Assembly: GCA_012735315.1 (NCBI GenBank)
Contig: JAAYHS010000146.1
Span: 1-37,071, forward strand
DNA length: 37,071 bases
Direction of reading: 5' to 3'
Source: Bacillota bacterium
GTDB lineage: Bacteria; Bacillota; UBA4882; UBA8346
Shown here: positions 1 to 37,071 of the stretch, in pieces
Layout: each line of letters begins with the position of its first letter
How positions within the stretch are numbered: position 1 is the first letter of the stretch
Translations under genes and position numbers: made by a program
The notes under the pieces: model-generated
Databases searched by the model: none
Seen by the model: the letters and a program-made list of their open reading frames with translations, nothing else
Told to the model about the DNA's origin: nothing

Positions 1-117
1 CCGGCTTCCTTCAGATTTAACCTCGCGGTTAACACCCTTGCCTTCCGCTAACGGTAGGCGCTCGCCAGCCCCCGTTCGGGACTTCCACCCTATAGACAAC
101 GCCCATGCCGGGCGTAC
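1..117 (-). mobile_element. Group IIC intron, 5' end of domain I (runs off left edge)
   Basis: Read on the minus strand, the RNA starts GTACGCCCGGCATGGGCG at 117, followed by TCTATAGGGTGGAAGTCCCG, GCAAGGGTGT and AATCTGAAGGAAGC. From memory this follows the domain I start of group IIC introns such as the Oceanobacillus iheyensis intron almost block by block. The usual 5' boundary GTGYG is here GTACG. It begins five bases after the T-run of the rpmA terminator, the insertion habit of class C introns. The catalytic core, any reverse transcriptase gene and the 3' end would lie left of the window, so whether it is complete is unknown. Confidence 0.85.
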
Positions 118-121
118 AGCC

Positions 122-148
122 AAAAAAAACCCGGCCTAAGCCGGGTTT
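122..148 (-). terminator. Rho-independent terminator of rplU-prp-rpmA
   Basis: Nine-base-pair stem (140-148 with 127-135, core CCCGGC) with a four-base loop, followed on the minus strand by an eight-T run (129-122). It starts six bases after the rpmA stop codon and is the probable target that guided the group II intron. Confidence 0.92.
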
Positions 149-153
149 AATTT

Positions 154-447
154 TTAAGCGTTAACGACCCTCTCGGGATAAACGCTCACTTGTTTGAGGG
201 TCTTACCCTTTCGCTCAAAAGTGACATAACCGTCAATCTTGGCGTACAAAGTATCGTCTTTACCGATTCCCACATTATTACCGGGGTGGATTTTAGTCCC
301 CCGCTGCCGTACTAAAATACTCCCGGCGCTGACCAGTTGGCCCCCGAACCTTTTAACTCCCAAACGTTTGGCGGCGCTGTCACGACCGTTACGGGAACTA
401 CCCACTCCCTTTTTATGCGCGAAAAATTGTAAATCGAATTGAAACAT
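154..447 (-). CDS. rpmA: 50S ribosomal protein L27
   Basis: L27 sits near the peptidyl transferase centre of the large ribosomal subunit. The 97-residue protein has the typical body ([14 protein letters not shown], then [11 protein letters not shown]) and begins [13 protein letters not shown]. The LQFF/A junction at residues 6-10 is the Firmicutes extension known to be removed by the protease Prp so that the mature N-terminus can reach the active site. The gene for Prp ends three bases upstream. A good ribosome binding site (GGAGGTG, about eight bases before ATG) overlaps the end of prp. Last gene of the rplU-prp-rpmA operon. Confidence 0.98.
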
Positions 448-450
448 CCC

Positions 451-783
451 TTACACCTCCGCTTCATCAACCTTCAAATGGTCCGGATATTGTTTTTGAA
501 TCTCGGAAAGCCCCAACAGGACCATCCCGACAACCAGCTCCGCTTGATTCGTTTTATCGGAAAGATTTTCCCAACGGCAATCCATAAAACCGGTTTTCGA
601 ATCAGCCTTCAATATCGGTTTAACGCCGACCAGTCTGTCCAGAGCCAAAACCGCCGACTGGGTTAACGCGGAAATGGCGGCGCACACAATATCCGTTCCT
701 TTTTCGGAATAACCGGCATGCCCCGAACAGGTAAACCCGTTAATCCGGTTATTACGGTCACGTCTAATGGAAAAAGTTACCAT
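451..783 (-). CDS. prp: Ribosomal-processing cysteine protease Prp
   Basis: Cysteine protease that trims the N-terminal extension of L27. The 110-residue protein carries the family signature G-H-A-G (His22) and D-I-V-C-A-A (Cys34), the same positions as the catalytic pair described for Staphylococcus aureus Prp. Its ATG overlaps the rplU stop codon (TAATG), so translation is probably coupled, and its product acts on the protein encoded by the next gene. Length is usual for the family. Confidence 0.95.
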   Translation of the reverse strand: MVTFSIRRDRNNRINGFTCSGHAGYSEKGTDIVCAAISALTQSAVLALDRLVGVKPILKADSKTGFMDCRWENLSDKTNQAELVVGMVLLGLSEIQKQYPDHLKVDEAEV

Positions 784-1520
784 TAGGCTTCGGTCTTCTC
801 GGTTTTCGCGGACTTGGCCCTGGTGGTCTTGGCTGTTGTCTTAGTGGCGCCGGTTGCCGCTTTAGTCGAAGATTTGGCTTTCGCAGCCGTAGTCTTAGCC
901 GCTGTTGCCTTGGTAGCCGCAGTTTCCGCTTCCGCCGACTTCACGGATTTAACGGCGGTAGTTTTTTTAGCGGCGGTTGCGGTTTTGCCGGCGCTGGCTT
1001 TTGACTTGGCGGCCGTAGCTTTTTTAGCGGTTTCACCGGTAGCGGCTTTAACCGTTTTAGTTTCGGCAGTCTTTGTCGTTTTAACCGCCTTAACTTCCGT
1101 TTTCGCGGGCGCCGCTTTTACGGTCGTCTTCGCCTTTGTTTCCTTCTTTTCGGGTTCCGGCTTTACTTTTAACTCTTTTTCGATCTTGGTCTCCGCCGGT
1201 TCAACCTTGCCTTTTTGAATCTGCTCAATTAGCAAGCTGGTAAACGGCTGCCGATGACCATAACGCACCCTGATATTTTTTTTGGGTTTATAACGGAAAA
1301 CCAATACTTTTTTACTTTTATCGTGATTGAGAACCTTTCCGGTCACGATATATCCGGGAACATACGGGGTCCCCACCAAGGTTTTTCCTTCACCGCCGAC
1401 CATCAATACTTTGTCGGTGGAAAAATTGGAACCTACCTCTACCGGCAATTTCTCAACCCGAATCAAGTCGCCTTCCCGGACTCGGTATTGCTTGCCACCA
1501 CATTCAATAATCGCGTACAT
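783..1520 (-). CDS. rplU: 50S ribosomal protein L21 with long Ala/Lys/Thr-rich tail
   Basis: Residues 1-103 are a complete L21 (MYAIIECGGKQYRV at the start; GHRQPFTSLLIEQI near the end of the core). L21 is normally close to 103 residues; here about 140 more follow, made almost only of Ala, Lys, Thr, Ser, Glu and Val, with no aromatic residue or cysteine, resembling histone H1-like tails. The start at 1520 is preferred over an in-frame upstream codon at 1613 because GGGGAGGTG lies eight bases before it and because L21 begins MYAI. The tail is in frame and ends in TAA overlapping the prp ATG. Confidence 0.96.
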   Translation of the reverse strand: MYAIIECGGKQYRVREGDLIRVEKLPVEVGSNFSTDKVLMVGGEGKTLVGTPYVPGYIVTGKVLNHDKSKKVLVFRYKPKKNIRVRYGHRQPFTSLLIEQIQKGKVEPAETKIEKELKVKPEPEKKETKAKTTVKAAPAKTEVKAVKTTKTAETKTVKAATGETAKKATAAKSKASAGKTATAAKKTTAVKSVKSAEAETAATKATAAKTTAAKAKSSTKAATGATKTTAKTTRAKSAKTEKTEA

Positions 1521-1614
1521 CGATACACCTCCCCGCATCAGACTCGCCGACCTCGGTACACCCACCGGTGTTTCCAACCTAGTCGAGCGGTTACATGGGG
1601 TCCAAAAACCCACA
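1521..1614 (-). promoter_or_regulatory. Probable L21 leader (autoregulatory 5' UTR)
   Basis: The roughly 94-base leader between the promoter and rplU contains ACCGCTCGACTAGGTTGGAA, AACACCGG, GGCGAGTCTGATGCGG and then the ribosome binding site. These blocks resemble the L21 leader found in front of rplU in many Bacillota, where L21 is thought to bind and repress its own operon. Identification is from memory of the motif; a covariance-model search would settle it. Confidence 0.55.
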
Positions 1615-1620
1615 AAAGAT

Positions 1621-1649
1621 ATAATAACATGTAGTCGTCAAGAAGTCAA
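1621..1649 (-). promoter_or_regulatory. SigA-type promoter of rplU-prp-rpmA
   Basis: TTGACT (1649-1644), 17-base spacer, TATTAT (1626-1621) on the minus strand. Near consensus, and the only strong match upstream of rplU. Confidence 0.85.
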
Positions 1650-1703
1650 TCAATATATTACCCGTTCCGGGTTCCGGGTTTGGTTTATGGCTTAGGGTTC
1701 CAA

Positions 1704-1832
1704 GCCTATCGTTCCGGGTTGCTTACATTGACAAAGCTATAGAAAACGCGGAACATTGAACACGGAACGCGGAACAATAGGCCCTATCTCTATGACATAC
1801 TTTAGATAAAAACGCGGAACGATAGGCCCTAT
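1704..1832 (+). repeat. Intergenic GCGGAAC/ATAGGCC repeat cluster
   Basis: Two 22-base direct copies (1766-1787 and 1811-1832, one mismatch; core GCGGAAC-N-ATAGGCCCTAT) and one partial inverted copy (about 1704-1720, GCCTATCGTTCCGGGTT). Further GGAAC-containing words lie between. The cluster fills the gap between rng and the rplU promoter and contains no gene. Probably a dispersed intergenic repeat of this genome. Confidence 0.6.
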
Positions 1833-1839
1833 TTCATAT

Positions 1840-3522
1840 TCATACTATTCTAGCCTTAGCGTAGGTCTTAAAAGTTTTAGTAATCAATACTTTCAATTGT
1901 TTCCCAACCGAAGAACCCGCGCCTTCGATATCCACCACATAACCGTCAATCCTGCCGATTCCGGCGCCTGGATTAGTGATATGCGGTTCGGAGACTTTGA
2001 TCTCCACCTCTTCGCCTTCCTGGACCGGAAGGGCCAAAGATTCGATCTCCCGTTCATTCCCGCTCGCCAATAACCGGACCTGAGTGAGATCCAAATTATC
2101 CTGGCCTTTAATATAAATGACTTTATTTAAAACCCGCTCCATCTTTTCAAGATTAACCCCGCCGGGTCCGATTAAAATCGATCCCAAATGAGGATTGACC
2201 CCTAATAGCAGCGCTTCTCCCGGGGTATTTCTGGCGATTAATTGAATGGAACGGGCCGCTTTTTTGGCGAGATAATCGAGGGAATTGACATAGCCGGTCC
2301 CGTCGCAGGAATCGCATTCGACCTGTAGAATCTCGCGTAAACTCTGCCGCACCTTTTTACGGGTCAACTCCAAAAGCCCCAATGAGGTAAACCCGAGGAT
2401 ATTCACCTTCACCTTGTCGCGGGCGAATTCCGCTTCCAATTTGGCGATCACCTGGTTTCGTTCCTCATCGGAACACATATCGATGAAATCAATGATGATA
2501 ATTCCGGCCAAGTTACGCAGTCTTATCTGTCTGGCTATTTCCACGGCGGCCATCAGATTAGTCTGGTAGACCGTATCCTCCAATGAAGTCGTGCCGGTAA
2601 ATTTGCCGGTATTAACATCGATCACGGTCAAGGCTTCGGTTTGGTCAAAAACCAGATAAGCGCCGCATTCCAGCCACACTTTGCGGCGCAAAGCTTTCTC
2701 CACCTGAGCCTCGACGTTAAACACCTCAAACAACGGCGCAGCGCCGTTATATAGTTGCACCCTGTTTTTTAAGGACGGCGCTAAGGTTTTAACCAATTCC
2801 AAAGCCTTGGAATAAGTTTCGCTTTCATCGATTAATAACCGGCTAACATCTTTGCTTAAATAATCTCTTAAAATCCGGTATAAAAAATCATGGTCCCGGT
2901 AAAGCAGCGCCGGACATGGGCCTTTTTTGGTTTTCTTTTTAATCTTTTCCCAAACGTTTATCAAAAATTCATAATCGCTTTGGAGTTCGGCCGCTTCCAC
3001 TCCCTCGGCCGCGGTTCTCACGATCAAACCGACTCCGGCGGCCTTAAACGAAGCCACTGTTGTTCGCAATCTTTCCCGTTCGTTTTCATCCTCAATCCGC
3101 CGCGAAATCCCGATGTAGTCAACCGTCGGCACCAACACCAAATAGCGGCCGGGGAGCGTGATCTGAGTCACTACCCTGGGTCCTTTGGTCCCAATCGGTT
3201 CCTTAATCATTTGGACGATAATATCCTGACCCTCATGGAGTAAATCCTGAATCGTAAAATGCTTGGAAACATCGGCGTTTTCGGATTCAACTTCTTTGGG
3301 AAGAACATCGTCGATATATAAAAAAGCGTTCTTTTCTTCGCCGATATCGATAAAAGCCGCCTGCATTCCCGGTAAAACGTTTTCAACCTTGCCCCGGTAA
3401 ATATTCCCGGCGCGCCGCTGCTCCTCGGGGCGCTCAACCAGAAACTCCGCTAAGATTCCGTCTTCCAGAATAGCCACCCGGTTTTCATCAATACCGATAT
3501 TAATCAAAATCTCCTTAGTCAT
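1840..3522 (-). CDS. rng: Ribonuclease G/E family endoribonuclease with C-terminal TRAM-like domain
   Basis: Single-strand endoribonuclease for rRNA maturation and mRNA decay. The 560 residues show an S1 domain (about 37-120), the DNase I-like catalytic segment with DVNTGKF (Asp302) and IDFIDM (Asp345), matching Asp303 and Asp346 of E. coli RNase E, and the zinc-link cysteines C403 and C406 (CDSCDGTG). It lacks the long unstructured RNase E scaffold. Residues about 498-560 (VQEGEEVEIKVSEPH onwards) look like an added TRAM-type RNA-binding domain, absent from E. coli RNase G. It lies three bases after the DUF2344 gene, in the usual clostridial order with the two radical SAM-linked genes. Confidence 0.95.
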   Translation of the reverse strand: MTKEILINIGIDENRVAILEDGILAEFLVERPEEQRRAGNIYRGKVENVLPGMQAAFIDIGEEKNAFLYIDDVLPKEVESENADVSKHFTIQDLLHEGQDIIVQMIKEPIGTKGPRVVTQITLPGRYLVLVPTVDYIGISRRIEDENERERLRTTVASFKAAGVGLIVRTAAEGVEAAELQSDYEFLINVWEKIKKKTKKGPCPALLYRDHDFLYRILRDYLSKDVSRLLIDESETYSKALELVKTLAPSLKNRVQLYNGAAPLFEVFNVEAQVEKALRRKVWLECGAYLVFDQTEALTVIDVNTGKFTGTTSLEDTVYQTNLMAAVEIARQIRLRNLAGIIIIDFIDMCSDEERNQVIAKLEAEFARDKVKVNILGFTSLGLLELTRKKVRQSLREILQVECDSCDGTGYVNSLDYLAKKAARSIQLIARNTPGEALLLGVNPHLGSILIGPGGVNLEKMERVLNKVIYIKGQDNLDLTQVRLLASGNEREIESLALPVQEGEEVEIKVSEPHITNPGAGIGRIDGYVVDIEGAGSSVGKQLKVLITKTFKTYAKARIV

Positions 3523-3525
3523 CGG

Positions 3526-4230
3526 TCATCCTCCGGCCTGATCGCATAAATCCAACGGGTCCATTACCAAACCGTTCTCCTCCCGCCAAAGACCGGTACG
3601 GGTAATAGCTAAAACTTCAGCCGGTTGTGAAATCACACTCAGCAAGTCATCGGGCCGGAGATTGCCGCCGCTCCCGATTTCCCCTCCGAATTCCAGCTCC
3701 AGGAGGTCGTCGTCCTTAACTCCTATTGTTAAGTTATGCAGCCAGGGACGAATGTTGACTACTTTTTGACCATCCTTGGTTTTCCGGATAATTTCAATAG
3801 TCGAGGATGCGGGTAACTTGTTTAACTGAGCGATTATCTCCGGGCGTTCCCGGGGATCAACCCGAAGCAGGATAGCATATGAAGCCCGATTGATCACCGC
3901 ATTTAACGGCTTAACCCGCCGAACGATTTTTTTAACGGCTAATACTTTAATTCCTTCAGGCAAAGCCCGGTTAAGCCGCTCCCTAATCTCCGCCGGGGGA
4001 AAATCCCGGACCAATTCCATGTCGAAGTATTCGGCGGCGCTGCTTATCCCCACCGCCAAAGCGGGACCGAAACTAAGTTTGGGGTGAGGATGAAATCCCT
4101 CGGAAAACGCCATTGGTAATCCGGCTCTCCGGATCGCCCGTTCAATCCCGCGAATTAATTCAAGATGTGATAAATATCTTAGACTGTGCTCTTTCGTAAA
4201 ACGAACCCGGTAGCTAGGCATCGGGATCAC
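3526..4230 (-). CDS. TIGR03936 / DUF2344 radical SAM-linked protein
   Basis: A 234-residue protein of the family that is adjacent or fused to B12-binding radical SAM proteins. Signature: YRVRFTKEHSLRYLSHLE, then R-A-G-L-P-M-A-F-S-E-G-F-H-P-H-P-K-L. Its role is not established; genetic linkage suggests it works with the upstream radical SAM enzyme on RNA or ribosome modification. The first codon is GTG at 4230 with AAAGGA about seven bases upstream; ATG at 4221 is an alternative. The reading frame of the upstream enzyme, if its premature stop is ignored, ends at 4214 across this start. Confidence 0.9.
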   Translation of the reverse strand: MIPMPSYRVRFTKEHSLRYLSHLELIRGIERAIRRAGLPMAFSEGFHPHPKLSFGPALAVGISSAAEYFDMELVRDFPPAEIRERLNRALPEGIKVLAVKKIVRRVKPLNAVINRASYAILLRVDPRERPEIIAQLNKLPASSTIEIIRKTKDGQKVVNIRPWLHNLTIGVKDDDLLELEFGGEIGSGGNLRPDDLLSVISQPAEVLAITRTGLWREENGLVMDPLDLCDQAGG

Positions 4231-4327
4231 CCGCGATCCTTTTGGTCGTCTTTAACCGGGGACAAACCCCGCAATCAAAACAGGCTCCTTCCCTGCAGTC
4301 GACCGTCGGCTCGGCTCTTTCCGCTTT
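4214..4327 (-). pseudogene. Detached C-terminal cysteine tail of the radical SAM gene
   Basis: After the TAA at 4328-4330 the same frame stays open for 37 codons to TAG at 4214. It encodes KAERAEPTVDC, then REGACFDCGVCP, which is the conserved C-terminal DCR...C..CGVC motif I associate with this radical SAM family. The distance from the last conserved FL pair to DCR also equals what I recall for intact members, so one sense codon seems to have become TAA (for example from GAA or CAA). Either a recent nonsense mutation, a sequencing error, or readthrough. Confidence 0.75.
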
Positions 4328-6178
4328 TTAGTTTTCCGCTTTTAAAAATTCGGTCTTTAATCCCGCATTCAGATGGGACCAGGGAAGAATTTCATCATAA
4401 CTCCGTTCCCGAGTATAAAAATCGGGATCAATCCCGTTTTCCCGGAAAGTATCCCACCAGATCTCCGGCTGAAACCGGTCGCCCCAACCGTCAAATTGAG
4501 CCCCTTTTTGCCATGCCTGATGAATGATCCTGCTTAAACGCCGGTCTCCCCTGGCCATGATCCCTTCCAAACGACTGGTTTCCGGGTTATGCCAATCCAA
4601 TTCCAGAGATCTTCCCCGAATCTTTTCCTGAAGATAACGTTGTTTGGCAATGGTTTCCGCTACCGAAATCTGGCGCCGCCATTGAAAGGGAGTATGCGGC
4701 TTGGGGACAAAAGTGGAAACGCTGGTGGTGATCCTTAAGGCGTTGGTTCGCGGATAAACCGTTTTCCCGATCCGGAATACCGCATTGACCAACTCCACTA
4801 TCCCGGCTAAATCTTCTTCCGTTTCCGTCGGCAAACCGATCATAAAATAAAGCTTTAATTTTTGCCACCCGGCCCGGAAAGCGGCTTCGGCCGCCGTCAG
4901 TAAGTCTTCGCCGGAAACCCCCTTGTTGATCACCCGCCGCAGTCTTTCACTGCCCGCCTCGGGCGCGAAGGTTAGACTGCCTTTGCGACTGCTACGAAAC
5001 TTTTTGGCGAGATCCACCGAAAACGAATCGATCCGGAGCGACGGCAAGGAGACATTCACTCTCTGAGGCGTAAAACAGCCGCAGGCATCGGCGATCAACT
5101 CTTCAATCCGGCTATAATCGGCGCTGCTAAGCGAGGTCAACGATAATTCCTCATATCCGGTATCCGCCGCCAAATCCCGCAATGCGTCAAAGATCAGTCC
5201 CGGGTCCTTCTCCCGGACCGGCCGGTAAATCATTCCGGCTTGACAGAACCGGCACCCCCTGGTGCACCCCCGTTGTATTTCATAACTGATCCGATCATGA
5301 ACGATATCCAAAAAAGGGACGATCCAGCGTTTTGGAAAGAAAACGCGCTTAAAATCACGGACAACCGCCCGAACCGGTTCGGTTTCCGCCAAGGATTCGA
5401 TCCGCTCGATCGTTCCGCCGGAGGCGTACGACACCCGAAAAAGGGAGGGAGCGTAAACCCCCTCCAGCTTCGCCACTTCCCTAAAGAGCGCCTCTTTATC
5501 ATCGCCCGAACGTTTCCAGTCCCGGATCTTCCTTAAAAGGGGGATTAAGATCTCTTCCGCTTCGCCGATGATAAAAAAATCAAAGAAATCGGCAACCGGT
5601 TCCGGATTAAAAACGCATGGTCCGCCGGCGATCACCAACGGCTCGTCCCTGCCCCTTTCCTCCCGAAATAAAGGAACCCCGCCCAATTGCAACATGGTTA
5701 AAACATTGGTATAACTCAATTCATACTGTAATGAAAACCCGATTACCTCAAATTCACTCAAAGCCCGCTTATTTTCCAAAGTATATAGGGAGACTGATTT
5801 TTCACGGAGCAATTCCTGAAAATCGATCCAAGGAGCATAGACCCGTTCCGCCAGCATATCCGGTTCATTATTAATCAGTTCATAAAGAATCCTCAATCCC
5901 AAATGGGAAACGCCGATCTCATAAACATCGGGAAAAGCCAGCGCCACTTTTAAATCAACCTGATCCCAATCCTTAACCAGCGCATTAAACTCGCCCCCAA
6001 TATATCTTCCGGGCTTGGCCACCCGATTTAAATGATTTTGAATCTTTTCCCAACCAGTCGTCGAAAATACCTCCCACCCGCGCGGCCCGTCGTGCGTCGT
6101 TAACCGCTCGTCATCTGATAGAGTATAGTATATTCTAACCCATTGAGCACTATTTTGGCAAGTTGTCTGATAAAGCAT
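4328..6178 (-). CDS. B12-binding radical SAM protein (TIGR03960 type), truncated at C-terminus
   Basis: Uncharacterised radical SAM protein with an N-terminal cobalamin-binding-like part (residues about 75-215; FPDVYEIGVSHLG, VIAGGPCVFNPEP) and a radical SAM core with C305-x3-C309-x2-C312 (CTRGCRFCQAG) that would hold the [4Fe-4S] cluster. Family similarity begins only near residue 44 (EKIQNHLNRVAKPGRYIGGE). The codon at 6178 has no ribosome binding site and overlaps spoIVFB by 29 bases, so the true start is probably downstream, perhaps at a non-ATG codon after GGGAGGT near 6070; a TTGCCA-N18-TAGAAT promoter lies within the apparent N-terminus. The C-terminal cysteine tail is lost behind an in-frame TAA. 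Confidence 0.9.
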   Translation of the reverse strand: MLYQTTCQNSAQWVRIYYTLSDDERLTTHDGPRGWEVFSTTGWEKIQNHLNRVAKPGRYIGGEFNALVKDWDQVDLKVALAFPDVYEIGVSHLGLRILYELINNEPDMLAERVYAPWIDFQELLREKSVSLYTLENKRALSEFEVIGFSLQYELSYTNVLTMLQLGGVPLFREERGRDEPLVIAGGPCVFNPEPVADFFDFFIIGEAEEILIPLLRKIRDWKRSGDDKEALFREVAKLEGVYAPSLFRVSYASGGTIERIESLAETEPVRAVVRDFKRVFFPKRWIVPFLDIVHDRISYEIQRGCTRGCRFCQAGMIYRPVREKDPGLIFDALRDLAADTGYEELSLTSLSSADYSRIEELIADACGCFTPQRVNVSLPSLRIDSFSVDLAKKFRSSRKGSLTFAPEAGSERLRRVINKGVSGEDLLTAAEAAFRAGWQKLKLYFMIGLPTETEEDLAGIVELVNAVFRIGKTVYPRTNALRITTSVSTFVPKPHTPFQWRRQISVAETIAKQRYLQEKIRGRSLELDWHNPETSRLEGIMARGDRRLSRIIHQAWQKGAQFDGWGDRFQPEIWWDTFRENGIDPDFYTRERSYDEILPWSHLNAGLKTEFLKAEN

Positions 6179-7028
6179 TAAAATCTCGAAAAGTCGCGCC
6201 GTAACCTTTACTGATTAACAAATCCCAAGCCGCGTCCTCGGTTATTAAACGCTTGTTCCCGGATTCGTTAACTAAAAACAGTAAAAACTCGTTGCCGCCG
6301 CAACGCCGTAATACGTTTCGGATTAAAGTATCGGGTTTGACCAGAAGCGGTTTTAAACCGGCATAACCTTTTTCGGCAAAATTTTGTTTGCGTTTTTCGG
6401 ACATCTTCCAAAAACTGTCCAATTTGGGAGATTGATAATTAAAAACCTGAAAAAAAATGAAACACCCCGTAATCAGATATAAAAACCCGCCGCGACCGCT
6501 CCCGAACTTACCGAGCCCGATACCGAACGATAAACCGGCAATCAAAAGGCTTAAAATCTTCACAATAATAGCGGCTGAATCAACAGTCGTCAATTTTTTC
6601 AGCAAAGCATGGAGCATCCTGCCGCCATCCAAAGGAAGCGCCGGTATAAGGTTAACCGCGCCAAGCAGCAAATTCCATTGCCGCCAATTCTCCAGCCAAA
6701 AACCGCGGATTCCTAAAAATTCCAAATAAACTACGCCAAGCGCCATTAAAATGTTGGAGCAAGGTCCGGCGGCGGCAATAATGAACTCTGCCACCGGATG
6801 AACCGCCAGTAACGAATCAACAACCAGGCAGCCCCCAAGCGGAGTCAATTTGAATTCGTTTACTTGATATGCTAATAATTCGGCAAAGAGGAAGTGGGCG
6901 GTTTCATGAAGCGCCAAGGCCAATAAAAGAAGAATTATCGTCAACGGATTGCCGTAAAAAATTCCGGCGGTTAATAACAGAATGAAAAAAAATATGGTAA
7001 AAAAGCCGACGCTGACCTTGAACCTCAT
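6150..7028 (-). CDS. spoIVFB: SpoIVFB-like site-2 metalloprotease (M50)
   Basis: Polytopic intramembrane zinc protease. The 292 residues show H41-E-T-A-H45 in an early membrane segment and N-L-I-P-A-L-P-L-D134-G-G-R as the third-ligand motif; Bacillus subtilis SpoIVFB has its HExxH at nearly the same position. In sporulation such proteases release mother-cell sigma K. Several membrane helices fill residues 8-200, then a soluble C-terminal domain with a CBS-like look (about 220-292). ATG overlaps the stop codon of the upstream spoIVFA-like gene (TAATG), so the pair is translationally coupled. A role in pro-sigma K processing is inferred. Confidence 0.9.
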   Translation of the reverse strand: MRFKVSVGFFTIFFFILLLTAGIFYGNPLTIILLLLALALHETAHFLFAELLAYQVNEFKLTPLGGCLVVDSLLAVHPVAEFIIAAAGPCSNILMALGVVYLEFLGIRGFWLENWRQWNLLLGAVNLIPALPLDGGRMLHALLKKLTTVDSAAIIVKILSLLIAGLSFGIGLGKFGSGRGGFLYLITGCFIFFQVFNYQSPKLDSFWKMSEKRKQNFAEKGYAGLKPLLVKPDTLIRNVLRRCGGNEFLLFLVNESGNKRLITEDAAWDLLISKGYGATFRDFNALSDNLPK

Positions 7029-7777
7029 TAACGAATCACTGTCCGTGGATTTACCGGTTGGCCGTTATGTTTGATTTCCAGAAAAAGAGCATTCCGGCCG
7101 CCGCCCGTCAAAAGTCCCACCCGGCCGATGATTTCCCCGGTTTGTAACGCCTGGTTCGGTCGGACTTGAATCCGGTCCAGCGGCAGATAGGTAGAACGCC
7201 AAGCCCCGCCATGATCAACCTCAACCAACCAACCGGCGCCGGTTTGTTCAATTCGTGAAACCGTCCCCGAAGCTACCGCCATCACCCTTACTTGTCCGGG
7301 AGTATCAATGAGCACTCCGGTTCCGTAAGCGCCGTTTCGGTCAAACTCGCCATATTCTTTAATAATGTTCCCCGGAACCGGCCAAACCGAATCCGCGGGA
7401 AAAGAGTCGTTTTTTACGGCGCTTCCCGGCCGGGATAAAGTGCGGGTGATTTTTTCAAGTCGAACTAAATTATTAACGTTGCGAGCGATACTTTGAACCA
7501 AATCGGAATTCCATAACAAGCCGAAAGTCGAATCAGCGGAAGCGTTAACCGCGGAATGGAGCCTTCCCCGCAGCCAACCCCCCCAACCATGTTCCTGACG
7601 ACAAAAGGCCAAAATCAAGACCAAACACAAAAAAGCGACTATCAACTGATCTAAAATTTTGGGAGAACCGCCGGTTGGATCTTCAGATAGCGTTTCATCC
7701 TCGAAAGGCTCCGTCGACGCCGGATCCTCCGTTTCCTCAAATGAATAGAGTTCGCGGTTTTCAATCAAATTTCTCAC
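7028..7777 (-). CDS. spoIVFA: SpoIVFA-like membrane protein with degenerate LytM (M23) domain
   Basis: The 249-residue protein has an acidic N-terminus (1-45), one membrane segment (about 45-62, LDQLIVAFLCLVLILAF), an extracytoplasmic linker and a C-terminal M23/LytM fold (about 130-249: GTVSRIEQTGAGWLVEVDHG, then GEIIGRVGLLTGGGRNALFL). The HxH-type zinc ligands of active M23 peptidases are missing (YLPL where Y-x-H is expected), as in SpoIVFA, which holds and inhibits SpoIVFB. Gene order and coupling support this pairing. Start GTG at 7777; TTG at 7768 has better spacing from AGGGGGA and is an alternative. Confidence 0.85.
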   Translation of the reverse strand: MRNLIENRELYSFEETEDPASTEPFEDETLSEDPTGGSPKILDQLIVAFLCLVLILAFCRQEHGWGGWLRGRLHSAVNASADSTFGLLWNSDLVQSIARNVNNLVRLEKITRTLSRPGSAVKNDSFPADSVWPVPGNIIKEYGEFDRNGAYGTGVLIDTPGQVRVMAVASGTVSRIEQTGAGWLVEVDHGGAWRSTYLPLDRIQVRPNQALQTGEIIGRVGLLTGGGRNALFLEIKHNGQPVNPRTVIR

Positions 7778-7819
7778 TCCCCCTAAATGTATATGCGGGG
7801 AGAGCTTGGCTAGAACAGC

Positions 7820-8008
7820 CTAACTGGTTTCAATGGCGTCGGTCGGACAACCGTCGGCCGCGTCCCGGACGCAGTCCTCCATTTCAGGATCGACTTGTTC
7901 TTGGACCGCTTCCGCTTTCTCGTCCTCATTCCACGAGAAAACCTCCGGGCAATTTGAAACACACAAACCGCAGCTAATACATAAATCTTGATTAACCTTA
8001 ACTTCCAT
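7820..8008 (-). CDS. Single-cluster [4Fe-4S] ferredoxin
   Basis: A 62-residue ferredoxin (65 if started at 8017). The motif C-I-S-C-G-L-C followed by N-C-P, and later D-C plus G-C-P-T-D-A-I, gives six cysteines in the arrangement of Thermotoga-type ferredoxins: four cluster ligands plus a pair able to form a disulfide. Rich in Glu and Asp, as expected for a soluble electron carrier to oxidoreductases. The third ATG (8008) is preferred since GGAG stands nine bases before it and abuts the first ATG. Stands alone between a membrane protein gene and spoIVFA. Confidence 0.9.
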   Translation of the reverse strand: MEVKVNQDLCISCGLCVSNCPEVFSWNEDEKAEAVQEQVDPEMEDCVRDAADGCPTDAIETS

Positions 8009-8157
8009 CAACATCATCTCCGATCGTTAGGTTAGCTTATATTATTTCAGCTCCCGGAAAATTTTATGCGAGAACCGGCCTTAGGATTACCCGTCAAAAG
8101 TAAGCTTCGTAAATGATTTAATTAAAAACGCTCTCAGGCCGCCCGGTAGAACGCTCG

Positions 8158-8943
8158 TCAGACAAGCGCCAGCAAATAGTTTAAAATAAAACCGCCGCCA
8201 ATCGCCAGCATGGTGCTGGCCAGAGTCCCAACCAAATAATACTCCGCGAAATCCCGGTTACTCAATTCATTAAAACGGGCAATTGATTTGGCGGTCAAAA
8301 TGAAGGCGACCGACCCCAAGGCGTCGTTGAGGATCAGCGACAAAACGATCAGCCGTTCCAAGATCCCGATCCATTTACCGGCGCGGTCCGTGTTTTCTCC
8401 GAAAACCGCCTCTTTCTTGCGGATCCAGGCTAAAAACTTGTCAATCAACACCGAGCCTCCGCAACAAATATAAATATAGACGATCGCTCCCATTAATAAC
8501 TTTTCCGGAGCTAATTTAATCGTTCCCTCATCAATTCCGGCGAATGAAGGCAGCGCTTTTACCGCAACCAGACTTTCATAAAACGACAGCACCGCTTGGT
8601 TGGTCTGGAGGTCAATCCGGGACCAAATGATGAAGACGGCGAATAAATGCAATACCTGCTTCATAATAAAAACCGATAAATTCAAACCCCGGTTTGGGAT
8701 TCGACTGAGCAGCGCGGTTAGCAAGTCGATCAAAAGATGGATCCCGGCGACCAAAACCGCGTAACGGATTAGCGTCAACCATTGATAACCATGCAAGAAA
8801 AATATGATGGCGCCGAATAAGATTATCCCATGCCCGAAGATCGCGGTAAGTTTCAAACTAGCTTCGGCGGCGACATTCTTTTTGCTTTGCAATAAAAAAT
8901 CAGCGCTCAAAACGGCCAAAATCGACAACAACAAAGAGTTCAT
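8158..8943 (-). CDS. DUF3307 membrane protein (SatE-like)
   Basis: A 261-residue polytopic membrane protein: about six hydrophobic segments (1-18, 33-50, 55-78, 90-108, 148-166, 195-260). The start (LLLSILAVLSADFLLQ) and the end (KWIGILERLIVLSLILNDALG onward, then FAEYYLVGTLASTMLA) match the DUF3307 family as I remember it. These proteins often sit next to SatD, as here. Function unknown. GGAGGAG lies five to six bases before ATG. Between it and satD are three phased palindromes, so this gene is probably regulated separately from satD. Confidence 0.8.
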   Translation of the reverse strand: MNSLLLSILAVLSADFLLQSKKNVAAEASLKLTAIFGHGIILFGAIIFFLHGYQWLTLIRYAVLVAGIHLLIDLLTALLSRIPNRGLNLSVFIMKQVLHLFAVFIIWSRIDLQTNQAVLSFYESLVAVKALPSFAGIDEGTIKLAPEKLLMGAIVYIYICCGGSVLIDKFLAWIRKKEAVFGENTDRAGKWIGILERLIVLSLILNDALGSVAFILTAKSIARFNELSNRDFAEYYLVGTLASTMLAIGGGFILNYLLALV

Positions 8944-8992
8944 GGCATCTCCTCCGCAACAACGCCGCGACGAATTTTTTTACCGGTTATGC

Positions 8993-9070
8993 TACACCCT
9001 TTTTGGGGTGAAAATTAAATATACACCCGTTTTAAGGTGTATTTATCGATTACACCATTTTTAGGGTGTA
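8993..9070 (-). promoter_or_regulatory. Three palindromes at an exact 29-bp period, likely operator array
   Basis: Copies begin at 8993, 9022 and 9051. Two are TACACC-N8-GGTGTA (20 bp); the third is slightly decayed (TACACCC, then GGGGTGA). Spacers are nine to ten bases of AT-rich sequence. They lie in the 142-base gap between satD and the DUF3307 gene, upstream of the latter. The fixed period of nearly three helical turns fits a DNA-binding protein on repeated sites. No promoter was clearly seen among them. Confidence 0.7.
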
Positions 9071-9085
9071 AAAATGAAATTCATT

Positions 9086-9712
9086 TTAAAATTTATCATT
9101 AACGAACTTTTCTTCCAGTAAAATGGCCAGGTCTTCTTCGACTTTTTTGATAACATCCCATTTAGCCGCCTGGCAGCGTTTCCGAACATTTTGCCAGGCT
9201 ATTTTAAGTTCCCCGGCCGCTTTGACAAAAGTCCGTTGCGTATCATAAGTTTGAATCGCCTCCCATTGAGCCATGGTCCAGCCGCCCGCAATCGTATCAA
9301 CCAGGCTGTAAACCGCATTAAAGATTCGATCAAAAAGCAGATCATCGCTTGCCAAAACAGTCTCGGGGTTTTTGCTTTTTTTGATGGAGTCCAAAGCCCT
9401 CCGGGCCAACACAAAAGACGGCCCGGTCATATCCCACGAATTCGCCCCGGGATCGGGCGTATCAATGGAACCGATCCCGACTCCGATTCTTATTTTTAAG
9501 GGAAGGCAAGCGTAACGTAAATTTCTGATAATCACCGGGAGTAACGGCAGGTTATCGCAGACCGCTTGCAACTCATCCCCTCTGGAAACGCAAAAGGGAG
9601 TATACAGTCCGGAGACTTGAATTTGGCTCAGTTTATCTTTTAATGTTTCCATGATCTCGGGATGTTTTTTGGAGTCAATCACATCTCCGGTAATAACGGC
9701 GAAGAGTTTCAT
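9086..9712 (-). CDS. satD: SatD family protein
   Basis: A 208-residue member of the SatD family (named from the sat operon of Streptococcus mutans; function unknown). Visible elements: strand one with TGDVIDSK (Asp10, Asp13), a helix, a hairpin with SRGDELQ (RGDE at 44-47), then IRIGVGIGSI (74-83). This order resembles the palm fold of GGDEF or class III nucleotide cyclases, but that is inference. Residues about 158-190 (RTFVKAAGELKIAWQNVRKR) look like a helix-turn-helix. AAAGGGG precedes the ATG. It has its own extended -10 promoter and is followed by the palindrome array and the DUF3307 gene. Confidence 0.82.
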   Translation of the reverse strand: MKLFAVITGDVIDSKKHPEIMETLKDKLSQIQVSGLYTPFCVSRGDELQAVCDNLPLLPVIIRNLRYACLPLKIRIGVGIGSIDTPDPGANSWDMTGPSFVLARRALDSIKKSKNPETVLASDDLLFDRIFNAVYSLVDTIAGGWTMAQWEAIQTYDTQRTFVKAAGELKIAWQNVRKRCQAAKWDVIKKVEEDLAILLEEKFVNDKF

Positions 9713-9773
9713 GAGACGCCCCTTTAAAGTGTCTATTTATTTGAACTTCATTGAAAAATATGGCATCAAATTT

Positions 9774-9782
9774 AGTATACCA
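9774..9782 (-). promoter_or_regulatory. Extended -10 promoter of satD
   Basis: TGG-TATACT (9782-9774) matches the extended -10 consensus TGnTATAAT; no good -35 is seen. The predicted start is about 55 bases before the satD ATG. Confidence 0.5.
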
Positions 9783-9821
9783 TAGACGTTCATATCGCGA
9801 AAAGAGATTTTTAAAGCAGCT

Positions 9822-10955
9822 TTAATCATCCCCGCCCAATACCCGGTGGGCCTCCTTCAACTGCTCCCTAATCTTAATCTTCTGGGGACACTTGGTCTCA
9901 CAAGCCCCGCATTCACTGCAGGCATCGGCTTTCACCTTCGGCAGCCACGGGTTTTTCCCGTACCCGGCGTAGTTTTCGCGGGCGTAATCCTTGATGCCGT
10001 AAACCTGATAATAATTATACAAATTAAAAATCGCCGGAATATCGATTTCTTGTGGGCAAGGGAGGCAGTATTTACAACCGGTGCAATACAAGTCGGCCAA
10101 TTTCCGGTATTTCGCCATCAAGGAATTAATGGCTTCCACCTCGCCCGGCTTTAGCGGCTCGGTATTCCCGGTGTACTTGACATTCTCTTCGACCATTTGA
10201 ACCGACCCCATCCCCGATAAGGCGCAGGTCACGTTAGGATTGGCCAACACAAACCTCAAGGCTAACTCCACATTGTTTTCCACCGGCAGATTCACTTCCC
10301 GGCGAATCTTCTCCGGCAAACCGGCGATCCGCCCTCCGCCTACCGGCCCCATCACCACTACCCCCAAACCCTTGCTCTTGGCGTAGGCAATCGCTTCCTC
10401 ATTGCTCCGGTCCAAAAAGTTATACTGGCAGAGTACTCCGGCGAATATGCCCAAATCAACCAGTTGAATTAATTCACCGGGAGAGGCGTGAAACGAGAAA
10501 GTGATCTGCTTAATCAAACCCTCGGCTTTGGCTTGGTCCGCTTCCTTCAGCCAGTTGGACCGCAGGTCGGTCTCCATCAAGGTTTGATAACCGATGCCGT
10601 GAAAATAATAAAAGTCCAGATAATCCACACCCAGCCTGGTGAGTTGTTCCTCCAAAATCCGCCGGTAATCGCCGGGCTTCTTAATTATGTGCCCCGGCGA
10701 CTTGGAAGAGAGAATAATCCGGTCCCGCCGGCCTTTGATTGCCTTTCCGACCAACACCTCGCTGAAACCGTCATGGTAAAAATAGGCGGTGTCGATGTAA
10801 TTAACTCCCAATTCGAAGGCCCGGTGAATCGCGGCAATCGCCTTTTCTTCATCCACTCGCTTGACTCCGTTTATTTCCACCTCCGGAAGACGCATCGCCC
10901 CGAAGCCTAGCGTTGAAAGTTTGATCCCGGTTTTTCCATAATCCCGATATTGCAT
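9822..10955 (-). CDS. Aldo/keto reductase with C-terminal [4Fe-4S] clusters
   Basis: The 377-residue protein joins an aldo/keto reductase barrel (1-280) to a ferredoxin-like tail. Catalytic residues fall in place: Asp55, Tyr60, Lys85 and His119 (DFYYFH). The tail has C-T-G-C-K-Y-C-L-P-C-P (about 295-305) and C-S-E-C-G-A-C-E-T-K-C-P (about 350-361), enough for two [4Fe-4S] clusters. Such fusions are frequent in anaerobes and probably pass electrons between NAD(P)H, ferredoxin and a carbonyl substrate; the substrate is unknown. Monocistronic appearance: 114 bases separate it from rtcB downstream. Confidence 0.93.
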   Translation of the reverse strand: MQYRDYGKTGIKLSTLGFGAMRLPEVEINGVKRVDEEKAIAAIHRAFELGVNYIDTAYFYHDGFSEVLVGKAIKGRRDRIILSSKSPGHIIKKPGDYRRILEEQLTRLGVDYLDFYYFHGIGYQTLMETDLRSNWLKEADQAKAEGLIKQITFSFHASPGELIQLVDLGIFAGVLCQYNFLDRSNEEAIAYAKSKGLGVVVMGPVGGGRIAGLPEKIRREVNLPVENNVELALRFVLANPNVTCALSGMGSVQMVEENVKYTGNTEPLKPGEVEAINSLMAKYRKLADLYCTGCKYCLPCPQEIDIPAIFNLYNYYQVYGIKDYARENYAGYGKNPWLPKVKADACSECGACETKCPQKIKIREQLKEAHRVLGGDD

Positions 10956-11069
10956 ATGATGCCTCCAATAACAGTTTCAACTTCGCCAACTTCTATAAAT
11001 CTTGTTCATTTTGAAATAATAAGTCCCAAATACAACTGTTTACTGTTAACTGACAACTGTCCACTACCC

Positions 11070-12311
11070 CTACCCCTTCACCACTCCGAGCGTTTTTAAC
11101 TTCTTCACCGGCTTCGCCAAATCCAGTTCGTTTTGGATTACAAAATCAATATCCTTATAAGCGAAGCGGCTTTCCTCCGCCACGTCCGACTTCTTGTGTT
11201 TCCCTAAAACCACCCGGCATTCCTTTAAATCGTTTAGAACCTCTTCCACCGAGTACCTTTGTTTGGCGCCGGTCCGCGAATATTTCCGTCCCGCCCCGTG
11301 GGAACAGGACTCAAAACTTTCCGGATTTCCCAGTCCCTTAACCAGATAACTAAAGGAGCCCATCGCTCCGGGAATGATCCCCGGTTCATCCTTGCCGGCC
11401 CGGATGGCGCCTTTCCGGTGAACCCAGACTTGCGCGCCGTAATGTTCCTCCAAAGCGGCATAATTATGGTGGCAATTGATCCGGTTGGAATAGGAAACCG
11501 AATATTCGGTGTACTTCTCAACCCATTTGCTCAAAATCTCCATTACCTGTTCCAACATCCGTTCCCGGTTCTCCCGGGCGAACTCCAAGGCCAGGTTCAT
11601 CCACGCGATATAAGACTTCCCCTCCTTGCTGTCGGTAGGTAAAAAAGCCAGATTATACTCTTTGGGCAGCGCCATGTTTTTCCGTTTGTTCAGTTCTTTA
11701 GCGATTTCATTAAAGTAACGGCAAATCTTGAGACCGAAATTCCTGCTCCCGGAATGAAGCATGATTCCGACCAGGCCTTCTTCATCCTCCTGAAGCTCGA
11801 TGAAATGATTGCCACCGCCCAAAGTGCCTACTTGAAAGTAGCCTGCCTCCAATTCCGGGATGAGTTCACCGGCAAATCGGTAATTAGAAAGGTCGGCCCG
11901 GGCCCGATCCAGAGCCCGACAATTTTGCTTTTGTTTATGATGGGCAAACCCTACCGGAATATTTCGCAAAATATCGCCGATCACCGCTTGAATCAGTTGA
12001 CCGTTGGGTGTATCCGGCTTTTTTAAGACTTCCGCCGGAAGATCGGTTTGAACGTAAGCCATGCCGCAGCCGATATCCACTCCCACGGCATTGGGGATAA
12101 TAACGTCTTTGAGGGCGATCACGCCGCCGATCGGCATCCCGATTCCTTGGTGCGTATCGGGCATCAGGGCCACCCATTGATGGAGAAACGGCAAATTCGC
12201 CAGACGCAACGCTTGTTCCAAACACCCGTCGTCAACCTGTTCCGGTTTGCGAAGCCATACTTTGATCGGATATTTTTGGCGATTGGGATGAAATAAAACG
12301 AACATCGACAA
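11070..12311 (-). CDS. rtcB: RNA-splicing ligase RtcB
   Basis: GTP- and Mn-dependent ligase joining 2',3'-cyclic phosphate (or 3'-phosphate) ends to 5'-OH ends. The 413 residues contain MPDTHQGIGMPIGGV (50-64), VGVDIGCGM (Asp79, Cys82), GGGNHF (His169), HSGSRNFG (His186), CHHN (280-283) and SCSHGAGR (His338), which corresponds to the guanylylated histidine of the family. Near-standard length, so probably active. No archease gene lies nearby. Its function in bacteria is usually RNA repair; no rtcA or rtcR is present in the window. Confidence 0.96.
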   Translation of the reverse strand: MSMFVLFHPNRQKYPIKVWLRKPEQVDDGCLEQALRLANLPFLHQWVALMPDTHQGIGMPIGGVIALKDVIIPNAVGVDIGCGMAYVQTDLPAEVLKKPDTPNGQLIQAVIGDILRNIPVGFAHHKQKQNCRALDRARADLSNYRFAGELIPELEAGYFQVGTLGGGNHFIELQEDEEGLVGIMLHSGSRNFGLKICRYFNEIAKELNKRKNMALPKEYNLAFLPTDSKEGKSYIAWMNLALEFARENRERMLEQVMEILSKWVEKYTEYSVSYSNRINCHHNYAALEEHYGAQVWVHRKGAIRAGKDEPGIIPGAMGSFSYLVKGLGNPESFESCSHGAGRKYSRTGAKQRYSVEEVLNDLKECRVVLGKHKKSDVAEESRFAYKDIDFVIQNELDLAKPVKKLKTLGVVKG

Positions 12312-12543
12312 ACTCCTTTTTTCCTATTGTAACAATAAATACGATACGGCTACAACCCCAAAGTTCCAATTTCGGCTAATTCCCGGCAAGTTATGCTATT
12401 GGCTAAAAGTTTTAGCAAAATAGCCTCCAAATTAATAGATGATTGTATTGTATTTTAAGGAGCTGCAATTACTCCCAGCAGGATATTTCAAGACCAAATA
12501 GTATTTGATTTGAAAGGAACATATTTTAAAAAAAGGATTATTC

Positions 12544-13905
12544 ATGATGTTCAGTAAAAAAATGAAACCGGCCGGAATTTTATTATTGATCGGGCTGCTG
12601 TTGAACGGCGTTGCCGCGCCGTCACTAAGGGCCGAGAGCCCCCTGGCGGTGACCGTAATGACTCTGAATCTGCACAACGGTAAAGATCGCGACGGCGCCC
12701 CTAACCTGGAACGTTTTCTTGAGCTGATCGACGTCAGGCAACCGGATCTGATCGCCCTGCAAGAAGTTGAACGTAGTCATGTTCAAAGTTTTGAAGCGGC
12801 GGGGTACCGAGTTGTTACCGGAATGAACGCCAATCTCCCCTTTTTTAGATTCGGCAACGTAATCTTAACTAAGCATCGTATCGTCTACCACCGCCACCTC
12901 TATTTACCCAGCAACCGGGAACAACGGGGAATAAACGAAGTGGCTCTCGAAATTAACGGCCGCTATTTCCGGGTCATAAATCTCCATCTGGGCTTGGGCC
13001 GGGCCGAACAAAAACAGCAACTGGATGAAATCCTTAAGATAACCCGGTTATTACCGGAACCATTGATAATTACGGGTGATTTTAATTTGGAGCCGTCCCA
13101 CGACCTTCTAAAAAACTTTCCCTATCAACACGTGGGAGCCGTCTTCCCACTTCCCGCAACCTTTCCGGCCCCCAACCCGCGTTATCTGATCGATTTAATC
13201 TGGTACAGCCCGCATTGGCGTCCGCTGGCTGCCGAAGTCCTTTCCTGGGACGGTTCCGATCATTTTCCGGTCATCGCCCAGCTGGAATTGAAAGAGCCGT
13301 CGACGGTTCCTTTAACGGCCGTAGCGATACCCGACTTTACCAGGGAAAACAATCCGTTACTTCCCGATCCGGGAGAACCTTTCTTTGAAATCGGCGTCGG
13401 CGTAAACCGAACCAAAACCGGAACCGAAATCACCGGGGACGCCTTATTCACCTGGGACCAAAAACTATTTCTCGACGGCTCCTACGACGGAAGGAAGCCC
13501 GTTTGCACCCTCGGGATTAATCGGATATTCGATCTTCGCGATTATTTTTCATTAATGGGAGCCCGCGGAAAAGCCCTATGGTCATTCAGCGTTTCGAAAA
13601 CCGAGGACCTTAAACCTTGGTATACCTGGTCACAATATTATCGCTGGAATTCCCGTTGGGGAACCAAGCTCGCCGCCAGTACCCGGGAGAATGGCCCGAA
13701 ATGGATTTTGGAGGAACTATACCTCCCCGTGCCAAATTATCGCTGCTCTCTGAAACTCGATACCGAAAAAAGCTGGGAAATCGGCTTCGCGGTATCCCCG
13801 CTTAAAAATCAGGCGTTTGAGATTAAATGGGGCAAAAAAGCTGAAGATGAGATTTTTAGCGCCGGTTGGCATTGGTCTTTTAACAGTCCGGCGGTGATTG
13901 AATAA
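12544..13905 (+). CDS. Secreted endonuclease/exonuclease/phosphatase with beta-rich C-terminal tail
   Basis: A signal peptide (1-31, hydrophobic core ILLLIGLLLNGVAAPSL, cleavage after LRA) leads to an EEP domain (36-250) with the full catalytic set: TLNLHN (Asn42), LQEVE (Glu74), NLHLG (His148), TGDFN (Asp179, Asn181) and SDHFP (Asp239, His240). Substrate could be DNA, RNA or a phosphoester. About 190 residues follow that alternate short aromatic- and Trp-rich strands (FFEIGVGVNRTKTG, WYTWSQYYRWNSRWG, FSAGWHWSF) without a known fold; they recall an outer-membrane barrel. AAGGA stands six bases before the ATG. Transcribed opposite to its neighbours. Confidence 0.85.
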   Translation: MMFSKKMKPAGILLLIGLLLNGVAAPSLRAESPLAVTVMTLNLHNGKDRDGAPNLERFLELIDVRQPDLIALQEVERSHVQSFEAAGYRVVTGMNANLPFFRFGNVILTKHRIVYHRHLYLPSNREQRGINEVALEINGRYFRVINLHLGLGRAEQKQQLDEILKITRLLPEPLIITGDFNLEPSHDLLKNFPYQHVGAVFPLPATFPAPNPRYLIDLIWYSPHWRPLAAEVLSWDGSDHFPVIAQLELKEPSTVPLTAVAIPDFTRENNPLLPDPGEPFFEIGVGVNRTKTGTEITGDALFTWDQKLFLDGSYDGRKPVCTLGINRIFDLRDYFSLMGARGKALWSFSVSKTEDLKPWYTWSQYYRWNSRWGTKLAASTRENGPKWILEELYLPVPNYRCSLKLDTEKSWEIGFAVSPLKNQAFEIKWGKKAEDEIFSAGWHWSFNSPAVIE

Positions 13906-14299
13906 ACTTTCTTAACTACGCTTGGCATTTTTTTATCAATCGGTTGGATAGTTCTATGTAACGGTTCCCAATAATATAATTTAAGTTTAATCGGAATATT
14001 CGAAACAAAAGGGACATATTCTTATACTAGAGGCTGGTGTAATTGAAAGGAGGCTCCGACGAAGTCATGCATCCCTCATCCAAGATATCACTGAAAAAAT
14101 TATCAGTGAAGGAGGTGTGGAATATCTGGTCTCAAAAAAACACCGAACCGGAAGGGTTCGGCGGCGGATTGAAATTACACCGATATAAGGTCGCTAATAA
14201 ACACACATCATATATATATGGAGCAGACTAAAAAAGTATACCAGTCGCTGCCGCTATTTTTTCTCCTTCTGGCGTTCGGTCCGGAAAGGAGGGAGTACG

Positions 14300-14398
14300 G
14301 TGAGGATGGTTCTGGATTTAAAAACTTTTGTGCTCCAGCTGAGATTGGTTATTGAAAAAAAATTCCGTAAAAAAAACCGGCTAAACGGAACGCAATAA
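14300..14398 (+). CDS. Possible small protein, 32 residues
   Basis: GTG start seven bases after a strong AAAGGAGG. The product (RMVLDLKTFVLQLRLVIEKK and a basic end) would be a short amphipathic helix with a strongly basic tail. Size and character recall small toxins or phage-derived peptides, but there is no match I can name. Low confidence because the frame is short. Confidence 0.28.
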   Translation: MRMVLDLKTFVLQLRLVIEKKFRKKNRLNGTQ

Positions 14399-14443
14399 TC
14401 CGGACGTTCCAAAAAAATAGATTAACGACATGTCATATATAGA

Positions 14444-14471
14444 AATAATAAAGGGCCGATTCAAGGCCCTT
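14444..14471 (-). terminator. Terminator of the oxidoreductase operon
   Basis: Seven-base-pair stem AAGGGCC/GGCCCTT (14471-14465 with 14457-14451), seven-base loop, then TATTATT on the minus strand. It starts four bases beyond the korC stop codon. The U-run is interrupted, so efficiency may be moderate. Confidence 0.7.
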
Positions 14472-14474
14472 CCT

Positions 14475-15014
14475 TTATGATACCAATTCCATTCCTTTTT
14501 GCAACGCCGCCCGGTTAACGTCGACCAGATCTTTCTTCTTACCGGTCAGCACTTTTTCGGTCAACACCTTCATCACCGTATCGACCTTAACCACTCCGGT
14601 GGATTTGAGAATAGCCCCCATCACCACCATATTGGCGACTCGGGCGTTGCCGAGTTCGCCGGCGATTTCATTGGCGGGAACGGGTATCGCTTTGATATCG
14701 GTCCGTTTCGGTTTAATGTCAATCAATGATGAATTATAAAAGATCATCCCGCCGCTTTTAACCATCCCCTCGAATTTCTCCAATGACGGGCGATTCATGG
14801 CCACCAAAACGTGGGGTTCGGAGATTACCGGAGAACCGACCGGTTCATCGGAGACCACCACCGAACAGTTGGCGGTTCCGCCGCGCATTTCCGGGCCGTA
14901 AGACGGAAACCAACTGACGTTTTTCCCTTCATACATTCCGGAATAAGCCAATAATTGACCCATCAGCATTACACCCTGGCCGCCGAAACCGGCGAAGATC
15001 GATTCGAGCATCAT
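14475..15014 (-). CDS. korC: 2-oxoacid:ferredoxin oxidoreductase, gamma subunit
   Basis: A 179-residue gamma subunit: [20 protein letters not shown] (residues 8-27) and [20 protein letters not shown] are the family signatures. Together with alpha, beta and delta subunits it oxidatively decarboxylates a 2-oxoacid to acyl-CoA and reduces ferredoxin; the gamma subunit helps to form the CoA side of the enzyme. ATG overlaps the korB stop by four bases (ATGA). Last gene of the operon, followed by a terminator. Confidence 0.93.
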
Positions 15015-15760
15015 TCCGCCACCCCCTCGCGATCCCGGACCGTCCCTAACGGAAATTGGGGAATCATATTGGCTTCAAGCCATTTTAACGCTTCAACCGG
15101 AGCCATGCCCCAGTTGGTGGGACAGGTCGACAATACTTCAACCATTGAAAAGCCTTTTCCCTGAACCTGATTTTCAAAGGCTTTTTTAATCGCTTCCTTA
15201 GCTTTATTTACGCGCTTCGGATCGTGGACGCTTACCCGGGCTAAAAAAACCGGGGCTTCCAACGTATTAAGCATTTCGGTCATTTTCACCGGATATCCCA
15301 TGGTCGTTACATCCCGCCCCAAGGGCGAAGTGGTAGTCTTTTGTCCCGGCAGGGTAGTCGGCGCCATTTGACCGCCGGTCATTCCGTAAATCGCGTTGTT
15401 GATGAAAATCACCGTAATTTTTTCGCCGCGGTTCGCCGCGTGAATGATTTCGGCGGTTCCAATCGAGGCCAAATCCCCGTCGCCTTGATAGGTGAAAACG
15501 ATGCGATCCGGCAAAGCCCGTTTAATACCGGTGGCTACCGCGGGCGCGCGGCCATGAGCGGCTTGTTGCATATCGCAATTAAAGTAATTGTATGCGGTTA
15601 CCGAACAACCGACCGGGGCGATACCGATAGTCTTCTCTCTTATTTTTAACTCATCGATCGCCTCGGCAACCAAACGGTGGATGATCCCATGAGTGCAACC
15701 CGGGCAATAGTGCATCTCCCGATCTTGTAATGCTTCCGGTCTTCCAAAAACTTTTTCCAT
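15011..15760 (-). CDS. korB: 2-oxoacid:ferredoxin oxidoreductase, beta (TPP) subunit
   Basis: A 249-residue thiamine pyrophosphate subunit. [13 protein letters not shown] (18-30) carries cysteines of the beta-subunit type, and [12 protein letters not shown] plus [11 protein letters not shown] form the TPP/Mg-binding segment. The sequence is closest in character to 2-oxoglutarate or branched-chain 2-oxoacid (VOR) enzymes rather than pyruvate enzymes; the substrate cannot be fixed here. It abuts korA (one-base overlap at 15760) and overlaps korC by four bases, so the subunits are translationally coupled. Confidence 0.94.
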
Positions 15761-16830
15761 TAGGCCACCCCCTGACCGTTGAATGATTTGATAATCGCAT
15801 CATAAACTTCATTTACGGACGGAATCGTTCCGTTCAGTTTGCCGAAGAAATCGACCCGGGCTTGTCCGTTGACGGCGAGCCTGACATCCTCCACCATTTG
15901 ACCGGCGCTCATCTCGACAACCAGGAAGCGTTTCCCGGCCTTGCCCAGTTCACTTAGTTGTTTCGTCGGGAACGGCCAAAGAGTGATTGGCCGGAATAAA
16001 CCCACTTTTTTACCGGCCAATTTCGCTTTGGCGATGGCCGATTTCGCCACCCGGGCCGATGTGCCGTAAGCCACTACGACCAAATCCGCTTCTTCGGTTC
16101 CTTCTTCTTCAAACCGGACTTCATTGGCTTCGATCTCCCGGTATTTCTTTTGCAGCCGGGCATTTATCTTCTCCAACTCTTCGCCGATCAGTCCCAGGCT
16201 GTTAATGACGCTTTGCGGTTTGCCGTTCATCATGCCGGTTGTGGCCCAAGGTTTGGCCGGAATTTGGAGATCTTCGACTTCGGTTAAGGTAACCGGCTCC
16301 ATCATCTGTCCCAACAAACCGTCGGCCAGAACCACGACCGGATTACGGTATTTATCCGCTGTTACAAAAGCCAGATACATTAAATCGATTATTTCCTGCA
16401 CCGACGCGGGCGCAAAAACGACCAAGCGGTAATCGCCGTGGCCGCCGCCTTTGGTGGCTTGAAAATAATCCGATTGCGACGGGCTTAACCCCCCCAATCC
16501 GGGGCCGCCCCGGCTGACGTTCACAATCACGCACGGCAACTCGGCGCCGGCCGCATAAGAGATGCCCTCCATTTTTAAACTGCCTCCGGGACTGGATGAT
16601 GAAGTCATCGCCCGGACGCCGGCGCCGGCGGCTCCGTAAACCATATTAATAGCGCTGACTTCGCTTTCGGCTTGGATAAAAGTTCCGCCGACCTCCGGCA
16701 TTCTGCGGGACATATATTCCGGAACTTCGTTTTGCGGAGTAATCGGATATCCAAAAAAGAAACGGCAGCCCGCCCGGATTGCCCCCTCGGCAATGGCTTC
16801 GTTGCCTTTCATCATAACACGTTCCGCCAT
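15760..16830 (-). CDS. korA: 2-oxoacid:ferredoxin oxidoreductase, alpha subunit (VorB/KorA type)
   Basis: A 356-residue alpha subunit beginning [20 protein letters not shown], with [16 protein letters not shown] (29-44) and [20 protein letters not shown], typical of subunits often named VorB (3-methyl-2-oxobutanoate dehydrogenase). It carries the transketolase pyrimidine-binding and C-terminal domains. GGGAGGT precedes the ATG. It is separated from korD by 136 bases of repeat-like sequence, unusual inside this otherwise tightly packed operon. Confidence 0.95.
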
Positions 16831-16966
16831 CCAAAAACCTCCCTATCTAAAGTTTAAAATACAAAATACGGTTGAAGTTTCGTTACCTGTGACCAGTTAC
16901 CAGTCCCCCGTTCCCGGTTGCCGGTTCACGGCAGATAAAAAACAGGAAACTGTCAACTGGGAACTG
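16831..16966 (-). repeat. Repeat-like intergenic insert between korD and korA
   Basis: The plus strand shows degenerate words such as GTTACC, AGTTACCAGT, GTTCCCGGTTGCCGGTTC and ACTGTCAACTGGGAACTGT. A relative (ACTGTTAACTGACAACTGT) lies at about 11040-11059, next to rtcB. No reading frame or promoter seen. Likely a dispersed low-complexity intergenic element. Confidence 0.5.
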
Positions 16967-17170
16967 TTATTTATAGACCTCAATCACCACATCCGGGCAC
17001 ATCCGGGCGCAAAAAGCGCAACCGATGCACTGATCCTGCTCCGTAACTTCAGCGGGCCGGTAGCCCTTCGAATTGAAACGTTCAGCCATATGAATGATTT
17101 TTTTTGGGCAAACGCTAACGCATAATTCACAGCCTTTGCAACGTTCTTCATTGAATTTAACTTGGGCCAT
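16967..17170 (-). CDS. korD: 2-oxoacid:ferredoxin oxidoreductase, delta (2x[4Fe-4S]) subunit
   Basis: A 67-residue ferredoxin-like subunit with two complete motifs: C-K-G-C-E-L-C-V-S-V-C-P and C-I-G-C-A-F-C-A-R-M-C-P. It carries electrons from the TPP centre to external ferredoxin. AGGAGG stands seven bases before the ATG. First gene of the operon, preceded by a long leader and a near-consensus promoter. Confidence 0.95.
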   Translation of the reverse strand: MAQVKFNEERCKGCELCVSVCPKKIIHMAERFNSKGYRPAEVTEQDQCIGCAFCARMCPDVVIEVYK

Positions 17171-17194
17171 TCCCTGTCCTCCTTTGTGTTTAAA

Positions 17195-17282
17195 GCAAAT
17201 CGCCCCCCGCCCGCCGGTTAGGCGCCGCCCGTTGCGGGCTTGCCGTTATTGAAAACTTATGGGCCACCGGGTTCCGATTTGC
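17195..17282 (-). promoter_or_regulatory. Candidate structured leader RNA of the oxidoreductase operon
   Basis: On the minus strand an 8-bp closing stem, GCAAATCG (17282-17275) with CGATTTGC (17202-17195), encloses two more hairpins: GCCCG-CAA-CGGGC (17239-17227) and CGCC-TAACC-GGCG (17224-17212). It lies between the promoter and korD, about 25 bases before the start codon. It matches no riboswitch class I know. Function is inference. Confidence 0.4.
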
Positions 17283-17312
17283 GAATACCGTATTATCGCT
17301 GATTTTTTCGCA

Positions 17313-17372
17313 AATAATAAACTTTTATTATTACCTGATAATAATTATAAACTTGATTATTAAAGAATGCAA
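17313..17372 (-). promoter_or_regulatory. Promoter of korDABC with two phased AT-rich repeats
   Basis: TTGCAT (17372-17367), 17-base spacer, TATAAT (17349-17344): a strong SigA-type promoter. Two related elements start 30 bases apart on the plus strand (17313-17333 and 17343-17362; shared core ATAAACTT then ATTATTA), each roughly palindromic. One covers the -10 box, the other lies just downstream, as expected of repressor sites. Confidence 0.7.
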
Positions 17373-17483
17373 TCATCAACTCCGCTTAAATTTGGATACT
17401 AAAACCATTATACCTTTCCCTTAAGAATAAGAGGTTTAACTTTTTGTAACATTAAAGCGGCAACTCTGGAGGAACTCCGGATT

Positions 17484-18167
17484 TTATTCCGGTAGCAGCC
17501 ACGGAGGGAGCATCCTCAAATGAAGCGGGAAAACCGGTAAATCCGGTAAATCCTCAAAAAAATCATTATTGCCGGTCAATAAACTTGCTTCCACCGTATA
17601 AAAAACGACCGGCAAGCCCAAATCGGCCGCGATTTCGCGAATCAAAGGCAAACCTTGTCGCCAAATTTCCGGAGTCGTCCCCCGTCCCCAGTTGATATTG
17701 GCCACTAAACCGGTGGCTCGAATCCTGGCCGCGTTTTGGAGTCCTTCAACCATTTTCACGGCTTGAGTCGAATTTTTGGTATCGGGTCGAAAAGGATTGA
17801 GCACGATCCAAAAATCATAAGATTCGTCCCTAAAGTAACGGTTGAAGCGTCCCAGCGCCCTGGCCCCAACCGGATCGCCGCCCACATCAATGACTACCCG
17901 ATAAGAACGGTCTTGCAACAAACTGAAAATTCGAGGGGAAAGCGCCGGAATATCCACATTTTCCCTGGCCAATTCGCTGCTGACCACCGTAATTCCTTCC
18001 CGTTCCAACTGCTCCGTCAAATCCCGGGAGCGAAAGTAGGGATTGACGATATCCAAATCGATTAAGCCGATTGGCCCGTCATTTTCGGTTTTCAAATATT
18101 TCGCATAGTTGATCGCAAATTCGGTCTTCCCACTGCCGTATGCGCCGCCGATAATCGTAATCCGCAT
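17484..18167 (-). CDS. P-loop ATPase of the MinD/CobQ type
   Basis: A 227-residue P-loop protein: GGAYGSGKTEF (7-17) is the Walker A motif, GLIDLDIVNPYFRSRD (33-48) resembles the switch region of MinD/ParA-like proteins, and RVVIDVGGDPVGAR the Walker B region. Proteins of this kind are often found next to VOR/KOR operons in clostridia; a role in assembly or metal insertion is possible but unproven. AAGGAG stands eight bases before ATG. Same strand as korDABC, 313 bases upstream; the korD promoter lies between, so it need not be cotranscribed. Confidence 0.8.
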   Translation of the reverse strand: MRITIIGGAYGSGKTEFAINYAKYLKTENDGPIGLIDLDIVNPYFRSRDLTEQLEREGITVVSSELARENVDIPALSPRIFSLLQDRSYRVVIDVGGDPVGARALGRFNRYFRDESYDFWIVLNPFRPDTKNSTQAVKMVEGLQNAARIRATGLVANINWGRGTTPEIWRQGLPLIREIAADLGLPVVFYTVEASLLTGNNDFFEDLPDLPVFPLHLRMLPPWLLPE

Positions 18168-18538
18168 CCGATTGTCTCCTTGTCAACAGTTCGATAACGG
18201 TTTGAAATTTTTTATTTCGAGTTGATTCCTCGACTGTCCTTTGTTTTAGCTTGCGGTGAAGGTGAAATATTATTCCAGTCAACAGGAAAATCGAGCTATA
18301 ATGCCTAATTAAATCATAAAATTATCAATATTTAAAGCCCTCCGAAATCAAAAACCGGTTGCAATATTATCGTTAACCACCCCGGCCGACAACCAAGTCC
18401 AAACAGCGAAACCAAAATAATGCCATTTTCCAAAATAATCCTAAAGCCCTATAAAAAATTTCCAATTCTAAACCGATAATAGTTATTAACTTTATAAATA
18501 TTACATAAATCAAATTTCAAGCAAAGGGGGTCGTTTCA
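18168..18538. other. Divergent intergenic region, 371 bases
   Basis: Separates the minus-strand ATPase gene from the plus-strand unknown gene, so it must hold both promoters. It is AT-rich toward the right (18420-18525), but I see no near-consensus promoter on either strand, no reading frame with a ribosome binding site and no clear hairpin. Confidence 0.4.
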
Positions 18539-19024
18539 GTGAAAATAACTCCGGATTCCCGGTATCGTTTCCCCAAACAAAATAATCCCCGCTCCAAAAC
18601 CAAATCAAAAAGGGAGTCGGAAGAATCCGCGCCCACCCCGGAAAACAACGGAATTGCTACTGAAAAATCCATCTGGCGAACTTTGGCCGCCAAGTATGAT
18701 ATTCGCCACGCAACCGCCGACGAACTCCGAGAAATCTCGACCGCGCTTTACCATGCCGGTCAAATCAGCTTATTCAATCACGCTATTCTTACTTTTGATC
18801 CCGCTAAATCGCCAATGCTCAATCTGGACATTAATCTGACCCCGGCCGATCGGGATGGCCGGAGGGACTGGATCGCCGAATATGAAGCTCGTTTAAAACG
18901 GGATTTAAAACAGAATAATCTTCAAGCCGCGCTGCAACATCACAAAATCATCGAAATTTTAAAACGTCTCGATAAAAGAACCGCCTGTTTAACACAGCAA
19001 TTTCCAATTGATTGCATTTTTTAA
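18539..19024 (+). CDS. Hypothetical protein, 161 residues
   Basis: Not recognised. The first 45 residues are hydrophilic and low-complexity (Lys, Arg, Ser, Glu, Pro, Asn); then a predicted helical part starts at IWRTLAAKYDIRHATADELR, followed by ALYHAGQISLFNHAILTFDP and, near the C-terminus, a charged helix (RDWIAEYEARLKRDLKQNN). No signal peptide or membrane segment. Start GTG at 18539 with AAGGGGG eight bases upstream. It seems a real gene, because it has a ribosome binding site and an even protein-like composition; its transcript probably ends at the hairpin at 19146-19187. Confidence 0.7.
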   Translation: MKITPDSRYRFPKQNNPRSKTKSKRESEESAPTPENNGIATEKSIWRTLAAKYDIRHATADELREISTALYHAGQISLFNHAILTFDPAKSPMLNLDINLTPADRDGRRDWIAEYEARLKRDLKQNNLQAALQHHKIIEILKRLDKRTACLTQQFPIDCIF

Positions 19025-19085
19025 CCTTTCCTTAATCGGCCTTTTTCAATTCGATCGTATAATAAGGTTAAAGGGGGCGATCAAA

Positions 19086-19331
19086 ATGTACGATTTCGAA
19101 TTGTACGCCATGTACTTAAACAAGCAATTAGAAAACGAAGCCAACAAAAAAGCCGTGAAGTTTAATGATATACTTCATGGTTTTTTTGTTAAAGTTTTTC
19201 AAGCGGTCGCTTCATTGTTGACGAAAGGTCTGACGTCGGTTACGATCATCCCGGCCCGTCGAGCCGCTTCCAGTCCGGCTCCGCCATCTTCAAAGACCTG
19301 GCAATTTTCCGGCGAAACATTGATTAATTGA
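19086..19331 (+). CDS. Doubtful small ORF running through a terminator
   Basis: ATG at 19086 follows AAAGGGGGCGATCAAA and a TATAAT box at about 19058, and the first 25 codons look protein-like (MYDFELYAMYLNKQLENEAN). But the frame has no stop before a strong bidirectional terminator at 19146-19187 and then runs antisense through the HAD gene. Either it is spurious, or a small gene that lost its stop codon. Confidence 0.2.
   Translation: MYDFELYAMYLNKQLENEANKKAVKFNDILHGFFVKVFQAVASLLTKGLTSVTIIPARRAASSPAPPSSKTWQFSGETLIN
19146..19187. terminator. Bidirectional Rho-independent terminator
   Basis: A nine-base-pair stem (CCGTGAAGT at 19153-19161, ACTTCATGG at 19172-19180, one G-U) is flanked by six A on the left and seven T on the right, so it works both ways. 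It separates the plus-strand unknown gene from the minus-strand HAD gene, whose stop is at 19199. Confidence 0.88.
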
Positions 19332-19798
19332 GCGCATTTCAAGAAAGTTTCCGGGTCCGGCTTGGAATTGGTCACATCGTCGGCGGTCACTAATTTGTCG
19401 AAGTAGCGTTCCAGTCCGGTTACCCGGATATTTACCAAAGCGATTTTCCGGTATTCGCCGGTGCCCAAGGCCATCGGCAGCTTCCCATGGTATTCCTCCA
19501 CGATTTTAAAGACCGGTCCGATTAACCGGATATTATTAATCAAGCTTAAATAAGCGTCATTCTTGGCTTTAACGAGCTCTTCCGGGTTTAATTTCTTCAC
19601 TTGGTGTTTGTTGATATAGCGTATAATCGCGGCGGTGGGCATCCCGGCCAATTGATAGAACAAGGTCTCGGGATACTCAAATCCATACTCTTCGGCCACC
19701 TTTTGCCAAGCACGGAAATGGATCGGCATCGTATCCACCAAAGTTCCGTCGATATCGAAGATCAACCCCCGCGCCTTCGGATCAATTTTTAAGCTCAT
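19199..19798 (-). CDS. HAD family phosphatase / beta-phosphoglucomutase-like hydrolase
   Basis: A 199-residue HAD subfamily IA protein. Motif I is FDIDGTLVDTMP (Asp15 nucleophile, Asp17 acid/base), motif II GTGEYR, motif III Lys in NSKPDPE, motif IV FEDGGAG. The cap domain (about 20-90) is the alpha-helical C1 type of YqaB-like sugar phosphatases and beta-phosphoglucomutase. Substrate is likely a phosphosugar such as fructose 1-phosphate or 6-phosphogluconate, but this is inference. Motif IV has EDGGAG where most relatives have EDS-x-x-G. Single gene with a terminator right behind. Confidence 0.9.
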   Translation of the reverse strand: MSLKIDPKARGLIFDIDGTLVDTMPIHFRAWQKVAEEYGFEYPETLFYQLAGMPTAAIIRYINKHQVKKLNPEELVKAKNDAYLSLINNIRLIGPVFKIVEEYHGKLPMALGTGEYRKIALVNIRVTGLERYFDKLVTADDVTNSKPDPETFLKCAQLINVSPENCQVFEDGGAGLEAARRAGMIVTDVRPFVNNEATA

Positions 19799-19994
19799 CT
19801 AACCCACTCCATTTAATTATCGCCCCATTACTTCGTCATCAAACTCCATCAACCTCTCGCTTTACCGAAATTTTAATTTTTAAAATACCTAATGCAACTT
19901 GAATAAGCCCCTATTCATCTGTTCACCGGCAGGAATCGGTTTTTTTCTCCCGAATAATTATTTTATCTTTGTAAAATTCAAAAGGAGGATTTGG

Positions 19995-20588
19995 ATGAAG
20001 AGTTTAAAAGGAACCAAAACCGCTGAAAATCTTTTAAAAGCCTTCGCCGGCGAATCTCAGGCCAGGACCCGCTATACTTTTTATGCTTCAGTCGCCGATA
20101 AGGAAGGATATAAACAGATTAGAAATATTTTCATCGAAACCGCCGATAATGAAAAAGAACATGCCAAAAGATTTTACAAACTCCTATTAGAAGGATTCGC
20201 CGGGGAACTGCCGGCAATGATCGAAATCAACGCCGGATATCCCGTTGCTCAGGGTACGACACTGGACAATCTTAAAGCGGCGGCCGACGGCGAGAATGAA
20301 GAATGGTCCGCGCTTTATCCTTCTTTCGCCAAAACCGCCGAAGAAGAAGGTTTCCCGGAAGCGGCGGCGGCGTTCAAGATGATCGCCACCATCGAAAAAA
20401 GGCATGAAGCCCGTTATCAAAAGCTGGCTGAAAATATCAGCGCCGGCAAAGTATTTCAAAAAGACCGTCCCGTTCTTTGGAAATGCGGGAATTGCGGCTA
20501 TATCCACGAAGGAGCCAAAGCGCCGGAGAAATGTCCCGCTTGCCTCCATCCACAAGGCTTTTTTGAAGTTTTCATGGAAAACTATTAA
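19995..20588 (+). CDS. rbr: Rubrerythrin
   Basis: A 197-residue non-heme diiron peroxidase protecting anaerobes from hydrogen peroxide. An N-terminal four-helix domain bears the iron ligands in [20 protein letters not shown] (Glu21), then E-x-x-H in [10 protein letters not shown], and E-K-R-H in [11 protein letters not shown]. The C-terminal rubredoxin-like site is C-G-N-C-G-Y and C-P-A-C. Start at 19995 is fixed by AAAGGAGG and by the family start [13 protein letters not shown]; in-frame sequence upstream is not coding. Monocistronic, ended by a long palindrome. Confidence 0.97.
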
Positions 20589-20626
20589 CTACAAAAGTTA
20601 CAGTCTTTCAATTTAAGCCATCTTTA

Positions 20627-20662
20627 AATTTAGGATTGCTTCCGGAAGCAATCCTAAATTTG
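20627..20662. terminator. Perfect 36-bp palindrome between convergent genes
   Basis: Arms of 18 bases without loop (AAATTTAGGATTGCTTCC and its complement). It lies 38 bases after rubrerythrin and 61 bases before the stop of the convergent kinase gene. There is no run of T on either side, so either it terminates through stem strength alone or it has another role. Confidence 0.65.
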
Positions 20663-20723
20663 TATATATTAGTGAAGCGATTAACTTATGGCAGGCTCAA
20701 TCGAGAGGGAAATTGGACGAATA

Positions 20724-23123
20724 TTAATCGATCTTATCCTTTCCCAACCCCGCTTTCCTGGCATATGCGATCGCTTGTTGACGGTTACGAAGATTAAGCC
20801 GTTTGATGATGTCGGCCATTTGATACTTGACCGTCCGCTCGCTGACATAAAGCTGGGACGCTACCTCTTTATAGGTTAATTCTTTGGCGACCAGCGCCAA
20901 AATTTCGATCTGTTTTTGAGTTAAAACCGTTTCGAGATCAACCCTAACCGGTTCACCCATACCGACGGTTTCGGCTTCAGCTGAGGCGGACTCGGTCAAA
21001 ACTTGGGCGGCTAATTCGGAGGAGATAACCGCCGCGCCGGAAGCCAAATCACGGAGCTGAGCGATTAACTCTTCCGCCCGCAGCCCCTTCAATAAGTAGC
21101 CGGTCGCTCCGTTTTTAACGGCTTCGAAAAGATCCGGCTCCCGGTCGGACATAGTCAAGATCACGATTTTAATCTCCGGCATCTCCGCCTTAATCAACCG
21201 GGTGGCTGTCAAACCGTTGCATCGCGGCATTTGAAGATCCATCAAAATCATGTCGGGGCGAAGCAAGCGCGCTTTCTCCAAAGCTTCCAAACCGTCTCTG
21301 GCGATGCCGACTACTTCAAAACCTTTTGGAGTGATTAAGTTCTGTAATCCTTCCATAAACAGGTAATGATCATCCGCTAACAAGACTCTGATTTTTTTTC
21401 CAAAATTCTGTTCGCCGTACTCCTCCGGCATCACCGTCCGATCAGGAGCGACGCAAGGAAAAATCACCGTCACCGTGGTACCCCGCCCAGGCGCGGCGTC
21501 GATCAGCAGTTCTCCGCCGAACTGTCCGGCACGTTCCCGCATTACTTCCAGCCCGAAAAAGGAACGTTCGCCGGCTAGTTTCTTAGGATCGAAACCGATC
21601 CCGTCATCAGTGACCGAAATCAAGATCCGCCCGCCTTTTTTCTGAAAAGCGATGGTTACTTTACGGGCTTGAGCATGTTTGCGCACATTGGCTAAGGCCT
21701 CTTGAATAATCCGAAACAGCTGGACCTTGACGGTTAAATCCAATTCATCCTCATTAAGGGCGTCCAAATCCCGCGTCTCAACCGGAATCCGAAAATTCCG
21801 TTCATAATGGCTGATATATTGTTGTAACGCCGCCAGCAATCCCTTTTTAAAAAGCAAAGTGGTCTTAACCTCGTAAATGAACTCCCGGACTTCGGTATTG
21901 GCCTCCATAATTATCTGTGATAAACGATTCAAGTTCTCTTCGATCGCTGAAAATTGACCGGCTTGAAGCATTTCTCGGATATTCTGTATCTGAATATTGG
22001 TGTAACCCAAAACCTGTCCCAGAGTATCATGAAGCTCCCGCGCCAACCGCTCCCGTTCCCTTAAAACCAGCAATGCTTGCTGTTGTTGAAGCATTTTCGC
22101 TTCAGCCGCTTTATTGGCGGTAACGTCATGAAGCACTACCAAACGACCGACTGCTTTCCGCCCGTCGTTTAATTCGGATATATAGACCTCATAATACCGG
22201 TCATCCCTGAAAAATTCCATGTGAACGGCGGATTTGTCACGGACAGTCGCGGTCAATTCCTGCCAATCGGCCAAAACCTCCCCGAAACCGTGACCGGCAG
22301 CCTTGTCGGCTTTTATGCCGAAAACCGTTTCCGCCGCGGGATTCACATCCATGATTCGATCCCGGTTATCCAGGATTAATACTGCGCTGTCCATCTTCTC
22401 CATGACCGCATTGCGGGGAACGGGCACCGCCTCCTGAACCCGAAAACGGAAAACCAAACTGGTAAAGACCATGCCCAGACTAATCGCCACCGGAGTGAGA
22501 TCATAATAACCAAACAATGAACCCTCCGAAATTAAACAGATAATGATAAAACATAAAATACAGGCGGTGATCGTAGCTATTGTCAATCCTTGTCTCCGGT
22601 AAAGCAGTTCCCGGTTTAAAACCGCTCTGATTTGGCTAATGATTACCGCCAAGAGTAAAATCCCACAATAAGCGGTAATTAACCAATACCATGGCCCGGG
22701 ATTAAAAAGCAATAAAGGATAACCGTTGGGAGCGCCCAACCACATTTTGGCGTAGACCAACCCATGCCGGGAATTGGTCAGGTTCAAAACATCGGTGACC
22801 GCCGGCAACAGAAAAAGTAAAGCTATTCCCAGCCGCGGGAGCCGTCTTTTACCTTTAATAACCGCCAAACTCCACATTAACCAGATGACCGGCACTTTCA
22901 GCCCCACGAAATCATTGGCGGCAAGATACCAAAAAGCCGCCGTTTTGAGATCGGTTCCGGATATTTGTAAGGCGAATCCGAGGCACCAGAAGATTACCGT
23001 TGCTTGCATAACGATCCACAAACGATCGGTAACCCGCTTATACACCGTATAGCAGGTAACTAAAAACAGCATTACCGCCCCGCCGAGATAAACCCAGATA
23101 TAAGGGTTATAGTGAAAATGCAT
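20724..23123 (-). CDS. Membrane sensor histidine kinase fused to NarL-type response regulator
   Basis: One uninterrupted 799-residue frame holds a whole two-component pathway. Domains: seven-helix membrane sensor (about 8-228, HisKA_7TM type), PAS (about 240-345), HisKA_3 with ARELHDTLGQ (phospho-His365), ATPase domain with N479 and DDGIGF (506-511), a receiver (578-695; acidic Asp584/585, phospho-Asp629, Thr657, Lys679) and a LuxR-type helix-turn-helix (733-793, TQKQIEILALVAKELTYKEV). The kinase and regulator are normally separate NarX/NarL or DesK/DesR-like genes. The linker (556-577) includes VMPEEYGEQNFGKK; no good internal start follows the GGAGGAG there. Signal and targets unknown. Confidence 0.93.
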   Translation of the reverse strand: MHFHYNPYIWVYLGGAVMLFLVTCYTVYKRVTDRLWIVMQATVIFWCLGFALQISGTDLKTAAFWYLAANDFVGLKVPVIWLMWSLAVIKGKRRLPRLGIALLFLLPAVTDVLNLTNSRHGLVYAKMWLGAPNGYPLLLFNPGPWYWLITAYCGILLLAVIISQIRAVLNRELLYRRQGLTIATITACILCFIIICLISEGSLFGYYDLTPVAISLGMVFTSLVFRFRVQEAVPVPRNAVMEKMDSAVLILDNRDRIMDVNPAAETVFGIKADKAAGHGFGEVLADWQELTATVRDKSAVHMEFFRDDRYYEVYISELNDGRKAVGRLVVLHDVTANKAAEAKMLQQQQALLVLRERERLARELHDTLGQVLGYTNIQIQNIREMLQAGQFSAIEENLNRLSQIIMEANTEVREFIYEVKTTLLFKKGLLAALQQYISHYERNFRIPVETRDLDALNEDELDLTVKVQLFRIIQEALANVRKHAQARKVTIAFQKKGGRILISVTDDGIGFDPKKLAGERSFFGLEVMRERAGQFGGELLIDAAPGRGTTVTVIFPCVAPDRTVMPEEYGEQNFGKKIRVLLADDHYLFMEGLQNLITPKGFEVVGIARDGLEALEKARLLRPDMILMDLQMPRCNGLTATRLIKAEMPEIKIVILTMSDREPDLFEAVKNGATGYLLKGLRAEELIAQLRDLASGAAVISSELAAQVLTESASAEAETVGMGEPVRVDLETVLTQKQIEILALVAKELTYKEVASQLYVSERTVKYQMADIIKRLNLRNRQQAIAYARKAGLGKDKID

Positions 23124-23278
23124 GGTTTCCCTCCGGTTTGGCAGATTATAAATAGCTAAACACTGTTTCCTTTTATTTCTTCATCCTCCTTAATTAATCC
23201 TTTACTTTAAGACTTGATTTTGGAGCGATTCGCGTGATGCGTTGCCCCCTGAAATCAGTCTCGTTCGTTTTACTTAAT

Positions 23279-23317
23279 AAAAAAACTAATAACCGGATTC
23301 GATAATCCGGTTATTAG
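23279..23317 (-). terminator. Rho-independent terminator of the propeller gene
   Basis: Fourteen-base-pair perfect stem (CTAATAACCGGATT, loop of four, complement) followed on the minus strand by seven T. Located 117 bases after the stop at 23434 and 156 bases before the kinase start; it isolates the two genes. Confidence 0.92.
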
Positions 23318-23433
23318 TCCCCCAATTAACTTTTATTTCGCTGTGCTCCAATTCGCCTTTTCATTAGGAATTGCCCGCTCCCGGAGAAAATACTAAAGAC
23401 CGGCCGAGACCGAGCCCTTTCCAAAAGTAATTC

Positions 23434-24492
23434 CTAGCGGGCGAACTTCATAATAAACCGTTTGGAACCATTCACGCAAACTAGATAGGGTACGCCTTGG
23501 CGATCAAATGTCAAACCTCCGAGGACGCCGCTGAAAAAACCGAAATCACCCATGGTTTCCCAATTAACGCCGTTAAATCTTGCCACGGAGATTTGATAAT
23601 CCCTGTCGGAATAAGCCAGATGGAGCCGGCCGTTATTGTCGAACTTCAATAAGACCTGCCTGGCGTCGATCTCGACCTTAGTCGCTTCATCCCAGGTCGA
23701 ACCGTTAAATCTTACCACTTTAAGTTGACCGCCGTCGTTTTCCCGATAAGCCGCATAGGGTATACCGTTGTTGTCAAGAGTCAAAGAAGCCGAGCCGCCT
23801 AATGGTTCGGCAATGCCGACCCTAACCCAATTTTCACCCGTATATCTAAAAACTATGAATTCACTTCTATTGTAACCCGAATAAAGAACGACCGGTAAAC
23901 CGCTCTTGTCAAGCAGGAAAAAAAACAGCTCAAGCTGTCCGTAGATATTCAGATTGCAAACTTCCTCCCAATTATCGCGGCTGTTTAATTTTAACACCGA
24001 AAGATAACGATCATTATGTAAAGAGGCCATATAAAGATCGCCGTTACCGTCGAACCTCAGGGAATCACCGATCACATATCCGTTGATGAAAGAAGTATTG
24101 CCGACTTCCTCCCAGTTGTCACCGTTAAATCGCTTCACGATCACATTTTTTTTGTTGCCGGGAATAATCTGGGTACAAGCTAAATGAGGCGCAGCTTCAT
24201 TATCGATAGCCAGCGCGACGAAATTAGAATACCTCCCGTTAGCCGGGAATCCGGACTCGCTCACCTTCTCCCAACCAACGCCGTTGTATTTCACTACCAG
24301 GGGTTGACCGTCGGTTTTATCCACGTAAGCCGCATAGGGCGTGCCATTATCGCTAAACCTCAGTGATACGTAATGGGCTTCTAGTCCGTCCCCCACCACC
24401 TGCCAGTATGGCTGTGGCTCGGCGCCTTTAGGGTTACTCCGATCGCATAAATTTAAATGTTTCGGTAAATTGTAAGAAAAATACTCTTTCAT
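23434..24492 (-). CDS. Seven-bladed beta-propeller protein, function unknown
   Basis: The 352-residue protein consists of seven repeats of about 47 residues. Each has W-E-x-V-G (PYWQVVG, VGWEKVS, DNWEEVG, DNWEEVC, ENWVRVG, STWDEAT, VNWETMG), then a strand like L-R-F-D-N-N-G-x-P-Y-A-A-Y, and a closing V-V-R-F-N-G strand. The count and spacing fit a closed seven-bladed propeller. There is no signal peptide, membrane segment or catalytic motif, so it may be cytosolic and bind a protein or glycan; this is unusual, since such repeat proteins are commonly exported. Single gene with its own terminator. Confidence 0.7.
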   Translation of the reverse strand: MKEYFSYNLPKHLNLCDRSNPKGAEPQPYWQVVGDGLEAHYVSLRFSDNGTPYAAYVDKTDGQPLVVKYNGVGWEKVSESGFPANGRYSNFVALAIDNEAAPHLACTQIIPGNKKNVIVKRFNGDNWEEVGNTSFINGYVIGDSLRFDGNGDLYMASLHNDRYLSVLKLNSRDNWEEVCNLNIYGQLELFFFLLDKSGLPVVLYSGYNRSEFIVFRYTGENWVRVGIAEPLGGSASLTLDNNGIPYAAYRENDGGQLKVVRFNGSTWDEATKVEIDARQVLLKFDNNGRLHLAYSDRDYQISVARFNGVNWETMGDFGFFSGVLGGLTFDRQGVPYLVCVNGSKRFIMKFAR

Positions 24493-24584
24493 TACCTGAA
24501 CCTCTTTTTTTAAACAAATGAACCAAAAGATAAATTTAAGCCATACGTCAAATAAAGCCCAATACCCGTATTTTATTTTAAAAT

Positions 24585-24605
24585 AAAAACCCCTTTATCA
24601 AGGGG
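24585..24605 (-). terminator. Terminator of the FecBCD-FmdE operon
   Basis: CCCCTT / AAGGGG stem with TATC loop followed by five T on the minus strand, 85 bases after the FmdE stop. Two further AGGGGCA-like words lie between (24606-24630). Confidence 0.75.
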
Positions 24606-24690
24606 CAAAAAAGGGGCAGAAAAAGGGCAATCTAGCTCTTTTTTGATCCTCATTATTCGGCGCAAACATCTTTACTCCGACGACCCCGGA

Positions 24691-25791
24691 TCATGATTGC
24701 TCAAGAATACCTCCGCCGTTCAATTGATAAACCGGAACTTGGGCGCAATCGTAACAATAGTTTCCGCCGTTTTTGGCGACAATCCTGGCGGCCGTCACGC
24801 TCTCCCGGCATCCGTCACAAAGAACGCTTCGGTAAATCGGAGCATAATCCGGCAGCGCTATCTTAACCTCTCCAACCATAAACAGCTTGTCAAAAGCGAC
24901 ATTAAGCAGGGCAAAACCGGTTTCAGCCGCCACTTTTTTAAATTCGGCTTGTTCAGGTTCGCCGCCTTCCCTTTGAGTAATTACTTTGTTAAAAATCGCG
25001 TTAAATCGGGAAAACTCCGTATCCAACCGTTCCCGGTAATCGGGCCGAACCGCTATCCTAAGACCGGCGCCGTCCCTTTTGGCGAAGGTAACCGCGGTTT
25101 TGCCCAAATCCCGGTAGATCAAAGCGTTATTACCGAAAGTACAGCCGGAAACATACTGAATGCCGTCGCTGAAGCAATTATTGGTTTCCACGATTGCAAT
25201 CAAATTCTCCAGACCGTCATTAGCGCGTCCAAATCGCTCCATCCCGTATGCTCCGGCGATTACCCCCATCGCCAAACCGGGACAGAAATGTCCGTGGATG
25301 CTCCCGGCGCCCAGCAATAAACTCTCCCGGTCATTCCGGCGAATCGCCTTGATAATTTCCAACCTTGGATTCGCAATTCGTTTCTTTTTATCGACCCGCT
25401 CCCGTTCCGCTTCATCGAGAGCCGGAGCGTAGGGTTTAATGTCCAAAACCGGAGTGCCGTCGATCGCATCCAGCCCTTTAACCCGAAGCCGATTTCCGTC
25501 CCGCTCCAATAATTTGACCGTAGTCACTCCCAAGGCGGCCGGACGGCGGGGGCTTCTCGAGGCGAAAACGCCCGAAACTTCACCGTCATAACGCGGCCCG
25601 ATTAATTGATGGGAATCAGCCCGGTGAAAATGAAAAATCACCGTTAAATATTCATTGGTTTCAATCCGATAAAGGCCTTCGCCATATTCCGGTTTAACCT
25701 CAATCCAGCATTCTTGCACCCGCATTATTCCCGGATCGGCGGGAGCGGTAATACCGCTTTTCACAAAACCAATCGCCGCAAACTCAGCCAA
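24691..25791 (-). CDS. TrmO-like (TsaA) domain fused to FmdE family domain
   Basis: About 366 residues from TTG 25791, chosen because AGGTGA stands five bases before it; GTG 25800 and TTG 25821 are alternatives (numbering below counts from 25821). Residues 12-135 resemble the TsaA/TrmO fold (GVFASRSPRRPAALG, then GLDAIDGTPVLDIKPYAP). Residues 165-320 are FmdE-like: SIHGHFCPGLAMG (His178, Cys180), F-S-D219-G-I-Q and GCTFGNN. A C-terminal zinc-finger pair follows (Cys335/338 and Cys356/359). FmdE was named from formylmethanofuran dehydrogenase operons; its function is unclear. It overlaps the end of the ABC ATPase gene, so it belongs to the importer operon and probably handles the imported metal or cofactor. 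Confidence 0.85.
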   Translation of the reverse strand: MAEFAAIGFVKSGITAPADPGIMRVQECWIEVKPEYGEGLYRIETNEYLTVIFHFHRADSHQLIGPRYDGEVSGVFASRSPRRPAALGVTTVKLLERDGNRLRVKGLDAIDGTPVLDIKPYAPALDEAERERVDKKKRIANPRLEIIKAIRRNDRESLLLGAGSIHGHFCPGLAMGVIAGAYGMERFGRANDGLENLIAIVETNNCFSDGIQYVSGCTFGNNALIYRDLGKTAVTFAKRDGAGLRIAVRPDYRERLDTEFSRFNAIFNKVITQREGGEPEQAEFKKVAAETGFALLNVAFDKLFMVGEVKIALPDYAPIYRSVLCDGCRESVTAARIVAKNGGNYCYDCAQVPVYQLNGGGILEQS

Positions 25792-26560
25792 CTTTTTCAC
25801 CTGCCGCTTCCGCCGACGCAATCAACAACCGGCCGTTTTCCCGAATTATCTTCACTTTGACTCCATATACGCTTTCAATATTTGCTTGACTTAATACTTC
25901 CGGACCCCCGGCGGCGAAAACGGTTCCCTGATGAAGCATTATGATTTTATCGGCATAGCGCGCCGCCAGGTTTAAATCATGAATCGCGACGACCACCGCG
26001 GTTCCTTGACGGGTCTGTTCCTTTAATAATTCCAAGACCTCAAGTTGGTGTTTTATATCCAAATTCGAAGTCGGTTCATCCAATAACAGCAAGGGGGTTT
26101 CCTGGGCCAAAGCCCGCCCAATGATTGCCTTTTGCCGCTGGCCGCCGCTTAAACGGTCCAGATCCCGGAACGCCAAATCTCCCAATCCTAATTGTTTAAT
26201 TATGGCCGCGGTTTTCTTGAGATCAAACTCACTCGGCGTCCAGGAAGCGCGCGGTTTTCTCCCCATTAATACGGTTTCAAACACAGTGGCCGGGAAACCC
26301 CCGCCCTCGCTTTGCGGCACATAAGCGATGATTTGGGCCAACCTCAAACTGCTAAGACTATTGATATTCTTTCCATCAATAAAGATCGACCCGGTTTTCG
26401 GCTTTAAAATACCGTCAATGCACTTTAATAACGTACTCTTACCCGAACCGTTGGGGCCTACCACCGCCACAAAATCACCGCCGGCCGCTTCAAAACCGAC
26501 ATCATTCAATACCGGCTTATTCCAATAAGCAAATCCGAGCTTAACCACGTTCAGCTTCAA
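25784..26560 (-). CDS. Fec/Btu-type ABC importer, ATPase subunit
   Basis: A 258-residue ABC ATPase of the iron-siderophore/cobalamin class: Walker A GPNGSGKS (35-42), Q-loop VPQS, signature LSGGQRQK, Walker B LLLLDEPTSNLD, and switch histidine in AIHDLNLA. Start TTG at 26560, seven bases after AAGGAGG. One base separates it from the permease gene and it overlaps the FmdE gene, so the four genes form one operon. Substrate is likely a metal chelate; FmdE suggests a metal such as molybdate or tungstate chelate, cobalt/cobalamin or iron, without proof. Confidence 0.93.
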   Translation of the reverse strand: MKLNVVKLGFAYWNKPVLNDVGFEAAGGDFVAVVGPNGSGKSTLLKCIDGILKPKTGSIFIDGKNINSLSSLRLAQIIAYVPQSEGGGFPATVFETVLMGRKPRASWTPSEFDLKKTAAIIKQLGLGDLAFRDLDRLSGGQRQKAIIGRALAQETPLLLLDEPTSNLDIKHQLEVLELLKEQTRQGTAVVVAIHDLNLAARYADKIIMLHQGTVFAAGGPEVLSQANIESVYGVKVKIIRENGRLLIASAEAAGEKVG

Positions 26561-26561
26561 A

Positions 26562-27620
26562 TCAGTTCCTCCTTGAACCCTTAATCAATAAAAAAAGAAA
26601 TAAAGGTCCCCCCAAAAAAGAGGTGAGAATCCCCACCGGCAACACCACCGGGGCGATAATGGTCCTGGCCGCCGTATCGGCGGCCAATAAAAAGAACCCG
26701 CCGAATAGCGCGGTTACGGGTATTAAAAAGCGTTGATTACTCCCAATCGACCGGCGGACGATATGGGGAACAACCAACCCGACAAAGGCGATAATTCCAA
26801 AGAACGACACCACCAAAGCCGTAGCCATGGAAGCTATTACCATCCCCTCAATTCGAAGCCGGTCAGTGTTAATCCCCAGGCTTTTCGCGGTTTCGTCGCC
26901 GGCGTCCAAAGCGTTATAACGCCAACTGTTCCGCATAAAATAAAGCAAAGCCGGGATTGCCGCCCACGCCAGGATTAAAAAATCCCGCCAGGATGACCGT
27001 CCCAGATCCCCGAAAGTCCAAAAAACAACCGACGCCAACTGCAGCTCGTCGGCAAAATACTCCAACGCCGTAATCGAAGCGTTAAATAACGACCCCACCA
27101 CGATTCCGGTTAAAACCATAGTCTGCGGGGTAGCCCCGCGATAACGGGCCATTAATAATACCATCCCGGTCGCGCTTAAACTCCATAAAAAAGCCGAGCC
27201 GGAAACTAAATATGGATTATTCAGGATAACCGCATCGGTAACACTACTCTGCACGCTCCCGGCATCTAACGCGATAATGGCGAAAGCAGCCCCAAATGCC
27301 GCGGCTTGGGAAATACCCAATGTAAAGGGGGATCCCAGCGGGTTCCTTAAAATACTCTGCATCGCCGCTCCGGAAACAGCCAGTGCGCAGCCGGCCAAGG
27401 CCGCCGCCAACACGCGCGGCGCCCGGATACTCCAAATAATCCTGGCATACACCTTATTAGAACCGCCCAAAAGCGCCGCCAATACGTCCCAAAGGGGAAT
27501 CCGGCTGGAACCAAGGGAGATTCCAATCACGATAAACGCCGCCAGGAGAATAACGGTAGTTCCCAGAAAAAAACGACGCTTCCGCAAATAGATTCGATAC
27601 TCGGCTAAAATTTGGTCCAT
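26562..27620 (-). CDS. FecCD-family ABC importer permease
   Basis: A 352-residue permease with about ten membrane helices, typical of FecCD/BtuC. Visible family segments: RAPRVLAAALAGCALAVSGA (66-85), the GNPLGSPFTLGISQAAAFGA-like stretch at about 92-111 (here RNPLGSP), and GFVGLVVPHIVRR-like (IAFVGLVVPHIVRRSIG) near residue 282, the loop that contacts the ATPase. A single permease gene implies a homodimer. It stops one base before the ATPase start. Confidence 0.95.
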   Translation of the reverse strand: MDQILAEYRIYLRKRRFFLGTTVILLAAFIVIGISLGSSRIPLWDVLAALLGGSNKVYARIIWSIRAPRVLAAALAGCALAVSGAAMQSILRNPLGSPFTLGISQAAAFGAAFAIIALDAGSVQSSVTDAVILNNPYLVSGSAFLWSLSATGMVLLMARYRGATPQTMVLTGIVVGSLFNASITALEYFADELQLASVVFWTFGDLGRSSWRDFLILAWAAIPALLYFMRNSWRYNALDAGDETAKSLGINTDRLRIEGMVIASMATALVVSFFGIIAFVGLVVPHIVRRSIGSNQRFLIPVTALFGGFFLLAADTAARTIIAPVVLPVGILTSFLGGPLFLFLLIKGSRRN

Positions 27621-27630
27621 GACTGTGACT

Positions 27631-28707
27631 TCACCTTAGTTTGAGTTTACGAAATCCGCCATACAGCTTTTGCATATCGGAGTAGACGCCTTTGCCTACA
27701 AAAAAGCCGTAAATCCGGTCCGCTGTTTTCGCGGGGTCGATGTCTTTAAATTGATCGGGGTATAAAACCTTACCCACATAATAAGCGTTCGCCAATACGG
27801 TCTCAAAATTAGTGGTATAATAATTATAAGGCAATACCATATACAGTTCATTGTTTTTAACGGCTTTCAATGTTTCCGCCAGTACCGAACCGGGGGCCAA
27901 TTCATTGACGACCTGATTATAGCCGCTGCTATCAATGAAGATTTTATCGGGATTCCATTGGATTAATTGTTCTTTATCGATATACGCGTGTTCAAGGCCG
28001 ATCCCGGACCCCACATTCGTTGCCTTGACATACATAAAGGGCGCGTATAAAGGCTCGGTCGAAGTAATTCCATGGGAACCCCGGTGGGCGACCCCACCCA
28101 CGTATACTTTTTCAGTGTTCGGAACCCGGTTGGTTCGCCGCTCCAAATCCTGAATAGCAGCTTCAATATAAGCAATCAGCTTATCAGCGCGGGCTTGTTT
28201 GTTCAATACCTCGGCGATTAAATGCAGCGCTTTAAAAAAAGTCGCTTTTTGATTAGCCAAGTCGCCATAATTCAAAACCACCACCGGAATTCCGGTTCGG
28301 CGCTGCAAAGAATCGGCGTATCCGGCATTGGTATATGTCCAGAAAATAACATCCGGTTTCCGGGCGACAATTAATTCCGGGTCGCCGCCATGGGCGGGGC
28401 CGATTGAAGGAAGTTTAGCCAGTTCGGGGTGGGCCATAAGATAAGGTTTAGTAAGTCCTCTTTGTTCGATGTCCTCCACCCCGGCCACCATTTCGACGGC
28501 ATCCAAATAAACCAGAAGCCGAAGAGCCCCGGCCCCAATCCCCACCACTCGATTAATTACGGAAGGCAAAACCACTCTCCGGCCCGCCATGTCGATAACC
28601 GCTTTTACGCCGGATTGCGCCAACCCGGCGGCAGGGTTTAAAGATAACATCATGATCAATATCGTAAAAAACAAAGCAAAGCAAGTTTTAGACCTCAAGA
28701 GGACCAT
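27631..28707 (-). CDS. ABC importer substrate-binding protein (TroA/BtuF fold)
   Basis: A 358-residue periplasmic-binding protein of the iron-chelate/cobalamin class: VKAVIDMAGRRVVLP near the start, then RVVGIGAGALRLLVYL, PELIVARKPDVIFW and the C-terminal NNELYMVLPYNYYTTNFETV, which recalls methanogen-type binding proteins. Residues 8-31 form a signal peptide (ALFFTILIMMLSLNPAAGLA) but no lipobox cysteine follows, so it would not be lipid-anchored, which is unusual in a Gram-positive with one membrane. The ATG stands right against AAAGGG; TTG four codons later has better spacing. First gene of the importer operon. Confidence 0.92.
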   Translation of the reverse strand: MVLLRSKTCFALFFTILIMMLSLNPAAGLAQSGVKAVIDMAGRRVVLPSVINRVVGIGAGALRLLVYLDAVEMVAGVEDIEQRGLTKPYLMAHPELAKLPSIGPAHGGDPELIVARKPDVIFWTYTNAGYADSLQRRTGIPVVVLNYGDLANQKATFFKALHLIAEVLNKQARADKLIAYIEAAIQDLERRTNRVPNTEKVYVGGVAHRGSHGITSTEPLYAPFMYVKATNVGSGIGLEHAYIDKEQLIQWNPDKIFIDSSGYNQVVNELAPGSVLAETLKAVKNNELYMVLPYNYYTTNFETVLANAYYVGKVLYPDQFKDIDPAKTADRIYGFFVGKGVYSDMQKLYGGFRKLKLR

Positions 28708-28748
28708 CCCTTTTTATCACTCTTATCTCTTCGTGTTACAAATATTAT

Positions 28749-28795
28749 ATTCGTAATACGAATGATATTATATCTAACTTTTCCCTATTAGGCAA
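28749..28795 (-). promoter_or_regulatory. Importer promoter with 7-1-7 palindromic operator
   Basis: TTGCCT (28795-28790), 17-base spacer and TATAAT (28772-28767) form a strong promoter. Three bases behind the -10, across the predicted start of transcription, lies ATTCGTAATACGAAT (28749-28763), a perfect palindrome of seven-base arms around one A, flanked by ATAT on both sides. It does not look like a Fur, MntR or NikR site. Typical place for a repressor. Confidence 0.75.
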
Positions 28796-28847
28796 CCTTT
28801 TCTAGTAAAATTCACATTTTAGTAAGATTATAGATTCAAATCGCGCC

Positions 28848-28880
28848 AAAATAAGAATAACCGGTTTGCTAAAGCCGGTT
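28848..28880 (-). terminator. Probable terminator of fur/feo-methyltransferase transcript
   Basis: Nine-base-pair stem (AACCGGCTT and complement, loop of four) followed on the minus strand by ATTCTTATTTT; about 100 bases after the methyltransferase stop. Imperfect U-run. Confidence 0.6.
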
Positions 28881-28982
28881 AATAGACTATAAATCAGATT
28901 TCATATTCTCTAAAGTTGAGTCCGAAAATTTGTTTTAACTAGTCCTTGCTCGTAAAATATCGGTAAACTTGTGTCAAACCTC

Positions 28983-29612
28983 TTATTTAATCGCCCTGAC
29001 AACCACAAACGAGCCTTCGCCATAACCTTCCTTAATCGGCTCAATTTCTTTAATTTCGTCTAGACCATGAAAAATCGTCTGCGAATAACTAAAGTCGTGA
29101 AAACCGGCTTGGCGTAAGTTTGCGGTTACTTCTCCCACCGTCCGGAAAGTGGCCGAACGGTAAAAATCACTTTCATCCTTATGCTGCTGATATATTTTTC
29201 CGATCGGGCTTTCCTTGTCAATGAAACCGACGATAAAAACAGCGCCGGATTTTAATACCCGGTATGCTTCTTGAAAAGATTTTTTAAGGTCGTCGACAAA
29301 ACAAACCGTGGTTACCATTAAAGCCAAATCAAATTGGCAATCGTTGAAAGGAAGTTTTTCAGCGATCCCGTCGACCACTTCAAGCCCTCTTGTAGCGGCG
29401 ATTTCTCTCATTTTTGCCGAGGGATCCACCCCGATTTTAATCCCCAAAGGCGCCGCGAACCGGCCGCTGCCGATCCCGATTTCCAAAGCATTATTAAACT
29501 CCGGCAACTGTTTTTTGATTGCAAAAAGTTCCGATTCAAACACCGGTTTATACTGATCGAACCATGCCTCGTACCGGTCATAGTAATTATCGAAAGGTTC
29601 GGTTTTCGCCAT
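28983..29612 (-). CDS. Class I SAM-dependent methyltransferase
   Basis: About 209 residues beginning MAKTEPFDNYYDRYEAWFDQ. Motif I is ALEIGIGSGRFAAPLG, followed by GVDPSAKM (acidic loop) and LPFNDCQFDLALMVTTVCFV, characteristic of the Methyltransf_11 family (UbiE-like). Substrate unknown; such proteins frequently sit next to metal or metalloid genes. Start at 29612 lies 12 bases after the feoB stop; GGGAGGT is rather distant (about 13 bases) inside the end of feoB. An in-frame extension to 29702 would lie wholly within feoB and is not credible. Likely cotranscribed with feoAB. Confidence 0.87.
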   Translation of the reverse strand: MAKTEPFDNYYDRYEAWFDQYKPVFESELFAIKKQLPEFNNALEIGIGSGRFAAPLGIKIGVDPSAKMREIAATRGLEVVDGIAEKLPFNDCQFDLALMVTTVCFVDDLKKSFQEAYRVLKSGAVFIVGFIDKESPIGKIYQQHKDESDFYRSATFRTVGEVTANLRQAGFHDFSYSQTIFHGLDEIKEIEPIKEGYGEGSFVVVRAIK

Positions 29613-29623
29613 TTTAAAATGCG

Positions 29624-31471
29624 TTACCTCCCTAAAGTCAAGTCGTTTCCGGCATCGCTTTTTCGCTTTAATTTTATCACCCTGGGCGCGACGGACAAAC
29701 AAAACACGATCAGTATAATTTCAAAAAGAATTAATAATAACGGTCCCGCATCTTCCGCTCCAAACAATCTCCCGGCCAAATTTAACCCGCCGCCCACAAT
29801 CAAGGTGGTGATCGCCATAATCGCCATTGCTTTAACGGTGTCCCCTATTCCCAACTCCTTTAGTAAAACCGTAAAAGTAGCCACGCACGGAAAATAAAGC
29901 GTTAAGACTAAAACGGCGACGACCGTTTGAAAAGCGGACAAACCGATCGGTTCCAAAAGCGCAACCGCCGCGTCCTTTCTTAAAGCGCCGATTATTAACG
30001 CGGCCACCGTCTCCTGGGGAAGACCGAAGACGCCTTTAATAATAGGCGAAAACAAATCCCCAATCCAAACGATGACCCCCGCGCTATGCAAAAGATTAAC
30101 AAAAAGAATGCCTCCCAACACATAGGGGATAGCCTCTTTCAGAAAACAGGAAACGCGCATCGTCAACTTTTTCAGTTGCAAAGTAAAATCGGGCAGGCGA
30201 TAGGGCGGAATTTCCATCAACAGCGTGGGCGTGCTGCCACCCACCATTCTTTTTAAAACCATTCCCAATACGACCCAAACCGCAAATAAAGTGAGGAAAG
30301 TAAAAGCGAGATAAATACTCCCCCAGGCGCCGACCGCTTTAATGATTAAGGCGGTCTGGGCCATACACGGAATGGCGACGCAGGTCATAATCGCCGTAAT
30401 AAACCGTTCCCTCCGGGTTTCCAGATTCCTGACCGCCAAAACCCCCGGCACGTTACAACCGCACGCCAGCAGCATCGGAATCACCGAATAGCCATGCAAG
30501 CCGAATTTGTGAAGCAGCCGATCAAGAATAACCGCAACCCGCGGCAAATAACCCAAATCTTCCAAAAACCCGAAAAAGGCATAAAAAAGAATGATATAAG
30601 GAAAGACAATCCCAAAGGCCACAAAGACCCCGGTGGTCAACACGCCCATAGCCCCTTCAAAATCGATGCCGCCGGCGTTAATCTCGCCCAGCAGCAGTGA
30701 ATGAATCAATCCTTTACCGCCCAGTAAACCGCTGAAATTGATCAGCAACGGCGCGTAAAATGCCTCGAAGAGTCCGGTGGTGAAATCGGTTATCAGCTCT
30801 CCAACGGAAACGATAATCTTAAAGACCAAAAACAACACGGCGACTGCCAGCGCCGGACCAAACCAGGGATGAATCGCCAAATCCTGCAAAGTTTCCATAA
30901 AAGTATGGCGGCGGCGGGACAGATTTAGAACTTCGGTCACAATCCGTCCGATCGTTTCCCATCTCTGCTCCGGCGACATTTTGGGCGGCATAACGGGGTT
31001 CGCCTCCGGGATTTTCGCTTGAACCGCCTTTAGTCCTTCACCGGTAACCCCGTTGGTCGGTATTACCGGAATCTTTAAAAACGCCTCCAACTTTTTATAA
31101 TCAATCTTAATTCCCTTATGGGCGGCGTCGTCCCACATATTTAAAACCAAGATCATCGGTTTCCCAAATTCCATTAATTGCAGGGTCAAATTGAGATTCC
31201 GTTCCAGATTGGTGGCGTCAACCACATTAACCAACACATCCCCGGATTTAATCATTTCCACCGCTACTTTTTCCGCCTCGGCTTTGGGGTCTAATTGATA
31301 AGCGCCCGGAACGTCAATCACATCATACCTTTGGCCTTCGTATATCATTTGTCCCTTGGTATATTGGACCGTCGTTCCCGGGTAATTGGAGGTGGTGACC
31401 CTAATTCCGGTCAAATGACTAAAAATGGCGCTTTTACCCACGTTCGGATTTCCGATCAACAAGATATTCAC
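29624..31471 (-). CDS. feoB: Ferrous iron transporter FeoB
   Basis: A 615-residue Fe(II) transporter: GTPase domain (1-165) with GNPNVGKS (7-14), DVPG (G3), N-M-W-D (G4), a helical insert, then about ten membrane segments with two Gate domains (FGIVFPYIILFYAFFGFLED, LGYLPRVA; CGCNVPGV) and LYFPCVATF. Shorter than the 750-residue E. coli type, as usual in clostridia. The start overlaps feoA by four bases (ATGA). A second, longer-type FeoB lies at the right edge. Confidence 0.96.
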   Translation of the reverse strand: MNILLIGNPNVGKSAIFSHLTGIRVTTSNYPGTTVQYTKGQMIYEGQRYDVIDVPGAYQLDPKAEAEKVAVEMIKSGDVLVNVVDATNLERNLNLTLQLMEFGKPMILVLNMWDDAAHKGIKIDYKKLEAFLKIPVIPTNGVTGEGLKAVQAKIPEANPVMPPKMSPEQRWETIGRIVTEVLNLSRRRHTFMETLQDLAIHPWFGPALAVAVLFLVFKIIVSVGELITDFTTGLFEAFYAPLLINFSGLLGGKGLIHSLLLGEINAGGIDFEGAMGVLTTGVFVAFGIVFPYIILFYAFFGFLEDLGYLPRVAVILDRLLHKFGLHGYSVIPMLLACGCNVPGVLAVRNLETRRERFITAIMTCVAIPCMAQTALIIKAVGAWGSIYLAFTFLTLFAVWVVLGMVLKRMVGGSTPTLLMEIPPYRLPDFTLQLKKLTMRVSCFLKEAIPYVLGGILFVNLLHSAGVIVWIGDLFSPIIKGVFGLPQETVAALIIGALRKDAAVALLEPIGLSAFQTVVAVLVLTLYFPCVATFTVLLKELGIGDTVKAMAIMAITTLIVGGGLNLAGRLFGAEDAGPLLLILFEIILIVFCLSVAPRVIKLKRKSDAGNDLTLGR

Positions 31472-31716
31472 GAAGGATCAACCTCCACTAAGATTCGCGA
31501 AGCCATGCCGAACCCGATCGCCACATCCGTATTCCCGATGGAAACAATGACCGGCCCGCCCGTGAAAAACCCGCTCTTTTTTTTGATTTTGGATCCCATT
31601 CTCACACCCAACGCCTCCAGCCTGGCGCGCATTCCCTTGCCTCCGCCAATCTCCAGGATTACCCCGGATTGGCCGTTTTTCATCGAACTAAGTACAGCTC
31701 TTCGCTTTGAAAGCAA
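31468..31716 (-). CDS. feoA: FeoA family protein
   Basis: An 82-residue SH3-like cytosolic partner of FeoB: GKGMRARLEALGVRMGSKI and G-x-V-I-V-S-I-G-N-T-D-V-A-I-G are the family pattern. The feoB start overlaps its end by four bases. Ribosome binding site GGAGG lies in the gap behind fur, and a Fur box sits 24 bases upstream of its start codon. Confidence 0.93.
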   Translation of the reverse strand: MLSKRRAVLSSMKNGQSGVILEIGGGKGMRARLEALGVRMGSKIKKKSGFFTGGPVIVSIGNTDVAIGFGMASRILVEVDPS

Positions 31717-31739
31717 AACTATTACCCTCCAGTAATTAT

Positions 31740-31758
31740 GAAATTGAGAATCATTATC
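31740..31758 (-). promoter_or_regulatory. Fur box upstream of feoAB
   Basis: Matches 16 of 19 positions of GATAATGATAATCATTATC (plus strand GAAATTGAGAATCATTATC). It lies between fur and feoA; with Fe(II)-Fur bound, feoAB would be off. Confidence 0.92.
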
Positions 31759-31778
31759 ATTTATTTATTAATAAAATT

Positions 31779-32240
31779 TTAGCGTTGATCAACCGAATCA
31801 GAATTATTATCACATTCACGGCAAATTCCATATAATTCCATTTGATGATAGATAACGGAAAAACCATGATCTCGAGCCAATTTTTCTTGTAATTCTTCGA
31901 TTTCCGGTTCAACTACTTCGATAATTTTCCCGCAGCGCATACAGACCAAGTGGTCATGATGATCATGATTGAAAAGATGTTCATAACGGACGATACCGTC
32001 GCTTAAACGCAATTCAATAGCCAATCCGCATTCGCACAATAACTTTAAGGTGCGATATACCGTAGCCAAACCAATTGCGGGATAATCTTGTTTCAAGGTA
32101 TCATAAAGTTCTTCCGTGGAAACGTGATGCTCGGAATTTAAAAAAGCGTTGAGGATAATCTTGCGTTGGCTGGTGAGTTTTTGACCTTTATTATTCAAAT
32201 GATTAATGAAAATGTCCAACTCTTTCTCGGTCCAAACCAA
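31779..32240 (-). CDS. fur: Ferric uptake regulator Fur
   Basis: A 153-residue metal-dependent repressor. Winged-helix N-terminus (LTSQRKIILNAFL; recognition helix GLATVYRTLKLL), then the metal-sensing dimer domain: H-D-H-H-D-H-L-V-C-M-R-C-G-K and C-terminal C-R-E-C, which form the structural zinc site CxxC pairs. Two Fur boxes frame the gene, so it controls itself and feoAB. PerR or Zur are alternatives of the same fold; the classical Fur boxes and feo context favour Fur. Confidence 0.95.
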   Translation of the reverse strand: MVWTEKELDIFINHLNNKGQKLTSQRKIILNAFLNSEHHVSTEELYDTLKQDYPAIGLATVYRTLKLLCECGLAIELRLSDGIVRYEHLFNHDHHDHLVCMRCGKIIEVVEPEIEELQEKLARDHGFSVIYHQMELYGICRECDNNSDSVDQR

Positions 32241-32257
32241 AACGATCCCAACTTTCT

Positions 32258-32276
32258 GAAATTGAAAATCATTATC
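32258..32276 (-). promoter_or_regulatory. Fur box upstream of fur
   Basis: Plus strand GAAATTGAAAATCATTATC, again 16 of 19 to the consensus, 18 bases upstream of the fur start. Suggests autoregulation. It might also affect the divergent ABC exporter, though 265 bases away from it. Confidence 0.9.
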
Positions 32277-32540
32277 ATTTTAATTGTAACACTTTATGAT
32301 TGAGTGTCAATAAAGAAAAAGACCGGAGCCGTAATTAAATCTTCCTGAAAGATTACAATTTTGGAAAACTTTCAGTAACTAACAGGATTTCTCTTAAAAG
32401 TTACGAATTTTATATAATTTGTCCATCGAAATGTTAAGCGCTCGCTGTAGCGCGCTACCTTCATTTTTTCATTATTTACTTGGATCAACCTGAAGCAAAC
32501 AAGGTTGATTGCATCTTATGGCCTATCAAGGGGTGTCAAA

Positions 32541-34301
32541 GTGCCGACTCAACCAGTCAAAATACCGGTTCAAAAGTATTATAAGCTGTTGGCCACCTAC
32601 CTCCGCCCCCACCGGCGTCAGGTCTTACTGTTGGCCGGGTGCATCTTTGGGAGTATCGGAAGCCAACTGGCCAACCCGCAGATCATGCGTTTCTTTCTGG
32701 ACACCGCCATCAAAGGCGGGAGTCTGAAAGTATTACTCTGGGCCGCCTTCGCTTTTATCGGGGCCGCGGTCATTCAAGGCGTTTTTTCAATAGCCGCCAC
32801 CTATCTGGGGGAGAATCTCGGCTGGACCGCCACCAACGCCCTGCGCAAGGATCTGCTGGCCCACTGTTTGGACCTGGACTTGTCCTTTCATAAACTGCAC
32901 ACGCCAGGAGAAATGATCGAACGAATCGGGGAAGACGTCAACGCGCTCGCCAACTTTTTCTCCCAATTCACCATCCGGGTATTGGGCAACGTCTTGATTA
33001 TCGTCGGGGTTTTAGTCCTGCTCTATCTGGAAAATGTCTGGGTGGGTTTGGCGATCACCCTTTTTGTAATGATAACTTTGGCGACGATCCTCTACCTCCG
33101 CGGCCGGTCCTTGCCTTCTCAACGGGCCGCCCGCCAGGCTTCGGCGGAACTCTCGGGGTATATTGAAGAACGCCTTAGCGGAACCGAAGATATCAAAGCC
33201 AACGGCGCGGCGCCCTATGTGATGCGCGGATTCTTCAAATTTCAGCGGGACCGCAACGACAAGCAACTCTATGCCAACACCAGAGCCGCCCGGATCCGGA
33301 TGGCCGCGGTCGGTCTCCATTATACGGGCATTATCTTGGCTCTGATATTCGGGGTTATTCTCGTCAGGAACGAACAAAGTTCCATTGGAACCGTTTACCT
33401 TTTCATTCTCTATACCGACTTGATTTTTCGGCCGGTTATGCAAATCACCCGCCAAATGGAAGATTTCCAGCATGCCGACGCCGGGATTCAGCGGATCCAA
33501 GAGCTTTTCCATCTTCATACCGTTATTCCGGACGGAAACGGTCCGCCACTGCCGCCGGGACCACTGAAGCTTCAATTGGAGCGGGTCGGATTCAGTTACG
33601 ACGGGGATGACGAAAAAGTGTTGAATGACATCTCTTTCGATCTCCAAGCCGGTGAAACTCTAGGACTGTTAGGCCGGACCGGCAGCGGCAAAACAACGAT
33701 CACCCGGCTCTTGACCAGGCTTTATGATTATCACTCCGGTTCAATCCGGATCGGCGGCATCGAACTGAAAGATACGAAGATGGCCGATCTCCGGCAACGG
33801 GTCGGCCTGGTGACTCAGGATGTGCAATTGTTTCACGCTTCGGTCCGGGACAATGTGACTTTCTTCAACAACGCCATACCGGACCGGCGGATTGAGGCTG
33901 TTTTTGAGGAATTGGGGCTCGGCCGGTGGCTTAAGTCGCTTCCCAACGGCCTAAATACGATACTTACGGGCGGAAAAGGACTTTCCGCCGGCGAAGCTCA
34001 GCTCCTAGCCCTTTCCCGGGTATTTTTAAGAGATCCCGGCTTGGTCATTATGGATGAAGCATCTTCCCGTTTGGATCCGGCTTCGGAAAAGTTGCTGGAA
34101 ACGGCTATGAATCGACTTCTTTCAGGCAGGACCGGGATTATCGTCGCTCATCGTCTCAGTACCATTTTGAAAGTGGATAAAATTTTAATTCTGGAAAACG
34201 GCGCGGTTCTGGAATACGGCTACCGGGAACAGTTACTCCGGGATCCGCGCTCGGTCTTCAATCGTTTGCTGAAGATGGGGCTTGAGGAGGTGATGGTATG
34301 A
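32541..34301 (+). CDS. Heterodimeric ABC exporter, subunit 1
   Basis: About 586 residues: an exporter-type membrane domain with six helices (to about residue 320) and an ATPase with Walker [10 protein letters not shown], Walker [13 protein letters not shown], and switch His in IIVAHRLST. Its signature motif is LSAGEAQ instead of LSGGQ. Catalytic Glu is present. GTG 32541, seven bases after AAGGGG, is preferred to TTG 32505. It overlaps subunit 2 by four bases (ATGA). Substrate could be a drug, lipid or peptide. Confidence 0.93.
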
Positions 34302-36082
34302 AATGCTGGCAATATCTATTCTATCTAATTCGTTTTCGTCCGGGATTGTTCTTTTTGAATACCCTGATTCATACTCTCCTTTCCTTGGCGGAACTGGTTC
34401 CAGGACTGGTGATCCGGGAAACGCTCAACCGGCTTAGCGGTGTATCCTCGCATCAGTTCGGCGTCTGGTGGCTGATTGCCGCTATCGCCGGAGTAACGCT
34501 GGCCCGAGTCTGCTTAATGTTGAGCAACACCATTACCAACAGCCGCTTCCGGTTCGCCGGAGAATCGCTGCTGCGCAAAAATCTGCTCGCTCAAATTTTT
34601 CGCCATCCCGGCGCCAAGCCGCTCTCCGGCACGCCCGGCGAAGCGATCAGCCGGCTGATGGGTGACATCCGGGAAGCCATGATCAATCTGATTTGGATTA
34701 ATGAGTTGATCGGCTTAACCATTTTTGCGGGATTCGGCTTTTGGATTATGGCTCGAATCGACCTCCGGATTACGCTGTTGATCGTAATTCCCCTGGTCAT
34801 CGTAATTGCCATCGCCAATCTGGCCTCAAACCGGGTTATCTTGTACAGCCGGGCCAGACGTCATACCACCGGAGTGGTCACCGCGGCCATTGCCGAAATT
34901 TTCAGCGCGGTTCAGGCCATCAAAGTGGCGGCCGCCCAAAAGGAAGTCGCCGCTCACTTCGATCGTTTGAATGAAGCCCGGCGTAAAGCGATGGTAAAAG
35001 ACAGGCTTTTCAATGAGATCGAAAATTCCGTTTTTCAAAACGCGACCAACCTGGGAACCGGAATAATCCTGCTTTTAGCCGGCGGGGCGATCCGTTCCGG
35101 CTCTTTCTCGGTCGGTGATTTTTCACTGTTTGTCTTTTATCTGAGCCGCCTAACCGACTTAACTGCGATGTTCGGGATCTTCATCGCTTACTATAAGCAA
35201 ACCACGGTCTCGCTGGAGCGCCTCCTGGCCTTGATTCACAACGCCAAACCCGAGATCATGGTCGAATACGGGCCGATTTATAGCCGGGATCCTCTCCCGG
35301 AGGTGCCCCAAGTCGTCAAGCAAGAATCCGACCGCTTGGTTCGTTTGGAAGTCAAAGGTTTGACTTACCGTTTCCCCGATTCCAACCGGGGTATTTTCGA
35401 TATTAATCTGACGCTCGATAAGGGTTCGTTTACCGTCATCACCGGACGGATCGGCTCCGGGAAAACCACCTTGCTCCGGGTCTTGCTCGGCCTGCTCCCC
35501 AAAGAAAACGGCGTAATTTTATGGAACGGCGTTCCGGTAGCCGATCCGGGCAGTTTCTTCGTTCCGCCCCGCTCCGCTTATACGCCTCAAACACCGCACC
35601 TATTCAGCGAAAGCCTGCGCGACAACATCTTGATGGGCATCAACGCCGCTGAAGCGGAGCTTGAAGCGGCAATCAAAGCGGCGGTCTTGGAGGATGACGT
35701 GGCGGCGATGAAAACCGGCTTGGATACCTTGGTCGGCCCTCGCGGGGTTCGTCTCTCCGGCGGCCAGGTACAACGCTCCGCCGCCGCCAGAATGTTCGTC
35801 CGCCGGCCGGAACTATTGGTCTTCGACGATCTCTCCAGCGCCCTCGATGTCGATACCGAAAAAATCCTTTGGGATCGGCTCTTCGAGCAACAGGAAGCCA
35901 CTTGCCTGGTGGTTTCTCACCGTCGCCCGGCCCTGCGCCGCGCCGACCAAATTATCGTCCTCAAAGACGGTAAAATCGAAGCTGTCGGCGCCTTGGACGA
36001 GTTGTTGGAGACTTGTGAGGAGATGCGCCGCTTATGGCGAATGAGTGATTGGGAAAAAAAGGAGATTGAGCAGGATCGTTAA
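34298..36082 (+). CDS. Heterodimeric ABC exporter, subunit 2
   Basis: A 594-residue partner of the previous gene: six-helix membrane domain (to about 310), ATPase with Walker [10 protein letters not shown], canonical signature LSGGQVQ and switch His in [13 protein letters not shown]. In Walker B ([12 protein letters not shown]) the catalytic Glu is Asp. Together the two subunits give one competent site (Walker A/B of subunit 1 with this LSGGQ) and one degenerate site (this Walker B with LSAGE of subunit 1), as in TM287/288-type exporters. A Fur link is possible but unproven. Confidence 0.94.
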
Positions 36083-36250
36083 AGGGGAATAACCGTGGTT
36101 ATCGTCGAAGTTGAAAGCCCCTCGAGATGACCGCTCCTTCATCGAGTCCAGGATATCGAAGCGCATTTTACGATAGCCGAGGCTCCGGAATGAAATCTCC
36201 TCGTTCCTTTGCACGGTACCGCTCCAATTAACGGCCACCGTATTTTTCAT
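36032..36250 (-). CDS. Possible small hypothetical protein, 72 residues
   Basis: ATG at 36250 follows a strong GGAGGAGG at seven bases, and lies 58 bases after the Cys-rich gene on the same strand. Product: [20 protein letters not shown], then [20 protein letters not shown]. No motif recognised; the C-terminal 51 bases overlap the end of the ABC exporter gene on the other strand, which lowers confidence. Confidence 0.35.
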
Positions 36251-36308
36251 TCCGAAGCCTCCTCCGCTATGTTCCACATTCAACCTATCAAAATTGATCT
36301 CAATTCGG

Positions 36309-36488
36309 CTAGCAGAATAAATCCATACCTTCACAAGCCGATGAATCCGGTTTCTTAAAAGGGCATCCCCCGCAGCATCCGGCACAAGGTCCGCAACCGG
36401 ATTCGTTGCGGATCGCGCGTAAAACGCTCCAAACGGTAATTCCTATTATAAAAATGATTACTCCCGACATTATCAACCATGCTTTCAT
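36309..36488 (-). CDS. FeoB-associated Cys-rich membrane protein
   Basis: A 59-residue protein: one membrane helix (about 4-24, WLIMSGVIIFIIGITVWSVL) followed by a cytosolic cysteine cluster, C-G-P-C-A-G-C-C-G-G-C, and two more cysteines at the C-terminus. This is the architecture of the small FeoB-associated proteins (PF12669-like, also FeoC-like in role) that occur after feoB. GGAGG stands eight bases before ATG. It follows the feoB gene at the right edge on the same strand, supporting the assignment. Probably helps iron delivery or FeoB assembly. Confidence 0.85.
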   Translation of the reverse strand: MKAWLIMSGVIIFIIGITVWSVLRAIRNESGCGPCAGCCGGCPFKKPDSSACEGMDLFC

Positions 36489-36654
36489 TTCGGCGCCTCC
36501 TTCGTAAATTAATCAATCGGCACTCACTTTTTCATTTCAGATTTTTCAGATTCGACGGCAACTGTTTTTCCTCAGCCATGGCCGGATACCGAGCGCCAAC
36601 AATTTGATCGAATTACCTTACGAAAATCACCGGGAACACCGGGGGGTTCACTGA

Positions 36655-37071
36655 TTAACTCCCCAGTGTTTCGGTTTGGGAAGTCATTCTTCCCGAAAAA
36701 TTATTGTGCGACCCCATCCAGCGGAAGATCCAGATGATGCCGGTAAGCAGTAGTAGCGGGATCAGGATCCAGACCAGTTGATGGCCGATGGTGATTTGAT
36801 AAAACAACGTTGCCACGATCCAAGCCAAGACGGTTAAATATCCGATGGCCAGCCAGCCGTATCCCGGGCCCATCTCTCGCAGAACCGCTCCCAGAGCGGC
36901 TACGCACGGGAAATAAATCAAGATGAATAACAGATAGGCATAGGCCTGAAGCGGTCCGCGCTTGAAGTAACGTTGCATCGCGGTATAAACTTGTTCATCC
37001 GCTCCCACTTCCTCGGCTACGGCTTCCTGGTCGGAGCCGACTATTCCTAAACCCAAAGGGTCCTTCAATCC
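36655..37071 (-). CDS. feoB: Second ferrous iron transporter FeoB, C-terminal part (cut by window edge)
   Basis: The last 139 codons of a second feoB; the frame is open to the right edge. GLGIVGSDQEAVAEEVGADE, YFKRGPLQAYAYLLFILIYF and FPCVAALGAVLREMGPGYGW are the C-terminal Gate and membrane region of E. coli-type FeoB. The N-terminal GTPase and most helices lie outside. It differs clearly from the FeoB at 29624, so the genome has two kinds. The Cys-rich gene follows at 36488. Confidence 0.93.
   Translation of the reverse strand, partial: GLKDPLGLGIVGSDQEAVAEEVGADEQVYTAMQRYFKRGPLQAYAYLLFILIYFPCVAALGAVLREMGPGYGWLAIGYLTVLAWIVATLFYQITIGHQLVWILIPLLLLTGIIWIFRWMGSHNNFSGRMTSQTETLGS

Follow-up and report, generated by a model that had tools for sequence, protein, structure and literature searches.

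The palindrome array between satD and the adjoining DUF3307 gene is probably an operator of SatD, which would bind it cooperatively and repress the satD‒DUF3307 unit, with the palm domain of SatD as the likely sensor. The array was found in a stretch of Bacillota DNA of 37,071 nucleotides (hereafter the window), and the genes and predicted sites located below are all on its reverse strand. Next to nothing is known about either SatD or DUF3307, although both are widespread. Earlier reports link satD to acid tolerance in S. mutans and describe it as essential in S. pyogenes (PMC11323703), and the literature we searched gave no account of SatD binding DNA, of an operator or of a function for an HTH, in line with the original prediction, which knew of no operator for this family. 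The gene pair can now be given a concrete and testable mechanism, together with predicted operators in many lineages and the first table relating recognition helices to half-sites.

The palindrome array in the window and beyond

The array lies in the 142-bp gap between satD (208 aa, positions 9086‒9712) and the gene of the DUF3307 membrane protein (261 aa, positions 8158‒8943), the presumed target of the operator. A pattern scan of the window confirmed the three palindromes with an exact 29-bp period that had been noticed at 8993, 9022 and 9051. The two predicted operator copies closer to satD, at 9051‒9070 and 9022‒9041, are exact TACACC-N8-GGTGTA, and the third, at 9012 down to 8993, reads TTCACC-N8-GGTGTA on the DUF3307 strand. 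This last copy was earlier regarded as decayed; the mismatch is real, but the wider subfamily usually has TTCACC as its half-site, so the copy may represent a variant and not decay. The DUF3307 gene has its Shine-Dalgarno sequence, GGAGGA, at 8950‒8955, distinct from the palindromes. With up to two mismatches, TACACC-N8-GGTGTA matches the window five times against 0.53 expected, and five or more matches were reached in 0/100 dinucleotide shuffles. In the whole genome (2.95 Mb), the exact sequence occurs twice, both times in the satD‒DUF3307 gap, and the reversed control pattern is absent. Upstream of satD in the same genome there are no array copies; a possible extended −10 element, TGG-TATACT, was read there by eye at 9774‒9782 but is not among the elements listed by a consensus scan. 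The claim that the array precedes DUF3307 and not satD is therefore correct for this genome but fails as a general rule, since many relatives also carry the array upstream of satD.

The palindromes and the 29-bp step were then looked for in relatives that keep the gene pair. Of 55 loci in the SatD subfamily (from Bacillota and, in three cases, Acidobacteriota; HMM E < 1e-50), 50 carry two to four NTCACC-like palindromes, located upstream of satD in 28 loci, at the satD/DUF3307 junction in 38 and at both places in 16, although these and the other counts are not independent, the loci being kin by descent and many of the Lactobacillales ones close relatives. Five subfamily loci (L019, L025, L027, L037 and the truncated L163) have no array by the criterion used. 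In the 30 nearest relative loci, satD is followed by DUF3307 in every case, and most have two or three NTCACC-N8-GGTGAN-like copies at the junction. Where the junction gap of relatives is only 35‒60 bp, the array is still there, with its copies overrunning the satD stop codon. Across 87 loci, copies are most often 29 bp apart (61 cases); 28 bp occurs five times, 30 bp once and 58 bp (2 × 29) seven times, and no other distance is seen more than three times. In an unbiased scan of the phylum (398 genomes), the exact tandem site adjoins satD in 18 of the 20 genomes having one (Fisher p = 2e-13).

The same step recurs with other sequences. A sequence-blind scan of the two satD flanks for pairs of similar palindromes, with steps of 22 to 44 bp allowed, returned at a strict threshold steps of 28 and 29 bp only, in 24/55 subfamily, 8/32 distant Bacillota and 14/26 Bacteroidota loci, with shuffles giving at most 0.05. 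Loosening the threshold raised the loci with a 28‒29 bp step to 41/55, 15/32 and 22/26, respectively (0.10, 0.35 and 0.15 in shuffles), accompanied by isolated single matches at other steps. Control stretches of the same loci gave few matches at 28‒29 bp and no comparable peak. The array types in Bacteroidota are GTTTCA, TATAAG, ACAACC, TATCGG and ATATGC; those of satD on haloarchaeal plasmids are GTTCGG and ACAACC with a 29-bp step; and Sphingomonas and Agrobacterium (Alphaproteobacteria) have a GGGTAA type with a 28-bp step. Lactobacillales carry copies of the TGTCTGTTATAATAGACA type at 28-bp steps; most of the 30 Lactobacillales loci, many of them closely related, have an array, with a step of 28 bp in 19 and of 29 bp in three. 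No array was detected in 17/32 distant Bacillota satD loci, even at looser thresholds, and none was found at the satD loci of Fusobacterium and Arthrobacter. On two haloarchaeal plasmids (L230 and L231), two palindrome pairs of the GTTCGC/GTTCGG type stand upstream of satD, one farther out and the other ending just before the start codon.

Judged from these comparisons of sequence, a putative tandem control site with a lineage-specific palindrome and 28‒29 bp steps accompanies satD‒DUF3307 in archaea as well as in several phyla of bacteria, and the array is far more general than the original prediction could know. As for the phasing, the step is kept where the palindrome sequence has fully changed, but successive sites do not share a helical face: the half-sites alternate every ~14/15 bp, and therefore successive dimers would not lie on one face of the helix. 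A constant geometry of 28‒29 bp combined with free change of sequence, in both bacteria and archaea, is unusual and should be useful for studying the co-evolution of regulators and operators.

It is exceedingly improbable that the repeats are dispersed genomic repeats or products of chance. Single palindromes of this kind can arise randomly, and some database matches are dispersed repeats; however, the exact copies of the genome, only two, are confined to the array, which rules out a dispersed repeat, and chance is ruled out by the window shuffles and the sequence-blind scan. The association with satD across the 398 genomes and the retention of the array across phyla and domains likewise speak against both.

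DNA sites versus RNA hairpins

The palindromes might alternatively act as RNA hairpins, either controlling the translation of DUF3307 or satD or terminating transcription between the two genes. Many copies do stand directly before a start codon, GGTGA is similar to an extended Shine-Dalgarno sequence, and a terminator-like match spans 9021‒9042. However, terminator-like matches number 1 against 1.3 expected by shuffling, the only Rfam match is sub-threshold and implausible (an animal miRNA family), and the Lactobacillales arrays hold promoter-like sequence. The pattern of substitution bears on the matter more directly, because an RNA stem is expected to covary and independent DNA half-sites are not. 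At the four core arm positions there are 509 Watson–Crick pairs, against 511 ± 2.6 in randomly re-paired arms, and 13 G-U pairs against 12.5 expected. Base preferences are the same in the left and right half-sites, and TTAACC-type variants occur on either side, uncompensated. The lengths of the would-be loop and linker are rigid: CACC-N8-GGTG occurs 81 times and any other spacer length at most three times, and GGTG-N13-CACC occurs 47 times and any other linker length at most three times. The hairpin or terminator reading, ruled out on the grounds of uncompensated core changes, lack of G-U enrichment, rigid lengths and lack of a credible Rfam match, is thus left with a very small probability.

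SatD as the candidate binding protein

The SatD protein of the window is matched by Pfam SatD (PF16264, 'secretion and acid tolerance D') with 65.6 bits against a curated cut-off of 29, sharing the fold and the conserved residues of the family, and is a putative DNA-binding autoregulator. Its AlphaFold2 model (pLDDT 94) falls confidently into two parts, a predicted palm of cyclase/GGDEF-like type at the N-terminus and, fused to it, a set of C-terminal helices that includes a predicted HTH. The palm domain (residues 1‒121, positions 9350‒9712) has the conserved residues D10, S14, G45-D46-E47 and Q49. In an alignment of 119 members, D10, S14, G45-D46 and Q49 are kept in more than 95% and the HTH diverges; among the acidic positions, D10 is conserved in 110/112, D46 in 112/113 and E47 in 101/114. 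In a fold search, the palm resembled class III adenylyl cyclases, the GGDEF domain of PleD, Cas10 and Panoptes mCpol, with E ~2e-4 for the best match (Ma1120), 2e-3 for OptS and TM scores mostly below 0.5; a comparison with viral structures gave no specific match. The confident C-terminal helices comprise residues 147‒159, 162‒169, 173‒182 and 185‒205, of which the second and third, with the motif QNVRKRCQAAKW, make up the predicted helix-turn-helix (residues 160‒185, positions 9158‒9235). The helix-turn-helix-like C-terminus read from the sequence at the outset is thereby borne out by the model, as well as by weak Pfam matches in the C-termini of distant SatDs (HTH_3, Sigma70_r4, HTH_23 and others; E ~1e-2 to 1e-5, near or below the curated cut-offs). 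The C-terminus of the window SatD alone has no HTH match in Pfam.

CdaR/PucR-type regulators have a GGDEF-like fold followed by a C-terminal HTH, as in SatD, and two of them (BAD_0249, 3onq; Rv2242, 9f80) are both in the Foldseek list of SatD. However, the superposition is poor (rmsd ~15 Å, TM at most ~0.31), SatD keeps D10 and GDE, and SatD has no Pfam match to either the HTH or the GGDEF-like domains of CdaR/PucR. SatD resembles class III adenylyl cyclases, GGDEF enzymes, Cas10 and the Panoptes mCpol OptS in the palm-like fold of its N-terminal half and in conserved Asp residues placed like those of a metal site, and OptS likewise has a membrane protein as partner. SatD differs from all of these in its predicted DNA-binding domain and predicted operator, and has no PADLOC match.

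SatD is the simplest binder of the array, given that the palindrome differs from one SatD lineage to another and the geometry does not. With half-sites picked by hand from the arrays, the distance between recognition helices of the HTH correlates with the distance between half-sites (r = 0.54, reached by 0/2000 permutations), and a partial correlation of 0.40 is left given the palm distance. One SatD from Bacteroidota and one from archaea have in common both the half-site ACAACC and the helix motif QQAVSK. In the window's own family, the second base of the half-site is A or G, not T, and the residue following KRC is Q or Y, where it is mostly R or K elsewhere. A link between this residue and the second half-site base is suggestive only, as some lineages with TTCACC or ATCACC also have Q or Y. 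Taken together, the co-variation of protein and site points to SatD as a DNA-binding protein that would control its own gene and that of its membrane partner, which lends support to the core idea of the original prediction, namely that SatD regulates the latter.

The array could instead be the operator of another, unlinked regulator acting on satD‒DUF3307. Such a regulator would account for the TCACC-type tandem sites in a few genomes without detected satD (G074, G044, G307 and those of L101 and L107). Nevertheless, the palindrome is wholly different between lineages while its position and step stay tied to satD, the half-site tracks the HTH of SatD, and many replacements by other regulators with the same 28‒29 bp geometry would be needed. 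We consider an unlinked regulator quite unlikely, and SatD remains the preferred binder.

TCACC-type tandem palindromes at 29 bp where no satD was detected were seen at L048, L059 (with one mismatch), L060/L120, L101 and L107. Their neighbours are unrelated genes, among them an integrative-element-like region, carbohydrate genes and a membrane pyrophosphatase, and some of these sites are perhaps due to chance. Many of the GTDB matches without satD are GC-rich coding sequence, minisatellites or one Chthoniobacteraceae repeat. The last is dispersed in the MAG STA_34 (L073, L076-L078, L094, L095, L100, L102, L104, L115 and L122), with CACCCCGGAAGGGGTG palindromes at a 29-bp step and no satD nearby.

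Proposed mode of action and the membrane partner

In Bacillota with an array upstream of satD, AGGW and GAAW boxes 21 bp apart are present (19/55 loci against 0.9 expected), and in 11 loci the first palindrome starts 4‒6 nt past the GAA. Going by the known consensus, these boxes fit a sigmaH-type promoter. Such AGGW-N17-GAAW boxes are common before satD in the Bacillota group (L026, L036, L068, L079 and others), suggesting a stationary-phase or sporulation-linked expression of satD. In Lactobacillales, TAGACA-17-TATAAT was recognised by eye inside the array. The positions of the arrays relative to the sigmaH-like boxes and in Lactobacillales are typical of repression. Junction arrays, that of the window included, often overlap the satD stop codon and have no obvious promoter; they could possibly act as a roadblock, by looping to an upstream array, or on a weak or hidden promoter within the array.

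We infer SatD binding, cooperativity, repression over activation, and ligand control, and propose the following mechanism. SatD dimers would bind each palindrome via the C-terminal helix-turn-helix, and cooperativity between neighbouring dimers would fix the 28‒29 bp step, the contact presumably running along a spiral given that half-sites alternate every 14 and 15 bp. With the array at the satD promoter, bound SatD would repress the satD‒DUF3307 unit there; with the array at the junction, as in the window, it would repress read-in to DUF3307. The palm domain would be the likely sensor, possibly an enzyme, that sets when repression lifts.

That SatD on the array is instead an activator, or a dual-mode regulator switched by a ligand of the palm domain, is unlikely. 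Ligand-switched regulators often both repress and activate, and no promoter is evident where the junction arrays sit. On the other hand, arrays begin ~4‒6 nt downstream of the sigmaH-like −10 element or contain the −35 and −10 elements, and the essentiality of an accessory satD fits better with the loss of repression. In a meta-analysis of transposon screens in S. pyogenes, satD is highly essential wherever tested although only 178/249 genomes have it, and no other gene is reported there as both accessory and highly essential (PMC11323703). Repression of a harmful neighbour by SatD would explain this combination, and the proposed mechanism thus offers a reason for it. One Streptococcus-like genome (G736) has a broken satD and no DUF3307, and operator-like copies persist between ffh and satD. 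Genus g222 was judged to be Streptococcus-like by its gene orders ylxM–ffh–satD and topA–satD–DUF3307–trmFO, with the genes recognised by eye from sequence.

The DUF3307 protein is matched by PF11750 with 40.1 bits against a curated cut-off of 23. Its model is all-helical, and a fold search in the PDB gave no match. PADLOC, PHROGs and NCBIfam assign no function to the proteins of the pair, PADLOC matching neither. DUF3307 also matched RdrD of RADAR, but only weakly (E 0.059, 13.2 bits; cut-off 230), and this match was set aside.

The pair resembles autoregulated toxin-antitoxin operons in being a two-gene unit with the putative DNA-binding partner first, a predicted tandem palindromic operator and reported essentiality of that partner in genomes that have it. 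However, the toxicity of DUF3307 is putative, and a strict toxin-antitoxin rule is disfavoured because one genus (g305) has DUF3307 without any SatD match, none being adjacent at the inspected locus L271. A tentative reading, which we put forward as a minority possibility, is that SatD and DUF3307 form a two-gene signalling module of bacteria and archaea resembling defence or toxin-antitoxin systems, in which the palm nucleotide enzyme or sensor is itself the operator-binding repressor of a membrane effector and the loss of SatD or of its ligand would free a harmful DUF3307.

In another Lactobacillales genus (g304; L270 and L272), a divergent palm-like protein, recognised by eye and missed by Pfam SatD, precedes DUF3307; the SatD family may accordingly be wider than the current Pfam model. 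Elsewhere in the genome of the window (contig C11, L009:515-563), there is a second, weaker tandem site, TACATC..GGTGCA plus TACACC..GGTGTG with a 29-bp step, upstream of a run of genes for an alcohol dehydrogenase (ADH), an FAD protein and an alkyltransferase-like (ATL) protein. A similar tandem site stands directly upstream of the ATL gene in a sister genome (L200, near 3380), and the tandem site at the ADH–FAD–ATL genes is a possible second target of SatD.
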